A DNA stretch of 64,000 nt from an uncultured Flavobacteriaceae bacterium (GTDB lineage Bacteria > Bacteroidota > Bacteroidia > Flavobacteriales > Flavobacteriaceae), in assembly GCA_905181615.1 (NCBI GenBank), contig CAJIYH010000006.1:227001-291000 (forward strand), in the 5' to 3' direction. Position 1 is the first letter of the stretch. Each line of letters starts with the position of its first letter. Position numbers and translations under genes: made by a program. The notes below the pieces were generated by a model, which saw only the letters and a program-made list of their open reading frames with translations, was not told the DNA's origin and ran no database searches. This document shows positions 1-64,000 of the stretch, piece after piece.

Positions 1-714
1 ATGAGTAAAATTTATTTATTTCGACATGCTCAGGCATCAATAGGAAGTTCTAATTATGATGTTTTATCATCAAAAGGGGAAGTCCAAGCTACTGAACTTG
101 GGAAATATCTTTGTGAAAAGAAAATAGTCTTTGATAAAATTTATACCGGAGATTTAAGAAGGCAACAACATACAGCCGAGCTTGTTTCTGAAGAATATAA
201 CAAAAGTGGAATTTCAATTCCTAACCCTATAGTTTTAAAAGACCTCAATGAGCATCAAGCTCCTGATGCTATGAAATCAGAATTACCAAAGATGATGCTT
301 ACAGATCCTTATCTAAAAGATTTACAAGTTCAAGCTGAAAGTAATCCTAAGAATAAGCATTCCTATATGATGTTAGGATTTAAATATTTTTTACATAAAT
401 GGGTTGAAAATGAAATAAGTGTTGCAGGGGTTATTCCTTGGAAAGAATTTAGAATCAATTCTGTAAATGGCTTAAATTCTATACTTAAAAACACCGAAAA
501 AGGAGAAACTATTGGGGTATTTACTTCGGGTGGAACTATAAGTTCTATGGTAAGTGAAGTCTTGAAAATAACCAATGAAATTACAGTTGCTGACTTAAAT
601 TTTTCTGTAAGGAACACTTCTTTCTCTTCACTTCTTTTTTCAAATAATGAAACAAGTTTATTGTCTTTCAATGAACTACCTCATTTAGAAGGCAAAATGA
701 TAACTTTTGTTTAA
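1..714 (+). CDS. Histidine phosphatase family protein
   Basis: A 237-residue protein of the phosphoglycerate-mutase-like histidine phosphatase superfamily. The N-terminal strand ends in RHA (Arg8-His9), a variant of the RHG signature in which the histidine becomes phosphorylated. A second family-like stretch, FTSGGTISS, lies near residue 176; it takes the place of the usual 'SHGG' motif and has no obvious second histidine. The ATG is the first base of the window, but since the RHA motif normally lies within ten residues of the N-terminus the gene is probably complete. The substrate cannot be inferred. The downstream genes are convergent, so it is probably a single gene or the end of an operon outside the window. 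Confidence 0.8.
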   Translation: MSKIYLFRHAQASIGSSNYDVLSSKGEVQATELGKYLCEKKIVFDKIYTGDLRRQQHTAELVSEEYNKSGISIPNPIVLKDLNEHQAPDAMKSELPKMMLTDPYLKDLQVQAESNPKNKHSYMMLGFKYFLHKWVENEISVAGVIPWKEFRINSVNGLNSILKNTEKGETIGVFTSGGTISSMVSEVLKITNEITVADLNFSVRNTSFSSLLFSNNETSLLSFNELPHLEGKMITFV

Positions 715-759
715 GGGTTCTTTAATTTTAAGTAGTCAGAACATAAATCCAGAATGGGT

Positions 760-1959
760 TTATATGTTTTCAGGACTTAATTTGACCGACTTTAGTTGAT
801 TTTTTTCATCCACAAAAACAGTCCAAACAACAAAGATTTCGTTATTGAATATTTCTAATTGAGGTACTCCTGTGTTTCTTCCTCCATCAATTTTAGATAT
901 TGTAATTGGTGCTGAAATTTTTCCATCTATTGAAACCTTTTTTACCCTCAAATATGTGCCTAAATCATCCCCTTCCATATAACTAACAACTACTTCCTGT
1001 TCGTTTAAGAAAGCAACATCTACTCTACCAATAGCATCATGATCGTTAATCTTTATTGGGGTGTCAAAATAAGCCCCATTGGATTTCGAAAACGAAAGAT
1101 TGACTGTTGGATTTTCATTAGAGACCGTAAACCAACTGACAGCCAGATTATTTGAGTTAACAGAAACTTTAGGGCCGTTTACGGGACATCCGTTTATTAT
1201 CCATCCATCGTTATTGACAGGAGTTGGAGCTTCCCAAACACCATTTACTTTTCGGGCAATATAAATGTCTCGAACCTCTTTCTCGCTCCTGTCTCTATAA
1301 ACAACTATAGGCCCGTCATTAGTAACTGCTATTGATGTCTGGCAACAGTCACAAGTTGAGGAATCGAGTTCGCTTTCATTGATAACATAACCGTTACTTG
1401 TGATTTCGGCAAAGCGAATGGTCATCGGTTTATGATGTCCATCTGGCTCTTTGTCTACTGTATTCCTTCCGTCCAGCCAGGTAATAAAAAATCCTTGGTT
1501 AGCATTGGGAATTATACTTACAAAACCATGCTCTGCTTTAACACCATCGGTATGTAATATAAAATCTTCTTTTATTTTCTCGCCCGATAATTTTTGGAGA
1601 CTTAAAACAACATCATAGGTATAGGTTCCAGAAGCAGATTTCTTTAAGTAGCTTGTTAGTATTAAATCCCCATTAATTGCATGAGCTGGAAAATCAGCCC
1701 AATTAACAAACCAGTCGGAACCAGTCGCTATTGTTTGGGGATTAATCCATTTTCCATCGTTGAATTGACTGAAATTTAGGGCAACTTTCTTGTCTTTAGT
1801 AGAAGAAATCCATGATAATGACAAAGAACCGTTTTTAGAAACTAAACTAGGCTGTGCATTACTATTCTCATACAGAAAAGGAATTTCCTCTATTACAACC
1901 TCTTTAGAGGTACAAGAAACAATAGTTAAGAAAGAGAAAATGACAATGAACTTCTTCAT
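760..1959 (-). CDS. Sialidase/beta-propeller-like lipoprotein with CDCC motif
   Basis: A 399-residue exported lipoprotein. The signal sequence ends in a lipobox with Cys16 (IVSC). The body contains repeated beta-propeller-like strands (SLSWISST, FITWLDGRN, IVVYRDRS, LAVSWFTV, FVVWTVFV) that resemble BNR/sialidase repeats. A conspicuous cluster C-D-C-C sits at residues 203-206, followed by a further Cys in NGCPVNG. I recognise a family with this CDCCQT and YRDRS pattern, usually annotated 'sialidase family', but no glycosidase active site is evident and its function is not established. It starts one base after a TlpA-type thioredoxin gene ends, so the two are probably co-transcribed and may act together on thiols or metals in the cell envelope. 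The last link is inference. Confidence 0.65.
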   Translation of the reverse strand: MKKFIVIFSFLTIVSCTSKEVVIEEIPFLYENSNAQPSLVSKNGSLSLSWISSTKDKKVALNFSQFNDGKWINPQTIATGSDWFVNWADFPAHAINGDLILTSYLKKSASGTYTYDVVLSLQKLSGEKIKEDFILHTDGVKAEHGFVSIIPNANQGFFITWLDGRNTVDKEPDGHHKPMTIRFAEITSNGYVINESELDSSTCDCCQTSIAVTNDGPIVVYRDRSEKEVRDIYIARKVNGVWEAPTPVNNDGWIINGCPVNGPKVSVNSNNLAVSWFTVSNENPTVNLSFSKSNGAYFDTPIKINDHDAIGRVDVAFLNEQEVVVSYMEGDDLGTYLRVKKVSIDGKISAPITISKIDGGRNTGVPQLEIFNNEIFVVWTVFVDEKNQLKSVKLSPENI

Positions 1960-1960
1960 A

Positions 1961-2449
1961 TTACAAGGTTTTTAATTTATTTATTATTTGTTCTGAATCC
2001 CAAGCAATTGTTCCTACAATAGTTTCAATTTTTTTTCCATTTTCATCAAAAATATAGGATGTTGGTAAAGAATAGATTCCAAGCATTTCATTAGATTCAA
2101 CAGACTTCAAAAAGTTAAAGTCAAAATTCTTGTCCTTTTTAAACGTAGATATTTTAGATGTTGTTTCATCAGAAACTAATAAAAAAATATAGTTGTGGTT
2201 TTCTAATATTTCTTCAGCTCTTTTTAGCCCAGGCATCTCCTTTATGCATGGTCTGCACCATGTGGCCCAGTAATTAATTACAATTTTCTTTCCCTTATAG
2301 ACCGTCAAATCTACTTTGTTGTCATTTAAATCTACAAATAAAGTTTTGAGTTGTATGGATTCTAAATCAGAAAAATCTCTACTTTTAGAAATGCCTGAAT
2401 TACATCCAAAGAACAAAATCAAACAACTTATAAAAACCAAATCTTTCAT
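1961..2449 (-). CDS. TlpA-like thioredoxin lipoprotein
   Basis: A 162-residue membrane-anchored thiol-disulfide oxidoreductase. A short signal with lipobox Cys16 (FFGC) is followed by an AhpC/TSA-Redoxin fold: INYWATWCRPC carries the redox pair Cys65-Cys68, and a cis-Pro loop appears near SLPTSYIFDENG. This pattern is typical of TlpA/ResA-family reductases in the periplasm. It is the first gene of a probable two-gene minus-strand operon with the CDCC lipoprotein downstream (one base gap), which makes that protein a likely redox partner or client. No promoter box was recognised with confidence upstream. Confidence 0.85.
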   Translation of the reverse strand: MKDLVFISCLILFFGCNSGISKSRDFSDLESIQLKTLFVDLNDNKVDLTVYKGKKIVINYWATWCRPCIKEMPGLKRAEEILENHNYIFLLVSDETTSKISTFKKDKNFDFNFLKSVESNEMLGIYSLPTSYIFDENGKKIETIVGTIAWDSEQIINKLKTL

Positions 2450-2632
2450 AGAATTATTTTTATTTTAATAAATTTAGTTAAAACGGATGAGTTTAAAAAA
2501 CACAAAGGTAAATGTTCTATGATTTTAACTTCACCCCCATATTTCGCAAGATATGTGGTAAGTGGTTAACTAATCCATCATATATCAAAATGTAATATTT
2601 ATAGATTATTATAATTAAGTTAATTGAAGCAA

Positions 2633-2695
2633 TGTAGAATTAAACAATTCTACACCATCCTTACTGTGAGGGTACTGTTTAATCACAGTACCCTC
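2633..2695. repeat. Two adjacent perfect inverted repeats
   Basis: The first hairpin has arms at 2634-2641 and 2646-2653 (GTAGAATT / AATTCTAC) with loop AAAC; outer T2633 and A2654 can also pair. The second has 11-base arms at 2668-2678 and 2685-2695 (GAGGGTACTGT / ACAGTACCCTC) with loop TTAATC. The second arm is followed by CTTGTGG rather than a T run, so it does not look like a standard intrinsic terminator. Possible roles are a leader structure, a protein-binding site or part of a small RNA. Confidence 0.6.
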
Positions 2696-2744
2696 TTGTG
2701 GTTTCTAATAACATGACAAAATGTCCATTATTTGGTAATTTTAC

Positions 2745-2752
2745 TATCTTTG
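2745..2752 (+). promoter_or_regulatory. Candidate -7 box upstream of miaB
   Basis: TATCTTTG matches the Bacteroidota -7 consensus TAnnTTTG, about 95 bases before the miaB start. I see no TTG at the expected 17-23 base spacing, so support rests on the -7 box alone. Confidence 0.4.
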
Positions 2753-2847
2753 TAAAGCTATACCCCCATACATGGGAGGAAGGTAAAAAGTAATAAAAAT
2801 AAATTGCAAGGTTTCCCCCCATAGAAATTTGTAAAAAATATAAAGTA

Positions 2848-4362
2848 TTGAAAACCAAAACAGTAAGTATTAAGGAAAGTAGAGGATTATCATCTTCCCC
2901 CCAACCTTCCCCGCATAAAAATCCGAACCAATTTAACGGAGAAGTACTTACTAATCAAGAAGTTACACCAAAAAAAACCCATAATAAACGAGTATATATA
3001 GAGTCGTATGGATGCAGCATGAATTTTGCTGACAGTGGGGTGGTTGCGTCAATCTTATCAACTGAAGGTTTTGAGACTACAGTCGAAATGAAAGAAGCCG
3101 ATCTTGTATTAATTAACACCTGCTCTATTCGTGATAAGGCGGAGCAAACGGTTCGTAAACGTCTTGAAAAATTCAATGCCGTTAAAAGAATTAACCCCAA
3201 AATGAAAGTTGGTGTTTTGGGTTGTATGGCAGAGCGATTAAAAGAAAAATTTTTAGAAGAAGAAAAAATAGTGGATATGGTTGTTGGTCCAGATGCATAT
3301 AAAGATTTGCCCAACCTACTCCAAGAAATCGAGAGTGGACGAAATGCAGTAAATGTAATTCTATCTAAAGAAGAAACTTATGGAGACATTGCTCCGGTTC
3401 GTCTTCAATCGAATGGAGTAACTGCCTTTGTTTCGATTACACGGGGGTGTGATAACATGTGTACATTTTGTGTAGTCCCATTTACTCGTGGCAGAGAGCG
3501 AAGTCGAGATCCTAAAAGTATTCTAGAAGAAATTAATGATTTAGTTTCAAAAGGATTTAAAGAAGTGACTCTTTTGGGTCAAAATGTAGACAGCTACCTC
3601 TGGTATGGCGGTGGACTCAAAAAGGATTTTGACAAAGCAACAACACTTCAGCAAAAAACAGCTGTAAATTTTGCGCAATTACTTTCTCTAGTTGCTCAAG
3701 AGCACCACAAAATGAGAATACGATTTTCTACATCTAACCCGCAAGACCTTACTTTAGATGTAATTCACGCGATGGCCACTTTTGATAATATATGTAAACA
3801 CATTCATTTACCTGTTCAATCTGGAAGTGATCGAATTTTAAAGAAAATGAACCGTTTACATACACGTCAAGAATATTTTGACTTAATCGATAACATTAAA
3901 AAGATAATTCCAGAATGTTCTATATCTCAAGACCTTATTGCTGGTTTTCCAACCGAAACCGAAGAGGATCATAAAGACACCTTGAGTCTTATGGATTATG
4001 TTCAATATCATTTTGGGTTTATGTTTTCTTATTCCGAACGCCCAGGCACACTAGCCGAACGCAAGTTAGAAGATGACATATCCGAAGAAGTGAAACTAAG
4101 AAGATTACAAGAAATAATTGAAAAACAACGCGTTCATAGTCGCCATAGAACAGCGGGGTATAAAGACAAAACAGTTTGTGTGCTGATTGAACGTGAGTCT
4201 AAAAAATCTGAATTTCAATGGAGCGGAAGAACTTCTCAAAACACGGTGGTTGTATTTCCAAAAGAACACTATAAAGTAGGTGACTTTGTTGATGTCAAGA
4301 TCAACGACTGCACCTCAGCAACATTAATAGGAATTCCTTTAGGAATTTCTGAAACAATATAA
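2848..4362 (+). CDS. miaB: tRNA-2-methylthio-N6-dimethylallyladenosine synthase MiaB
   Basis: A radical-SAM methylthiotransferase that converts i6A37 to ms2i6A37 in tRNAs reading UNN codons. The N-terminal UPF0004 domain has the three cluster-binding cysteines (Cys56 in SYGCSMN, Cys92 in NTCS, Cys126 in LGCMAE). The radical-SAM motif CxxxCxxC lies at Cys201, Cys205 and Cys208, and a TRAM domain closes the protein near residues 440-500. The start is uncertain: TTG at 2848 is the only usable codon and gives about 50 residues before the conserved core, including a low-complexity SSPQPSPHK stretch, more than I would expect. The sigma-54 activator follows after three bases, suggesting a shared transcript. 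Confidence 0.93.
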   Translation: MKTKTVSIKESRGLSSSPQPSPHKNPNQFNGEVLTNQEVTPKKTHNKRVYIESYGCSMNFADSGVVASILSTEGFETTVEMKEADLVLINTCSIRDKAEQTVRKRLEKFNAVKRINPKMKVGVLGCMAERLKEKFLEEEKIVDMVVGPDAYKDLPNLLQEIESGRNAVNVILSKEETYGDIAPVRLQSNGVTAFVSITRGCDNMCTFCVVPFTRGRERSRDPKSILEEINDLVSKGFKEVTLLGQNVDSYLWYGGGLKKDFDKATTLQQKTAVNFAQLLSLVAQEHHKMRIRFSTSNPQDLTLDVIHAMATFDNICKHIHLPVQSGSDRILKKMNRLHTRQEYFDLIDNIKKIIPECSISQDLIAGFPTETEEDHKDTLSLMDYVQYHFGFMFSYSERPGTLAERKLEDDISEEVKLRRLQEIIEKQRVHSRHRTAGYKDKTVCVLIERESKKSEFQWSGRTSQNTVVVFPKEHYKVGDFVDVKINDCTSATLIGIPLGISETI

Positions 4363-4365
4363 AAA

Positions 4366-5631
4366 ATGGAATCAATTCAAGCTATAAAGCAGCGGTTTGG
4401 TATCATTGGAATGAACCCTTTGCTTAACCGAGCGTTAGAGAAAGCCCTTCGAGTTGCGGTAACAGATATTTCTGTTTTGGTGACTGGTGAAAGTGGGGTT
4501 GGAAAAGAAAATATTCCCAAAATAATCCATCAATATTCTCACAGAAAACATGCCAAATATATTGCTGTAAACTGTGGAGCAATTCCAGAAGGAACTATTG
4601 ATAGCGAACTTTTTGGGCATGAAAAAGGTGCTTTTACAGGAGCAACATCGACCCGAAGTGGGTATTTTGAAGTTGCTGATGAAGGAACTATTTTTTTGGA
4701 CGAAGTTGGAGAACTTCCTCTTGCAACTCAAGTCAGACTTCTACGAGTTTTAGAAACTGGAGAATTTTTGAAAGTAGGTTCTTCTAAAACTCAAAAAACT
4801 AATGTTCGAATTGTTGCTGCAACCAATGTTCAAATGCGGGATGCTATTCAGAAAGGGAAATTTCGAGAAGATTTATATTACAGACTAAGTACCGTTGAAA
4901 TAAATTTACCTCCCTTAAGAGAACGCAAAGAAGATATTCCGTTGTTGTTTAGGAAATTTGCCTCTGATTTTGCCCAGAAATATCACATGCCTACCGTTCG
5001 ATTAAATGATGCTGCGCAACATACCTTATCTCAATATAATTGGAATGGTAACATCAGACAACTAAGAAATGTAGCAGAACAGATTTCAGTTCTTGAAAAG
5101 GAGCGCGACTTGACCCCTCAAATATTAAGGTCATACTTACCCGATATGGGCAGTCAGCTGCCTGCTCTGAAATCAGATGGAAAAGAATCTAGTGATTTTG
5201 CCTCCGAACGCGAGATTTTATATAAAGTCCTTTTTGACATGAAGAATGATTTAAACGATCTTAAAAAGCTTACTTTAGAACTCATGAATCAAGAAACAAC
5301 GGAAGCTGTTCAAGAAAAAAATCAAAACTTAATAAATAAGATATACGGTTCTAATTCTTCTGAAGAAAAATCCCAAAACATAGAATCTTTAGCTGTTGAT
5401 AACCAATACCAAGAAACGGTTCATGAATCCGAAGAATCTTATGATTATGCCGAAACAATTGTCGAAGAAGAGCCTTTATCCCTTCTTCAAAAAGAAATTG
5501 AAATGATAAAAACAGCTTTAGAAAGAAGTCAAGGAAAACGTAAATTAGCGGCTGAAGAACTTGGAATATCGGAACGAACTCTTTACCGTAAAATAAAACA
5601 ATATGATCTAAATGATGGCTCAGAAGGTTAA
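4366..5631 (+). CDS. Sigma-54-dependent transcriptional activator
   Basis: A 421-residue bacterial enhancer-binding protein. The AAA+ domain begins almost at the N-terminus: Walker A GESGVGKE at 41-48, the sigma-54 contact loop GAFTGA at 88-93, Walker B TIFLDE at 108-113, and a sensor/arginine region RLSTVEINLPPLRERKEDIP. A poorly conserved linker of about 120 residues precedes a Fis-type helix-turn-helix at the C-terminus (LAAEELGISERTLYRKI). There is no receiver or other N-terminal sensory domain, so activity is probably set by expression or by a partner. It lies between miaB and lptE, overlapping lptE by 20 bases, an arrangement I know as common in Flavobacteriia. Targets are unknown. Confidence 0.92.
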   Translation: MESIQAIKQRFGIIGMNPLLNRALEKALRVAVTDISVLVTGESGVGKENIPKIIHQYSHRKHAKYIAVNCGAIPEGTIDSELFGHEKGAFTGATSTRSGYFEVADEGTIFLDEVGELPLATQVRLLRVLETGEFLKVGSSKTQKTNVRIVAATNVQMRDAIQKGKFREDLYYRLSTVEINLPPLRERKEDIPLLFRKFASDFAQKYHMPTVRLNDAAQHTLSQYNWNGNIRQLRNVAEQISVLEKERDLTPQILRSYLPDMGSQLPALKSDGKESSDFASEREILYKVLFDMKNDLNDLKKLTLELMNQETTEAVQEKNQNLINKIYGSNSSEEKSQNIESLAVDNQYQETVHESEESYDYAETIVEEEPLSLLQKEIEMIKTALERSQGKRKLAAEELGISERTLYRKIKQYDLNDGSEG

Positions 5632-6148
5632 ATATTACAGATCCGCTCTAGGAATAACTATGCTGATACTATTGGTTCAAGCATGTGGAATCTACTCTTT
5701 TACAGGAGCTTCAATTCCAGCAGGAACTGAAACATTTCAGGTTAATTATTTTGAAAATATAGCCGGAAACAGACCTGGATCAACTATTGAACCTGGTTTG
5801 GATAGAGACTTTACACTGGCACTTCAAGATATTTTGATAAACCAGACCAATCTAAACCTAACCAACACTAATGGTGATCTTGTTTTTGAAGGAGAAATTG
5901 TAGAGTACGGAATTACTCCAATGTCTGCAACTGCTCAAAACACAGCTGCACAGAATAGATTGACCATTACAGTTAATGTGAGGTATTTTAATGTCAAAAG
6001 AGAAGAAGATAATTATGAAACTCGCTTTTCATTTTACTTTGATTATCCAGCAGAGCAACAATTATACGACATAAAAGATACTGCGCATGGAGAAATTTTT
6101 GAACGCATTACACAAGATATTTTTAACGCATCTTTAGCTAAATGGTAG
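5612..6148 (+). CDS. lptE: LPS assembly lipoprotein LptE
   Basis: A 178-residue outer-membrane lipoprotein. The signal sequence ends in a lipobox (VQAC, Cys25) followed by GIYSFTGASIP, a characteristic start of Bacteroidota LptE. The rest alternates beta strands and a helix as expected for the LptE fold (FQVNYFENIAG, LVFEGEIVEYGI, RLTITVNVRYFN). LptE plugs LptD and guides lipopolysaccharide to the outer leaflet. Two consecutive ATGs at 5612 and 5615 are possible starts; both overlap the end of the activator gene. The TPR-like gene follows almost directly. Confidence 0.85.
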   Translation: MMAQKVKYYRSALGITMLILLVQACGIYSFTGASIPAGTETFQVNYFENIAGNRPGSTIEPGLDRDFTLALQDILINQTNLNLTNTNGDLVFEGEIVEYGITPMSATAQNTAAQNRLTITVNVRYFNVKREEDNYETRFSFYFDYPAEQQLYDIKDTAHGEIFERITQDIFNASLAKW

Positions 6149-6149
6149 T

Positions 6150-6836
6150 ATGATGAATCTAGAAGAGTTTTCTTCCCTTTCTAAAAATTATGATGCGTTA
6201 AATGAAGAACAACGTCTTGATCTAGAAAAAATAACATACCGCTACCCTTATTTTCAAACAGCATATGCACTTTATTTAAAATCTCTAAAAGAACAGGAAA
6301 AGTTCAACTTTGACCTGATTCTTAAAAAAACCGCAGTGATTAGTCCCGAAAGGAATACCCTATATCATTGGCTTTATAAGGAGTTCAAAGTAATAGAAAA
6401 CAAAAATACAGGAACAGTAAAAGAAGAAAAAGAAACTACTAATACGTCACCAAAAAAAGTAGAAGAAAAATCTTTGCCTGTAAATCTTAGTTTTTTAGAA
6501 TGGTTAGAGTGGACAAAAAGCAAATCCGGTAACAACATTGAAGACATTGTCATAGAGCATCCTATTAGTGATAAGATAGAGCTTATTGATGCCTTTTTGA
6601 AAAACAAGCCAAAAATCCCACCCCTGTCCTCAAACGCTGAAACAGAAAGTTTATCTGAAGAAATTAAGTTCAATAAAAACGAATTAATGACCGAAACTTT
6701 AGCTAAAGTTTATGTCAAGCAAGGAAAGTTTAAGAAAGCTTTACTCGCATACAAGATATTAAGTTTGAAATATCCAGAAAAAAACAGTTTCTTTGCAGAC
6801 CAAATCAAAGCTATTAAAGATTTACAACAAAAATAA
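6150..6836 (+). CDS. TPR-like cytoplasmic protein of the lptE-secG operon
   Basis: A 228-residue soluble protein without signal peptide. The N-terminal part is helical with the pattern YRYPYFQTAYALYLKSLK, seen in Bacteroidota proteins of unknown function next to lptE. The C-terminal 50 residues form one clear tetratricopeptide-like helix pair (ETLAKVYVKQGKFKKALLAYKIL). The centre is charged and low in complexity. It begins one base after lptE stops and ends nine bases before secG, so all are probably on one transcript. A scaffolding or protein-interaction role is plausible from the repeat; nothing more specific can be said. Confidence 0.65.
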   Translation: MMNLEEFSSLSKNYDALNEEQRLDLEKITYRYPYFQTAYALYLKSLKEQEKFNFDLILKKTAVISPERNTLYHWLYKEFKVIENKNTGTVKEEKETTNTSPKKVEEKSLPVNLSFLEWLEWTKSKSGNNIEDIVIEHPISDKIELIDAFLKNKPKIPPLSSNAETESLSEEIKFNKNELMTETLAKVYVKQGKFKKALLAYKILSLKYPEKNSFFADQIKAIKDLQQK

Positions 6837-6845
6837 TATAATCTA

Positions 6846-7223
6846 ATGGGTACATTTTCAATTTTTATTACACTGATTCTAGTCGTGTGTTTTCTCCTTA
6901 TACTTGTTGTGATGGTTCAAAACCCTAAAGGAGGAGGGCTTTCCTCATCTTTTGGTGGCGGAGGCGGTCAACAATTAGGAGGTGTTCAAAAAACTACTGA
7001 CTTCCTTGACCGAAGTACTTGGGTATTAGCGACTCTTTTATTAGTTCTTATTTTACTATCCAACTTTAGTTTACCAACGTCTCAAACTGATTCAAATTCT
7101 GAATCAAAATTAATTGATTCAAATACACTTGAAGAAATTTCAACAGAAACTATTCAGGAAATCATTCCAGAGGTTGTTCCTGATACTTCTTCAGACATCG
7201 AAGAACCTGCTGCTATTGAATAG
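6846..7223 (+). CDS. secG: Protein translocase subunit SecG
   Basis: A 125-residue inner-membrane protein with the SecG plan: first membrane helix at about residues 4-24, a cytosolic loop rich in glycine and serine (NPKGGGLSSSFGGGGG), and a second helix at about 55-76. The C-terminal 45 residues form an acidic tail, longer than in E. coli but common in Bacteroidota. SecG stimulates SecYE translocation. It is the last gene of the miaB-to-secG run and is followed by a good intrinsic terminator. Confidence 0.9.
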   Translation: MGTFSIFITLILVVCFLLILVVMVQNPKGGGLSSSFGGGGGQQLGGVQKTTDFLDRSTWVLATLLLVLILLSNFSLPTSQTDSNSESKLIDSNTLEEISTETIQEIIPEVVPDTSSDIEEPAAIE

Positions 7224-7242
7224 CTAAACAATATTTTTTTTT

Positions 7243-7279
7243 AAAATGCCAACTTCCTGACAAGCTGGCATTTTTTTTT
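7243..7279 (+). terminator. Intrinsic terminator after secG
   Basis: Arms AAAATGCCA (7243-7251) and TGGCATTTT (7266-7274), an inner CTT/AAG pairing, and a run of T after the second arm. Confidence 0.85.
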
Positions 7280-7355
7280 ATATAAACTGACAAAAATTTA
7301 ATTGGCATAATTTATGAAATTATAAAAATGAAATTTATAAAATAAAACAAACAAT

Positions 7356-7634
7356 ATGAGTAAAATCAATATTAAACCTTTAGCAGACCGTGTTCTAATT
7401 GAACCAGCTGCTGCTGAAACCAAAACTTCTTCAGGTCTATACATACCAGATACTGCAAAAGAAAAACCTCAAAAAGGAATTGTTGCTGCTGCTGGTCCTG
7501 GAACCAAAGAAAATCCGGTTACTCTTAAAGTAGGAGATACCGTTCTTTATGGAAAATACGCTGGAACAGAACTTCAACATGATGGAAAAGACTTCTTAAT
7601 CATGAAAGAAAGTGATATCCTTGCAATTGTTTAA
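7356..7634 (+). CDS. groS: Co-chaperonin GroES
   Basis: A 92-residue Cpn10 subunit. Visible hallmarks are [14 protein letters not shown] at the N-terminus, the mobile loop region [13 protein letters not shown], the roof-to-core segment [15 protein letters not shown], and [14 protein letters not shown] at the C-terminus. Seven subunits cap GroEL during folding. The gene is 16 bases upstream of groEL, forming the usual heat-shock operon. I found no CIRCE element or clear TAnnTTTG box in the AT-rich leader, so control cannot be read from the sequence. Confidence 0.97.
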
Positions 7635-7644
7635 ACAAAACTAA

Positions 7645-9288
<1,644 letters not shown>

Positions 9289-9306
9289 TTTCCTGATTAT
9301 AGTTAT

Positions 9307-9336
9307 AAAAAAAGCGACCAATAGGTCGCTTTTTTT
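9307..9336. terminator. Bidirectional intrinsic terminator after groEL
   Basis: Perfect stem GCGACC (9314-9319) / GGTCGC (9324-9329) with loop AATA, flanked by seven A on the left and seven T on the right, so it can serve groEL and the convergent minus-strand metal cluster. Confidence 0.9.
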
Positions 9337-9353
9337 ATAGGGTTACTTTTTAT

Positions 9354-9831
9354 CTAAACAAACAAAATAATTAATGTCATTACAATACCCGCGTGAGTAA
9401 AATATATTCCTTTTTTAAATACAAAAGTATGCGGTAAAAACATCCGAAAAAAAGATATAACAAAAACAAAAGAGAAACTCCAAAGAAAATATTCAACCAA
9501 TAGATAGGGCTGTTAGTTGTAGCTTTATGAAGCTGAGTCATCTTATCCAAAAGGAAGGGAAGTTCTTTTTTAACATAAATAGTTTCACCTGTTGCTTGAT
9601 TATAAGTTCCGTCTTCAAAAAATAAGAGACTACCTTCCTGCTTTAGAATGGACAATCCTTTAATCTCAAAACCTCACCTAATATTTTTTCATCTAGATTT
9701 ACAGCAAGTGTAGTTTCTGTATTCTCCAAAATATTAAACGCATAATCGTTTCTAAATATCATTGCAATACCACTTATAAAGTTTACTACCATAATGCCAA
9801 CCAAATAAAATCCGAGGTAACGATGTATCAA
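9354..9831 (-). pseudogene. Decayed PepSY-associated membrane protein
   Basis: Three reading-frame pieces on the minus strand join into one protein of a flavobacterial PepSY-associated membrane family. Piece one (from 9831) gives a membrane helix after IHRYLGFYLVGIMV. The frame must shift once near 9645-9660 to continue into KQEGSLLFFEDGTYNQATGE and LHKATTNSPIYWLNIFFGVS. It must shift again near 9460-9470, in an A/T homopolymer stretch, to give FFRMFLPHTFVFKKGIYF and THAGIVMTLIILFV, ending at a stop at 9354-9356. Upstream, the frame stays open to an ATA at 9859-9861 preceded by a stop, hinting that the original ATG was lost. It is the last gene of the metal cluster. Two homopolymer sequencing errors are the alternative explanation. 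Confidence 0.75.
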
Positions 9832-9948
9832 TCTAAAATAAAAACCTGTGTTTTTGTTTATTTATTGTAATTTATTAAAACAATAAATTTTGTCCTTTGA
9901 GTTTATTAATCCCTAGGTTTATTAATAGTTAAAGTCAAGTTTAGAAAA

Positions 9949-10290
9949 TTACTCTTTTACTTTACGTTCATATAAGCAACACATTGGCAGGTTAGCATAA
10001 ACATCATCTGGCGCAGTTGCCAAAGGAGTGTCGTGACCCGCAGCAGCGATTTCTTCATGAATGTGCAATAAATCGACTTTAGAAGTATCGTAAATTACAG
10101 AAAACTGATGAGTCGGAATATCCCAAGTTGCAGACTTGACACCTTTAATTGTAAATGCTTTTTTCTCAATTCGAGACTTACACATTCCGCAAACTCCTTC
10201 TACCTCAAAGCTTGTTTTCTGAATGTTTTTCTTTTGAGCAAACCCAATTATAGGACAAAGCGCGATAAGTAAAATGATTATTTTTTTCAT
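9949..10290 (-). CDS. Secreted heavy-metal-associated (HMA) domain protein
   Basis: A 113-residue exported protein: a signal peptide cleaved near GFAQ (about residue 19) and one HMA/MerP-like ferredoxin fold with the metal-binding motif CGMC (Cys34, Cys37). Two more adjacent cysteines lie near the C-terminus (PMCCLYER). HMA domains bind Cu(I) or similar soft metals and pass them between partners. The gene starts two bases after the TonB receptor ends, so it probably shuttles metal in the periplasm for that receptor. Which metal is inference; copper is the usual one for this family. Confidence 0.85.
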   Translation of the reverse strand: MKKIIILLIALCPIIGFAQKKNIQKTSFEVEGVCGMCKSRIEKKAFTIKGVKSATWDIPTHQFSVIYDTSKVDLLHIHEEIAAAGHDTPLATAPDDVYANLPMCCLYERKVKE

Positions 10291-10292
10291 AA

Positions 10293-12527
10293 TTAATTGT
10301 TATTTAGTTTAAATCGAAGACCTGCGTAGAACATTTTTCCAAATATTGGAGCATATACTAAAGAGGTATCAAAAGTTGTCCCAAAAGGATTTTCAGCCCC
10401 AACAATAGGGTTCAACTGTTTAATATTTCCTAGGTTTTCACCACCCAAATATACTTCAAATTGAGTTGAAAAAACACGAGTTATTTGCATATTTAATAAA
10501 CCATAACTTTTGGACAAAAACCCTACCCCATCCCTGCTGTTAGTGGGAAGACGTTGTTCTCCAACAAAATGATAGGTCCAGTCCGCTTTCCATTGTGACC
10601 CTTTTTCTTCATTTTCCAAACGGTATTCAAAGTTAGCAAAAAACCTTTGTTTCGGTTGTAAAGGCTTTTGAAGCGTTTGTGTTCCGTAGGTAGTTTTGAC
10701 TTGATAATTCTTATAAGCTAAACGCAAAGCAGTGTTTCTAAATGGAACATAATCTATCTCGAGCTGAAAGCTATTCGCATAACTTGAGCCTTCTAAATTA
10801 TAAAAACGAATATGACTAGCTTGCTCCCAATCTACAACAACTTGATCTTCAAATTGTGTTCTATAGAAGTCGACTGTAACATCTCCTAGCTTTTCAAAAA
10901 GAGTAAATCCTTGTCTAAAGCTCAACCCATAATTCCATGCTTTTTCTGGTCTTAGTCCATAAACTGAACCTCCATTTTCCCTGACTTGAATGAGCCGATT
11001 AGTTCCAAATAACTTTTGATTTTCTGCGAATATATTAGCTACTTTTCTTCCACTGCCTATCGAAGCTCTGAGAACTGATCGCTCCCATGGGTTATAACGA
11101 ACATGAAGTCTTGGAGTTATAAAAGTGCCTAACCTGTTGTGCGAGTCTATTCTTATTCCTGCAGTTAGACTTAACTTGTCTAAGCTGTCGTAACTGTATT
11201 CAAAAAAGGCGCCTACAACTTCATCTCTTCGTTGATAATCTATTAAATCAACTTGTTCATTATACTCGTCAAAAGAAAAATTAATTCCTGTTTTAAATTT
11301 ATTTTTAGTATTTGAAATGATGGAATTAAAGAGCAAGTTTGTGAAAAAACTTTTATGTTCAATTTCATAGCGTCTCAATCCAAAATAAGAGTCTTGATCA
11401 TGGTTGCTATATGCAGACTGAAAACCAAAACTTTTATAGGTTGTTTCTGGAAAAACATAACCAATTTTAACAGAAGCATCTAAACGTTTTGTTTCTATTT
11501 CACTTCCCCAAAAACTTGTCGTGTTTTTATGAACTTTAGGATCAAAAATTATCGAGCCAGTCTGCTTACTATCATCTAGAAAACGAAGGCTTGCAAAGCC
11601 TACCCAGCCTTTTGATGCATCTGTGTATTGCCATCTATTCAAGATGTTAATTTGTTTAGAAATAGGAACATCTAAAAATTGATCTACATTTTTATCGAAT
11701 TTTTGTGTTCGTTGATTGACATGAACATATGATCCTGCACTCCATTTTTCATTGAATTTAGTATTAAAATGAGCATTGAATTCTTGTCTTCCATTAACTG
11801 AAGTATACGCATTTATGAAAATAGGAGCATCGAAAGATGGTTTTTGAATTTCTGTATTAATCTGTCCTGCAATACTCTCAAAACCATTAACAACACTTCC
11901 TGCACCCTTGGTGATTTGTATACTTTGTATCCAAGTCCCGGGTGTAAAGGTCAATCCATATATTTGTGAAGCTCCTCGGACCATTGGAATATTCTCTTCA
12001 GATATCAATAGATAAGGACTAGAAAGCCCAAGCATTTTTATCTGTTTCGTCCCTGTCAAGGCATCCGCAAAATTAACATCTATCGAAGGGTTTGTTTCGA
12101 AACTTTCAGAGAGGTTACAACATGCAGCCTTTAATAGTTCTTCACTTGACACCATAATGATGTTTTGTGACTCAAAATAAGACTTCTGTATTGCCTTACG
12201 ACGCTGAGTAAGCGTAACCTCATCTAAAGCATCGTTATTGTCTGGTAATAATGTATGAAATAATCGGATTGGTTTTGTGATTGTAAGAGTGTCTGTTTTA
12301 AAACCTAAGTAACTAATCACAAGTTGATTTGATATAGGTGTCATTGGAATTTTAAAAGACCCAGTCTTATCAGAAATGGTACCTATAGAAGTGTTCAGCC
12401 AAAAAAGGTTTGCACCTTCTATTAAAGTTTTAGATTCAAATTCTTGAATCTTAATTTGACCTGAAAGGAGCTGTTGAGACTGGACTGACCAACTAAACAT
12501 AAATAGTAAAATGTATATATATTTCAT
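10293..12527 (-). CDS. TonB-dependent receptor of metal cluster
   Basis: A 744-residue outer-membrane receptor. A signal peptide (cut near VQSQ) leads into a carboxypeptidase-regulatory-like beta-sandwich (residues about 20-95), a plug domain (about 115-235, with GAGSVVNGFESIAGQI), and a long 22-stranded beta-barrel ending in an aromatic-rich C-terminal strand (FYAGLRFKLNN). The plug carries adjacent cysteines Cys136-Cys137 in AACCNLSESF, a trait I associate with the flavobacterial receptors found next to HMA and HYC_CC_PP genes. It probably imports a chelated transition metal, energised by TonB. Spacing to neighbours is 2 bases downstream and about 60 upstream. Confidence 0.88.
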   Translation of the reverse strand: MKYIYILLFMFSWSVQSQQLLSGQIKIQEFESKTLIEGANLFWLNTSIGTISDKTGSFKIPMTPISNQLVISYLGFKTDTLTITKPIRLFHTLLPDNNDALDEVTLTQRRKAIQKSYFESQNIIMVSSEELLKAACCNLSESFETNPSIDVNFADALTGTKQIKMLGLSSPYLLISEENIPMVRGASQIYGLTFTPGTWIQSIQITKGAGSVVNGFESIAGQINTEIQKPSFDAPIFINAYTSVNGRQEFNAHFNTKFNEKWSAGSYVHVNQRTQKFDKNVDQFLDVPISKQINILNRWQYTDASKGWVGFASLRFLDDSKQTGSIIFDPKVHKNTTSFWGSEIETKRLDASVKIGYVFPETTYKSFGFQSAYSNHDQDSYFGLRRYEIEHKSFFTNLLFNSIISNTKNKFKTGINFSFDEYNEQVDLIDYQRRDEVVGAFFEYSYDSLDKLSLTAGIRIDSHNRLGTFITPRLHVRYNPWERSVLRASIGSGRKVANIFAENQKLFGTNRLIQVRENGGSVYGLRPEKAWNYGLSFRQGFTLFEKLGDVTVDFYRTQFEDQVVVDWEQASHIRFYNLEGSSYANSFQLEIDYVPFRNTALRLAYKNYQVKTTYGTQTLQKPLQPKQRFFANFEYRLENEEKGSQWKADWTYHFVGEQRLPTNSRDGVGFLSKSYGLLNMQITRVFSTQFEVYLGGENLGNIKQLNPIVGAENPFGTTFDTSLVYAPIFGKMFYAGLRFKLNNN

Positions 12528-12583
12528 TTTTTTGAAAAAATTTTGTTAAAAAAACTAGTTAAATTGATTTTAATTAGTTGAAT

Positions 12584-12988
12584 TTATCCGTAAAAAACAA
12601 AAGAACTGTAAAGAAGAAAAAGATTTGATCGCCCTGGAGGAGGTCTTGATTTTAGCTTAACTTGTTGCGCAGATAATATGGCTAAATCGGTATATGTATT
12701 TTGGTACACAAGGACTTCAGCGTCTATACTCACTTCTTGAGCATCATCTAATATAGTGATGTCTTCCATGCTTTGATAAACTTGAAGGTCATCAGAACAA
12801 CAACTTTTTTGGGAAAAATTAAGTGTGTTTGAAGTTTCTAATGTAGAAGATTCCATACCACATCCCTTCGGATTAAATGCAAATGAAATTTCAGCTAAAT
12901 GATCCCCACAATAATGAAAATTAAGCGCCATGCCCATTTTAGAATGGATAAAGAGTAAGAGTAATAAAATTACCTTTAATTGCTTCAT
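12584..12988 (-). CDS. HYC_CC_PP family protein
   Basis: A small exported protein recognised by the three signatures that name the family: HYCGDHL near the mature N-terminus, the pair KSCCSDD in the middle, and RPPPGRSN near the C-terminus. A hydrophobic N-terminal segment acts as signal or anchor. The open frame reaches back to 13003, but the ATG at 12988 (MKQLKVILLLLLF) gives a better signal sequence and is used here. The cysteines and histidine suggest metal binding. It lies between the HMA-MauE gene and the TonB receptor, a neighbourhood typical of the family. Its biochemical role is unknown. Confidence 0.8.
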   Translation of the reverse strand: MKQLKVILLLLLFIHSKMGMALNFHYCGDHLAEISFAFNPKGCGMESSTLETSNTLNFSQKSCCSDDLQVYQSMEDITILDDAQEVSIDAEVLVYQNTYTDLAILSAQQVKLKSRPPPGRSNLFLLYSSFVFYG

Positions 12989-13026
12989 ATTCAATTTAAT
13001 CATGCAAAGATAAGATTATTTATTTG

Positions 13027-13716
13027 CTACACCAAAAGCAGCCCTATAGCCATCAAAATCATCAGTAAATTCTCAATAAGAGTTGCTTCGGTCATCGGAA
13101 GATTAAGAACCGTTCCAAGGCAGGCGCATTGGATTTTATTTTTACTAAGTAACGACCTTAGAACTCCAAAAGTAGTTACTGACAAAACAATTAAACTTAT
13201 AACTAGAGCATAGGTGATTTTAAATTGAAATAAAAAAGCTAAACCTAGTGCTGTCTCTATGAATGGATATAACCAGCCATAAAGTGGAATTAATTTGGCA
13301 ATTGGATCGTATGTTGCAAATGATGATGGGAAAGATCTATATCCAAGAAATTTGAAGAAACTGAACACTATAAAAAACAACCCCATAAAACTAATCATAA
13401 AACCATCAACACTGAACTGAGGAAGCTGGAGGTATGAAGCCCCCGCAATCAAATAAAAGAAAATAAGAAATAAAGGGAAGAGCGCACTAAGTTTAGAGGT
13501 TGAATGTTCTGTTTCAACACCCATTACTTTATACTTACTTCCTAAAATCTTTTCAATGGAGGTTAAATCGAGTAAAGAACTGACTTCTATTTGAGTTAAA
13601 CCAGACTCCAAATCAACAAGAAATTTACTAATTTCGTCAATAGAGTTAAGTTTTGACTCTACACCTTTCTTACAATTTTGACAGGTCATTCCTGTTATAA
13701 CAAACTCTTGATTCAT
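13027..13716 (-). CDS. HMA domain fused to MauE-type membrane protein
   Basis: A 229-residue two-part protein. Residues 1-65 are a cytosolic HMA domain with the metal motif CQNC (Cys12, Cys15; GMTCQNC). Residues 80-229 hold four membrane helices of the MauE/DoxX-like family, with a Cys-x-Cys-x-Gly motif (QCACLG) before the last helix and a conserved TEATLIENLLM segment. MauE-like proteins are linked to disulfide chemistry in the envelope. It is the first gene of the minus-strand metal cluster and may move metal ions or reductant across the inner membrane; this is inferred from the fusion and context. Confidence 0.8.
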   Translation of the reverse strand: MNQEFVITGMTCQNCKKGVESKLNSIDEISKFLVDLESGLTQIEVSSLLDLTSIEKILGSKYKVMGVETEHSTSKLSALFPLFLIFFYLIAGASYLQLPQFSVDGFMISFMGLFFIVFSFFKFLGYRSFPSSFATYDPIAKLIPLYGWLYPFIETALGLAFLFQFKITYALVISLIVLSVTTFGVLRSLLSKNKIQCACLGTVLNLPMTEATLIENLLMILMAIGLLLV

Positions 13717-13829
13717 AATATTTAGTTGATGTTAAACTTAAATTTTACCTGAAATAAAAGTAAACATTATTTAGTTCATAAATTGATTTAAAAATAGCTT
13801 GAATTCAAATCATTAGATGGAAATTTTAA

Positions 13830-13837
13830 TACTTTTG
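13830..13837 (+). promoter_or_regulatory. Candidate -7 box upstream of the GAF gene
   Basis: TACTTTTG fits TAnnTTTG and lies 17 bases before the TTG start at 13855, so the 5' leader would be very short. The nearest upstream TTG is too far away (about 28 bases). Confidence 0.35.
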
Positions 13838-13854
13838 TAAAAACTATTTTCCAT

Positions 13855-14343
13855 TTGGAACAACATCAGCAAATCCTATCTAGCGTATCAACTATTTTGA
13901 AAGTTGACAAAATTAACTTAGAAATAAAGCTTAAAGAAATTTGCTGCCTACTAAAGCAAGAGAAAAGCAACTACGACTGGGTGGGTTTTTATTTTGCCCA
14001 ACCAAGCACTAAGACACTTCATCTTAAAGCTTTTGCAGGAATTTCTACAGACCATACAGTAATTCCTTTTGGAAAAGGAATTTGTGGGCAGGTAGCCCTT
14101 TCTAATGATAGTTTTGTTGTTGATGATGTTCAAGCAGAAGAAAACTATATTTCATGTAATATTGATGTTAAATCTGAAATTGTTATTCCACTTTTCCTTA
14201 ACAAAATAAATATTGGTCAAATAGACATTGATTCCAATACCCCAAAAGCCTTTAATCAAACTGACACCCTTTTACTTGAAGAAATAAACAACAGGATAAG
14301 CAACTATATGCTGTATAACAAACTATCTATAAACATCTCCTAA
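13855..14343 (+). CDS. GAF domain protein, fRMsr-like
   Basis: A 162-residue single-GAF protein resembling free methionine-(R)-sulfoxide reductase: YDWVGFYF, PFGKGICGQVA, and NYISCNIDVKSEIVIP match that family. Two of the three cysteines of the classical enzyme are present (in KGICG and YISC), while the first one, normally about ten residues before KGIC, is replaced in the stretch GISTDHTVIPFG. Activity may therefore use a different resolving partner, or the protein may be a sensor. The start is TTG at 13855. It is followed by purH after one base, so the two are probably co-transcribed. Confidence 0.8.
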   Translation: MEQHQQILSSVSTILKVDKINLEIKLKEICCLLKQEKSNYDWVGFYFAQPSTKTLHLKAFAGISTDHTVIPFGKGICGQVALSNDSFVVDDVQAEENYISCNIDVKSEIVIPLFLNKINIGQIDIDSNTPKAFNQTDTLLLEEINNRISNYMLYNKLSINIS

Positions 14344-14344
14344 A

Positions 14345-15877
14345 ATGAATTCAACTCACAAAATTAGTTCGGCCTTAATTTCTGTTTTTGACAAAGACGG
14401 ACTAGCCCCTATTATTAAAAAACTAGATGCACTTGGTGTTACTCTATATTCAACTGGAGGGACAGAAAAGTTTATCCAAGAGCTCGGTTACAATGTCGTT
14501 GCTGTTGAAGACATCACTTCTTATCCTTCAATTCTAGGAGGACGTGTTAAAACTTTACACCCTAAAGTTTTTGGAGGGATTTTAAATCGCCAGCGGGTTG
14601 AATCGGATCAGGAAGAATTAAAACAGTATGAAATACCGCAAATCGATTTGGTTATTGTTGATCTATATCCATTCGAAAAAACGGTTGCTTCAGGAGCTTC
14701 TGAACAAGATATAATTGAAAAAATAGATATCGGTGGAATTTCCCTAATTCGAGCAGCAGCAAAAAACTTTGCTGATGTAATTTGTGTTTCAGACAAAAAC
14801 GACTACAACGAATTCTTGGATTTATTAAACACTTCGGAAGGGAAATCAACATTAAGTGACCGTAAAAATTTTGCAGCTAAAGCATTCAATATTTCATCTC
14901 ATTACGATACTGCTATTTTCAATTACTTTAATGCCGAATCAGAAGAAGTGATTCTAAAGCTAAGTATACAAGAGTCTAAAAGTCTTCGATATGGAGAAAA
15001 TCCGCATCAAAAAGCAAATTTTTTTGGTCCTATAGAAGACTTATTAGATCAGATTCATGGAAAAGAAATTTCTTATAACAATCTTTTAGATATAGACGCT
15101 GCAGTTCAGTTGATGTTAGAATTTCTTAATGAAGAACCAACTTTTGCTATTCTAAAACACAACAATGCTTGTGGTTTTGCAACACGCTCAACCCTACTTC
15201 AAGCATATGAAGACGCCTTAGCAGGAGATCCTGTTTCTGCTTTTGGTGGTGTTTTAATTTGTAACCGCTCAATTGACATAGCAACAGCAAACAAAATAAA
15301 CACCTTGTTTTGCGAGGTTGTAATTGCACCAGCTTTTGATACTGACGCTTTAGAGGTTTTGAAAAGTAAAAAGAACCGTGTTCTTTTAATTCAAAAAAGC
15401 AATGTTATTCTACAAAACTCTATTAAAACTTGCCTCAACGGATATTTGGTCCAAGACAAGGATCTCGTCACAGACCGAAAGGAAAATTTAACAATTGCTA
15501 CAACTTCAAGTCCCAGTAATCAACAAATTTCAGACTTGATTTTTGCTTCAAAAATATGTAAGCACACAAAATCCAACACAATTGTTCTTGTGAAAAATAA
15601 TCAACTATTGGCTTCTGGAACAGGACAAACTTCTCGAGTGGACGCCTTAAAACAAGCCATTGAAAAAGCCAAAGGTTTTGGGTTTGATCTTCAAGATTGT
15701 GTTATGGCCAGCGATGCTTTTTTCCCATTCCCAGACTGTGTTGAGATAGCTTTTAATGCTGGAGTTAGATCTGTCATTCAACCGGGTGGCTCGATAAAAG
15801 ACCAGCTTTCAGTAGATTTTTGCGATGCAAACAAAATGTCAATGGTATTCTCAGGAATACGTCATTTTAAACATTAA
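14345..15877 (+). CDS. purH: Bifunctional AICAR transformylase / IMP cyclohydrolase PurH
   Basis: A 510-residue enzyme catalysing the last two steps of purine synthesis: formylation of AICAR by 10-formyl-THF and ring closure to IMP. The N-terminal MGS-like cyclohydrolase domain shows SVFDKDGL, STGGTEKFI and GGRVKTLHPKVFGG. The C-terminal transformylase domain has LRYGENPHQKA, the catalytic KHNNACG (Lys-His), DPVSAFGG, and SDAFFPFPD. The length is normal. The protein ends in IRHFKH, as is typical. Confidence 0.97.
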   Translation: MNSTHKISSALISVFDKDGLAPIIKKLDALGVTLYSTGGTEKFIQELGYNVVAVEDITSYPSILGGRVKTLHPKVFGGILNRQRVESDQEELKQYEIPQIDLVIVDLYPFEKTVASGASEQDIIEKIDIGGISLIRAAAKNFADVICVSDKNDYNEFLDLLNTSEGKSTLSDRKNFAAKAFNISSHYDTAIFNYFNAESEEVILKLSIQESKSLRYGENPHQKANFFGPIEDLLDQIHGKEISYNNLLDIDAAVQLMLEFLNEEPTFAILKHNNACGFATRSTLLQAYEDALAGDPVSAFGGVLICNRSIDIATANKINTLFCEVVIAPAFDTDALEVLKSKKNRVLLIQKSNVILQNSIKTCLNGYLVQDKDLVTDRKENLTIATTSSPSNQQISDLIFASKICKHTKSNTIVLVKNNQLLASGTGQTSRVDALKQAIEKAKGFGFDLQDCVMASDAFFPFPDCVEIAFNAGVRSVIQPGGSIKDQLSVDFCDANKMSMVFSGIRHFKH

Positions 15878-15884
15878 TTTTTAG

Positions 15885-15892
15885 TACATTTG
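15885..15892 (+). promoter_or_regulatory. Candidate -7 box for the mre operon
   Basis: TACATTTG fits TAnnTTTG in the 38-base gap between purH and mreB, 23 bases before the mreB ATG. No TTG lies at the proper distance, so it is weak. Confidence 0.35.
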
Positions 15893-15915
15893 GATTAGAT
15901 TAAAAAAAATTGATT

Positions 15916-16944
15916 ATGGGGTTTTTTGACTTCCTCACCGAAGAAATTGCTATAGACTTAGGTACTGCAAACACCTTGATTATTCACAAAGATAAAGTTG
16001 TTGTGGACAGCCCTTCTATTGTAGCCGTTGATCGCACTACAAACAAAGTTATTGCTATTGGCCACGAAGCCAGTATGATGCAAGGTAAAACTCATGAAAA
16101 CATTAAAACTATACGTCCATTAAAAGATGGTGTAATTGCAGATTTTAATGCTTCTGAGCAAATGATTAATATGCTTATTAAAAGTATCCCTACTCTTAAA
16201 AAAAGATTAGTTACTCCGTCTCTTCGAATGGTGATTTGTATTCCCTCTGGAATTACAGAAGTAGAGATGCGTGCTGTTAGAGAATCTGCAGAACGTGTAA
16301 ATGGAAAAGAAGTTTATCTTATCCATGAACCCATGGCTGCTGCTATAGGAATTGGAATTGACATTAAGCAACCCAAAGGAAACATGATTGTTGATATTGG
16401 AGGAGGTACTACTGAGATTGCAGTTATTGCCCTATCAGGTATAGTCTGTGACAAATCTGTAAAAATTGCAGGAGATGTCTTTACTAATGATATTGTTTAT
16501 TATATGCGTCGTCAACATAACTTATACGTTGGAGAACGCACTGCTGAGAAAATTAAAATAACCATAGGAGCTGCACTAGAAGAGCTTGATAATCCACCAG
16601 AAGAAATGTCAGTTCAAGGAAGAGATCTTTTGACAGGAAAGCCAAAGCAAGCGATTGTTTCTTATAGAGAAATTGCTAAGGCACTTGACAAGTCTATACT
16701 CAGAATAGAAGATGCAATAATGGAAGCACTTTCACAAACACCTCCAGAATTAGCAGCGGACATTTATAACACTGGAATATACCTTGCAGGTGGCGGTTCT
16801 ATGTTACGAGGTTTGGATAAAAGAATTTCGCTAAAAACAGACCTACCGGTTTATATTGCTGAAGACCCTTTACAGGCAGTTGTTCGTGGAACAGGAATCG
16901 CGTTAAAAAACATTGAGCGTTACAAGACCATATTGATTAAATAA
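15916..16944 (+). CDS. mreB: Rod shape-determining protein MreB
   Basis: The bacterial actin homologue that guides lateral wall synthesis. Conserved parts are the phosphate 1 loop (AIDLGTANTLI), HEPMAAAIGIG, the phosphate 2 loop (VDIGGGTTEIAVI), and the adenosine motif (LAGGGSMLRGLD). The frame opens at TTG 15910, but ATG at 15916 (MGFFDFLTEE) is the natural start. It forms membrane-associated filaments with MreC, MreD, RodA and PBP2, which are encoded downstream in that order with short gaps or overlaps. Confidence 0.97.
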   Translation: MGFFDFLTEEIAIDLGTANTLIIHKDKVVVDSPSIVAVDRTTNKVIAIGHEASMMQGKTHENIKTIRPLKDGVIADFNASEQMINMLIKSIPTLKKRLVTPSLRMVICIPSGITEVEMRAVRESAERVNGKEVYLIHEPMAAAIGIGIDIKQPKGNMIVDIGGGTTEIAVIALSGIVCDKSVKIAGDVFTNDIVYYMRRQHNLYVGERTAEKIKITIGAALEELDNPPEEMSVQGRDLLTGKPKQAIVSYREIAKALDKSILRIEDAIMEALSQTPPELAADIYNTGIYLAGGGSMLRGLDKRISLKTDLPVYIAEDPLQAVVRGTGIALKNIERYKTILIK

Positions 16945-16951
16945 GTTTAAT

Positions 16952-17785
16952 ATGCGATGGATTTTAACCCGTATAATCCAATATAAAAACTTTGTTTTAT
17001 TTCTATTTTTATTAGGTATTGGAGTTACACTCTCTACTTACAGGAGTATCTATCACCAAACAAAAATTGAAAAATTAGGCTTAGTTGTTTCTGGAAGCAT
17101 TTCTCAGTCCATAAATGACTCAAAATCTTACTTTTCGCTAAAAGAAATAAATCAAAAATTACTTCTAGAAAATAATTTACTTAAACAAGAACTCATACAC
17201 TTAGAAAAATCTGGCTCTAGCTTTAAAGAGGTAGAAATAGATTCAAAAATAAATGATTATTATGTTCAGTCAGCAGAAGTAATAAAAAATAGTTTTTCAA
17301 AAGCTCGAAACATTTTAATCATCAGCAAAGGTTCGTCTGATGGTATAAAAAAGGACATGAGTGTTATAAGTTCTGAGGGAATTGTCGGAATAGTAAAACA
17401 GACCAGCGAAAATTTTTCTAGTGTAATTTCTATGCTTTATCAAGATTTAAAAATCAATGCTAAGCTAAATAATTCGGGAGCTTTTGGATCTTTATCTTGG
17501 GAAGGTCGAAATCCTGAACAAATGACTTTATCCGATGTCTCGGTTATTAACAAGATTGCTCTTGGAGACACCATTGTAACCGGCGGAATGTCTGCATATT
17601 TCCCTAAGGGAATTCCGATAGGTACAATTTTAGAGTTTGACAAACCAAACTTGGGAGGCTACTATACCATTAAAGTGAAATTACTAAATAACCTTACCGA
17701 TTTAGAATACGTATACATAATTGATAACAAAAAAAGAGCTGAATTTTTAGGTCTTGAAAAACAAAGCGACGATGGTTCAAGATAA
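16952..17785 (+). CDS. mreC: Rod shape-determining protein MreC
   Basis: A 277-residue bitopic protein. One N-terminal membrane helix (about residues 13-30) is followed by a coiled coil (residues about 60-90, LKEINQKLLLENNLLKQEL) and two beta-barrel domains with the family-typical ISKGSSDGIKKDMSV, GIVGIVKQ, and VTGGMSAYFPKGIPIG. It lies in the periplasm, linking MreB and PBP2. It is seven bases after mreB and overlaps the start of mreD by 14 bases. Confidence 0.93.
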   Translation: MRWILTRIIQYKNFVLFLFLLGIGVTLSTYRSIYHQTKIEKLGLVVSGSISQSINDSKSYFSLKEINQKLLLENNLLKQELIHLEKSGSSFKEVEIDSKINDYYVQSAEVIKNSFSKARNILIISKGSSDGIKKDMSVISSEGIVGIVKQTSENFSSVISMLYQDLKINAKLNNSGAFGSLSWEGRNPEQMTLSDVSVINKIALGDTIVTGGMSAYFPKGIPIGTILEFDKPNLGGYYTIKVKLLNNLTDLEYVYIIDNKKRAEFLGLEKQSDDGSR

Positions 17786-18275
17786 TTTCAAAACATTGTT
17801 TGGTTTTATTTTTTTGGTTTTGCTGCAAAACTTAATATTTGACAACGTTAATTTGTTTGGATACTCATGCCCTGCTGTATATTTATTTTTCGTCATTAGC
17901 TACCGTTTTGACAAATCACAATTTGCTTTAATAATACTTGGCTTCTTACTTGGTTTAACTGTTGATTTACTTCAAAACTCGTCTGGAGCAAATGCAATTT
18001 CAACACTTTTTATTAGCTTTATACGTCCGTTTATAATTAAATTCTCGTTTGGTGTTAATCCTGATAATATATCAATTCTGAGCATGAAGACACGATTAGA
18101 CAAACAACTATTGTATATAGTTCTGTTAACGTTTATACATCAATTTGTTCTACAAAGCGTTGCGTATTTTGACCTAGATCATTTTGTTCTTATTTTAAGA
18201 AATACGGTTATGAATTCGACTTTAACCTTCATTCTCTTATTTGCCGCACTAAATCTATTTAAAAAGAAAGCCTGA
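17772..18275 (+). CDS. mreD: Rod shape-determining protein MreD
   Basis: A polytopic inner-membrane protein of about 167 residues with five or six hydrophobic segments (for example FGFIFLVLLQNLIF, ALIILGFLLGLTVDLL, FILLFAALNLF). LGLTVDLLQNSSGANA corresponds to the conserved GxxxD region of MreD. An open frame begins at TTG 17754, but ATG at 17772 is preferred. It overlaps mreC at the 5' end, and its TGA shares a base with the mrdA ATG, so the genes are translationally coupled. Confidence 0.88.
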   Translation: MVQDNFKTLFGFIFLVLLQNLIFDNVNLFGYSCPAVYLFFVISYRFDKSQFALIILGFLLGLTVDLLQNSSGANAISTLFISFIRPFIIKFSFGVNPDNISILSMKTRLDKQLLYIVLLTFIHQFVLQSVAYFDLDHFVLILRNTVMNSTLTFILLFAALNLFKKKA

Positions 18276-20134
18276 TGCGAAAATTACTTCTAGCTGGACT
18301 TACTTTAATCATGAGCATGGTATTTATTGTGCGCTTGTTCCAGCTCCAGGTTTTGAACACCTCTTATCAAAAACTTTCAGATAACAATGCAATTTTATCC
18401 ATATCTGATTTTCCTGAACGCGGTTTTATATATGACAGAAACGGATCGTTATTGGTTGCAAATCAGGCTGCTTATGATATTATGATTATTCCTGAAAATG
18501 TTACTCCTTTTGACACAATCTCCTTCTGTAAACTGGCGGATATTCCTAAGGAAAAACTCATCGTTAATCTAAAAAAAGCACGCCGTTTTTCAGAGCGGCT
18601 TCCTTCTGTAATTGTCAATCAAATATCGAAAGAAACCTACGCAAAGTTACAAGAGCAAATGTGGAAATATGAAGGGTTTTTTATTCAAAAAAAATCGCTT
18701 CGAGATTATAGAATTGATTTTGGAGCTAATGTTTTGGGATACGTCAGTGAAGTGAATACAAATGATCTCAAAAATGATGAGTATTATCAGTTGGGAGAAA
18801 TAATTGGGAGACAAGGAATTGAAAAATCCTATGAAAAAGAATTGAGAGGTGAAAAAGGAAAACGTTTTTTACAAAAAGACAGGTTCAACAGAATCATCGG
18901 AGAATATAAAGACAAATCTTTTGACATAGACCCAAAACCAGCTAACAATATTCACTTGACACTTGACGCAACACTTCAAGAGTTTGGCGAGTCATTAATG
19001 CAAAACAAAAGGGGAGGCATTGTAGCTATCGAACCATCAACCGGAGAAATCCTCGCCCTGATTAGCGCACCTTCGTTCAACCCAAACCTTTTGGTGGGTA
19101 GAAATCGTTCTAATAATTATAGAAAGCTAGCAAACGATACTTTATCAAAACCATTATTCGACAGAGGTCTTCAGGCGCTGTATCCGCCGGGTTCTCCTTT
19201 CAAAACACTCAATGCACTTATTGCGCTTCAAGAAGGTGTTATAACTCCAGAAACTAAGTTTAAATGTAATAAAGGTCACTATTATGCCCGGGGTGCTTTT
19301 ATGGAGTGTCACTGTAAGCGAGGATCAAACAATGATCTTTTGAAAGGAATTTATCAATCATGTAACACATACTTTGCCAATACTTATAAAAAAATAATAG
19401 AAAAATACGATACACCTGATAAGGGTTTAAATCAATGGAATGAGCATTTAAAAAGTTTTGGGCTCGGGAATTATTTAGGCTACGACCTATCTGTTGGTAA
19501 AAGAGGATTTATTCCTAATGCAGCATACTATAACTCTTGGTACAAGGAAGGGGGATGGAAAGCACCTACAATTATTTCAAATGCCATTGGTCAGGGAGAG
19601 GTTTTAACAACTCCAATTCAATTAGCCAACTTTACAGCAGCAATAGCAAATAGAGGGTATTACTATACCCCTCATTTTCTAAAGTCCGTAAGTGGAGATA
19701 CCCTTCAGAGAAATTTCACTCGCAAAAACACCAGTATCAATCCAGAACATTTTGAGATTGTTGTAGAAGGTATGCATAAAGTAGTTGAAAAAGGAACTGC
19801 TAGAATTGCTCGTATTAAAGACATTGAGGTTTGTGGTAAAACTGGTACTGCAGAAAATTTCACGAAAATAGACGGGGTAAGAACCCAACTCACAGATCAT
19901 TCTATTTTTATAGCATTCGCTCCAAAAGACGACCCAAAAATTGCTATTGCTGTTTTTATAGAAAATGGGTATTGGGGAGGAAGATGGGCAGCACCCATAG
20001 CAAGCTTAATGATTGAAAAATATATAAATAAAGAAGTTAAACGTACTTGGCTTGAAAAAAGAATGCTCGGGGGAAGCCTCGTTAGTGAATATGAAAAACC
20101 AATTTCTGGAAAACCCTTTGAGATAAATGAATAA
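18275..20134 (+). CDS. mrdA: Penicillin-binding protein 2
   Basis: A 619-residue elongasome transpeptidase. An N-terminal membrane helix (residues about 4-24) precedes the pedestal domain (FPERGFIYDRNG, GIEKSYEKELRG) and the transpeptidase domain with the active-site motifs SPFK (Ser307, Lys310), SCN (362-364) and KTG (522-524). It cross-links peptidoglycan during cell elongation and is the target of mecillinam-like beta-lactams. It works with RodA, whose gene overlaps the end of this one by eight bases. Confidence 0.95.
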   Translation: MRKLLLAGLTLIMSMVFIVRLFQLQVLNTSYQKLSDNNAILSISDFPERGFIYDRNGSLLVANQAAYDIMIIPENVTPFDTISFCKLADIPKEKLIVNLKKARRFSERLPSVIVNQISKETYAKLQEQMWKYEGFFIQKKSLRDYRIDFGANVLGYVSEVNTNDLKNDEYYQLGEIIGRQGIEKSYEKELRGEKGKRFLQKDRFNRIIGEYKDKSFDIDPKPANNIHLTLDATLQEFGESLMQNKRGGIVAIEPSTGEILALISAPSFNPNLLVGRNRSNNYRKLANDTLSKPLFDRGLQALYPPGSPFKTLNALIALQEGVITPETKFKCNKGHYYARGAFMECHCKRGSNNDLLKGIYQSCNTYFANTYKKIIEKYDTPDKGLNQWNEHLKSFGLGNYLGYDLSVGKRGFIPNAAYYNSWYKEGGWKAPTIISNAIGQGEVLTTPIQLANFTAAIANRGYYYTPHFLKSVSGDTLQRNFTRKNTSINPEHFEIVVEGMHKVVEKGTARIARIKDIEVCGKTGTAENFTKIDGVRTQLTDHSIFIAFAPKDDPKIAIAVFIENGYWGGRWAAPIASLMIEKYINKEVKRTWLEKRMLGGSLVSEYEKPISGKPFEINE

Positions 20135-21377
20135 AAATTTATACAGGCTCGATTGGGTTACGATATGCTTATACTTCTCCCTTGTCGTTTTTGGATTAGT
20201 AAACATCTATTCGACTAATTTCAATGAAAATTCAAACTTATTTAATTTTAAAATCCCTGTAGGAAAACAATTCTTATTTTTTATTCTAAGTTTAGTGTCT
20301 GCTTTCATTATTCTTTTGACTAAAGCAAAAGTGTTTGAACGCTTTGCGAGTGTTTTTTATTTATTAACACTCGTAATGCTCATAGGTTTATTTATTTTTG
20401 GAAATAATATTTCGGGCGCGACATCTTGGTATAACATTGGAGGTATTGGGCTACAACCTTCTGAATTCGCGAAAGTAGCCACTGCATTAGCAGTAGCAAA
20501 ACTTCTGAGTGAAATTCAAATTAATGTCAAAAACATAAAGTCTTTACTTCAAGTTGGACTGGTTATAGTTCTTCCAATAATTCTTATTATTCTTCAACCC
20601 GACCCAGGGACTGCCTTAGTTTTTGGAGCATTCTTCTTTGTGTTGTTTAGAGAAGGATTAAATTCGTTTTTTTTACTGTTCATTTTCGGGCTTATATTCT
20701 TTTTCATATTGGCACTAATTGCTCCAATACCTTTTGTTTTTGCAAGTATAATAACGCTGTTAATTTCACTCTACTTTTTTTCTAGAAAATTAAACAAGAA
20801 GGCTCATCTTCTTCCCTACTTAGCTTTAATTTTTGTTAGTTGCAGTTATGTGTATTCTGTAGATTACATCTTCAACAATGTGTTTGAACAGCGTCATCGA
20901 GATCGATTTAATATTATTCTTGGAAAAGAAGTCGATACGCAGGGGATTGGATACAACATAAACCAATCGAAAATAGCAATAGGATCTGGAGGTTGGGAAG
21001 GTAAAGGATTTTTACAGGGAACGCAGACCAAAGGGAATTTTGTCCCAGAACAACATACAGATTATATTTTTAGTACTATTGGTGAAGAATGGGGTTTTTA
21101 TGGAAGTTCTGCTGTGGTTCTTGTTTTTTGCTTTTTAATTATTCGTATTTTATATAGGGCTGAAAACCTTAAAAGTAATTTTGCTAGAATTTATGGCCAT
21201 GCTTTAGCAGCCATCTTGTTTTTACATTTCTTCATCAACATTGGCATGTCTTTAGGATTGGTTCCTACCATTGGCATTCCGCTTCCCTTCATTAGTTATG
21301 GAGGTTCAAGTTTACTCGGGTTTAGTTGTCTGCTTTTTATTTTCCTAAACTTAGACTCAAACCGCTTAAACGAATAG
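20127..21377 (+). CDS. rodA: Peptidoglycan glycosyltransferase RodA
   Basis: A 416-residue SEDS-family polymerase with about ten membrane helices. Family signatures are ATSWYNIGGIGLQPSEFAK, QPDPGTALVF, and GLVPTIGIPLPFISYGGSS near the C-terminus, together with the periplasmic stretch QHTDYIFSTIGEEWGF. It polymerises lipid II into glycan strands and pairs with PBP2. It is the last gene of the mreBCD-mrdA-rodA operon. The convergent permease gene begins only five bases later, with no visible terminator between them. Confidence 0.95.
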   Translation: MNKNLYRLDWVTICLYFSLVVFGLVNIYSTNFNENSNLFNFKIPVGKQFLFFILSLVSAFIILLTKAKVFERFASVFYLLTLVMLIGLFIFGNNISGATSWYNIGGIGLQPSEFAKVATALAVAKLLSEIQINVKNIKSLLQVGLVIVLPIILIILQPDPGTALVFGAFFFVLFREGLNSFFLLFIFGLIFFFILALIAPIPFVFASIITLLISLYFFSRKLNKKAHLLPYLALIFVSCSYVYSVDYIFNNVFEQRHRDRFNIILGKEVDTQGIGYNINQSKIAIGSGGWEGKGFLQGTQTKGNFVPEQHTDYIFSTIGEEWGFYGSSAVVLVFCFLIIRILYRAENLKSNFARIYGHALAAILFLHFFINIGMSLGLVPTIGIPLPFISYGGSSLLGFSCLLFIFLNLDSNRLNE

Positions 21378-21382
21378 CTAAG

Positions 21383-22429
21383 CTAATTTTTTACATCTAA
21401 GGCATCGCGAAGACTATTTCCTAGGGTCATAAAGGCGAAGACCAAACTCATGATAGCCAGGCCAGGAACTAAAGCTAAGTAGGGCTTTCCTAAGAGGATG
21501 TATCTGAAATGATCTTTAATCATTCCGCCCCAGCTTGGAACTGGAGGTTGAGCTCCAATACCCAAAAAGCTAAGTCCACTTTCAATCAAAATAGCTGAAG
21601 CAAAATTAGCTGCAGAGATTACTATTAAAGGTGGAATAACTACTGGGAGAATGTGTTTAACAAGAATTCTAAAATTTGTAAACCCAAGAACACGAGCAGC
21701 CTGTATGAATGTTTTTTCTTTAATTGAAATAACCTGTCCTCTAACTACCCGAGCAACTTCAACCCACATTGTTAAACCAACTGCAATAAAAACTTGCCAG
21801 TATCCTTTGCCTAGAGCCAGTGTAATGGCTATTACGATTAGTAGGGTTGGGATTGACCAGATTATATTAATCAACCAAACTATAAAAAGATCTGTTTTGC
21901 CTCCAAAATACCCTCCAATAGAGCCAATAAAAACTCCTACAATTAAAGAAATTAAAACTGCTATAAATCCAATGGACAAGGATATTCTTGATCCTATCAA
22001 AACACGACTTAATAAATCTCTTCCATACTTATCAGTCCCTAAAATGAAATATTTTTCTTGAACATAGGACTCTTTAATTTCTTGATATGTTATTTCAGAA
22101 GGAAATCTATTTAAATCAATAGGCTGAAAATAACCTTTAGGTGTTCCTAAAGCATGGAACAATAATTTTTCTTGTTTCCAGGTTAGACTATCAATAGCAA
22201 GTTCTTCTGAGCCATGATCTATCACTGAATTGGGAAGTATCAATACCTGAGTTTTGAATCCAGGAGGTTTTGAATGAATTGACAAATGCATTTGATTTGC
22301 ATTTGGGCTATTGTCTGGAGCGATCCAAGAGGCACTAAGTGCAACTGTAATCATAGTAACAATATAAAACACGCTAAATAAGCCCAGACGGTCTTTAGAA
22401 AGGCGACTAAATACAAACCCTACAGACAA
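21383..22429 (-). CDS. Peptide ABC transporter permease (OppC/DppC-like)
   Basis: A 348-residue inner-membrane permease. After a first helix (about 17-35) comes an extracytoplasmic insert of about 90 residues, then LGTDKYGRDLLSRVLIGSRISL, the hallmark of OppC/DppC proteins, five more helices, and the EAA-like loop (QAARVLGFTNFRILVKHILP) that contacts the ATPase. No OppB, ATPase or binding-protein gene is adjacent, so the rest of the transporter is elsewhere. It follows the tail-specific protease gene after three bases, and the two are probably co-transcribed. Confidence 0.88.
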   Translation of the reverse strand: MSVGFVFSRLSKDRLGLFSVFYIVTMITVALSASWIAPDNSPNANQMHLSIHSKPPGFKTQVLILPNSVIDHGSEELAIDSLTWKQEKLLFHALGTPKGYFQPIDLNRFPSEITYQEIKESYVQEKYFILGTDKYGRDLLSRVLIGSRISLSIGFIAVLISLIVGVFIGSIGGYFGGKTDLFIVWLINIIWSIPTLLIVIAITLALGKGYWQVFIAVGLTMWVEVARVVRGQVISIKEKTFIQAARVLGFTNFRILVKHILPVVIPPLIVISAANFASAILIESGLSFLGIGAQPPVPSWGGMIKDHFRYILLGKPYLALVPGLAIMSLVFAFMTLGNSLRDALDVKN

Positions 22430-22432
22430 GAG

Positions 22433-24562
22433 TTATTTTTTAATTTGAGCAAGTATATTTGTTTTTTGAATTGGGTGACTAAGGTCTTCCAGCACATTTA
22501 CTGCTTCATAAAGATAAATGTCTTTACTCAGGTCTTTTTCCCATCGTAAACGACTTTCTTTAAGGTCAGTATCTTTTTCTAATCCAGGCAAGTCTACCTT
22601 CAAAGTTTCCAGTTTAAAAGGAGATTTAAATTCATCCAGTTTATTGTACTTAGATGTTTCTTCAATTCTATTTTTACGCTCATTAATAAAATTTTCGTAA
22701 TTCAAAGAATATGTGTTTTCATCCTGCTGAGATTTAATCCATTTGGCTTGCTCATCAATTAGCATCATATAAGAATTATTAGCAATCCGTTTTTTGCTTT
22801 GTTCTAAAGCATAATCAAAATTCAAGGTAGACTCCCAAGTTTGAAAACTTGCGGGAGAAATCTTGTCCCATGACAACGGTTTATCTTGTGCTTTTTCTCC
22901 AGTATCAATGTATGTATATCTACCTGGGAAAACTACATCACTTTTTACACCTTCTAACTGGGTTGAACCTCCATTTATTCTGTAAAATTTTTCAGTAGTT
23001 AATTTTAAAGCTCCTAAGTCACCATGAGTGTTTTTAGAAATTATTTGATTTAAATCAATTACATTCTGAACGGTTCCTTTTCCAAAAGTTTGCTTACTGC
23101 CAATAACAACAGCACGCTTATAATCTTGTAAAGCAGCGGCTATAATCTCTGATGCAGAAGCAGAAAACTCGTTAACCATAAGAACTAAAGGACCATCCCA
23201 AGAAACACTTGAGTCTGTATCACTTAGAACTTGCTTTTTACCTCCAGTACTTTTTACTTGAACTACAGGGCCGTCCTTAATAAAAAAACCTGTCATATCA
23301 ACAACTGTCTGAAGAGAGCCTCCTCCGTTATTTCTTAAATCAAGAATTATTCCTTCTACATTTTCCTTTTTAAGTTTTTCGATTTCTTTTTGTACATCAC
23401 TAGCAGCATTGCGCTGTTCATAATCTTTAAAATCTATATAAAATTTAGGTAAGTGAATGATTCCATATTTTTTTTCGCCTTTCAATATAATTGAAGATTT
23501 CGCAAAAGCATCTTCCAATTCAACTACATCTCGTGTAATTGGAATGATCTCTACAGTTGCGTCTACATGCTTGATCGTTAAATATACCTTAGTCCCTTTA
23601 GGACCTTTTATTAGCTTTACTACATCGTCGATACGCATCCCTGAAATATCCACAGGCTCTTCGTTTTCCTGTGCTACTTTCATTATAATATCTTCAACTT
23701 CAAGTAACTTATCTCGCCAAACTGGTCCCCCTGAAATTACCTCAACAATTCTAATTTGTTGATTTTTCTTTTGTAAACGAGCACCTATTCCTTCAAATTT
23801 TCCTGAAATATTTGTATCAAAACGTTCTTTCTCTTGAGGGGCAAAATAAAAGGTATGTGGGTCAAACTGCGTAGCAATTGCATTTAAATAAATTGAGAAA
23901 TAGTCTTTGCGTTGTAAGTCACTTCTGACCTCAAAATACACATCCATATTTTCTATTGTAATCTCTCTGGCTTGCTTTTCAAGGTCAACATCAGAAAGCA
24001 TAACATAGGTGCTGTCTAGCTTATGTTTCTTGAGTTCTTCTTCTTTATTGTCAGAATAAATACCTAATGTAGATAACTTAAAATATTTTATCCAAACATT
24101 TTTTAATTCAGACAATGACTCTGCGTAGCCCATTTTCTCATAATCTAAATCTATCTCTTCGTCTAAAGAAAAATCAAATGGACGCTCAAGTAAGGGCTTG
24201 TAAAAAGCTTTAATCTGATCTTGTCTTTGAATATATTTTTGGTGTGTGTAATCAAAAAATTCTAATTCAGAGCCTTTGATTTGATCGTCTAATTTAGTTT
24301 TATATTGATTAAAATTATTTAAGTCAGCTTGAATGAAAAAACGGTGTTGTCCGTCCATACTTTCAATATAATTCATAAATACACTTTCTGAAAAAACATC
24401 GTCAATTGTTTCTGGATCGTAATGGCCTCTTTCCAGTACATAAGCCAAAACTTCAAGCAATAATTTGTCTTTTTCTGGATTTATTATTGAACTTGATAAA
24501 GTAAATCCGTAGAAAATTCCTGTAAGAATAGTCGCTATAAGTAAGAATTTTGTTTTTTTCAT
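22433..24562 (-). CDS. prc: Carboxy-terminal (tail-specific) processing protease
   Basis: A 709-residue periplasmic S41 peptidase. A signal/anchor helix (about 5-22) leads to an N-terminal helical domain, a PDZ domain (about 255-345, GKFEGIGARLQ, GPKGTKVYLTI), the S41 core with the Ser-Lys dyad Ser469 (FSASASEI) and Lys495 (TFGKGTVQ), and a C-terminal DUF3340-type region (TQLEGVKSDVVFPGRY). It degrades or trims periplasmic proteins from their C-termini and is thought to help regulate murein hydrolases. The OppC-like permease follows it directly. Confidence 0.93.
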   Translation of the reverse strand: MKKTKFLLIATILTGIFYGFTLSSSIINPEKDKLLLEVLAYVLERGHYDPETIDDVFSESVFMNYIESMDGQHRFFIQADLNNFNQYKTKLDDQIKGSELEFFDYTHQKYIQRQDQIKAFYKPLLERPFDFSLDEEIDLDYEKMGYAESLSELKNVWIKYFKLSTLGIYSDNKEEELKKHKLDSTYVMLSDVDLEKQAREITIENMDVYFEVRSDLQRKDYFSIYLNAIATQFDPHTFYFAPQEKERFDTNISGKFEGIGARLQKKNQQIRIVEVISGGPVWRDKLLEVEDIIMKVAQENEEPVDISGMRIDDVVKLIKGPKGTKVYLTIKHVDATVEIIPITRDVVELEDAFAKSSIILKGEKKYGIIHLPKFYIDFKDYEQRNAASDVQKEIEKLKKENVEGIILDLRNNGGGSLQTVVDMTGFFIKDGPVVQVKSTGGKKQVLSDTDSSVSWDGPLVLMVNEFSASASEIIAAALQDYKRAVVIGSKQTFGKGTVQNVIDLNQIISKNTHGDLGALKLTTEKFYRINGGSTQLEGVKSDVVFPGRYTYIDTGEKAQDKPLSWDKISPASFQTWESTLNFDYALEQSKKRIANNSYMMLIDEQAKWIKSQQDENTYSLNYENFINERKNRIEETSKYNKLDEFKSPFKLETLKVDLPGLEKDTDLKESRLRWEKDLSKDIYLYEAVNVLEDLSHPIQKTNILAQIKK

Positions 24563-24776
24563 TGATCTGTTATCTAGATTTAAATTTGAAATAGAATACT
24601 AAACGTTGGTTTTTTATTCTCAAACAAAAAACAATATGCAGTTTGATTTATTTAAATCAATTTCATTACTAAAGTAGCTAAATGCATAGGTTTTGCCAAA
24701 AAACAAAGTGATTTTTGTATTTAATTAACAACCGCTATCCCTTGATAATTTCTTAATTTAGCAGCAAATCGTTTTT

Positions 24777-25553
24777 ATGAGCCAAAGACCACTAATTCTC
24801 GTTACAAATGATGACGGAATAACCGCACCAGGAATTCGAGCATTGATTCAAGTAATGAATTTAATTGGTGATGTTGTAGTTGTAGCTCCTGATAGCCCTC
24901 AGTCTGCCATGGGGCATGCCATTACAATCAACTCTACGCTACATTGTAATCAAATGAAAAACGTTGTTGGTCCTCAAAAAGAATACCAATGCTCAGGAAC
25001 TCCAGCTGATTGTGTAAAACTAGCCATCAATGAATTAATGGACCGAAAGCCAGACATTTGTGTTTCTGGAGTTAACCACGGCTCAAATTCTTCAATCAAT
25101 GTTGTTTATTCAGGAACTATGAGTGCGGCTATAGAAGCTGGAATTCAAGGAATTCCTGCTATAGGCTTTTCGCTTTTAGATTACCGATGGGATGCAGATT
25201 TTGAACCGATTAAACCGTTTATAGAAAAAATAACCCGTGCTGCCATTAAAAACGAGCAACGTGCCGATGTAGTTCTAAATGTGAATTTCCCTGCCCTTGA
25301 AGAAGGTGAAATTAAAGGGATACGAATTTGTCGACAAGCAAAAGCAAATTGGGTTGAAAAATTCGATAAACGTCAAAGCCCATTAGGCAGAGATTATTAC
25401 TGGCTTACTGGTGAGTTCATAAACGAAGACAAATGTCAAGATACAGACGAATGGGCCCTTAAAGAAGGTTATATTTCTTTAGTTCCTACTCAATTTGATC
25501 TTACGGCACACCATGCTATTCAAGAACTTAATAATTGGGGTTTTGAGAAATAA
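24777..25553 (+). CDS. surE: 5'/3'-nucleotidase SurE
   Basis: A 258-residue metal-dependent phosphatase of nucleoside monophosphates. The N-terminal signature LVTNDDGITAPGI gives the Asp-Asp metal ligands; VAPDSPQSAMGHAIT, CSGTPADCVKLAI and SGVNHGSNSS are further active-site sequences. The length is normal. It starts a plus-strand run surE - small membrane gene - lpxB, and is divergent from the prc gene across 214 bases in which I find no confident promoter box. Confidence 0.95.
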   Translation: MSQRPLILVTNDDGITAPGIRALIQVMNLIGDVVVVAPDSPQSAMGHAITINSTLHCNQMKNVVGPQKEYQCSGTPADCVKLAINELMDRKPDICVSGVNHGSNSSINVVYSGTMSAAIEAGIQGIPAIGFSLLDYRWDADFEPIKPFIEKITRAAIKNEQRADVVLNVNFPALEEGEIKGIRICRQAKANWVEKFDKRQSPLGRDYYWLTGEFINEDKCQDTDEWALKEGYISLVPTQFDLTAHHAIQELNNWGFEK

Positions 25554-25824
25554 AGAACGTTTAATGGGTTTTGCCATGGGCATGGTCTTGACATTGCTTG
25601 GGATGTCAATATTTACTATACTTTTTTCTGATCAGACCATATGGGGTAGTTTACAAATACTTTATATAGAAAAAAAATTAGGGAGTTTAATTAGTTTAGG
25701 TGCTCTATTGAATTTGCCTATGTTTTTTGTATTTATCAAACAACTTAGATATCATCGTGCCTTCGGCCTTCTTAGTTTTTTACTCTTACTTGTATTAATC
25801 ATTGCTTCACTAAAAATGAATTAA
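25543..25824 (+). CDS. Small membrane protein between surE and lpxB
   Basis: An unrecognised protein of about 93 residues with three hydrophobic helices (GFAMGMVLTLLGMSIFTILF, SLISLGALLNLPMFFVFI, FGLLSFLLLLVLIIASL). TTG at 25543 gives a basic N-terminus (LRNKERLMG) before the first helix and overlaps the surE stop by 11 bases; ATG at 25564 is an alternative, and the frame is open back to 25495. Small membrane proteins in this position are familiar in Flavobacteriaceae, but no function is known to me. It ends one base before lpxB and is surely co-transcribed with it. Confidence 0.65.
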   Translation: MRNKERLMGFAMGMVLTLLGMSIFTILFSDQTIWGSLQILYIEKKLGSLISLGALLNLPMFFVFIKQLRYHRAFGLLSFLLLLVLIIASLKMN

Positions 25825-25825
25825 A

Positions 25826-26947
25826 ATGAAATACTATATCATCGCAGGAGAAGCTTCAGGAGATTTACATGCTTCTAATTTAATGAAAGCACTCAAGGTA
25901 AAAGACCCGGAAGCCGTGTTTAGATTTTGGGGTGGAGACAAAATGCAGGCAGTTGGTGGTGCTTTAGTAAAACACTACAGAGAATTAGCCTTTATGGGAT
26001 TTTGGGAGGTGTTTATTAATCTTCTTACAATTCTCAAAAACATTGCCTTTTGCAAAAAAGACATTCTACAATTCAATCCTGATACCGTTATTTATGTCGA
26101 CTATCCTGGCTTCAATCTTAGAATTGCTGCATGGGCAAAAAAACAGGGGTTTAAAAATCTCTACTATATTAGTCCACAAATATGGGCTTGGAAAGAAAAT
26201 AGAATTTCCAAAATACGTAGAGATTTAGACGCACTCTATGTTATCTTACCGTTTGAAGAAACGTATTATAAAGAAAAGCACAAATACATCGCGCAATTTG
26301 TAGGTAATCCCTTAGTTGATGTTATTCAAGATTCTCTTTTGACCAAAAACACCTTTAGAAAAGATCAAAACCTAAACTCAGAAATCCCTATAATTGCTTT
26401 ATTACCTGGAAGCAGAAAACAAGAAATCATCAAAATGATGCCGACTTTCTTAGAAGTCATCAACCGTTTTCCTCAATATAAATTTATCGTTGCTGCTGCC
26501 CCAGGAATTGATTTTGATTGGTATCAACAATTTCTAAAAGACCAACCTGTTCTTTTGGTGCAGGACCAAACTTATGCTTTACTTAAAAACAGTTTCGCTG
26601 CCATTGTCACCAGCGGTACTGCAACCCTCGAAACAGCCTTATTCAGCGTCCCACAAATGGTTTGTTATCGAAGTAGTTTTTTGAGTTTTCAAATTGCAAA
26701 ACGAATTATTACACTTCCTTTTATTTCATTAGTTAACCTGATTATGGATAAGGAAGTTGTTTCTGAAATTCTTCAAAATGATTTTACGGTAAAAAGAATA
26801 GAACAGGAATTGAAACTAATTACAGAATCGGAAAAAAGAACTCAGCTTTTAGAAGATTACAAGCTACTTCATCAAAAATTATATGCAGGCGGTGCCAGTA
26901 CAAAAACAGCTGTTGCAATGGTTGAGTTTCTTCAAAAGAAACAATAG
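25826..26947 (+). CDS. lpxB: Lipid-A-disaccharide synthase LpxB
   Basis: A 373-residue GT19 glycosyltransferase that condenses UDP-2,3-diacylglucosamine with lipid X to form the lipid A disaccharide at the inner membrane. Family sequences are IAGEASGDLHASNLM, FWGGDKMQAVGG, FMGFWEVF, YVDYPGFNLRIA, YYISPQIWAWKENR, LLPGSRKQEI, and TSGTATLETALF. The length is typical. A comEC-like remnant follows 26 bases downstream. Confidence 0.96.
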   Translation: MKYYIIAGEASGDLHASNLMKALKVKDPEAVFRFWGGDKMQAVGGALVKHYRELAFMGFWEVFINLLTILKNIAFCKKDILQFNPDTVIYVDYPGFNLRIAAWAKKQGFKNLYYISPQIWAWKENRISKIRRDLDALYVILPFEETYYKEKHKYIAQFVGNPLVDVIQDSLLTKNTFRKDQNLNSEIPIIALLPGSRKQEIIKMMPTFLEVINRFPQYKFIVAAAPGIDFDWYQQFLKDQPVLLVQDQTYALLKNSFAAIVTSGTATLETALFSVPQMVCYRSSFLSFQIAKRIITLPFISLVNLIMDKEVVSEILQNDFTVKRIEQELKLITESEKRTQLLEDYKLLHQKLYAGGASTKTAVAMVEFLQKKQ

Positions 26948-26973
26948 TGTTTTAAAATCAGTACTTTTATTAA

Positions 26974-27501
26974 GTGAAATTAACAAATTTTACTTTAACT
27001 CCGATTATCATTTCCTTGGTTGTGGTCGTAGTTTGCTCCTTTCAATTCAAAGAAGCACTTACTTTTGTCTGGCATTCAAGTTTATTACTACTTACTTTTC
27101 TTGGGCTTCTGACTACTTGGATCTTTCGTAAAGACGTTTGAGGATTATACCTGTTTTTATACGTTATTAACTTTTCAGTTGGACTTAAAAGGGGGCAGCA
27201 AGCATATCTTGTTGATCGAAATTATTATACAAACTTTTATCAATGTGACGATTCAAATGAATTTATAATTGAAATAAAGAATAAAAAAACAATCCTTGTA
27301 CTATCACGAACCACAAAAATTAATTTGGAAGCCATGCTTCAAAAAAACAAAGTATACTTGATTGTTACAGATGGTAGTTCTTATCCGAGTCTAAAAGAAC
27401 GTTGGAGAAAAACTTGCGCAAAGCTCAAAACTCCTTATTATGACACCCAAAAAGGAGGTCCTTACTTATTTACCTCTAAAACGAGGAATATAAGTTTTTA
27501 G
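26974..27501 (+). pseudogene. ComEC/Rec2-like remnant, internally deleted
   Basis: Reading from GTG at 26974, one frame gives a membrane segment (PIIISLVVVVVCSF, SLLLLTFLGLLTTWIF), an in-frame TGA at 27139-27141, then the same frame runs open for 119 more codons to TAG at 27499. The last part contains ILVLSRTTKINLEAML, LIVTDGSSYPSLKERW and RKTCAKLKTPYYDTQKGG, which matches my memory of the end of Bacteroidota ComEC proteins (the 'IADGSNYKSY..RW..TC' region). A full ComEC is about 650-700 residues, so the competence and metallo-hydrolase core would be missing. comEC near lpxB fits flavobacterial gene order as I recall it. The end overlaps the convergent thioredoxin gene by 36 bases. The identification rests on memory of motifs, not a search. 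Confidence 0.55.
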
Positions 27502-28008
27502 ATATTTCTTAAAATCATCGGGTCCTTGAAAAACCATATAATCACCCTGCTTAATCATTTTGAGGTACGGCTCTAATTGCTGAGCGGTATAATAACCAAC
27601 TATCGGCATAATCGGATCACCGTCTTCACTAAAGAAGACAATAGTCGGATATCCTTTTACGCCTAAGAATTGAGTGAACTGATGTGTGGCATTTCGGCCT
27701 TTCTTTCGTGCATCATAATTTGGGTTTCTATAGTTTTGATCATAAAAGCGAATCAATTCTTCACCTTCGGCATCAAACTTAACCGCATAAAAATGTTCTG
27801 TAACATAGCGAGCCAAATCTTTATTTGTAAACGTGTTTTTGTCTAATAGTTTACAAGGTCCGCACCATTTGGTATAGACATCCATTATGATTTTCTTAGG
27901 CTCCTTTTTTTGTTTCTCAAGTGCTTCGGACAAGCTCATCCACTCAATTTGCTGAGCGTAGGTTCCTAAGGAACTTAAGAGCAATAAAGCAAGAAATTTG
28001 ATTTTCAT
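27466..28008 (-). CDS. Secreted thioredoxin-family protein
   Basis: A 180-residue exported thiol protein of the Thioredoxin_7/DUF255-like type. A signal peptide ends near TYAQQ; the active site is YTKWCGPCK (Cys49, Cys52), preceded by KKIIMDV and followed by NTFTNKDLARYV. A cis-Pro loop appears at GYPTIVFF. It is the last gene of the minus-strand operon with the peptide transporter and dipeptidyl peptidase, ten bases after the transporter gene. It may keep exported proteins correctly folded; the specific client is unknown. Confidence 0.85.
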   Translation of the reverse strand: MKIKFLALLLLSSLGTYAQQIEWMSLSEALEKQKKEPKKIIMDVYTKWCGPCKLLDKNTFTNKDLARYVTEHFYAVKFDAEGEELIRFYDQNYRNPNYDARKKGRNATHQFTQFLGVKGYPTIVFFSEDGDPIMPIVGYYTAQQLEPYLKMIKQGDYMVFQGPDDFKKYLKTYIPRFRGK

Positions 28009-28018
28009 AAATATTCTT

Positions 28019-29560
28019 TTAATGTACGTCTCCCATTATTTTTTTCATCAGTGGAGAGAAAAGTATAACTATTAATCCTGCTCCTAAAGCGTATTGTGAA
28101 ATTAACATAAAACCATCTGTATATATGCCTAAACTTACCAATCCATTAATTTCTTTACCTGTATTTTCTATTGCTAGTTCTTTTCCAATAAAACCTACAA
28201 TTTGAAAAGCATAAGCGGAAGACAAGAACCAAATTCCCATCATAAAGGCAACTATACTTTTAGGGGACAAACTGGTGATTTTAGATAAACCAACCGGGGA
28301 CATGAACAATTCTCCAATCGATAAAATTAAGTACATAACGATTAAATAAGCAAAAGGAACCATCCCATTTTCATCAGCACTTCCCTCACTTAATGCCAGA
28401 ATATAAAAACTAGCTCCTGCTAGAACCAACCCTAAGCCAAATTTATATGGAGTTCTAGGATTTAAATTTTTCTTTGTCAAATACCCCCATAACAATGAAA
28501 TAGGAATTGCAAGAATAATGATGAACATTGAATTTAAGGAGTTTGTCTGCGCTGCAGACATAAGGCCATCTAAAGCAACATTTCTAGAGGCAAACAGGGT
28601 AATTACACTTCCCGACAATTCGTGGAAACCCCAAAATAAAGTCATGAAAAATGTAATTAAAATTGCCATGAACAACTTCTTGCGCTCATCCAAAGTAGCT
28701 TTTAGCATTATTTTTCCTAAGTAAAATAGGATCGTTATTCCAATTATTTTAAAAATTAATCCTACAATGGTTTCATCTCCTAAAATTGTTTCTCCTCCCA
28801 TTATAGCCTCGTAAGAAGATAAAATGTATGCAATTACAGGTACAAATAGTACGGCTAAAATTGGGATGAATGTTTTTTGTGGAATTCCGATAATGGGTTT
28901 TTCATATACTTCATTATTTGGGGGTAACCCTTTATCTCCAAAAACATTTTTCTTGATTCCACTCCAAAAGAAAAGTAAACCAGTCATCATTCCTATTCCT
29001 GCAAGACCAAATCCATAATGATATCCATATTTTATAGCCAACCAACCACAAAGTAATGGAGCAATCCAGCCACCAATATTAATTCCCATATAAAAAATAG
29101 TGAATCCAGAATCTTTTCGAACATCTCCTTCTTTATATAAAGCACCCACAAATGTTGAAATATTCGGTTTAAAAAAACCATTTCCTACAATAATAAAAGC
29201 CAATGCTAAAAAGAAAGCAATATCATTCTCTATTGCTAAAACAAAATGTCCAACAGCCATTAAAATCCCTCCTAAAAATATAGAAGAACGCATTCCTAAA
29301 ATTTTATCAGAAACTTGCCCTCCAATAACGGTAGAAGCATAAACCAAAGAACCGTAGGAAGCATAAACAGCTGCAGTTGCAAAATCTCTATTTGACAAAG
29401 ACTTAAATATCTCTTCAACCATATAGAGTGTAAGTAACGCTCGCATTCCATAGAAACTAAAACGTTCCCAGAGTTCTGCAAAAAAGAGATATGCGAGTCC
29501 TTTTGGATGACCTAGAAAAGCAGTGTCGTTGTTTGAATTGATAATTATATTTTCAGACAT
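28019..29560 (-). CDS. POT-family proton-coupled oligopeptide transporter
   Basis: A 513-residue MFS peptide symporter with about 12-14 membrane helices. The POT signature ELWERFSFYGMRALL (ExxERFxYY type) lies in helix 1, and GNGFFKPNIST with FTIFYMGINIGGW are the second family signature. It imports di- and tripeptides using the proton gradient. It is six bases downstream of a dipeptidyl peptidase IV gene, so peptides cut in the periplasm are probably taken up by this carrier. Confidence 0.93.
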   Translation of the reverse strand: MSENIIINSNNDTAFLGHPKGLAYLFFAELWERFSFYGMRALLTLYMVEEIFKSLSNRDFATAAVYASYGSLVYASTVIGGQVSDKILGMRSSIFLGGILMAVGHFVLAIENDIAFFLALAFIIVGNGFFKPNISTFVGALYKEGDVRKDSGFTIFYMGINIGGWIAPLLCGWLAIKYGYHYGFGLAGIGMMTGLLFFWSGIKKNVFGDKGLPPNNEVYEKPIIGIPQKTFIPILAVLFVPVIAYILSSYEAIMGGETILGDETIVGLIFKIIGITILFYLGKIMLKATLDERKKLFMAILITFFMTLFWGFHELSGSVITLFASRNVALDGLMSAAQTNSLNSMFIIILAIPISLLWGYLTKKNLNPRTPYKFGLGLVLAGASFYILALSEGSADENGMVPFAYLIVMYLILSIGELFMSPVGLSKITSLSPKSIVAFMMGIWFLSSAYAFQIVGFIGKELAIENTGKEINGLVSLGIYTDGFMLISQYALGAGLIVILFSPLMKKIMGDVH

Positions 29561-29566
29561 TGGATA

Positions 29567-31729
29567 TTATAATTTATTGAGTATGAAGTTAGTCATCTTA
29601 TTGTAAAGGTGTATACGTGTATTACCACCATAAATTCCGTGATTTTTGTCAGGATAAATCATCAGTTCAAAAGGCTTATTTGCCTGAACCAGTGCTTCTG
29701 CCATGCGCATGGTGTTTTGCAAATGAACATTATCATCTCCTGATCCGTGAACCAATAAATAATCTCCTTTAAGTAATTCAGGATAATTGAACGGAGAATT
29801 CAAATCATATCCGTCAGGATTTTCTTGAGGAGTTCTCATGAAACGTTCCGTATATATTGTATCGTAGAACCTCCAGCTCGTTACCGGAGCAACGGCGATT
29901 GCTAAAGAAAACACATCGTTCCCTTTTAGGAGGCAGTTGGTTGACATATGTCCTCCATAACTCCAGCCCCAAATTCCAATACGATCAGCATCTATATAGG
30001 ATTCTTCTCCTAATTTTCTAGCTGATTCGATTTGATCTAAAGTTTCGAAATACACCAGCTGTTTATAGGTTGCTTTTTTAAATTCAGCGCCCTTAAATCC
30101 AGTTCCACGGCCGTCTACACAGGCAACTATATATCCCTGTTGCGCAAGGCTCTGGTGCCAATAGTCGTTAGTTCCGTTCCATTTGTTGGCAACTTGCTGC
30201 GATCCAGGGCCGGAATACTGAAACATCAACAGTGGGTATTTTTTGGTAGGATCAAAGTCTTTCGGTTTAATCATCCACATATTAAGTTCACTCCCATTAA
30301 CTTCTATCGTAGAGAATTCTTTTTCAGAAATTATATATTGTGAAAGTTTATTTTTTAGAGCTGCATTATCTTCAATCGCGCGTATCACTTTCCCAGTTTT
30401 GGTAGATCTCAGGTTGTATTGAGTTGGAGTATTACTGTCCTCAAAGGTGTGAATGTAATAGGTGAAATCTGCACTAAAAGCTACTCCGTTGGTTCCGTTT
30501 TCGGGGCTCAAAGCTCTTTTTCTTGAACCGTTAAGTTTTATGGAATAAACCGCACGTTCAATACTTCCAGGTTCAACTGATGCATAATAAACTTCTTTTG
30601 TTTTTTCTTGAAATCCAAAAAAACGAGTTACTTCCCAGTTGCCTTTTGTTATTTGTTTTTTTAGTGTCCCGTCTGCTTTGTAATGATAAATATGATTATA
30701 GCCATCCCGCTCGCTAGTCCAAAGAAAACTTTCGTCTTTTAGAAATCTTAGATTATCATGAACGTCAACATAAGTATCTTCTTTTTCTTCCAAAATTACT
30801 TTTGCAGAAAGCGCCTTAATATCATAACTCCATAGCTTCAAATGATTTTGATGGCGGTTAATGGTTTGAACAATCAGCTTATTTTTGTTCAGGCTAAACT
30901 TGATTCTAGGAATGTAATAAGGCTTATCGTCTCCTAACTTAATCTCTGATAGCTTTTTACTATGTATGTCATATAAATGCAAGCCAACTACAGAGTTGTT
31001 TTCTCCAGCTTTTGGATACTTAAAAGTATAAGGTAATGGATACAGTTCATATCCAATTACATCCATTGAATAAGTCGGCACTAGTGTTTCATCAAATTGC
31101 ATGAAAACTAAAGCCGTACTATCTGAGTTCCAGTCAAATGCGCGAACAAAGCCAAACTCTTCTTCGTAAACCCAATCTGTGAGCCCGTTAATAATATGCT
31201 CGCTTCCGTCAGAAGTAATTTGATCAACGGTGTCTGCTGCTAGATCTTTAATATAAACATTGCGTTCAAAAACGAAAGCAACTTTAGATCCATCAGGCGA
31301 AAACTTAGGTTCTTGGACTTTAGAACCAAATAACAGAGTTGATTTTTTTGTTGTTCTGTCGTAAACAAAATATTTTGCTCGTTTAGACCTTCTGTATATG
31401 GGCTCGGTTTCGGTTTCTAATAACAACTTATTTTCGTCTTTAGAAAAGCTGTAAGAATTGAAGAAAGGAACTGAAATTGAGAAAGCAGAATTTACAACCT
31501 CTTCGGCTTCTTTTGCGGTTGCATAGTCGTAGGCAACAACTTTAGAAGTTCGTGTTCTTCGGTCTACTTTTAAAACTGTATACTGACTGGCAGTAGTTAA
31601 TGGATGAATTGCTTCGAGGCGTTCTGCCGAAAATTTAAAATTCCAAATATCATCGTTTGTTATCTTTTTGGTTTGCCCAAAAAGCGCTAGAGGTAGCAAT
31701 AAAAAAAGTACTGTTTTTAATAATCTCAT
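29567..31729 (-). CDS. Dipeptidyl peptidase IV-like S9 serine protease
   Basis: An exported S9B peptidase of about 720 residues that removes Xaa-Pro-type dipeptides. After a signal peptide (LFLLLPLALFGQ) comes the eight-bladed beta-propeller domain, including the substrate N-terminus-binding Glu pair region (DWVYEEEFGF), then the alpha/beta-hydrolase domain with GWSYGG (nucleophile about Ser590), GDDN (Asp about 666) and KNHGIYGG (His about 697). The open frame begins at 31753, but ATG at 31729 (MRLLKTVLF) is preferred because it puts the signal sequence at the N-terminus. It is the first gene of a peptide-utilisation operon. Confidence 0.93.
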   Translation of the reverse strand: MRLLKTVLFLLLPLALFGQTKKITNDDIWNFKFSAERLEAIHPLTTASQYTVLKVDRRTRTSKVVAYDYATAKEAEEVVNSAFSISVPFFNSYSFSKDENKLLLETETEPIYRRSKRAKYFVYDRTTKKSTLLFGSKVQEPKFSPDGSKVAFVFERNVYIKDLAADTVDQITSDGSEHIINGLTDWVYEEEFGFVRAFDWNSDSTALVFMQFDETLVPTYSMDVIGYELYPLPYTFKYPKAGENNSVVGLHLYDIHSKKLSEIKLGDDKPYYIPRIKFSLNKNKLIVQTINRHQNHLKLWSYDIKALSAKVILEEKEDTYVDVHDNLRFLKDESFLWTSERDGYNHIYHYKADGTLKKQITKGNWEVTRFFGFQEKTKEVYYASVEPGSIERAVYSIKLNGSRKRALSPENGTNGVAFSADFTYYIHTFEDSNTPTQYNLRSTKTGKVIRAIEDNAALKNKLSQYIISEKEFSTIEVNGSELNMWMIKPKDFDPTKKYPLLMFQYSGPGSQQVANKWNGTNDYWHQSLAQQGYIVACVDGRGTGFKGAEFKKATYKQLVYFETLDQIESARKLGEESYIDADRIGIWGWSYGGHMSTNCLLKGNDVFSLAIAVAPVTSWRFYDTIYTERFMRTPQENPDGYDLNSPFNYPELLKGDYLLVHGSGDDNVHLQNTMRMAEALVQANKPFELMIYPDKNHGIYGGNTRIHLYNKMTNFILNKL

Positions 31730-31827
31730 CTTAAAGTCTGTTTTTACTATCATTTACAGTATCCCAAAGTAGTAAATTTAAACTGCACAATAAAATAAAC
31801 GAGTAAAAGGTTATTTACCGAAAACAG

Positions 31828-31835
31828 TATCTTTG
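31828..31835 (+). promoter_or_regulatory. Candidate -7 box for mvaA
   Basis: TATCTTTG matches TAnnTTTG and is 19 bases before the ATG at 31855. No TTG lies at the ideal distance upstream. Confidence 0.45.
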
Positions 31836-31854
31836 TAAATATTAAAAGAAAAGG

Positions 31855-33168
31855 ATGTCGAAGAATATTGCTGGATTTTCAAAAAAAACTAAAGAAGAAA
31901 AAATTGATTGGTTGATTGCCACTTACTTTTCAGAAAATAAAGAAGCAAAAAACACACTTCTCTCTTACTGGAATTCGGACTTAAAACTTCAGCAACTTCA
32001 TGATGAGTTTATTGAAAATACTGTGTCTAATTTTTACTTCCCTCTGGGTATAGCTCCAAATTTCATTATTAATCAAAAGGAATTTACAATTCCTATGGTT
32101 ATTGAAGAAAGTTCTGTAGTAGCTGCTGCAGCCAAAGCAGCAAAATACTGGAGTGCTAGAGGTGGGTTTAGAACTACTATTCTGGGACAAGAAAAAATAG
32201 GCCAAGTGCATTTTATTTATACTGGTGCTCCTGAAAAGTTATCGTCTTTTTTTAAATCAATAGAAGTACAATTTCATAAAGACACAGCCGGAATTACTAA
32301 AAACATGATTGCCCGTGGTGGTGGAATTTCATCTCTTACACTTGTAAGCAAAACTCATGAACTCAAGGGTTACTATCAATTGCATGCTTGTTTTAATACC
32401 GTTGATTCAATGGGCGCAAATTTTATTAATTCTTGCTTAGAACAGTTTGCCAAAACATTAGTACGAGAAGCTGCTCTTGATGAAACCCTTGAGCATGAAA
32501 ATCCGATAGAAATTATAATGAGCATATTATCAAACTACGTTCCTAACTGTTTAGTTAGAGCTGAAGTTAGTTGCTCAATAGACGATTTAGAATCCGAAGA
32601 AGGACTTACAAAAAGAGAATTTGCAGAGAAATTTGTTCGTGCCATAGAGGTTGCCCGAATAGAACCCCACAGAGCAGTGACGCACAACAAAGGAATAATG
32701 AATGGTGTTGATGCTGTAGTTCTTGCAACTGGAAATGACTTTAGAGCTGTTGAAGCAGGAATACATGCCTATGCATCCAGATCAGGTCAGTATAGAAGCT
32801 TAAGTGAAGCGTCGATTGTTGGAAACGAATTTCATTTTTCGCTAGAAATCCCTCTAGCAATTGGAACTGTAGGTGGATTAACCAATTTACATCCCTTAGT
32901 CAAATGGTCTATGCAATTATTAGAACTTCCAACTGCCTCGCAACTGATGGAAATTATAGCAGTTGCAGGTTTGGCACAAAACTTTGGAGCATTGCGTTCT
33001 TTAGTAACTTCTGGGATTCAAAAAGGCCATATGAAAATGCATTTATTGAATATATTAAACCAACTTAATGCCAATAAGGTTCAAAAAGAAACTGCGGTTG
33101 AATATTTCAAAACTTCGCTGGTTAGTTTTAGTGCTGTTAAAGAATTTTTAAAGAATTTTAATGGTTGA
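31855..33168 (+). CDS. mvaA: Hydroxymethylglutaryl-CoA reductase (class II-like)
   Basis: A 437-residue enzyme reducing HMG-CoA to mevalonate, the committing step of isoprenoid synthesis in Flavobacteriia. Visible signatures are PMVIEESSVVAAAAKAAKYW (substrate glutamate region), VDSMGANFINSCLE (the DAMG-type cofactor region, here DSMG), THNKGIMNGVDAVVLATGND, and GTVGGLTNLHP. The length and the absence of membrane helices fit the bacterial class II form. The GHMP kinase gene overlaps its end by eight bases, and the two form an operon. Confidence 0.92.
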   Translation: MSKNIAGFSKKTKEEKIDWLIATYFSENKEAKNTLLSYWNSDLKLQQLHDEFIENTVSNFYFPLGIAPNFIINQKEFTIPMVIEESSVVAAAAKAAKYWSARGGFRTTILGQEKIGQVHFIYTGAPEKLSSFFKSIEVQFHKDTAGITKNMIARGGGISSLTLVSKTHELKGYYQLHACFNTVDSMGANFINSCLEQFAKTLVREAALDETLEHENPIEIIMSILSNYVPNCLVRAEVSCSIDDLESEEGLTKREFAEKFVRAIEVARIEPHRAVTHNKGIMNGVDAVVLATGNDFRAVEAGIHAYASRSGQYRSLSEASIVGNEFHFSLEIPLAIGTVGGLTNLHPLVKWSMQLLELPTASQLMEIIAVAGLAQNFGALRSLVTSGIQKGHMKMHLLNILNQLNANKVQKETAVEYFKTSLVSFSAVKEFLKNFNG

Positions 33169-34069
33169 GTTTTATAGCCCCGGGAAATTACTAATTACCG
33201 CAGAGTATTTTGTGCTAAGTGGTGCTAAGGCATTTGCACTTCCTACCCAACAAGGCCAAAGCATGCGAGTTACCCCTATTGAGGAAGGTGTTATTCGATG
33301 GAAAAGCCATACTGACACTGAAGATGTTTGGATGGATTTGATGCTGTCTTTAGATAATTTTGAATGTATATCATCCAGAAACACCGCGTTACCATTGATT
33401 CAAAAGTTACAGGATATTTTAAAGTGTGTACGAACAATGGAACCTAAATTCTGTAGTACTGGATTTGAGGTAAGTACAGCTTTAGATTTTGATCGAAATT
33501 GGGGTTTAGGCTCTTCTTCTACGTTTATTCATAACATAGCCCAGTGGGCGTCTGTAAACCCATATGAGTTGCTTGACCTTACCTTTGGAGGTAGCGGTTA
33601 TGATGTTGCAGTAGCGCATGCAAAAAGCGCACTGTTCTTTACTCGTAATCAATATGCCCCTTTAGTTGAGCCAATTCGATTCGATCCTCCTTTCAAGGAT
33701 CAACTCTGCTTTGTGTATTTAAATCAAAAACAAGACAGTCAAAAAGAAGTTGCGGCATTCTACAAAGGCCGAAACCCTTCTCCAAAAGAAATAGATCAAA
33801 TAAGTAAAATTAGCGTCGCAATAACAAAGACTATGACTCTTGATGCGTTTAACGAACTTCTTGTTGCTCACGAAAAACTTGTTGGACTCTTACTAGAACA
33901 AACTCCAATTAAAGAACTTTTGTTTTCTGATTTTGAAGGAGAAATTAAAAGTCTTGGAGCGTGGGGAGGAGATTTTATCTTAGCTACTGGAAATTCAAGT
34001 ATCCATTACTTTAAAGAAAAAGGATACGCTACAATACTACCCTACGCTGATATTGTTTCGATACAATAA
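33161..34069 (+). CDS. GHMP kinase, probable mevalonate-pathway kinase
   Basis: A 302-residue small-molecule kinase. The N-terminal YSPGKLLITAEYFVL is a GHMP motif 1; WGLGSSSTFIHNIAQWA is the phosphate-binding motif 2; LGAWGGDFILATG near the C-terminus fits motif 3. The overlap with HMG-CoA reductase makes mevalonate kinase or a related mevalonate-pathway kinase the likely assignment, although motif evidence alone cannot separate the substrates. GSGYDVAVA in the middle is a conserved substrate loop. The gene is followed by an intrinsic terminator. Confidence 0.8.
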   Translation: MVEFYSPGKLLITAEYFVLSGAKAFALPTQQGQSMRVTPIEEGVIRWKSHTDTEDVWMDLMLSLDNFECISSRNTALPLIQKLQDILKCVRTMEPKFCSTGFEVSTALDFDRNWGLGSSSTFIHNIAQWASVNPYELLDLTFGGSGYDVAVAHAKSALFFTRNQYAPLVEPIRFDPPFKDQLCFVYLNQKQDSQKEVAAFYKGRNPSPKEIDQISKISVAITKTMTLDAFNELLVAHEKLVGLLLEQTPIKELLFSDFEGEIKSLGAWGGDFILATGNSSIHYFKEKGYATILPYADIVSIQ

Positions 34070-34074
34070 CGTAC

Positions 34075-34104
34075 AAAAAAACCTCTATGAACAGAGGTTT
34101 TTTT
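34075..34104. terminator. Bidirectional terminator between GHMP kinase and foldase genes
   Basis: Stem ACCTCT (34081-34086) / AGAGGT (34093-34098), loop ATGAAC, flanked by A and T runs that extend the pairing, so it can serve both convergent genes. Confidence 0.9.
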
Positions 34105-34125
34105 GTAAGAATTATTTTTTGGGTC

Positions 34126-36237
34126 TTAGTAATATAAAGAACGATTATCAATAATAGTAGCTGAAGATTCTAATGCGCCTATAACTAAACGAGCAACTTT
34201 TTCTCTTTCTAGTTGAGATAAAGTATTAGCATAAAAAGTATAATCATCTAGGTCTTGAACGTTATTACGAGCAGAAACTTGAAGCATGTAAATACCTTTG
34301 TTTCCAGTAATTAAGTTAGAAGTTTGATTTACATCTAAAGCAAAAGCAGCTCCAACAACATAAGGCTCAACGCCTGCACCAACAAGGGTAGCGCTTTTTT
34401 GATTTAAAGCTAAAGCAGAAACAACTTCAACGCTGTTTGCTGCTGCCAAGTCTTGAAGTGATGTGGTTTCTTTATTCGCCTTCAGAATCATTTCGGCTTT
34501 CTTTTGGTTTTTGATGATTTGAGTGACTTCGGTACGAACCTCATCAACAGATGCTAAACCTTTATCTTTAATAGATGTAAGTTCTACAATTGCATAACCG
34601 CCATAAGAGAGGCTAAAGCGTTTTATAAATCCAACCTTTGAGTCGGAGTCAAAAGCCCACTGAACTATTGATCTTTGATTAGGTAATCCAGGAAGGTTTT
34701 CATCTAACACATCTATTGGGTTTACCGAACGTAAGTTATAATTTCCTTTAGTTGCTAAAGCAGTGAAATCTTCTTTTGCTGATCCCATTTCGAATTGAGT
34801 AGCAGCCTGAAATACATCGTTAGAGGTTTTCTCTGAGGGAAGAATTTTTTGGCTCACATTAGCCAAAAGAACCAAGTCTTCTTTTCCTGTAATTTTTACT
34901 ACATGAAAACCATATTCAGTTTCAACTAATCCTACAGAACCTTCGCGAGCCTTATTCGCATAATTATAAAACTTATCTGTGATTCCACCTTCTTGAAAAA
35001 ATCCTAAATCACCGGCAGATGTTTTAGTAGGGCCGTCAGAAAACTGAGCTGCTAATACTTCAACTTGTTTTGGGTTTCTCCGAGATTGTCTTAGGTATTT
35101 ATTGGCAAGTTTTTTTGCTTCTGCTTTTGACCTTGTTACTCCTGGGCCTGCTGCAACTGCACCTTTATAGGCAACCACAATATGACTAGCACGAATAGAG
35201 GCGTTTTTTTTGCGGTCTAATAAACGTGTAATTTGATACGAATCTATATCGATGTAAGGTCCAAAAACGTCCCCCTTCTTTAGGTCGTAGATGATACTCG
35301 CATATTCTCTTGGAAGTCTTGATTTTGGGAGATATAAAGAATCAAACCCTTCTTCAGAATATTTTTCTACAAATTCCTGAACCTTTGAGATTGACTTTAA
35401 CCCTTGAATTGTATCTGTGAGTTTAGATGTTTCGTTATACTCAATTCGATCTTCTTTTAAAGCTTCTAAACTGTTTCTAAGTATCGTTCTGTCTTCTTCT
35501 GTAGGTGTTTCCAAAAAAGATACATATTGAATCCCTCTACTAGCTTTAGATTCGTATGAAGAAGCATTATTTTTAATGTAAGATTTAATTTCTGAATCCG
35601 ATACAGCAATCAAGGTGTCGTTTATACTTGAAAATGGAATCTGAACATAATTTAGATCCACATTGTCATTTTCTAAATGATAAAGAATTTTAGCTTGGTT
35701 ATTAGTGATACTAGAAGAAGCTTTAATTAAATCAAAGTATATTGACTCTCTAGCTGAAGAAATTATTCCAGCTTCTTGAGATTTCCATTGCTCATATGCT
35801 TGTGGATTTTCATCCCTCATTTGTAAAATAAAATCGGCAAATAAGCCAAAATCAAAAAAACCAGCCTCATTAATAAAACGAGGGTCGGAGTTTATAGATT
35901 CTGTAGATGAAACTACTTGCTCAATTTGTTCTTTTCCAGCATCAATTCCAAGCGTATTTAATTCTATTTCAAAAAGCGTGCTTTGAACGTATTGATTCCA
36001 AACAGTATTTACTGCCTGAATCGTAGAATATCCATATTGACGTTCCGTTTGGTCAACAAGAAATCTAAAGTTTTCAATTTTAATTTTCTCACCATTAACA
36101 TTACCAATAGGGTCAGTTGGCCCTGTATCTCCTGCTCCACTTCCGAAAATTCCAGAAACAATAAAAGCAAATAATGCAAGTCCTATGATTAGAATTAGAA
36201 AGAACGACTGTTGTCGGATTTTACCTAATATAGCCAT
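34126..36237 (-). CDS. PpiD/SurA-like periplasmic peptidyl-prolyl isomerase
   Basis: A 703-residue inner-membrane-anchored foldase. One helix near the N-terminus (residues about 11-31) anchors a SurA-N-like chaperone domain; a parvulin domain follows at about residues 345-450 (RASHIVVAY, DLGFFQEGGI, GFHVVKITGKED). The remaining C-terminal part resembles a second, less conserved parvulin-like module. It probably escorts outer-membrane and T9SS proteins through the periplasm. It is the last gene of the coaX-to-foldase minus-strand run, about 110 bases after the CNNM gene. Confidence 0.9.
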   Translation of the reverse strand: MAILGKIRQQSFFLILIIGLALFAFIVSGIFGSGAGDTGPTDPIGNVNGEKIKIENFRFLVDQTERQYGYSTIQAVNTVWNQYVQSTLFEIELNTLGIDAGKEQIEQVVSSTESINSDPRFINEAGFFDFGLFADFILQMRDENPQAYEQWKSQEAGIISSARESIYFDLIKASSSITNNQAKILYHLENDNVDLNYVQIPFSSINDTLIAVSDSEIKSYIKNNASSYESKASRGIQYVSFLETPTEEDRTILRNSLEALKEDRIEYNETSKLTDTIQGLKSISKVQEFVEKYSEEGFDSLYLPKSRLPREYASIIYDLKKGDVFGPYIDIDSYQITRLLDRKKNASIRASHIVVAYKGAVAAGPGVTRSKAEAKKLANKYLRQSRRNPKQVEVLAAQFSDGPTKTSAGDLGFFQEGGITDKFYNYANKAREGSVGLVETEYGFHVVKITGKEDLVLLANVSQKILPSEKTSNDVFQAATQFEMGSAKEDFTALATKGNYNLRSVNPIDVLDENLPGLPNQRSIVQWAFDSDSKVGFIKRFSLSYGGYAIVELTSIKDKGLASVDEVRTEVTQIIKNQKKAEMILKANKETTSLQDLAAANSVEVVSALALNQKSATLVGAGVEPYVVGAAFALDVNQTSNLITGNKGIYMLQVSARNNVQDLDDYTFYANTLSQLEREKVARLVIGALESSATIIDNRSLYY

Positions 36238-36345
36238 CGTGTGGGTATTTAAATTTTTATTAGTTGCGAAAATACAATTTCCTTAGCAATAATAAAAGGG
36301 AATAAAATTATAATGTAACTTCCTATTGTATTGAGGAACCGTATT

Positions 36346-37614
36346 TCACGAATCTTTTAAAGTCAGCTGGATACGTTCTATCTTAGTAGAGGATGCTTCT
36401 AGGATTTTAAACTCATACTGCTCTAAAGAAAAAACATCTCCTTGTAAAGGAATTTCTTCAGAAATGTGCACGACTAAACCACCCAATGTTTCATAAAATT
36501 CTTCCTCTGGTAAAGAAAAATCATAGGTAGTATTGAGGTAATCGACTTCTAATCGGGCAGAGAACTCAAATTTATTTTCGTTGACTTTCAACTCATAATG
36601 GTCTACTGAATCATGTTCATCTTCAATTTCTCCAAACAATTCTTCTACGATGTCTTCGACAGTGATAATTCCTGAAGTACCTCCATATTCATCCAAAACA
36701 ACTGCTAAACTCTTTCTTTTTCTAGTTAGCCTATTTAAAACATCATTGATTGGGAGCGGTTCGTGAATAAATTCAACTGGCAACAGAATGCTTCGAATTG
36801 ACTTGGGCTTTTTTAGGAGTTCAAAAGCATGAACATAGCCTAAAATATCATCTACAGAATCTTGATATACGGGTATTTTTGAAAGGCCTGTGGTCATAAA
36901 AAGCTTTTTGAGGTCCTCGATGCTTTTGTCAATATCGATACTAACAAGTTCTGCTCTGGGAACCATAACTTCTCGTGCCTTAAGGTCTGAGAATTCTAAT
37001 GCATTTTGAAAAATCTGAATTTCAGAATCTAGTTTTTCTTTGTCAGATACTGATTCAACTTGTTTTTCAATGTAATCACCTAGCTCACCTTTAGAAAAAG
37101 ATATTTCGGCAACCTCAGCAGCGGTATTGAAGAAGAGGCGAAGAAGTCCATCCGTTATTTTGATAATAAAAAACGTTATCGGGGCGAATAAATAATAAAA
37201 GAATGCCGCCGGAATGATGAAAAACTTGATCAGCTTATTGGCGTAAAGTTGAAAAAAAACTTTGGGCAAGAACTCAGCCGTCAAAAGTATAATAACTGTT
37301 GAAATCATGGTCTGATAAAACAAGATGCTAATGGCCAAGTTTGCTGAATCGGCTTCTGGAAATATTACGTTAATAATTCTATCTCCCATGAAAATACCAT
37401 AAACAACTAATGAAATGTTATTACCGACCAACATGGCTGCAATAAATTTAGAGGGAGTTTCAGTAATGCGGGTTAAAATTCGGGCAACAATGTTCCCTTG
37501 GTTTTTTTCAATTTCAAGAAAAATTCGATCAGACGAAATAAAAGCTATTTCTAAGCCTGAAAAAAAAGCTGAGAGTATTAAGCAAAGTATGATTACAATA
37601 TCAGTGGCAATCAT
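36346..37614 (-). CDS. CNNM/CBS-domain (hemolysin-family) membrane protein
   Basis: A 422-residue protein with an N-terminal CNNM domain of four membrane helices (starting FFSGLEIAFISSD), a CBS pair (about 200-320, with REVMVPRAELVSID and VLDEYGGTSGIITVEDIVEELFGEI), and a CorC_HlyC domain (about 340-415). Such proteins are linked to magnesium efflux. GldE of the gliding machinery has the same architecture, but the neighbours here differ from those of gldE, so no gene symbol is assigned. It starts one base after the small membrane gene that precedes it. Confidence 0.88.
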   Translation of the reverse strand: MIATDIVIILCLILSAFFSGLEIAFISSDRIFLEIEKNQGNIVARILTRITETPSKFIAAMLVGNNISLVVYGIFMGDRIINVIFPEADSANLAISILFYQTMISTVIILLTAEFLPKVFFQLYANKLIKFFIIPAAFFYYLFAPITFFIIKITDGLLRLFFNTAAEVAEISFSKGELGDYIEKQVESVSDKEKLDSEIQIFQNALEFSDLKAREVMVPRAELVSIDIDKSIEDLKKLFMTTGLSKIPVYQDSVDDILGYVHAFELLKKPKSIRSILLPVEFIHEPLPINDVLNRLTRKRKSLAVVLDEYGGTSGIITVEDIVEELFGEIEDEHDSVDHYELKVNENKFEFSARLEVDYLNTTYDFSLPEEEFYETLGGLVVHISEEIPLQGDVFSLEQYEFKILEASSTKIERIQLTLKDS

Positions 37615-37803
37615 TTAGGGTTTTCTATTGTTAAATTTCTTTCTATAGTTTCTACGGAACAAAAACATAAATACAGAGAGTGCAACAAAACCTATGAATA
37701 AGTATGCTTTATTACGTTGAACATCCCAAAGGGTAATTACCTCAAAAACAGATATAGTTGCTATAACGATGTAAAGGAATTCTGATATTTTATGAAATTT
37801 CAT
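37615..37803 (-). CDS. Small two-helix membrane protein
   Basis: A 62-residue unrecognised protein with two hydrophobic helices (LYIVIATISVFEVITLW and AYLFIGFVALSVFMFLF) and a strongly basic C-terminus (RRNYRKKFNNRKP). It abuts the CNNM gene and lies 14 bases after lptC, so it is in the same operon. In my recollection a small membrane gene is usual here in Flavobacteriaceae; its function is unknown. Confidence 0.7.
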   Translation of the reverse strand: MKFHKISEFLYIVIATISVFEVITLWDVQRNKAYLFIGFVALSVFMFLFRRNYRKKFNNRKP

Positions 37804-37817
37804 TAAAAAAAATTGTT

Positions 37818-38384
37818 TTATTCTGGAGCTGTTTCTTCTTTGACAGCCACTGTACCTGTTAATTTACCTGTCTGAAATTTAGTGAATTCTTTATTGGTAT
37901 CCAATCGGTTTGCCAAGACATTGTATTCTGGCCCAACAAAACGAAACTCACGTTCTGTAAAAATCCAATCGTTAGAAGCATCCCAATAGAGTTGCTCTGT
38001 ATTAAGAATGGAGCCATCGCTAGATGTTAAGCTTACATTTCCGACCAAGTCGATTATCTTAGTACTGTTGTACAGAGTTCCAAAATCAGCCAGCACAATA
38101 TTTTCGTTCATGAATTCATCCAAAAAGGTAACTTTTAGACCTTCAGGGAATTCTGAATAAGGCAAGGAAAGATTGGAGTAATCTAAATACAGAGGAGCCT
38201 GTAGAATGGCTTTTACACGAGTAGAGTCGGTATATACCATTCGGATGTTATAGCCTGTTCCTGCAGGAACTATTTTGTCTGAATCTAAGTTTACGGGTTG
38301 GCTGTTAGACAAATCACAAGAACAAAAAAGGGTTGTCGCAAAAACGACAACCCTTAGTTTATATTTTAACAGATGGCTTAACAT
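37818..38384 (-). CDS. lptC: LPS export periplasmic protein LptC
   Basis: A 188-residue protein with an N-terminal signal and lipobox-like LFCSCDLS, followed by the LptC/OstA-like beta-jellyroll pattern: VKAILQAPLYLDY, EFPEGLKVTFLDE, IIDLVGNVSLTSSDG, LNTEQLYWDASNDWIFTE. LptC receives lipopolysaccharide from the LptBFG transporter and passes it to LptA. Being a lipoprotein rather than having a transmembrane helix is typical in Bacteroidota. It starts directly after the TPR gene ends. Confidence 0.88.
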   Translation of the reverse strand: MLSHLLKYKLRVVVFATTLFCSCDLSNSQPVNLDSDKIVPAGTGYNIRMVYTDSTRVKAILQAPLYLDYSNLSLPYSEFPEGLKVTFLDEFMNENIVLADFGTLYNSTKIIDLVGNVSLTSSDGSILNTEQLYWDASNDWIFTEREFRFVGPEYNVLANRLDTNKEFTKFQTGKLTGTVAVKEETAPE

Positions 38385-39773
38385 TTATAAATTTGGGACA
38401 GTAACACTGGCCCTAATCCAGCAATTAAATTTAATTGAAGTTCCTGCGTTACCCTCTGTAAAGATGTCTGTTTTGGTAGGCGCTCTTCCTTCGTATGATT
38501 GAGCTGCTTTTTCTGCATTTTTCTTTAGAGAAGCCTCTACTTTTCCTGCTTTTCTAGCAACCTTTGCTGCCAACCAGTAAACTGCTCTTTTTTCAAATTG
38601 TGTGTTTCCACAGTCGTTTGCAGAACTAGCATACAAACTTGCAATCATTAAATGAGCTTTTCCCAGGGAAGGCTGATATTTAAGGGCTTTATTGGCGTAA
38701 TTTCTTGCAGTGGACTTTCGACCTCGTGCTTTAAATTCTAATGCGATTTTATATAAAGTTTTTGCTTTTTTATAAGGATCTGTTTCTAGGGAAATAGACT
38801 CTTCATAGTAGCGAAGTGCTTCGTTATTATCTCCTCTTTTATCATTAAGTATTCCGAGATAGTAAGCCGAGTTTGCAGAAGGAGCTAAAGCATGTAATGC
38901 CTCCACGATGGTTACAAATAATGGATCGTCTGAGCATTCCTTCGTTTTCATTCGTGATGCTGCTCTGTTTAACCAAACTGCATCTCCTTTATTTTGTTCA
39001 AAGTTACGTTGATACAATGGAATTAAATTTTCGCAAGATGATTCTTTAGATATGATTGCATCTAAATTTGAAAGAAAAATACCGATGGCTTTGGAGTTTG
39101 TGTCGAATTTCTTTTTGTCTTTTAAATCTTTGTTAGACATTCTGTTTCCATCTGCTTCTTTTTTCAAAATAACATCGAGCTTCATAGAAAGTTTAGTCCC
39201 TTCAAGTTCAAATTTTTCTGAAACTTCTTCATATTTATTAAATAATTTTTCGGGTGTAACTCCAGAAGCTCTAGATTTATATAAATCATACATTGTTTTG
39301 AAGTAGTTATACAATCCCCTTGGGTTTGTAAAACTAGCAATATCTTCGGTAAAGGCTTTGTCAAAAGTGTCATACACTTCTTTGGGGGTTCCAATTTTGT
39401 ATGTAATCATGGTTTGGGCTTTGCTCGCAAGAATACTTCCAACGGCACTCTTTCCTTTTTTGATTGGAAAGTTTTGAATCCATTGATCATAAAGTTTCAT
39501 AAGGTCTTTCACTTCTTGTTGTCTGGCAGCCCCTTCTGATTTTTTTATTCTGTTTTTTAGAATACGTTCTCCGTAGTTATAAATTGCTAAACTAGCTTTT
39601 GGACATTCATAACGAACAGAGATCCAAGGATCATAAGCTGCGTCGTAATTTTTTACTTTTGCCGATTCAACAAAAATAGATAAGTTTTGAACACAAGTTT
39701 CACCCAGTTGTGCACTAACAAAGCTAAAGCTAAGAATGAAAGTTATAATTAAGAAATTGGTTAGAGTTCTCAT
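38385..39773 (-). CDS. Secreted TPR-repeat protein
   Basis: A 462-residue exported protein. A signal peptide is cut near FVSAQ. The N-terminal half is helical; the C-terminal half has recognisable tetratricopeptide repeats (YLGILNDKRGDNNEALRYYEES, LYKIALEFKARGRKSTARNYANKAL, KAHLMIASLYA). It lies between the outer-membrane protein and lptC in a conserved Flavobacteriaceae order. A periplasmic scaffold role in envelope assembly is plausible but unproven. It is 15 bases after the outer-membrane protein gene. Confidence 0.8.
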   Translation of the reverse strand: MRTLTNFLIITFILSFSFVSAQLGETCVQNLSIFVESAKVKNYDAAYDPWISVRYECPKASLAIYNYGERILKNRIKKSEGAARQQEVKDLMKLYDQWIQNFPIKKGKSAVGSILASKAQTMITYKIGTPKEVYDTFDKAFTEDIASFTNPRGLYNYFKTMYDLYKSRASGVTPEKLFNKYEEVSEKFELEGTKLSMKLDVILKKEADGNRMSNKDLKDKKKFDTNSKAIGIFLSNLDAIISKESSCENLIPLYQRNFEQNKGDAVWLNRAASRMKTKECSDDPLFVTIVEALHALAPSANSAYYLGILNDKRGDNNEALRYYEESISLETDPYKKAKTLYKIALEFKARGRKSTARNYANKALKYQPSLGKAHLMIASLYASSANDCGNTQFEKRAVYWLAAKVARKAGKVEASLKKNAEKAAQSYEGRAPTKTDIFTEGNAGTSIKFNCWIRASVTVPNL

Positions 39774-39788
39774 GATAATATAATTAAG

Positions 39789-41045
39789 TTAATTAAATTT
39801 TCTTTTTATAAACCAGATATCATTTAGGGATAAGCCTATGATTAAATTCCAATAGGATTCCTCAATAAGACCATTGTTTTTACTTCCGCGTTTACCAAAT
39901 TCAAGACCAATGTTTGCATTTGAATATCCTGCCATGGGTAAACTTACTCCAAAAGATATGCCAGTTTCTTTAAGCGGCTGATTGTTGAACAACACACCAG
40001 TGTCTTCTGAACGATATCCTGCGCGGTATACGATTCGTTTCCAGTAACTGGTAAATGAACTATAGTCTGGCAAATAAAACCCTCCCAAAGAGAGGCGATT
40101 TGCATTTGCATACGTTATGTTGTCGAGCGATATAAAGTTATTTACATAAAGACCTGAATTACGAACTGTATATTGTCCACCAATAAGCCATTTTTTTTCT
40201 TTAGATATTCCCAGTCCAAATGAAAATTGATTTCCTAAAGAGATCTTGGTCTCTTTCAAGTTGAAAGCTTCTAAGTCTACATTTTCAAAATCACCTAAAT
40301 TTTCGGTAGTAATAGATCTAGTGAAAAAAACACTTTCATTTGAAGAGGTTAAACTATTACTAGGAACGTAGAATACCATTGCATCTAGGCGAATTTTGTC
40401 TTTTAGAGGTATTTTCAATTGAGTTGCAAAGCGGTAATTGAAACCAACTAAAGAAGATGTTTTGTTATAAAAAGATCCATAGTCTATGTTTTGCTCCTGT
40501 CTTGATGACTCGTTTTTAATTTTCCCAAAATTATAATTAGCGCTTACACCAAAATTTAAAAAGCTAAAAACTTTAAACCCAACAGTAAAAAAAGTTTGAT
40601 TTAAGCCCCCGGAACCTTCATTTTGATTGACAACATTATTAATATCGTCTCCTTGAATTACAGATTGCAAGCGATATCCAACCGAAGTAGCCGGTAAAAT
40701 ACCAAATCCGAAAGTGAACTTTTTAGTAGGAATTGCGACTATAAAATAATCAAGAGATGCGGAAGCTATGGTCTCGTTAGTTTCATTAGAAGATAATTGT
40801 GTGCTTTTGTAATTCAACCCAAGGCTGTAGGTTACTAATTTAAGGTCACCAAAACTCGCTGGATTATTTAGGTTAGCGTGCAGGGAGTCTGAATAAATAT
40901 CAAGACCACCCATATGCCTGTTTATAGCGTTACCTTTAAATGCTAGTTCGCCTAGACCTCCTATAGAATAGGGAGACGAGGTGTTACTTTGGCCGAAAAT
41001 AAAAGAAGACACTGTAAGGAATATTAAAAAGTATTTATATTTCAA
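39789..41045 (-). CDS. Outer-membrane beta-barrel protein
   Basis: A 418-residue exported protein: a signal peptide (cut near IFGQ), a start typical for flavobacterial porin-like proteins (SPYSIGGLGELAFKGNA, NRHMGGLDIYSDS), alternating amphipathic strands throughout, and an aromatic C-terminal strand. It resembles the FadL-like/PorV-like transport proteins in overall pattern, but the substrate is not evident. It overlaps coaX by four bases and precedes the TPR protein. Confidence 0.75.
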   Translation of the reverse strand: MKYKYFLIFLTVSSFIFGQSNTSSPYSIGGLGELAFKGNAINRHMGGLDIYSDSLHANLNNPASFGDLKLVTYSLGLNYKSTQLSSNETNETIASASLDYFIVAIPTKKFTFGFGILPATSVGYRLQSVIQGDDINNVVNQNEGSGGLNQTFFTVGFKVFSFLNFGVSANYNFGKIKNESSRQEQNIDYGSFYNKTSSLVGFNYRFATQLKIPLKDKIRLDAMVFYVPSNSLTSSNESVFFTRSITTENLGDFENVDLEAFNLKETKISLGNQFSFGLGISKEKKWLIGGQYTVRNSGLYVNNFISLDNITYANANRLSLGGFYLPDYSSFTSYWKRIVYRAGYRSEDTGVLFNNQPLKETGISFGVSLPMAGYSNANIGLEFGKRGSKNNGLIEESYWNLIIGLSLNDIWFIKRKFN

Positions 41046-41770
41046 AGTTGTTTTTTGTTGAGTTCTAAGATATAATCCAAACCTTTCACCAAAAAATTAG
41101 GATGGGCAAATATGGGGTTTTTTAATCGTTTAGACAACTGCAAGCAGTCTCCACCTGTTAAAATTATTGTTAAATTCTTGTATTTTTTTCTAAAATACTC
41201 AATTTGACCAGTAATTTCATAAAAAACTCCTTGAAAAACTCCCACCTGAATAGATGTTTTAGTGTCATCCCCTATGCGTTTATCGGTCATTTCGTTTTCA
41301 ACCAGAGGTAACTTCCCGGTAAATTCTTTTAAGCCTTTATAACGTATATTATAACCTGGAGAAATAATGCCCCCTATGTAGGTATTGTCCTGTTTTAGAA
41401 TGTCGAAAGTAATACAACTCCCAATATCTACTATTAAAACATTTTGATTTGGATACATTTTTGATGCAGCGGCAACAAGACCAACTCGATCTGTACCTAG
41501 CATTTTTGGTGTTTTATATTCACTTTGAAAAGGAAAACGCCAAGAACTTGACAATTTAAAAATTATTTTTGACTCAAAGATGTTGCTTAAAAAACCCCAA
41601 TCTAAGCCCCGGACGTCACAAATCAGAACAGAACTAATCTGAGGATATTCAGCATGGATTACCTTAAAATTCTGATATATAGGGTCCACATGTTTGGTTA
41701 AGACCAATGCTCCTGCCTCAAAAAAAGCAAGCTTTATTGCACTATTACCTGCATCAATAATCAAATTCAT
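41042..41770 (-). CDS. coaX: Type III pantothenate kinase CoaX
   Basis: A 242-residue ASKHA-fold kinase phosphorylating pantothenate, the first step of coenzyme A synthesis. Motifs are LIIDAGNSAIKLAF (phosphate 1), GTDRVGLVAAA (substrate loop), VDIGSCITFDIL (phosphate 2), and GGIISPGYNIR. It is the first gene of the long minus-strand run that includes lptC and the PpiD-like foldase. A divergent tRNA-Phe lies upstream. Confidence 0.93.
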   Translation of the reverse strand: MNLIIDAGNSAIKLAFFEAGALVLTKHVDPIYQNFKVIHAEYPQISSVLICDVRGLDWGFLSNIFESKIIFKLSSSWRFPFQSEYKTPKMLGTDRVGLVAAASKMYPNQNVLIVDIGSCITFDILKQDNTYIGGIISPGYNIRYKGLKEFTGKLPLVENEMTDKRIGDDTKTSIQVGVFQGVFYEITGQIEYFRKKYKNLTIILTGGDCLQLSKRLKNPIFAHPNFLVKGLDYILELNKKQL

Positions 41771-41822
41771 AGTTCAAATTCGTTTCTGCTAAAATAAACA
41801 ATAAGAAATTTAGATAAAATGT

Positions 41823-41853
41823 TTTGTGGGAAATAAAAAGGAAGTTATATTTG
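41823..41853 (+). promoter_or_regulatory. Promoter of tRNA-Phe
   Basis: TTTG at 41823-41826, a 19-base spacer, and TATATTTG at 41846-41853, a full match to the Bacteroidota promoter, ending 13 bases before the mature tRNA. Confidence 0.8.
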
Positions 41854-41866
41854 CAGCCATCTAAAC

Positions 41867-41942
41867 GGTACCTTAGCTCAGTTGGTAGAGCAATGGACTG
41901 AAAATCCATGTGTCCCTGGTTCGATTCCTGGAGGTACCACCA
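41867..41942 (+). tRNA. tRNA-Phe (GAA)
   Basis: A 76-base cloverleaf: acceptor arm GGTACCT/AGGTACC, D arm GCTC/GAGC, anticodon arm ATGGA/TCCAT with loop CTGAAAA (anticodon GAA), T arm CCTGG/CCTGG with loop TTCGATT, discriminator A, and an encoded CCA end. Confidence 0.97.
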
Positions 41943-41943
41943 T

Positions 41944-41979
41944 CCCTAACTAATTTATAATCAATTAGTTAGGGTTTTT
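41944..41979 (+). terminator. Intrinsic terminator after tRNA-Phe
   Basis: Perfect 12-base arms CCCTAACTAATT (41944-41955) and AATTAGTTAGGG (41963-41974), loop TATAATC, then TTTTT. Confidence 0.92.
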
Positions 41980-42298
41980 ATTTTACATTAATATAGTACT
42001 CAAACCACTTTTTTAACTAGTTGTTATTCAGTATTTTAGAAATTACAGTTGTTCTTACTGATTCTAAAGGTGATGATTTTGGTTTCCAATACCATAAATG
42101 TGTTTGAAAAGAAACTCTACTCAACAAATTTGAATTATTAGAAACTCATTGTAATCATTCAATAAGAGTTAACTAAATTAGGTTAAGATTCTTAGAATAA
42201 AATTTTTCTTACAATTATTATTTTGTAGATTTATTAAACTAAATGTATATGACTAATGAGACTAATAAATAAATAATAATTAGGGTATATCTTGTAAT
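41980..42298. other. AT-rich intergenic region upstream of Kelch-like gene
   Basis: About 320 bases with no supported gene. I see no perfect promoter; TATATCTTG just before the next gene is a near miss of the -7 consensus. Confidence 0.5.
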
Positions 42299-43486
42299 AT
42301 GATTCGACTATATATTTTATTATTATTTACTTTCAATTCTTTGTTTGGTCAATTATCAAAGACAAATGACTCTGTCATTTTCAATTTTGATAATAAAAAA
42401 TATTATTTTGGAGCCTTTAATGAAGTTTATTTGATTCAAAATGATTCACTCATCAGAATCGATAAGTCTATAGACTCAAGAATTACAATCAATTCTTATA
42501 TTTTTGAATCAAATGATACTGTAATTAAGTATGGAGGATATGGATTTTGGTCACAACGAAACTTCATGTTCTATTTCGACAACTCTTCTCTTGAATGGGA
42601 ATGGTATAAAACAATTTCTAATGATCAAATACATGGTAGTTTTTCAGGTTTTCAAAACTACAATGTAGAATCAATATTGTTTTATGGAGGGGAAAAAGTT
42701 AATCCAGAAAATAAACTACAACAAATAAGATCAAAAGAAATTGTGGAATTCAATTTTGAAACCCGAGAATTAAATAACATTGGAGATTTAGAGTTTAATT
42801 TTGAGTCAAAGAAACTATTTTATTCTGGTGAAGAATACTCAGTATTCTATGATCAAGAATTCGTCTATAGAGTAAACCCTTTTTTAAACAAGATATTTAA
42901 ACATTACAAACCTACCGTAATTAATAATCTACTTGATGTAAGTTACTCCCCTGAAAAAAAATCTTTTATAATCAAGAAAACTTTAACCAAATCGGGAGAA
43001 ATTGAGACAATTCTTTTATCTGATAACTTTTTAATTCAACCTATTGAATCTTTCAGTTTATATAATAAACCATTCAGATTAAAATTGAATTACATTTTAA
43101 TTACAATTGTGTTAGTTTTTTTAATTGTTTTATACAGTAAGAACATTAATAAAACTCTTATTAACTACCGATCTATTCAACACAAAAAATCATCATATAA
43201 TTTTGATACTGATGATATTAAACTACTAAAATCACTTATTCTTAACAAGGATATCAGTTTTATTTCTGTTTTAGAAACATACAGTAATACCGAATTATCT
43301 TATGGTCATAACACTCGAATAACAAATGAAAAATTAGATAAGTTAACCATTCGTTTGAAATCGATTTTTAAATTAAAACATGAACCAATCATTAAAAATA
43401 AATCTAAAGTAGACAAAAGACAAAAAGTTGTTTTATTATCTGATGAATTCAGGAGTATTTCAAAAAATATAAAAATTAAACCTTAA
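42299..43486 (+). CDS. Kelch-like extracytoplasmic sensor with one membrane helix
   Basis: A 395-residue protein of unrecognised family. A signal peptide (cut near LFGQ) is followed by about 230 residues with Kelch-like strands and turns (IKYGGYGFWSQRNFMFYF with WEWYKTIS, and ILFYGGEKVNPE). One membrane helix lies at about residues 264-283 (YILITIVLVFLIVLY). The last 110 residues are cytosolic, basic and helical with a possible winged-helix pattern (DIKLLKSLIL, KLDKLTIRLKSIF, RQKVVLLSDEF). The layout suggests an outside sensor joined to an inside DNA- or protein-binding domain, which is inference. It stands alone, flanked by tRNA-Phe and the small RNA locus. Its AT content is even higher than that of its neighbours. 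Confidence 0.65.
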   Translation: MIRLYILLLFTFNSLFGQLSKTNDSVIFNFDNKKYYFGAFNEVYLIQNDSLIRIDKSIDSRITINSYIFESNDTVIKYGGYGFWSQRNFMFYFDNSSLEWEWYKTISNDQIHGSFSGFQNYNVESILFYGGEKVNPENKLQQIRSKEIVEFNFETRELNNIGDLEFNFESKKLFYSGEEYSVFYDQEFVYRVNPFLNKIFKHYKPTVINNLLDVSYSPEKKSFIIKKTLTKSGEIETILLSDNFLIQPIESFSLYNKPFRLKLNYILITIVLVFLIVLYSKNINKTLINYRSIQHKKSSYNFDTDDIKLLKSLILNKDISFISVLETYSNTELSYGHNTRITNEKLDKLTIRLKSIFKLKHEPIIKNKSKVDKRQKVVLLSDEFRSISKNIKIKP

Positions 43487-43780
43487 AATCACTTATGTTA
43501 GATTCAACAGAAGTTGTGTATTCCTATAATTCACACTTAACAAATTAGAAAAATACACTTTGAATTAAAATCTACTTTCTTGGAATCATAATATAATCTT
43601 ATTATTTCCATTAGTTTCAAAAAGTCTTTCTCATTAATTATGTATTTTGATTTATTTAACCAAAACACGTAATTAGACTTTTTTTATTAAAAAATATTAT
43701 CGTTATTTTTTTAATTATTTAATATACAGATAATTAACTCATTATGTTGTTGTTTTTAAGGTTTATTAAAGTTGTCTGAA
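43487..43780. other. AT-rich gap before the small RNA
   Basis: About 290 bases after the Kelch-like gene; very AT-rich, with no gene, tRNA or hairpin that I can support. Confidence 0.5.
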
Positions 43781-43782
43781 AT

Positions 43783-43890
43783 AAAAAAAGCCCTCCAAAT
43801 CATTGGAAAGCTTCTCACTGGTTTTCTACAAACCTCTTGCATTTTCATGCAAGCAACACAACTTCTTTTCTCTGAAGTAGAGTAATTTTT
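43783..43890 (-). ncRNA. Candidate structured small RNA
   Basis: The minus strand encodes about 108 bases forming four successive hairpins, written 5' to 3' on that strand: ACTTC/GAAGT; CTTGCAT-GAAA-ATGCAAG (seven perfect pairs closed by a GAAA tetraloop); GGTTT/AAACC; and a terminator with 11-pair arms AAGCTTTCCAA (43813-43803) and TTGGAGGGCTT (43798-43788), loop TGAT, then seven U. Two of the 11 pairs are G-U, which pair only in RNA from the minus strand, supporting the direction. A consensus promoter lies just upstream. A short frame starting MKMQEVCRKP overlaps but would read through the terminator. I do not recognise a named RNA family. Confidence 0.72.
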
Positions 43891-43895
43891 ATGCT

Positions 43896-43930
43896 CAAAG
43901 ATACAAATTTCCTTTAAACAGACTGCCAAA
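43896..43930 (-). promoter_or_regulatory. Promoter of the candidate small RNA
   Basis: On the minus strand TTTG (43930-43927), a 23-base spacer, then TATCTTTG (43903-43896), matching TTG-N17-23-TAnnTTTG. Transcription would start near 43890. Confidence 0.7.
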
Positions 43931-44037
43931 AAATATTATTCGTAAACTATTGTAATCATTTTGCCAACGCAAGCTGGTTTTCGCGCGCCTTTCGTTTCAA
44001 AAGTCACTTTCCAAACAATCTTAAGACTATTTAACTT

Positions 44038-44332
44038 TTAATCTTCAATACTTTCGACTTGAACTATGCCTCTCAAAAAAGAACTTTCTACGACAGGGTA
44101 TGGAAAACGAAATTCCTCAAGGCCAAAATTATATGCCATTTTAAGGGAATCAAAGCGATCGACATAAAGCCATGAGTAATTGTTAACTTGTAGGGTGACT
44201 CTTTTTCGTCGCGTTGCTTGTCTACATGAATCCATTGGTAGTATTTGGTTGCTGCAGCAAAATGGTCTATCATTTCTTGCTCAACCTCGAGCCAAGTAGA
44301 GATTTGAATTCACTGAAATCTTTTAAGATCAT
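44038..44332 (-). pseudogene. Broken MaoC-like acyl dehydratase gene
   Basis: Three frame segments assemble into part of a MaoC/hotdog-fold (R)-hydratase. ATG at 44332 begins ILKDFSEFKSLLG; after a frame change, ISTWLEVEQEMIDHF, AAATKYYQWIHVDKQR and LTITHGFMSIALIP follow, containing the family motif (FA..T.D.QWIH.D and I.HGF); after a second frame change with a short deletion, MAYNFGLEEFRFPYPV and SFLRGIVQVESIED continue until a stop at 44038. The last 30-40 residues expected in this family are absent. It lies beside the electron-transfer flavoprotein genes, consistent with a former role in acyl-CoA metabolism. Confidence 0.75.
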
Positions 44333-44380
44333 TAGGTTATGTTTTAGATTTGGTTGAGGGTGGGTACTATTTATATTAGG

Positions 44381-45025
44381 TCATTCGAATTGCTTAAAGA
44401 TTAGGTCATTCATGATATTAGCATGCATTTCTATATTTTCTTTTGTAAATGGAGAAATACCATACTCTGACTCTAGAGTTTGAGCTAGAACAAAAAAACT
44501 ACTGGTTGCTCCAAACATAATACTAACAAAATTAGCTACTGGAATGGACTTAAATTCTTCTAAACCTTTACTCTCAAAAATTGGTTTATGGCTGAACCAA
44601 ACTACCGGCATTAATAAATGTTGACTTACAAAATCATAACGCCAAGATTTTCTACCCATTTCCTGAAGTAAAATTTTATACATCGATGGAAATTCAGCCA
44701 TCAAATACAAATAATGTTTTGTAAATGCCTTAAGCAAGTCTAAGCCGTTAAGGTCTTTATTCAACAACCGAACTTCTTCATAGCGTTGCATGATCTCTTT
44801 AGACAAGTGAATTATAGATTGTTTCCATAAATCTTCTTTATTCTCGAAGTGGTAACTAATCAATGGAGTGGTAACTCCTACCCTAGAAGCTACCTCTTTA
44901 AGCTGTGCTCCTTCGAAACCAAATTCAGAAAAAATATCTAAAGCAGCCTCGAGCAAAACTTGCTTATCGAGCTTCTCTGAAGCAACTGGCCTTCCTCTTT
45001 TTCTTTTTGTATTCAAACTACTCAT
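44381..45025 (-). CDS. TetR-family transcriptional regulator
   Basis: A 214-residue repressor-type protein. Residues about 20-66 form the TetR helix-turn-helix (LLEAALDIFSEFGFEGAQLKEVA, VGVTTPLISYHFENKEDLW) after a basic N-terminal arm (KRKRGRPVAS). The rest is an all-helical ligand-binding domain with no recognisable ligand class. It is divergent from the electron-transfer flavoprotein genes, with repeats in the shared 190-base region, so it probably regulates them and itself. A lipid- or acyl-CoA-type inducer would fit the target genes, but this is inference. Confidence 0.9.
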   Translation of the reverse strand: MSSLNTKRKRGRPVASEKLDKQVLLEAALDIFSEFGFEGAQLKEVASRVGVTTPLISYHFENKEDLWKQSIIHLSKEIMQRYEEVRLLNKDLNGLDLLKAFTKHYLYLMAEFPSMYKILLQEMGRKSWRYDFVSQHLLMPVVWFSHKPIFESKGLEEFKSIPVANFVSIMFGATSSFFVLAQTLESEYGISPFTKENIEMHANIMNDLIFKQFE

Positions 45026-45038
45026 AAATATATCTTTG
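45007..45038 (+). promoter_or_regulatory. Candidate promoter of the etf genes
   Basis: TTG at 45007-45009, a 21-base spacer and TATCTTTG at 45031-45038. The upstream half lies inside the divergent TetR gene. It would give a leader of about 170 bases before etfB. Confidence 0.6.
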
Positions 45039-45081
45039 TAGCTTATTTTTTGTTACTATAATAATTTTTTAAAAAATTAAA

Positions 45082-45109
45082 ATTAAATTGAAATTAAATT
45101 GAAATTTAA
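45082..45109. repeat. Tandem 11-base repeat and palindrome, possible TetR operator
   Basis: ATTAAATTGAA occurs twice in tandem (45082-45092, 45093-45103). TTAAATT-GA-AATTTAA (45094-45109) is a perfect palindrome overlapping the second copy. It lies between the TetR gene and etfB, downstream of the predicted etf start, where a bound repressor could block transcription. It is AT-only apart from two G, so chance cannot be excluded. Confidence 0.45.
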
Positions 45110-45215
45110 TAAAATTTTTGTCATTTTTGTATAAAATAGTCACGTATTATTTTTTTTACGTTTTAATGCAAAATACTAGAACTAAATCTAAAAAGAAACT
45201 TATTAAAGGAATTAT

Positions 45216-45962
45216 ATGAAAATCTTAGTTTGTATTAGTAATGTACCCGATACTACATCAAAAATAAATTTTGTTGAATCAGATACAAAATTTGATACTC
45301 AAGGAGTACAATTCATTATTAATCCTAATGATGAATTTGGACTAACCCGAGCCGTTTGGTTACAACAAAAACAACAGGCAGAAGTTACTGTTCTTACTGT
45401 AGGAGATATTAGTTGTGAACCAATTCTTAGAAAATGTCTTGCTATTGGTGCCGACAAAGCAATTCGAGTGGATGCAACTGCAACAGATGGATTTTTTGTT
45501 GCCAAACAAATTGCTTCTGTTTGCGAAAAAGGGTCTTACGACCTGGTAATTGCAGGAAGAGAATCTATTGACCATAACGGTTCAATGGTTCCTGGATTAG
45601 TAGCTGGTATGTTAGAGTATGAATACATCACAAACTGTATTTCTTTAGAAGTTGAAAACGGTCAAGCAATAGCTGCGCGAGAAATTGACGGTGGTAAAGA
45701 AATTGTTACCAGTGAATTACCCTTGGTTCTTGGAGCTCAAAAAGGATTGGTTGAAGAGTCTGATTTAATTATTCCTAATATGAGAGGAATTATGCAGGCT
45801 AGAAAAAAACCTCTTGATGTTATTCCTCCAATAGATGCAGTTGCATCATCAAAGGTTACTTCTTTTGAAAAACCCGCTGCTAAAGGAGCAGTTAAATTAG
45901 TTGATGCCGAAGATATAGACACCTTAATCGATTTACTTCATAACGAAGCAAAAGTTATATAA
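45216..45962 (+). CDS. etfB: Electron transfer flavoprotein, beta subunit
   Basis: A 248-residue FixA/EtfB subunit. ILVCISNVPDTTSKINF at the N-terminus, NPNDEFGLTRAVWL, and the signature VIAGRESIDHNGSMVPGLVAGML (AMP-binding loop region) are characteristic. With EtfA it accepts electrons from acyl-CoA dehydrogenases and hands them to ETF:quinone oxidoreductase. It is 21 bases before etfA and follows a long leader that contains possible TetR operator repeats. Confidence 0.95.
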   Translation: MKILVCISNVPDTTSKINFVESDTKFDTQGVQFIINPNDEFGLTRAVWLQQKQQAEVTVLTVGDISCEPILRKCLAIGADKAIRVDATATDGFFVAKQIASVCEKGSYDLVIAGRESIDHNGSMVPGLVAGMLEYEYITNCISLEVENGQAIAAREIDGGKEIVTSELPLVLGAQKGLVEESDLIIPNMRGIMQARKKPLDVIPPIDAVASSKVTSFEKPAAKGAVKLVDAEDIDTLIDLLHNEAKVI

Positions 45963-45983
45963 CCCCTTTTTAAAAAATAAATT

Positions 45984-46940
45984 ATGGCAGTATTAACATA
46001 CACAGAGTCTGAAAATGGAAGTTTTAAAAAATCTGCTTTTGAAGTTGCTTCTTATGGAAAAGCTCTTGCAGATCAAACGGGACAAAAATTAGTTGCAGTT
46101 ACCTTTAATCAAGAAGACGGAAGTGCCCTAAGCGCATACGGAGTTGATCTTGTGGTAAACATTACGGGAGGTTTTTCAGAAACCTTTTCCGCAAAAAAAT
46201 TCGCAGCCGCAATTGCTCAAGTAGCTTCTGAAAAAGAAGTAAATCTTGTAGTTATTAGCTCAAGTGCAAATAGCAAATATTTAGCTCCTTTACTCGCAGT
46301 TAAATTAACCGCAGCTTACACTTCAAATGTAGTTGCATTACCCTCAAGTACAGAGCCTCTAACCCTTAAAAGAAGTTGTTATACAAGTAAAGCTTTCAGC
46401 ACAGTTACTTCAAACCAACCCATAAACATCATTGGATTGTCTAGTAATGCTTTTGGAATAATTGAAACTCAAAGTACTCCGGAACAAACTAGTATGACAA
46501 CTGATGAGGCATCTAGCTCTATGGTGGTTTCTTCTGTCGAAAAGGTAACGGGAACAATAACCATAGCCGATGCAGATATTGTAGTTTCTGGAGGTCGTGG
46601 ATTAAAAGGTCCCGAAAACTGGCATTTAGTTGAAGAGTTAGCCTCAATATTAGGAGCAGCAACTGCATGCTCTAAACCTGTGTCTGACATGGGATGGAGA
46701 CCCCACAGTGAACATGTTGGACAAACTGGAAAGCCTGTCGCTTCAAATTTATACATAGCAATTGGAGTTTCTGGAGCGATTCAGCATTTAGCCGGTATTA
46801 ACTCGTGTAAAGTAAAAGTCGTAATCAATATAGATCCTGAAGCGCCTTTTTTCAAAGCTGCAGATTATGGAATTGTTGGAGACGCCTTTGATGTTCTTCC
46901 TAAATTAATTGAGAAATTAAAAACTTTTAAGGCAGCTTAA
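45984..46940 (+). CDS. etfA: Electron transfer flavoprotein, alpha subunit
   Basis: A 318-residue FixB/EtfA subunit. The C-terminal FAD domain shows VVSGGRGLKGPENW, LGAATACSKPVSDMGW, EHVGQTGKPVASNLYIAIGVSGAIQH, and NIDPEAPFFKAADYGIVGD, the standard ETF-alpha signature. The N-terminal domain pairs with EtfB. Together they carry electrons from fatty-acid and amino-acid oxidation. A weak hairpin follows the gene. Confidence 0.96.
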   Translation: MAVLTYTESENGSFKKSAFEVASYGKALADQTGQKLVAVTFNQEDGSALSAYGVDLVVNITGGFSETFSAKKFAAAIAQVASEKEVNLVVISSSANSKYLAPLLAVKLTAAYTSNVVALPSSTEPLTLKRSCYTSKAFSTVTSNQPINIIGLSSNAFGIIETQSTPEQTSMTTDEASSSMVVSSVEKVTGTITIADADIVVSGGRGLKGPENWHLVEELASILGAATACSKPVSDMGWRPHSEHVGQTGKPVASNLYIAIGVSGAIQHLAGINSCKVKVVINIDPEAPFFKAADYGIVGDAFDVLPKLIEKLKTFKAA

Positions 46941-47050
46941 AGGTTCCCCTATATGTATATTAAACAGGCGCTTAACAAGGCACATGTTTTTTAAGTAATG
47001 TTTTTGAAAACATTTACTAAATTATACACACTGATTATTATTCTCAAACC

Positions 47051-47075
47051 TAGCTTAAAAAGCTATTACTATTTT
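47051..47075 (+). terminator. Weak possible terminator after etfA
   Basis: Six-base arms TAGCTT (47051-47056) / AAGCTA (47060-47065) with an AAA loop, followed by TTACTATTTTT. The stem is short and AT-rich. Confidence 0.35.
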
Positions 47076-47127
47076 TATCTTCGGCTACCTGTATTTAAAG
47101 AAAATCTAAAGAATTAAAAAGTCCAGC

Positions 47128-49692
47128 TTGTTAAATTTAGTTTCTCCAAAAAAGACAATAACATCCTTTTTGTTAATTCTAGCAAGCAACATTCTTGTTG
47201 CACAAACTGGTGGTTCGCCTGCATTAAGTGCAGAAGGGTTTCAGGCATACTGTTCCTTATCTGAGCAACCTATAGTTACAGATTTTTCTATTGTAGATAA
47301 CAACAGTGAGGTTACAATGACTATTTATATTCAGATTTCTGAGGGTTATGTTGCTGGAGAAGATATACTTAGTCTAAGCGGAGCGCACGACAATGTAACT
47401 AGCAGCTGGAACCCAGCAGAAGCTAAACTAACCCTCGAAAGCACTTTAACCCAGGAAGTAAACTATATATACCTTGTAAACGCTATCAAAAATGTTGTTT
47501 TTTATAGCAGCAACCCAAATCCCACAAACGATAAAACTTTTTCGATTACCGTTGGAAGTGCAAATTACCTTCCTTCTACCCAGCATTTTTATGAGTTTGT
47601 TCCAAGTCTAAGTATTCCTTGGTCCCAAGCAAAAACTGAAGCAGAAAATAAAGATTACTTCGGAATTAAAGGATATTTAGTAACTATACTCTCTCAAGAA
47701 GAGGCCGATATGTCTGGAAAACTAACCACTGGTGTTGGGTGGATTGGGGGGTCGGACCAAGAGGAAGAAGGGACTTGGAAATGGGTAACAGGGCCTGAAG
47801 CGGGTACTGTTTTTTGGAATGGTCTTTCAAGTGGAAGCTCACCAAATTATGCCAACTGGAATTCAGGAGAACCCAACAATGCGGGGAACGAGGATTATGC
47901 TCACATTACAGACCCTAGTATTGGTTTTGCAGGTTCTTGGAATGATTTACCAAATAATGCTCAAAGTTCAGGACCTTACCAGGCAAAAGGGTATGTTGTT
48001 GAATATGGTGGTTCGCCTGGAGATCCAGAAATAAATATTTCAGCATTTACAAAACTCATAATGCCAAAAATAATGAGTGCTGAGGATTCTCAGGCTTGCT
48101 CTGGAGAAACCCAGACGCTTACTGTAAGTGCCTCTGTTTCAGAAATTAATTGGTATGAAAGTGAAACGGGGAGTTCCGTCTTGTTTACAGGAACTTCGTT
48201 TTCTGTTTTACCCAGCGCCACAACAACCTTTTGGATCGACTTGATCCCAGAATACTGCGCAAGTGAGACGAGAACACCTATAACTGCAATCGTTCATCAA
48301 TATCCAATTATTATAAACCCAAATTTAATTATTGAACAATGTGATAATGATGAGCTTAATGATGGTCGAACTGTTTTTAATCTTAACGCTTTTGGACCTT
48401 TAATTTCTCTTAATAGCTCTAGTGAAACCTTTGAATTTTATTCCGATTCAAATTTCTCGCCGGCTACTTTAATAACAAACCCTACAAACTACACAAATAC
48501 AGATTTTGAAGAACAGATTTATGTAAAAATTAATACACCCTCCAATTGTTCTGAAACCTCTTCATTGACTATTAAGGTTGGAGCCAGTCTTATTGACTCA
48601 GATTTTTTTATGGAATTTGAAACCTGTGAAACGGAGTTAAAAACACTGAGTCTCGGAATCGAAATTTGGGGCTATGAAACCTTTAATACATTAAGAAATG
48701 AACTCATAAACTCGGATGTTAAATTCTCTCTTCAAAATATTGAGATAACTTTTTACTCTAACGAAACAGATGCCTCTCTTCGTCAAAATGTAATTACGAT
48801 GGTAAACCAAACAGATCAATACACCATGCAAACTCCCTATAACCAAGAAATCTGGGCGCGTGTTGACAACGTGGATCTCAATACAATTTCTTGCTTAGGT
48901 CTGGAAAATGTTGCTGCATTAAGAGTAAACAGATTGCCTAAATTTGACCGTACAGATCAAATAAATATTGTTTGCGTAAACCTTGACCCTGTTAGGATTG
49001 GAGTAGCCTCGATTGACGATCGCGAATACAGTTATACTTGGACAAAGAATGACATAGAATACCCTTTAAACATTGAAGGGGAAGGTGCACAAATACTAGT
49101 CTATGAGGGTGGGAATTATGAGGTAACTGCTACCACAACAGATGGAACTATCTGCTCTAAAAAAATTACTATTTCATTGAATTCTTCTGAGGTAGCATCA
49201 TTAACAAAAGAAGATTTAACAGTAATCGATTTAGAGGGGGATACGGGTTCTGTAGAAATCTTAATAGCTAATCTGGGGACTGGAGCTTATGAGTTTTCAG
49301 TTAATGATCCCTTTGAAAATTTTCAAGACCTACCATATTTCACTAATTTGCTTCCCGGTATTTATACACTATATATTCGTGATAAAAATGGTTGTGGAAC
49401 GAGTCAAATAGAATTCTCTATTTTGGGGCATATGAAGTTTTTTAGCCCCAACGGAGACGGAATTAATGATTCCTGGAATATTCTTGGAGTTAGACAAAAC
49501 TTCCAGCCCAACACACGTGTGTATGTCTATGATCGAACTGGAAAATTATTGCTTGACCTGGATCCTTTTGGTCCCGGGTGGGATGGGACATATAACGGAA
49601 AAATATTGCCTCAAGACGATTATTGGTTTCGTGTGTATTTTGATAATGGAAAAGAACGTAAAGGGCATTTTAGCCTTTTAAGACTTAAATAA
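47128..49692 (+). CDS. T9SS type B cargo protein with C-type-lectin-like domain
   Basis: An 854-residue surface or secreted protein. A TTG at 47128 starts a signal peptide (cut near LVAQ). Residues about 150-290 form a C-type-lectin-like domain: HFYEFVPSLSIPWSQAKTEA, LVTILSQEEAD, WIGGSDQEEEGTWKWVTG, the carbohydrate motif EPNN, and GSWNDLP (WND). It has no cysteine in that span. Repeated beta modules follow (QCDNDELNDGRTVFNL, IRDKNGCGTS), and the C-terminus is a type B T9SS tail (FFSPNGDGINDSW, RTGKLLLDLDP, DDYWFRV). The PorP/SprF gene follows with a one-base overlap. It may be an adhesin that binds glycans. Confidence 0.88.
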   Translation: MLNLVSPKKTITSFLLILASNILVAQTGGSPALSAEGFQAYCSLSEQPIVTDFSIVDNNSEVTMTIYIQISEGYVAGEDILSLSGAHDNVTSSWNPAEAKLTLESTLTQEVNYIYLVNAIKNVVFYSSNPNPTNDKTFSITVGSANYLPSTQHFYEFVPSLSIPWSQAKTEAENKDYFGIKGYLVTILSQEEADMSGKLTTGVGWIGGSDQEEEGTWKWVTGPEAGTVFWNGLSSGSSPNYANWNSGEPNNAGNEDYAHITDPSIGFAGSWNDLPNNAQSSGPYQAKGYVVEYGGSPGDPEINISAFTKLIMPKIMSAEDSQACSGETQTLTVSASVSEINWYESETGSSVLFTGTSFSVLPSATTTFWIDLIPEYCASETRTPITAIVHQYPIIINPNLIIEQCDNDELNDGRTVFNLNAFGPLISLNSSSETFEFYSDSNFSPATLITNPTNYTNTDFEEQIYVKINTPSNCSETSSLTIKVGASLIDSDFFMEFETCETELKTLSLGIEIWGYETFNTLRNELINSDVKFSLQNIEITFYSNETDASLRQNVITMVNQTDQYTMQTPYNQEIWARVDNVDLNTISCLGLENVAALRVNRLPKFDRTDQINIVCVNLDPVRIGVASIDDREYSYTWTKNDIEYPLNIEGEGAQILVYEGGNYEVTATTTDGTICSKKITISLNSSEVASLTKEDLTVIDLEGDTGSVEILIANLGTGAYEFSVNDPFENFQDLPYFTNLLPGIYTLYIRDKNGCGTSQIEFSILGHMKFFSPNGDGINDSWNILGVRQNFQPNTRVYVYDRTGKLLLDLDPFGPGWDGTYNGKILPQDDYWFRVYFDNGKERKGHFSLLRLK

Positions 49693-50699
49693 TGAAATTA
49701 CTGTTTAAAAAATTTATTTTAATTATTTTAATCACTGGGTATTTCCAAAAAGGAAATGCACAGGGTTTTGTTCCGTTATTTAACGAATACTTATCCGAAA
49801 ACTTATACCTGATTCATCCAGCTATGGTAGGTACAAACCTTAAAAACATAAGACTCAATTTTGGAAGTCGCCAACAATGGTTTAATATACCCGATGCTCC
49901 AGGAACTGACTTATTAACCTTGGAATACAAAGCTACCAAAAACGCCATTCTTGGATTACAGCTTATCAAAGACCACAACGGGTATCATTCCAAAAACTCA
50001 TCTTACCTTACTTTTGGATACCGTTTGTATTTAAATAATGAAGTTTGGACTACCCGTAGATCTTTTCCTACAAAAAATGACAACATTAAAGAACTCTCTT
50101 TTGGAATCAGTGTTGGATCTATTAATTACAACTTGAATCAAAGTAGCTTTGACCCGCGAATTACTGACCCGTTATTAAACAACAATTCTAGTGGAACTGG
50201 ATATATTACCTTGGATGCTGGAGCAGCTTATGTTTCTACGCATCTATCTGCACAGTTTTCGGTTAAGAACATTACCATGAATAATTCTAAAACAAGTATG
50301 GAAGATGGAAATGAAAATTTCGACTCTTCCAGGTTTAAGCATTACCTCGCTTCACTTCAATATGAAATCTATTTTGATAACGGCTGGAATATGGAACCCT
50401 CCTTTTTGGTTCAATACCTTGAAAAAACAAATGAAACTAGTTTGGATCTAAACCTTAAATTATATCGCCTAATAAATAAAGGCCGTTTATGGGTAGGTGG
50501 ATCGTTTAGAAGGAATTTTTTAGAAATTGAGACTAGTTCTGCTCCAAATATGCCGCCACAATACTACAGTCATTTTACTCCGGTTTTTGGGTTAAATTAT
50601 AATCGATATCTTTTTTCATATCACTATACCTCAAACCTAGGGACGCTTAATTTAGGTGCTTCGGGTCTTCATTATTTTTCTATTGGAATATCTTTTTAG
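49692..50699 (+). CDS. PorP/SprF family T9SS membrane protein
   Basis: A 335-residue outer-membrane barrel with a signal peptide (cut near GNAQ) and the family opening GFVPLFNEYLSENLYLIHPAMVGT, followed by RQQWFNIPDAPGT and amphipathic strands to an aromatic C-terminus (HYFSIGISF). PorP/SprF-like proteins serve type IX secretion and are often paired with one type B cargo, here the lectin-like protein whose TAA overlaps this ATG. It is probably the dedicated anchoring or secretion partner for that cargo. Confidence 0.92.
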   Translation: MKLLFKKFILIILITGYFQKGNAQGFVPLFNEYLSENLYLIHPAMVGTNLKNIRLNFGSRQQWFNIPDAPGTDLLTLEYKATKNAILGLQLIKDHNGYHSKNSSYLTFGYRLYLNNEVWTTRRSFPTKNDNIKELSFGISVGSINYNLNQSSFDPRITDPLLNNNSSGTGYITLDAGAAYVSTHLSAQFSVKNITMNNSKTSMEDGNENFDSSRFKHYLASLQYEIYFDNGWNMEPSFLVQYLEKTNETSLDLNLKLYRLINKGRLWVGGSFRRNFLEIETSSAPNMPPQYYSHFTPVFGLNYNRYLFSYHYTSNLGTLNLGASGLHYFSIGISF

Positions 50700-50709
50700 A
50701 AAATCTAAA

Positions 50710-51096
50710 TTATTTTGAGCTTGTTTTTTTGAGTATAACCCATCCAAATAAAAACCAAAACAAAACACAAATCCACCAAATCTGAAAGTAAATGTCATTT
50801 TTAGGCGTATCATCTAAGTCTAAAAAAGGAAGTGCAATTTGCTCTACTAAAACATTAAAAAAGAACAAAAATCCAAAGCCTACCCCCCACTTCAATAAAA
50901 CTCTAGAATTAAGGGTTTTGAAATTTTTAAATAAATAGAAAATTAAAAACACCCAAACAGCTGCTGAAAAAACGGTTATAAAAGGCATAAAACCATCTGT
51001 AAATTCTGCGCAAAAAATTTCCCAAATTGACGCACCAATTATTACTGAAAACAAGAACAGTAAAATAAGGGCTATATATCCGTTCAAAAACTTCAT
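50710..51096 (-). CDS. Four-helix membrane protein, unknown
   Basis: A 128-residue protein with four hydrophobic helices (IALILLFLFSVIIGASIW, PFITVFSAAVWVFLIFYLF, WGVGFGFLFFFNVLV, IWWICVLFWFLFGWVIL) and short loops. I do not recognise the family. The upstream secreted protein ends one base before it starts, so the two are probably co-transcribed, in the opposite direction to the surface genes on either side. Confidence 0.6.
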   Translation of the reverse strand: MKFLNGYIALILLFLFSVIIGASIWEIFCAEFTDGFMPFITVFSAAVWVFLIFYLFKNFKTLNSRVLLKWGVGFGFLFFFNVLVEQIALPFLDLDDTPKNDIYFQIWWICVLFWFLFGWVILKKTSSK

Positions 51097-51645
51097 CTAT
51101 TTACATAAAGTTGCATGCACCAATTCGATTTTTCTAAAAACATTGAGGTCGGTTACTTTAATGTCACGAACAAAATTTTCTTGCGTATTAAATGAACGCA
51201 ACACCCTCAAGTCCTCCTCTACAATTACTAAATATTGAATGTCCTTGTACCCTTCACTGCAATTAATCTCTATTTGAACTTCTAGTTCTGTTATTTCAGG
51301 CAAAAAAAGTGCAATCTGAATGACCCTAGACTCAATTCGATCATAGTCGTAGTTTGAGTTTCGGTTAATACCAACATTGTCGTACATCAAATTCTTTCTT
51401 CCCTTGTTATTCAAACGACCGTTATTTTGAGAGCGTGCATCAAAAGAGTTTTTGGCTATATAAGAATTCTTATTGTCAATAAAAGAGGCTTTAGTGTTCT
51501 GAATTTTAAGCCATTTCGGATTACTCATCTTTTGAATTTTCTTTGCCAATCTTCGCTCTTTTTTACTTTGAGCATTTGAAGTAAATGAAAAAAACAGCAT
51601 AATAAGAAACAAGGTTTTTTTTATAAAAAACTGATTTTGAAACAT
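51097..51645 (-). CDS. Secreted protein of unknown function
   Basis: A 182-residue protein with a signal peptide (LFLIMLFFSFTSNAQ) followed by a basic stretch (SKKERRLAKKIQKM) and a region with little similarity to anything I know. The C-terminal part has alternating beta strands (VIQIALFLPEITELEVQIEI, YLVIVEEDLRVLRSF) and single cysteines. It is co-directional and adjacent to a four-helix membrane protein. Confidence 0.6.
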   Translation of the reverse strand: MFQNQFFIKKTLFLIMLFFSFTSNAQSKKERRLAKKIQKMSNPKWLKIQNTKASFIDNKNSYIAKNSFDARSQNNGRLNNKGRKNLMYDNVGINRNSNYDYDRIESRVIQIALFLPEITELEVQIEINCSEGYKDIQYLVIVEEDLRVLRSFNTQENFVRDIKVTDLNVFRKIELVHATLCK

Positions 51646-51923
51646 ATCTAAATCTAGTAATTTATTTCGATATGGAGAAAGTAGAGAATTTCACCAAAAA
51701 AAAACACTTGTGGAAAAGTTCTCTAATTAAAAAAGGCGCGGGGTTTTTTTATTTCAATACACATCTTAAATGACACTTTATTTACTATATTTACTTCTGG
51801 CTTATTTTATTTTTAATATACCTCATCAAAAACAAAATACAACACAAGGTTAAAATCAATAATATTAGGCAGGTTTTTGAAGAAAAAAAGATGTTCAATG
51901 TATATTAAACTAATATAAGTAAA

Positions 51924-54371
51924 ATGAAAAAGCTTTTTTTATTACTAACACTTGCAGCCTTTGTAACGTTTAATGTTCAGGGGCAAGACAAATCAAAATC
52001 TGACAAAAAAGAGAAAAAAGAAAAAACCTTTGATGAAATCATTACTAAGAAAGCGGTTTCAGACCAAGGGCTTTTTGCTGTTCACGATGTGGACGGAAAG
52101 TTCTACTATGAAATTCCAGATGGCCTATTAGGCAAAGAAATGTTGATGGTGACTCGTATTGCTAAAACTGCCAATGGACTTGGTTTTGGCGGTGGAAAAC
52201 AAAATACTCAAGTAATACGTTGGGTCAAAAAAAGAAAGCAAATTTTATTGCGCATTGTATCATACGAGAATGTAGCCTCAGATAGTCTCCCTATTTTTGA
52301 AGCTGTAGCTAATTCAAACTTTGAACCCATCATTGCTAGTTTCAAGATTGAAACCAAAGGAAATGATTCCTTGAATCCTTCTTCATTAATTGATGTAACA
52401 ACACTTTTTACAGACGATGTAAAGACTTTGGGAATTTCTTCTCGATATAAAAAACGATATAAGATTTCTTCAGCGGATACAAAACGTTCGTATATAGAAT
52501 CGATTAAGTCCTATCCTTTAAACATTGAGGCAAGACATGTAAAAACATACAAAGCTTCTGAGCCACCATCTAATGGAAGTCTCCAGGCCTTTTCTGTTGA
52601 GATTAACAATTCTATGATTTTGCTTCCTGAGATTCCTATGAAGCGTCGTCATTTTGACAAGCGTGTAGGTTGGTTTGCTCGTAGTCAAGTAGATTACGGA
52701 CTTCCTGCTCAAGAAAGTAAAGAGCTAACTTATCTTGATCGCTGGCGTTTAGAAGTTAAAGAAGAGGACCGAGAAAAATTTGAGCAAGGAATATTAGTTG
52801 AACCTAAAAAACAAATTGTTTATTATATCGACCGTGCTACTCCAGAACAATGGCGTTCTTACATCAAATTAGGAATAGAAGACTGGCAAGTTGCTTTTGA
52901 AGCTGCCGGATTTAAAAATGCAATTATTGCTAAAGATCCTCCGACTGTTGAAGAAGATCCAGATTGGTCTCCAGAAGATGTACGTTATTCTGTGGTTCGT
53001 TATTTAGCCTCCCCTATTCCTAATGCAAATGGTCCTCACGTTAGTGATCCTCGATCAGGAGAAATTCTTGAATCAGACATTAACTGGTACCATAACGTTA
53101 TGACTCTTCTGCGTAATTGGTATTTTGTTCAAACTGCTGCCATTAACGACGAAGCCCAAGGAGTTGCTTTTAAAAATGAAATAATGGGACGTTTAATTCG
53201 TTTTGTTTCATCACATGAAGTTGGTCATACACTTGGATTACCTCATAATATGGGAAGTAGTGTTGCCTATCCGGTTGACTCATTACGCTCTGCAACCTTT
53301 ACTCAAAAATATGGAACTGCTCCGTCCATTATGGATTATGCGCGTTTTAACTATATAGCTCAACCCGAAGACAAAGGAGTTGCGCTTATGCCTAATGTTG
53401 GACCTTACGACAAGCACTCTATTAACTGGGGGTATCGTCCAATTCTTAATCAAACAGCAGATGAAGAAAAAGCTACTTTAAATCAATGGATATTAGACAA
53501 GGCAGAGGACCCTATTTATCGCTTTGGGCGTCAACAGCGACCAGTAATTGATCCATCTTCTCAAACAGAGGATCTTGGTGACGATGCGGTTAAAGCTAGT
53601 AATTATGGAATTGCAAATCTAAAGCGTATTGTGCCTAAACTAATCGAATGGACCTATGAAAATGGAAAAAACTATGATGATTTAGGCGAACTTTATAATC
53701 AAGTATTTAGCCAGTTTAATCGTTATATGGGTCATGTAGCTTCTAATGTTGGAGGGGTTTATCAATACAATAAAACCTACGAACAAGATGGTGCAGTATT
53801 TACTCATGTGCCTAGAGGTCGACAACTGAATAGTATGAATTTTCTTCATCAGCAATTATTTGACACCCCTTACTGGATGTTAGATAAAAACATAATCACC
53901 AAAGTAAAAGCAGCTGGAACTGTTGAGAAGATTAGAGGATTACAGGTTAGAACTCTCAACCAATTATTAGGTTTTGATCGTTTGGCGCGGGTTATCGAAA
54001 ACGAAACATTGAACGGATCAAATTCACTTGGATTAATTGGTGTAATGTCTAATTTAACAGATGGATTATGGAAAGATGTTATGGCTGGAAAAACACCAGA
54101 CACTTACAGAAGAAACCTTCAGCGAGCACATATTGAGCGATTGGCTTATCTGTTGACAAAAGATCAGAAAATTTCTGAAAATCAACGTCGCTTCGGAGGT
54201 GTAACAGTCATTAATGTTGGTCAATCAGACATTCGTGCTGCAGCAAGAATGCAACTGATGAAGCTTTATAAGTTGGTTCGATCAAAAAGAAAAACCGCAA
54301 ATGGTATTGGAAAAGCTCATCTAGAAGAAGCGCATAGCACCTTAAAAAAGGTATTGGATCTTAACGACTAG
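51924..54371 (+). CDS. Zinc metalloprotease, DUF5117/DUF5118 type
   Basis: An 815-residue exported metallopeptidase. A signal peptide (cut near VQGQ) and a lysine-rich linker precede DUF5118- and DUF5117-like regions (LFAVHDVDGKFYYEIPD, GLGFGGGKQNTQVIRW). The catalytic domain has the extended zinc motif HEVGHTLGLPHN near residue 431 (HExxHxxGxxH) with a downstream APSIMDYARFNY Met-turn. A C-terminal helical region completes the usual length. Substrates are unknown. It stands 15 bases before the giant T9SS protein and may share its transcript. Confidence 0.93.
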   Translation: MKKLFLLLTLAAFVTFNVQGQDKSKSDKKEKKEKTFDEIITKKAVSDQGLFAVHDVDGKFYYEIPDGLLGKEMLMVTRIAKTANGLGFGGGKQNTQVIRWVKKRKQILLRIVSYENVASDSLPIFEAVANSNFEPIIASFKIETKGNDSLNPSSLIDVTTLFTDDVKTLGISSRYKKRYKISSADTKRSYIESIKSYPLNIEARHVKTYKASEPPSNGSLQAFSVEINNSMILLPEIPMKRRHFDKRVGWFARSQVDYGLPAQESKELTYLDRWRLEVKEEDREKFEQGILVEPKKQIVYYIDRATPEQWRSYIKLGIEDWQVAFEAAGFKNAIIAKDPPTVEEDPDWSPEDVRYSVVRYLASPIPNANGPHVSDPRSGEILESDINWYHNVMTLLRNWYFVQTAAINDEAQGVAFKNEIMGRLIRFVSSHEVGHTLGLPHNMGSSVAYPVDSLRSATFTQKYGTAPSIMDYARFNYIAQPEDKGVALMPNVGPYDKHSINWGYRPILNQTADEEKATLNQWILDKAEDPIYRFGRQQRPVIDPSSQTEDLGDDAVKASNYGIANLKRIVPKLIEWTYENGKNYDDLGELYNQVFSQFNRYMGHVASNVGGVYQYNKTYEQDGAVFTHVPRGRQLNSMNFLHQQLFDTPYWMLDKNIITKVKAAGTVEKIRGLQVRTLNQLLGFDRLARVIENETLNGSNSLGLIGVMSNLTDGLWKDVMAGKTPDTYRRNLQRAHIERLAYLLTKDQKISENQRRFGGVTVINVGQSDIRAAARMQLMKLYKLVRSKRKTANGIGKAHLEEAHSTLKKVLDLND

Positions 54372-54385
54372 ACTTAGCATAATTC

Positions 54386-57300
54386 ATGTTTCATTTCAAA
54401 TTTAATTTAAAACAAGTCATTCTATATGGCTTGTTTTTTTTTGGACTTCATGGATACGGTCAGCTAAGTAAAGTTCATTATATACCACCTTTAACGAGTT
54501 CTGATGAAGGAAACGCGAATCCTTTAGATCAATATTTTTATATTTCTACCCCCAATGAGACTTTGGTTTCTTTTACCATAATTCCAGCCGGAACAGAACC
54601 CACATCTCATATTGAGGGTCAAGTGTCTCGCGAAAACTCCTACCGGTATACTGTTTCTAATTCTGGATACTCTCATTTAATGGTTAATCCAAACACAACC
54701 AGTAGAGTTCAATCCAACAGGGGGTTTATCATTGAAGCAGATGCTCCAATTTACGTTTCTGTTCGGATGAATGCCGGAGGATATGCACAGGCAGGAGCTT
54801 TGGTTAGTAAAGGAAAAAATGCACTCGGAACAGAATTTAGAGTCGGTACATACAACAACCTCGGATCTCCACAAAGTAACTATTTGAACTTCGCCTCTAT
54901 AATGGCTACAGAAGATGATACAAGAGTTGACTTATCAAACAATATTACTTCTGGATTAGTGATTCGAAACTTTGGATATAATCAATTTCCAATTCAAAAT
55001 ATAATTTTAAATAAAGGGGACAGCTATATTGTTGCCCTCAAAGTGACCAATGATAATGGGAATGTAATTAACCCAAATCGTGATGGTCTAATTGGAACTC
55101 TTATAAGTTCTGACAAACCCGTTGTTGTAAATTGTGGTTCTGCAAACGGTAGTTTTGGAAATGGAGGAGCACGAGATTATGGTTTTGACCAAATCGTTGG
55201 TGCTGACAAAATTGGAAATGAATACATATTTGTAAGAGGAGATGGACAAGATTCTTATGAGAACGTTCTTTTAGTTGCACACCAAGACGATACTTATATT
55301 TGGCTGAATGACGAAACCAATCCTGTAAATGCAATTCCATTGGCTGCTGGAGAGCATATCGTAATCGAAGGAAATGAATACATTGGCGGAAACCTTTATG
55401 TCCGTTCTTCTGAAAATGTATTTGCTTATCAAGGAATTGGAGGAACGTCTGAAGCTAATCAAGGAATGTTTTTTGTGCCTCCTTTAAGTTGTGAAAATAG
55501 AGGGAATATTGACAATATTGCTCAAATTGAAGACATTGGAGATATTGTATATTCGGGAGGTATAACCATTGTAACCAAACGAAATGCTGAAGTTAAAATC
55601 AACGAAACACGAATTGAAAATCTTGGTTCTGTTCAGCTTTTTGGGCCGTCTGATGTATCGGGAAAACCTGATTATATTACCTACAAGGTAAGAGGCCTTA
55701 ACGGCAATATTAGCGTTAGTAGTTCAGCAGAATTGTATGCAGCATATTTTAATTTTAATGGGTCGGCAAGCTCGGGTAGTTTTTACTCAGGGTTCCCTTC
55801 ACCCCCAGACTTAGATATTGACTTTAACGCCTCAACACTCGGCACTTGTATTTCACCAGAGGGTGTTTCAAATGTTATTCTAAATGTCAGTAATGAAGGT
55901 AATTTTGACTCACTACAGTGGTATAAAAAAAATCCTCTAACAAATCAAAACAATCCTGTCAGCGGCGCCAATTCTAGTACTTTTAATCCTACTGAGCCTG
56001 GTAATTACTCCGTAATCGGATTAATTACATGCTCCGGAACAAGTTATATGTCTCAAATTATTCCAATCAGCATTTGCCCACCAGATTTTGATCAAGATGG
56101 GATTATTGACAATTTTGATCTAGACAATGACAACGATGGAATTTTGGATCAAGTTGAGTCCAATAACACCGTTTCTGTAAATTTACTTGATCCCTTAAAT
56201 CCTTCATCAGAAAGTGATATTACGCTGAGTTCTGCCTTGGTATTTTCCGGGGCTTCTGGAAATTCATTTATCGGAACTGTTGCAGGTTTTTTTGAATCTC
56301 AACTAGCTCCTTCTATGAATTCAAGCAGCAGCTATACGCTTAGTATGTCTCAAAATGTTGCCTTAAAAATAATCGAGGATACTACTAAAAATAGGGTGGA
56401 TAACACCGAAGATTATTTCATTTGGAGTACACCTTCGGATGAAGACAACATCAGTCTTTGGGATCCCGGAGACCGCTTGCTTGTAGATACTGATTTTGAT
56501 GGCGTATACGAAACAGGAGTTCTTCAGTTTACAGGTGCTGAGGTTCGGTTTAAATTTAATACAAATCCCATCAATTCTACTCCCTTTGAATTTATTGCGA
56601 AAAATATTAATGGAGTAACTTTTGAGCATTATCAAAAAGAACCCACTATAATCAGCTCGTATTTCAGTCGAATGGAACTCATCGATTTATTTTTAGATAC
56701 CGACTCAGATGGTCTGACCGATTTATTCGATTCCGATAGTGATGGTGATGGTTGTTATGACTTATTTGAAGCAGGTTTCGGCGCAAGTGATCCCGATTAT
56801 GATGGACTTATGGGAAATAGCCCTGTAAGTTTTGATCTCGGAACTATTGATAACCGAGGGCGCTATATTGAACATGATTATTCTCTAGTGCCAAGAAGAA
56901 ATGATCAAGTTGAATTTTACTTCCAAATAATAAATGAAGCCCCGTCTATAGTAACACAGCCTCAGCCAATAAACAGCTGTGGTGGATTTACTTCTGTTTT
57001 CTCAACAGTTGCCACGTTCATTGGGACTCCTTTTTATCAATGGCAATATAACGTCAGCAGCACCCTTTGGGTTGATCTAGCTGATGACGCTTACTTTTCT
57101 GGGAGTAATCAGGCAACACTGACCCTAATAAATTCAGAAGAATTTCATTCTAGAAATTATCGGGTTCTGTTAACTTCCAGCACATATTTATGCCCGGTTT
57201 CATCAGATGAAGTTTTATTAACTGTTCAACAGATAATCCCTCCTCCTCTTTTAAATCCTCTAGAAGTTTTTTGTTTTGATGAATTTTTCCCTGCTCAAAT

Positions 57301-59491
57301 AAACGATTTGAGTGTGTTGAGTACCCTAACCTTTGATGGAATAGAATGGTATTTAAATGATGAAGGTGGAACTGCATTGTCAAGTACTACTGTTCTTTTA
57401 CAAAACCAAACTTATTTTGCCCAGTTCATAGACGGCACTGGATGCTCTAGTTATGAGCGAGCAACAACATCAGTTTATATTGCGCCAAATCCAGACATCA
57501 TTATCCCTGTTTTTTATATAAAACAATGCGATGAAGATGACGAAAATGATGGGCGAACTCTTTTAAATTTAAAAGAATATGGTCCTTATTTTTCGACCAA
57601 TGCTACTTCAGAAACTTTTGAGTTTTTTACAGAAAATGACTTCAACACAAATTCTATAATTAGTAGCCCAACCCGATTTGAGAATGAAGCATTTCAGCAG
57701 CAAGTTTTTGTGAAAATAATATCTCCGTTCAACTGTACTGCTTCTGCTACTTTAGACATTCGCATTGGAGCTAGTACAATTGATCCCAACTTTATGCTGT
57801 ATTATGCGCTCTGTGACGATGATTTGGCAAACGCTCAAGATGGATTGGCAACGTTTAGCAGTCAAGTAATGACAGAAATTAAAAACACGCTAATAGCTTC
57901 CGATCCAAAATTCACATCGCAAGCATTGAGTATAGAGTTGTATGGTAGTTTAGATAATGCACTAACAAAAACAAGCCCCATAAACATAGGCGAACCCTAT
58001 ACTACTCAGACTTCAGGAGAGCAAGAAATATGGGGAAATATAGAAAGTCTAGATTTAGATGAAGTGAGTTGCATTGGGCTAAAACAAATAGCCAGCCTAT
58101 ATGTTGAACCAAGACCAATCGCAAATATTGTTATCATTGAGCGAGCTTGTGACGGCAATAGTCCATTAGACGAGGATGCCTACGATGGAATTTTCCCTTT
58201 CGATAGTTCTGACATACAGAGTCAACTACTAGGAAATCAACTGAACGTTCAAACCTTTTATTATGATTCATCAGGAATTGAAATTGGGAATCTTCTTCCC
58301 AATCCTTTCCTTTCAGCTTCGCAAACTATAACAGTAAGACTCGAAAAAACCTCAGCGTTTGAAAATGCAACTAATCCTGATGGAAATTGTATTGACACCG
58401 CTTATATTTCATTTGAAGTAGATCCAATTCCTGAATTTAGTGCCTTTATAATTCCTTCGGAGTGTGATAATGGAGAAAATATGACCGATGGGATTAGCTT
58501 CTTTAATACTCAGAATATTATTGATGAAATCATAAACAACCCTGCACAAGAAACTCAAAACGCAAGCAATACAACTATATCATTTGAATACTTAAATTTT
58601 AATGGAGAGCTTGAAATAACTAATCAACTACCAAATCCGTTTTTTACGAGTTCGCAACAAGTAACCGTTTCGCTATCGAGAACTTTAAACCAAATATGTT
58701 CTGTTACGAGTAATCTTAATTTTGTGGTAAACAGCATCCCAGTTGTTGAGCTTAATCAAGAGGTTATACGCTGCACTAATTTAGATCCCGAACCCATAGG
58801 TTTCATAAGTACTAATTCAGATGAGTATAGTTATGTATGGGTCTATATTAACCCAGCAGGGATTCGTACAGACCTATCAGAAACTTCTCCGAACATATAT
58901 CCGGATGCTGAAGGTAATTATGAAATTACGGCAACAACAACAGACGGCACAAATTGTTCTCTCACAAAAGTAATTAGAGTTACCGATTCTATGGCTGCAG
59001 TAATTTCGAGTTCTGATGTTACAGTTTCTGATTTAAAACCAAAAGAACAAAACACCATAACGATCAGAACTGATAATCTTGGCAATGGAGCATATGAGTT
59101 TTCCTTAAATTCAGAAATGGGACCCTATCAAGACGAATCGTTTTTTGATGCTGTTTCTAGCGGCCCTTTTGAACTCTTTATAAGAGACAAAAATGGTTGT
59201 GGAACAAGCTTATACGAAAGTGTAATTTTGAATTACAATCCTTTTTTCTCACCGAATGGAGATGGCAATAATGATACGTGGTTTATAGAAGGAATAAGTC
59301 AATTTTTCCAAGCTTTTAGTACAATTAGTATTTATGATCGCTATGGAAAATTACTTCAAAACATAGATCCTTTAGGTTCTGGTTGGGATGGGTTATATAA
59401 TGATAAGCAAATGCCTCAAGATGACTACTGGTTTCTTTACACGTCAGAAGAAGGAAGAACGGTCCAAGGCCACTTTAGTTTACTTCGTTAG
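54386..59491 (+). CDS. Giant T9SS type B protein with IgGFc-binding-like N-terminus
   Basis: A 1701-residue cell-surface protein. After a signal peptide (cut near GYGQ), residues about 30-450 resemble the IgGFc-binding/FCGBP-like N-terminal domain (GFIIEADAPIYVSVRMNAGG, SSDKPVVVNCGSANG, FGFDQIVG-type segment). Two calcium-binding-like Asp repeats follow (DQDGIIDNFDLDNDNDGILD near 570 and DTDSDGLTDLFDSDSDGDG near 770), then Ig-like modules and two or three copies of a module also found in the 47128 protein (QCDEDDENDGRTLLNL, IRDKNGCGTS). The end is a T9SS type B tail (FFSPNGDGNNDTW, DRYGKLLQNIDP, DDYWFLY). It is probably an adhesin. Confidence 0.88.
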   Translation: MFHFKFNLKQVILYGLFFFGLHGYGQLSKVHYIPPLTSSDEGNANPLDQYFYISTPNETLVSFTIIPAGTEPTSHIEGQVSRENSYRYTVSNSGYSHLMVNPNTTSRVQSNRGFIIEADAPIYVSVRMNAGGYAQAGALVSKGKNALGTEFRVGTYNNLGSPQSNYLNFASIMATEDDTRVDLSNNITSGLVIRNFGYNQFPIQNIILNKGDSYIVALKVTNDNGNVINPNRDGLIGTLISSDKPVVVNCGSANGSFGNGGARDYGFDQIVGADKIGNEYIFVRGDGQDSYENVLLVAHQDDTYIWLNDETNPVNAIPLAAGEHIVIEGNEYIGGNLYVRSSENVFAYQGIGGTSEANQGMFFVPPLSCENRGNIDNIAQIEDIGDIVYSGGITIVTKRNAEVKINETRIENLGSVQLFGPSDVSGKPDYITYKVRGLNGNISVSSSAELYAAYFNFNGSASSGSFYSGFPSPPDLDIDFNASTLGTCISPEGVSNVILNVSNEGNFDSLQWYKKNPLTNQNNPVSGANSSTFNPTEPGNYSVIGLITCSGTSYMSQIIPISICPPDFDQDGIIDNFDLDNDNDGILDQVESNNTVSVNLLDPLNPSSESDITLSSALVFSGASGNSFIGTVAGFFESQLAPSMNSSSSYTLSMSQNVALKIIEDTTKNRVDNTEDYFIWSTPSDEDNISLWDPGDRLLVDTDFDGVYETGVLQFTGAEVRFKFNTNPINSTPFEFIAKNINGVTFEHYQKEPTIISSYFSRMELIDLFLDTDSDGLTDLFDSDSDGDGCYDLFEAGFGASDPDYDGLMGNSPVSFDLGTIDNRGRYIEHDYSLVPRRNDQVEFYFQIINEAPSIVTQPQPINSCGGFTSVFSTVATFIGTPFYQWQYNVSSTLWVDLADDAYFSGSNQATLTLINSEEFHSRNYRVLLTSSTYLCPVSSDEVLLTVQQIIPPPLLNPLEVFCFDEFFPAQINDLSVLSTLTFDGIEWYLNDEGGTALSSTTVLLQNQTYFAQFIDGTGCSSYERATTSVYIAPNPDIIIPVFYIKQCDEDDENDGRTLLNLKEYGPYFSTNATSETFEFFTENDFNTNSIISSPTRFENEAFQQQVFVKIISPFNCTASATLDIRIGASTIDPNFMLYYALCDDDLANAQDGLATFSSQVMTEIKNTLIASDPKFTSQALSIELYGSLDNALTKTSPINIGEPYTTQTSGEQEIWGNIESLDLDEVSCIGLKQIASLYVEPRPIANIVIIERACDGNSPLDEDAYDGIFPFDSSDIQSQLLGNQLNVQTFYYDSSGIEIGNLLPNPFLSASQTITVRLEKTSAFENATNPDGNCIDTAYISFEVDPIPEFSAFIIPSECDNGENMTDGISFFNTQNIIDEIINNPAQETQNASNTTISFEYLNFNGELEITNQLPNPFFTSSQQVTVSLSRTLNQICSVTSNLNFVVNSIPVVELNQEVIRCTNLDPEPIGFISTNSDEYSYVWVYINPAGIRTDLSETSPNIYPDAEGNYEITATTTDGTNCSLTKVIRVTDSMAAVISSSDVTVSDLKPKEQNTITIRTDNLGNGAYEFSLNSEMGPYQDESFFDAVSSGPFELFIRDKNGCGTSLYESVILNYNPFFSPNGDGNNDTWFIEGISQFFQAFSTISIYDRYGKLLQNIDPLGSGWDGLYNDKQMPQDDYWFLYTSEEGRTVQGHFSLLR

Positions 59492-59510
59492 GTGAAAGTT
59501 TAAAAGAGTT

Positions 59511-60062
59511 TTAAACTCCTTTATTTGAATATAGTTGCGATTCAAATAGATGGAGTGATTTTTTAAATCTGGAATTTAGCTTTTCATCTATAATACCCTT
59601 TTCCTTATCAAAGTTTTGATCAAAATTAGGCAAAGAAAAAACAGGAATTTTTAATGGACTTTCTCTAGAAATTCTGGCGTTAGCTGTCTGCATTACAGTC
59701 TCGGCACCTCTTTCTCCTAGGGAAGTTGAAAGTAAAAACATGGGTTTATGGTTCCATACTACTTTTTCGATTCGGGAGATCCAATCAAAAATATTTTTAA
59801 AAGCAGTAGTATAAGACCCGTTGTGTTCTGCAAATGAAATAATGATTCCATCAGCATTTTTTATGTACTCCTTAAATTCATAAGCCTGCTCAGGAATACT
59901 ATTTTCATTTTCCTTATCTATACTATAAATTGGCATTTCAAAATCATTCAAATCGAGAGTAATGGATTCAAAACCTATAATTTGTGATGCACTATAAGAA
60001 GCTAGTTCTTTATTTATGGATTGTTTTGAAGAGCTAGCACCAAAGGCTAAGATTTTTCTCAT
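59511..60062 (-). CDS. NADPH-dependent FMN reductase family protein
   Basis: A 183-residue flavodoxin-like reductase. ILAFGASSSKQSINKELASY is the FMN-phosphate loop of the family, DLNDFEMPIYSIDKE the next strand-loop, IISFAEHNGSYTTAFKNIFDWISR the flavin-binding signature, and KPMFLLSTSLGERGAETVM the third. It reduces FMN or quinone-like compounds with NADPH. It stands alone, convergent with the giant surface gene; a hairpin with arms AGTTTAAAA/TTTTAAACT (59497-59517) lies where the two genes meet. Confidence 0.88.
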   Translation of the reverse strand: MRKILAFGASSSKQSINKELASYSASQIIGFESITLDLNDFEMPIYSIDKENENSIPEQAYEFKEYIKNADGIIISFAEHNGSYTTAFKNIFDWISRIEKVVWNHKPMFLLSTSLGERGAETVMQTANARISRESPLKIPVFSLPNFDQNFDKEKGIIDEKLNSRFKKSLHLFESQLYSNKGV

Positions 60063-60497
60063 AATTTGTTTTTTCGATTTAAATCAGATGTATAGAAGAA
60101 ACTCATTGATCCTTATTAATCCACAGGTGAAATATTTACATCCACTTTTTTAAAATCTTTTGAATCTCAGATTTACTTTTTATATAATTTAATGATTCAT
60201 TATTATTTTTATAATAATCTTTCATTTTTTCACTTAAATGTATTTCTTCAATTATCTAAATTCAAAAATTAAAAATAAGGTTTTTTAAATAATAGAAATA
60301 ATTTTCGGGTCATTATTAGTGAGGATTAAATTTGTTAGAAAAATTGGATTTATGGGGATAAAACAATCATCAAAATATACACTAAAAACAAATAAACTAC
60401 TAAGTTTAGTCCTCAATTTAATCCTCACCCCTAATTGTGGAGGTCTCAAATGTGATTAATTACAATGTAAAGTGTTGATTTACAGGGGTTAATGAAC
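60063..60497. other. Gene-free stretch upstream of FMN reductase
   Basis: About 435 AT-rich bases. The one conspicuous feature is a 14-base inverted repeat, GTGAGGATTAAATT (60319-60332) and AATTTAATCCTCAC (60415-60428), 82 bases apart; a related GAGGACTAAA copy follows the second arm when read on the minus strand. No gene is supported. Confidence 0.5.
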
Positions 60498-60521
60498 AAA
60501 AAATCCCCCAAATTGGAGGAT
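60498..60521 (-). terminator. Intrinsic terminator after tRNA-Asp
   Basis: On the minus strand ATCCTCCA (60521-60514), loop ATT, TGGGGGAT (60510-60503), then six T; one pair is G-U. Confidence 0.85.
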
Positions 60522-60528
60522 GATTTTG

Positions 60529-60602
60529 CGGTCTGGACGGGACTCGAACCCGCGACCCCCTGCGTGACAGGCAGGTATTCTAACCAGCTGAACTACCAGA
60601 CC
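60529..60602 (-). tRNA. tRNA-Asp (GTC)
   Basis: A 74-base cloverleaf on the minus strand: acceptor GGTCTGG/CCAGACC, anticodon stem CCTGC/GCAGG with loop CTGTCAC (anticodon GTC), T arm GCGGG/CCCGT-type with loop TTCGAGT, discriminator G. CCA is not encoded. Confidence 0.96.
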
Positions 60603-60616
60603 TCTTTTAACGGTTG

Positions 60617-60648
60617 CAAATATACATTGCATTTTTCTTTATCTCAAA
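60617..60648 (-). promoter_or_regulatory. Promoter of tRNA-Asp
   Basis: On the minus strand TTTG (60648-60645), a 20-base spacer and TATATTTG (60624-60617), the same -7 box as for tRNA-Phe. Confidence 0.8.
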
Positions 60649-60687
60649 TAAAAAGATGCTAAAAACACAAATAAATATAATCTGTAA

Positions 60688-61005
60688 TTACACTAGAGCC
60701 TCAAGTGCTTCTGCGTAAGCTGCTTTAGGGGATACGCCTACTTTACGATCTACAATTTCGCCGTCTTTAAATACCAAAACCGTTGGAATATTTCTAACAC
60801 CGTATTTTGCTGCAAACTCCTGATTGGTATCTACATCAAGTTTTCCAACAACGGCTCTTCCTTCAAAGTCTGTGCTAACCTCTTCTATAATAGGACCTAC
60901 CATGCGGCAAGGACCACACCAAGCAGCCCAAAAGTCAACCAATACAGGTTGTGATGATTTTAATACAATTTCATCGAAGTTTGCGTCAGTTATTTCTATT
61001 GCCAT
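60688..61005 (-). CDS. trxA: Thioredoxin
   Basis: A 105-residue cytosolic thioredoxin. DFWAAWCGPCRMVGP holds the redox pair Cys30-Cys33, GKLDVDTNQEFAAKYGVRNIPTVLVFKDGE contains the cis-Pro loop, and RKVGVSPKAAYAEAL the C-terminal helix. It reduces protein disulfides using thioredoxin reductase. It lies about 100 bases downstream of dnaE on the same strand with a -7 box in between, so it can be transcribed on its own. Confidence 0.97.
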   Translation of the reverse strand: MAIEITDANFDEIVLKSSQPVLVDFWAAWCGPCRMVGPIIEEVSTDFEGRAVVGKLDVDTNQEFAAKYGVRNIPTVLVFKDGEIVDRKVGVSPKAAYAEALEALV

Positions 61006-61027
61006 AATGTTATTATTTTATTTTTTA

Positions 61028-61035
61028 CAAATGTA
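61028..61035 (-). promoter_or_regulatory. Candidate -7 box for trxA
   Basis: TACATTTG on the minus strand fits TAnnTTTG, 22 bases before the trxA ATG. The -33 TTG is not clear. Confidence 0.4.
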
Positions 61036-61106
61036 TCTTTTTTTTTTGCCTAAGACCACTCTTGGTATCTGATTTTCTTATACTTAAATTATTAATCTCG
61101 ATTTAT

Positions 61107-64000
61107 TTAGTTGATTCGGTAGTGTATGTTTTTTTCTTCAAGTGTACTGAGAAGCTCGTTAGAAACTTCTACCCGCTGCTTCCTGCTCGGAAGAGTTAAT
61201 TTAATTTTTTCTTCCGTGTCAAAAAGGTCAATGTAAAATCCTTTATCACCTTTAAAAGAAAGTACCGTGTTTTTTAAATCCAAAATACCCGCTTCATTAA
61301 GCTGATTAACCTCAAGCATTAGGGTGATTTTTTTTATGTTTGTTTTTAGGGTGTCGTGAAGCATTTCGAAACTATTAAACTGAATTCTAGGCTGTCCCAA
61401 TTGTCCTGTTTCTCTGTTTCGCCATCCTTCAGCCACACGGATACGCAAACGAACAAAATTATTTGGCAGAATAAAGTGTCTAAACTTTAAATACTCTTCC
61501 CCAAAGATTCTAAATTCATATTGATCTGAAAAATCCTCAATAGTAAATTTACCCCACCCTTTTCCTGTTTTGGTTATCAAATGTTCTACGTCGTTTATAA
61601 TTCCTCCAAAGCTCAATTCACGATTAACTAAAGGATCCAAATTACTAAGTACATCAAATGTAGCAGAGGAGAAATATTTCATTTCTCTTTTGAAATCATC
61701 CAAAGGATGTGCTGATATATAAATACCTACAACCTCTTTTTCTTTTTTAAGCAACTCGAGTGTTCCCCATGCATCACAATCTGGAATTTGAATTTCTTGA
61801 ATTTGCTCCTGACTATCATCTCCAAACAAATTAGTTTGAGAGGAATTTAAATTTTCTTGATGTTTGGCACCATAACGAATGGCTTTTTCTAAGAATAAAA
61901 TCCCATCACCATCTGGATTAAAATATTGTGCTCGGTGGCAGTTTCCAAAAGAATCTAATCCTCCTGCAAGTGTAAGGTTCTCTAGAGCTTTTTTGTTTGC
62001 CGCCCGAAGATCAATTCGCTTGGTTAAATCAAAAACAGAGGTGTATCGTGTTTCTTTTCGGTGCTCTATTATGGATTCGACCGCACCACGACCTACTCCT
62101 TTAATAGCTCCCATACCAAATCGAATGGCCTGCTTGTCGTTTACAGTAAATTTATAAAAAGATTCATTTACGTCAGGACCCAGAACAGTAAGCCCCATGC
62201 GTCGGCATTCTTCCATAAAAAAGGTTACCTGCTTAATGTCGTTCATATTATTCGACAGTACCGCTGCCATGTATTCTGCAGGGTAATGTGCCTTCAAATA
62301 AGCAGTTTGATAACCAATCCAAGCGTAACATGTAGAATGTGACTTATTAAACGCATAGGAAGCAAAGGCCTCCCAATCCTTCCAAATTTTCTCTAACTTC
62401 TCTGCGTCGTGCCCCTTAGCAGCTCCACCTTCTACGAATTGAGGTTTTAGTTTAGCGAGTAAAGAATGTATTTTTTTACCCATTGCTTTTCGCAAAACGT
62501 CGGCTTCACCTTTTGTGAAACCTGCCAATTTTTGAGAGAGCAACATTACCTGTTCTTGGTATACCGTAATTCCGTATGTTTCTTGAAGGTACTCCTCCAT
62601 ATCGTTCAGGTCATACGATATTTCTTCTTTCCCGTTTTTTCGCGCTACAAAACTTGGGATATATTCTAAAGGTCCTGGTCGGTATAATGCGTTCATTGCA
62701 ATTAAATCTGCGAAAACAGTTGGCTTTAAGTCTTTTAAATACTTCTGCATTCCTGCAGATTCATATTGAAAAATACCAACCGTATCACCTCGTTGAAAAA
62801 GCTCATATGTTTTGACATCGTCTAGAGGGAAAGTATCTGGATCAAGACTTATGTCGTGTTTATATTTTACTAATTTGACGGTGTCTTTAATTAGAGTCAA
62901 GGTTTTTAATCCAAGAAAATCCATTTTCAATAAACCCGCATCTTCTACTACCGAGTTATCAAATTGAGTTACAAATAAATCTGAATCTTTAGCTGTTGCA
63001 ACTGGAACGAACTTGGTGATGTCATCTGGGGTGATAATCACACCACATGCATGAGTTCCAGTATTCCTTAACGAACCTTCTAGCACTTTCGCCTGCTGTA
63101 TGGTTTCGCCAGACAAACTAGCCTCCTCAGAAAGGGCAAGGAATTCTTTTACTTTTAAAAATTCATCTGCTCGTAAAACTTTTTTTAGCTCTTTTTCTGA
63201 AAGACTAAAAATCTTAGACAGTTTAATGTTGGGCAATAACTTTGAAATACGATCGGCTTCGTTCAATGCCAAATCGAGAACACGTGCCGTATCTCGGATT
63301 GAAGATTTTGCGGCCATAGTTCCGTAAGTAATAATCTGAGCGACTTGATTTGAACCGTACTTATCAATTACATAGTCCATTACTTTCCCACGCCCCTCGT
63401 CATCAAAATCAATATCAATATCGGGCATACTTACACGGTCAGGATTAAGAAAACGCTCAAAAAGCAGGTTGTACTTTATGGGGTCTAAATTTACAATCCA
63501 CAAGCAATAAGCTACAACAGAACCAGCGGCTGATCCTCGGCCTGGACCTACCGAAACATCCATGCCTCGTGCTGCTGCAATTAAATCTTGTACAATCAGA
63601 AAATAACCCGGATAACCGGTATTTGCAATAACGCTTAATTCAAAATCAATGCGTTCCGTAATTTCATCTGATAGTGTTCCGTATCTTTTTTTTGCTCCTT
63701 CATATGTCAAATGACGGAGGTACTTATTCTCACCTAATTTTCCATCTGGGTCTTCTTCTACCAAAAAAGATTCTGGAATATCGAACTTAGGAAGCAAAAC
63801 TTCTCTCGCAAGTTCAAAAGGCTCTATTTTATCTGTTAGTTTTTCAATGTTCAAAATTGCTTCTGGCAAATCTTTGAACAACGATTTCATTTCGTTTGGT
63901 GACTTAATGTAATATTCTTGGTTTGGAAAACCGTATCTAAAACCACGCCCTCTTCCAATAGGGGTTGCTTGTTTTTCACCCTCCTTTAAACACAGTAAAA
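61107..64000 (-). CDS. dnaE: DNA polymerase III alpha subunit (partial)
   Basis: The C-terminal two thirds of the replicative polymerase. An internal ATG lies at 63890, but the frame stays open to the window edge (RGRGFRYGFPNQEYY), so the true start and PHP domain lie beyond 64000. Palm-domain catalytic aspartates are in PDIDIDFDDEGR, and other conserved segments are GPGRGSAAGSVVAYCL, NALYRPGPLEYIPSFV, TYGITVYQEQVMLLSQKLAGF, and FNKSHSTCYAW. Helix-hairpin-helix (KGVGRGAVESIIEHR), OB and C-terminal clamp/tau-interaction regions follow. It extends DNA at the replication fork. Confidence 0.96.
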   Translation of the reverse strand, partial: LLCLKEGEKQATPIGRGRGFRYGFPNQEYYIKSPNEMKSLFKDLPEAILNIEKLTDKIEPFELAREVLLPKFDIPESFLVEEDPDGKLGENKYLRHLTYEGAKKRYGTLSDEITERIDFELSVIANTGYPGYFLIVQDLIAAARGMDVSVGPGRGSAAGSVVAYCLWIVNLDPIKYNLLFERFLNPDRVSMPDIDIDFDDEGRGKVMDYVIDKYGSNQVAQIITYGTMAAKSSIRDTARVLDLALNEADRISKLLPNIKLSKIFSLSEKELKKVLRADEFLKVKEFLALSEEASLSGETIQQAKVLEGSLRNTGTHACGVIITPDDITKFVPVATAKDSDLFVTQFDNSVVEDAGLLKMDFLGLKTLTLIKDTVKLVKYKHDISLDPDTFPLDDVKTYELFQRGDTVGIFQYESAGMQKYLKDLKPTVFADLIAMNALYRPGPLEYIPSFVARKNGKEEISYDLNDMEEYLQETYGITVYQEQVMLLSQKLAGFTKGEADVLRKAMGKKIHSLLAKLKPQFVEGGAAKGHDAEKLEKIWKDWEAFASYAFNKSHSTCYAWIGYQTAYLKAHYPAEYMAAVLSNNMNDIKQVTFFMEECRRMGLTVLGPDVNESFYKFTVNDKQAIRFGMGAIKGVGRGAVESIIEHRKETRYTSVFDLTKRIDLRAANKKALENLTLAGGLDSFGNCHRAQYFNPDGDGILFLEKAIRYGAKHQENLNSSQTNLFGDDSQEQIQEIQIPDCDAWGTLELLKKEKEVVGIYISAHPLDDFKREMKYFSSATFDVLSNLDPLVNRELSFGGIINDVEHLITKTGKGWGKFTIEDFSDQYEFRIFGEEYLKFRHFILPNNFVRLRIRVAEGWRNRETGQLGQPRIQFNSFEMLHDTLKTNIKKITLMLEVNQLNEAGILDLKNTVLSFKGDKGFYIDLFDTEEKIKLTLPSRKQRVEVSNELLSTLEEKNIHYRIN

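Follow-up and report, generated by a model that had tools for sequence, protein, structure and literature searches.

A structured small RNA of the Flavobacteriaceae with predicted pairing to the leader of the polynucleotide phosphorylase gene

The minus strand of a 64,000-nucleotide stretch of DNA from an uncultured Flavobacteriaceae bacterium (contig CAJIYH010000006.1; hereafter the window, whose numbering is used throughout) carries at 43783-43895 a structured small RNA, confirmed here as a real feature of the sequence. On the strength of its conserved complementarity, this is likely a trans-acting, base-pairing small RNA (sRNA) with the leader of pnp, the gene for polynucleotide phosphorylase (PNPase), as its conserved target, and it probably helps to set the amount of PNPase.

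To our knowledge, targets have been identified for only a few of the trans-acting sRNAs in Bacteroidota. Our search of the literature, in which coverage of subscription journals was thin, found no sRNA acting on pnp in Flavobacteria. If the above reading is true, the RNA would be a family-wide sRNA with one conserved and directly testable target that is itself an RNA-decay enzyme, and there would be a reason for the presence of a conserved RNA behind tRNA-Asp.

Gene, fold and conserved core

The features referred to in the text are the following:

43896-43903, minus strand: -7 promoter element TATCTTTG, read from the sequence and kept in 14 of 14 genus rows, the window's own row included, as TATCTTTG, TATCTTTA or TATATTTG
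43783-43895, minus strand: small RNA gene, from its fold (z -4.35) and its homologues
43783-43862, minus strand: family-wide conserved core, from GTTGTG to the U run (covariance model R1, 91.4 bits)
43854-43862, minus strand: block 1, GUUGUGUUG, nearly invariant by column counts, complementary to CAACACAAC of the pnp leader
43836-43853, minus strand: hairpin H1, its letters free but paired, with six pairs each changed on both sides
43820-43834, minus strand: hairpin H2 (GGUUU..AAACC), 98.8% of cells paired
43810-43823, minus strand: block 2, AACCAGUGAGAAGC (ACCAAUGARAAGCU in the family), complementary to AGUUUUUCAUUGGU of the pnp leader
43783-43816, minus strand: intrinsic terminator, its 5' arm with AAGCUUUCC, plus U run, from the fold, a terminator search and covariation
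60528-60602, minus strand: tRNA-Asp(GTC), the usual upstream neighbour in relatives, here 17 kb from the RNA

The original prediction described a minus-strand promoter of TTTG (43930-43927), 23 bases and TATCTTTG (43903-43896), followed by the RNA, and the sequence reads exactly so; the TTTG at 43927-43930 is not conserved among the genus rows. From the position of the -7 element, the transcript would start at about 43890-43892. The minimum free energy (MFE) fold of 43895-43783 reaches -36.5 kcal/mol, where 200 shuffles average -22.7 and none equals it. Of the four hairpins that had been predicted, H1 stands as proposed, with seven pairs and a GAAA loop, whereas the first hairpin belongs to the genus and lies outside the core of the wider family, which begins at GTTGTG (43862). 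The stem letters of this first hairpin are altered among the genus rows (CTCTACTTCAGAG in some, ACCCGAAAGGG in others), and in the MFE fold its stem further includes a pairing of AGCAUAA with part of GUUGUG, for which no conservation was seen. The terminator ending at 43783 is present, with 14 pairs in the MFE stem rather than the 11 given earlier, and ranks first of the five terminator-like sites that a search of 41000-46000 returned, where shuffles give a mean of 1.9.

To follow the structure beyond the genus we used R1 (20 sequences, 84 positions, 23 pairs) and aligned 123 matches, drawn from 100 of 169 sources. In this alignment 94.5% of the cells are paired, 16 of the 23 pairs have changed on both sides, and the covariation score is 0.451 against 0.198 when shuffled and 0.170 for the best slid arrangement; these numbers are flattered by the fitting of the alignment to R1, but each of the six H1 pairs still occurs as five or six different pair types. 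The base changes of the homologues thus keep the stems, a point on which the original prediction had staked itself, and the strong compensatory change in the alignment indicates that the structure is maintained in this way. It had also been suggested that the stems could act as docking sites, and here the alignment points elsewhere. The H1 columns hold only 0.03-0.21 bits and their letters are free, while GUUGUGUUG and an AUGA.AAGCUU block are strongly conserved (in the first 109 of the 123 rows), so that what is constrained is two mostly unpaired stretches with complementarity to the pnp leader. Block 2 shares bases with two stems, namely the 3' arm of H2 and the 5' arm of the terminator.

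As originally proposed, the RNA matches no named family, the interval lying below every Rfam gathering score, and within the whole window that score is reached by two tRNAs only. All six matches up to E 5 within 42800-45000 are far below gathering; those to GcvB, PyrR and a Phe leader were judged to be chance, and neither 6S-Flavo (RF01685) nor Flavo-1 (RF01705) is one of the six or is found in the window at the gathering score. Two further candidates were set aside. The open reading frame beginning MKMQEVCRKP is not conserved, one relative (L013) having no ATG there, and a type II tracrRNA was rejected given that the window's own genome has no match to the HNH_4 (PF13395) domain of Cas9.

Occurrence in the family and genomic setting

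A BLAST search with a 160-base query matched 15 of 19 genus genomes, one of them (G003, left out of the genus rows) over 23 bases only, and 67 of 397 family genomes, many over short stretches. With R1 at E 0.01 the RNA is found in 219 of 237 genera and in 352 of the 397 genomes of the family, the latter an upper figure because weak matches within the family can be chance (one, L315 at 35.4 bits, looks so); at E 0.001 or better our own count is about 300 of 397. In a sample of the order, R1 at E 0.001 matched 39 of 196 genomes (28 of 30 in the family and 11 of 166 elsewhere, at 32-39 bits), and a phylum-wide sample gave 31 matches among 247 genomes, 25 of them among 27 family members and 6 among the 220 others; the two samples share some genomes, and their family totals were taken from listing order. 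The matches outside the family, 11 in the order and 6 in the phylum, score about 32-39 bits, and the five inspected among these and similar weak outside matches (L167, L329, L330, L333 and L334) look like chance or plain terminators. The RNA may nevertheless spread wider than the family.

A scan with a pattern taken from one large genus of the family matched at least 119 stretches, mainly of Flavobacterium with Myroides and Paenimyroides besides, which suggests that the family is Flavobacteriaceae; F. psychrophilum is absent from the names of 118 of these. Copies of the Flavobacterium type also occur on four sequences titled Candidatus Nitrotoga, Rhizobium, Bifidobacterium breve and Chryseobacterium gleum (L350, L391, L433 and L362), which are probably mislabelled or contaminated bins.

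The setting of the RNA varies. By ARAGORN, 61 of the 123 aligned matches lie 8-158 nt behind a tRNA-Asp(GTC) on the same strand, and in at least 12 of the other 62 we saw by eye GTCCAGACC, the 3' end of tRNA-Asp, no more than 75 nt upstream with the rest of the tRNA gene absent. A simple text test places an intact-looking tRNA-Asp ahead of 96 of the 119 Flavobacterium-type matches listed. Copies behind tRNA-Asp probably share its transcript; no copy of the RNA follows the window's own tRNA-Asp (60528-60602, minus strand). Other copies sit between ndh and hmgA or beside further genes. The RNA does not serve any single gene as its leader, since its neighbours vary across lineages, and a leader or attenuator of a neighbouring gene was rejected on the same ground, the neighbours changing between ndh-hmgA, lysS-DUF456, a RimK-type gene and tRNA-Asp (names by Pfam for L014 and L163, lysS and DUF456 by eye).

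The promoter of its own with which the RNA had been credited is found in the window's genus but is not a general trait, with about half of the sampled copies behind tRNA-Asp. In 17 of the 123 matches a TAnnTTTG element lies with its end 1-5 nt ahead of GTTGTG, in 13 of them exactly 4 nt, against 82 of 3426 control windows; from this promoter position the RNA would start with block 1 in those 17. In the window's genus the promoter lies about 33 nt further upstream, with a small additional hairpin of varying letters ahead of block 1. By its transcription signals, a -7 element and a terminator, the RNA there appears to be a separate gene, which does not hold generally.

Around the RNA in the window we also observed a 395-amino acid open frame (42299-43483, plus strand) that is convergent to it and has no Pfam match at E 0.001, and upstream a gene for a MaoC-type dehydratase (44038-44380, minus strand) that looks frame-broken. 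The MaoC-type gene also looks broken in several close relatives, where tblastn matches are split, and three relatives (L014, L016 and L019) have a 151-amino acid frame at its position (Pfam for L014 only).

The pnp leader as candidate target

The complement of block 1, CAACACAAC, was searched for in five genus genomes and occurs at 20-29 places in each, a search with no usable control since the control reads the same backwards. We inspected 22 of 23 places in the window's own genome (G000) and 20 of 21 in a second genome (G018), the remaining one in each being the antisense of the RNA itself. Four places are common to the two genomes, three of them within coding regions and one upstream of the pnp start. 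The pnp gene was identified as a 736-amino acid frame with PF01138 in its N-terminal piece, lying behind rpsO (by eye). In these two genomes the pnp leader also holds GUUUUUCAUUGGU, the complement of block 2, and the two blocks of the RNA face their sites in antiparallel order, AGUUUUUCAUUGGU being further 5' in the leader than CAACACAAC. H1 and H2 thereby lie between the two pairing blocks of the RNA.

We found pnp in 76 of 80 genomes and fetched 75 leaders (G021, partial, was omitted); for G184 the pnp leader was not found. A loose two-site pattern is present in 61 and a strict one in 52 of the first 74 leaders extracted, a set that includes three controls lacking the sRNA (G145 within the family, G416 and G595 outside it) and two leaders taken at the wrong start (G143 and G151). 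The pnp leaders of the three controls are without the sites. A whole-genome search with TTTTCATTGGN{6,36}CAACACAAC finds this pattern in 49 of 54 genomes. It occurs at 50 places, two of which overlap in G018, and every one is situated 26-105 nt upstream of the pnp match and on its strand, while the reversed two-site pattern matches none of the 54; as these genomes were picked mostly by leaders already seen, the test measures uniqueness and not frequency. The strict pattern is absent from G105 and G269, where the RNA is present, and from G145, G416 and G595. Searched over 1.40 million strand-bases from other loci, the strict pattern yields 5 matches and a looser one 60; by eye these 60 are the 5 pnp leaders present there and the antisense of the RNA itself; the loosest two-site pattern has 87 matches outside pnp loci.

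The presence of the sites also foretold that of the RNA. Four family genomes (G042, G043, G098 and G116) were first scored as lacking the RNA yet have the pnp sites, and, as this would predict, diverged copies were found in them under laxer filters (L327, L317/L335, L314 and L339, respectively). G145, without pnp sites, has only a poor match of 26.6 bits that holds TTGTGTTG and nothing like block 2. When 22 family genomes without a strong match were re-examined, a copy was seen by eye in 7 and none in 15, the pnp leaders being seen for five. These comparisons argue for conserved complementarity to a target encoded elsewhere.

In the window's own genome the predicted duplexes with the pnp leader have energies of -13.4 kcal/mol for block 1 (1 of 200 shuffles as good) and -18.5 for block 2 (0 of 200). 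When each of 72 sRNAs was paired with the leader of its own genome, at most 2 of 200 shuffled leaders were as good for block 2 in 63 pairs, for block 1 in 31 and for both in 26, the block 2 counts including three genomes (G131, G065 and G191) whose block 2 bounds were misplaced and were corrected for the swap comparison below. The antiparallel order is found in 71 of the 72 genomes. Block 2 pairs poorly in G309 and G223, where 28 and 147 of 200 shuffles are as good.

Swaps of sRNAs and leaders between genomes are mostly neutral because the sites hardly vary. The clear case of co-change is G341, in which a two-base insertion in block 1 (GUUGUGUGUUGU) is matched in the leader (ACAACACACAAC), giving a duplex of -18.5. 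The 71 other sRNAs average -10.4 when paired with this leader, and none of them is as good; 3 of 71 other leaders suit the G341 sRNA equally. The inserted bases of G341 also occur in the RNA of G195, G368, G070 and G315. A weaker case is G191, whose altered block 2 is better served by its own leader than by 68 of 71 others (3 of 71 as good). Co-change was looked for beyond these two and not found: in G043, G348, G022, G065, G073, G110 and G312 block 2 is suited equally by 28-65 of 71 other leaders, and G200 gives little support, with 17 and 7 of 71 for its two blocks. In G191 the RNA occurs as three tandem copies (L166:1573-2623) with a changed block 2 (GAAGUC), and the pnp leader has GACUUC.

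Proposed action, alternatives and known systems

Folding was predicted for the 64 of 72 leaders in which a regular expression finds both sites. The CAACACAAC stretch is unpaired with a mean of 0.93 and the CAUUGGU site with a mean of 0.24. The latter site finds its partners mainly at -35 to +24 of the start (0.50) and between that region and CAACACAAC (0.23), its pairing with the downstream part being 0.73 against 0.50 when shuffled and higher in 60 of the 64. Block 2 resembles these cis partners, ATGAA[AG]A occurring near the start in 25 of 72 leaders and [GA]ACCA in between in 42 of 72. We propose that block 1 would land first on the open CAACACAAC stretch, as on a toehold, and that block 2 would then displace the cis helix formed between UUUUUCAUUGGU and sequence near the start (AUGAAAAA, GACCA), such that the start region would be freed and pnp translation activated. 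Support for activation is weak because blocking both sites raises the mean openness of the start codon only from 0.49 to 0.58; openness rose by more than 0.1 in 26 of 64 leaders, changed by at most 0.1 in 37 and was lowered in 1. On this modelling we lean slightly towards activation as the direction of effect, with repression not far behind and any other effect, such as the leader sponging the RNA, improbable.

If the RNA represses, which we consider possible though not the likelier course, it would lower PNPase by masking C/A-rich enhancing motifs of the pnp leader, as GcvB does, or by making a duplex that is cut by RNase III. Block 1 is G/U-rich and faces an ACA-rich target, and ACA motifs are described as enhancing translation and as being silenced by GcvB (PMC3879156), while in E. 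coli the decay of the pnp mRNA is described as beginning with a cut by RNase III in its 5' UTR (PMC9032294). However, the CAACACAAC end lies a median of 57.5 nt (24-131, 64 leaders) upstream of the start codon, a distance that in most leaders is large for direct interference with initiation, and the cis helix with which block 2 competes ties up sequence near the start. It is more doubtful that the RNA is a broader regulator of many targets among which pnp is merely the best conserved, in which case it could be Rfp18 of F. psychrophilum. Rfp18 is described as a structured sRNA conserved beyond the species and widely in its genus, with pairing predicted through its third stem-loop, and its deletion as lowering two metalloprotease mRNAs in stationary phase (PMC9723704); block 2 of our RNA extends into stem-loop three of its core. 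Counting against many targets is the finding that the two-site pattern occurs only at pnp in the 49 genomes holding it, with single-block targets viewed for CAACACAAC in two genus genomes only.

Since the pairing is symmetric, either partner could act on the other, and the pnp leader might be the regulator, sponging an RNA whose main job is elsewhere. This is quite improbable, and no second two-site place was found among the genomes searched. Least credible of all is a processed tRNA-Asp trailer and terminator with no function of its own. The frequent position behind tRNA-Asp (61 of 123 matches) would suit such a trailer, but stand-alone copies have their own -7 elements at other sites, the unpaired blocks are conserved, compensatory change occurs in a stem not needed for termination, and the trailer reading leaves aside the match to the pnp leader.

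Among known systems, GcvB (RF00022) is the nearest in manner of work and, by Rfam score, is not a relative. Both have their own gene with a terminator and a G/U-rich single-stranded seed (here GUUGUGUUG) that faces a C/A-rich, ACA-containing leader. The window RNA scores 20.8 bits (E 0.086) against a gathering score of 42 and has other hairpins; moreover, GcvB targets amino acid genes, whereas here one conserved target, pnp, was found, and Hfq (PF17209) has no match in the window's own genome, which is 95.5% complete; this search gives a match in 5 of 14 control genomes. SraG, which is encoded in the rpsO-pnp interval, is reportedly concerned with PNPase homeostasis in E. coli and is similar as a small RNA concerned with the level of PNPase, but in our case the sRNA and pnp are on different contigs (G000:C6 and G000:C2). 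The 3'ETS of leuZ in E. coli is an sRNA cut from a tRNA trailer that acts as a sponge. The family RNA resembles it in lying behind a tRNA, probably on the same transcript. What sets it apart from such a sponge is its structure, a terminator of its own and the conserved match to an mRNA. Control of pnp at the RNA level is further described for the Actino-pnp element (RF01688), a cis element controlling pnp (PMC2864571), and for the E. coli pnp leader, both acting in cis and not, as here, through a separate RNA. Rfp18, compared by its description only, is alike in being structured, widely conserved in its genus and predicted to pair through a third stem-loop, but its reported targets are metalloproteases (PMC9723704). 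The window RNA may be Rfp18, for which no link to pnp was found in the literature.

Returning to activation, an RNA on the tRNA-Asp transcript would tie the level of PNPase to tRNA output, while in the window's genus the RNA would be transcribed alone. One may extend this to a family-wide RNA switch in which the sRNA would open the pnp leader by toehold displacement without Hfq (none being found in the one genome), PNPase would degrade the sRNA in a homeostatic loop coupling RNA decay to tRNA output, and elements in tRNA-Asp would carry their own copy and so keep or hijack control; such a scheme, taken as a whole, is unlikely and is offered as speculation.

The place of the RNA behind tRNA-Asp may also bear on mobile elements. 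Genes were checked in two of the stretches that have distant copies (L102 and L113). In both, an integrase gene (PF00589) lies just past the copy that follows the intact tRNA-Asp, and the far copy of the RNA follows a tRNA remnant. We infer that this layout is the trace of an element that integrated in the 3' end of the tRNA and brought its own copy of the RNA. If the RNA does act on pnp, mobile elements at tRNA-Asp would carry cargo with a function. The likely integrative elements in tRNA-Asp are at L102:1378-14992 and L113:1529-15977. Three contigs of a viral catalogue (IMG/VR; L463, L464 and L465) also carry the RNA, as either host flank or viral cargo, and the copy on L463 lies behind the 3' part of a tRNA-Asp.
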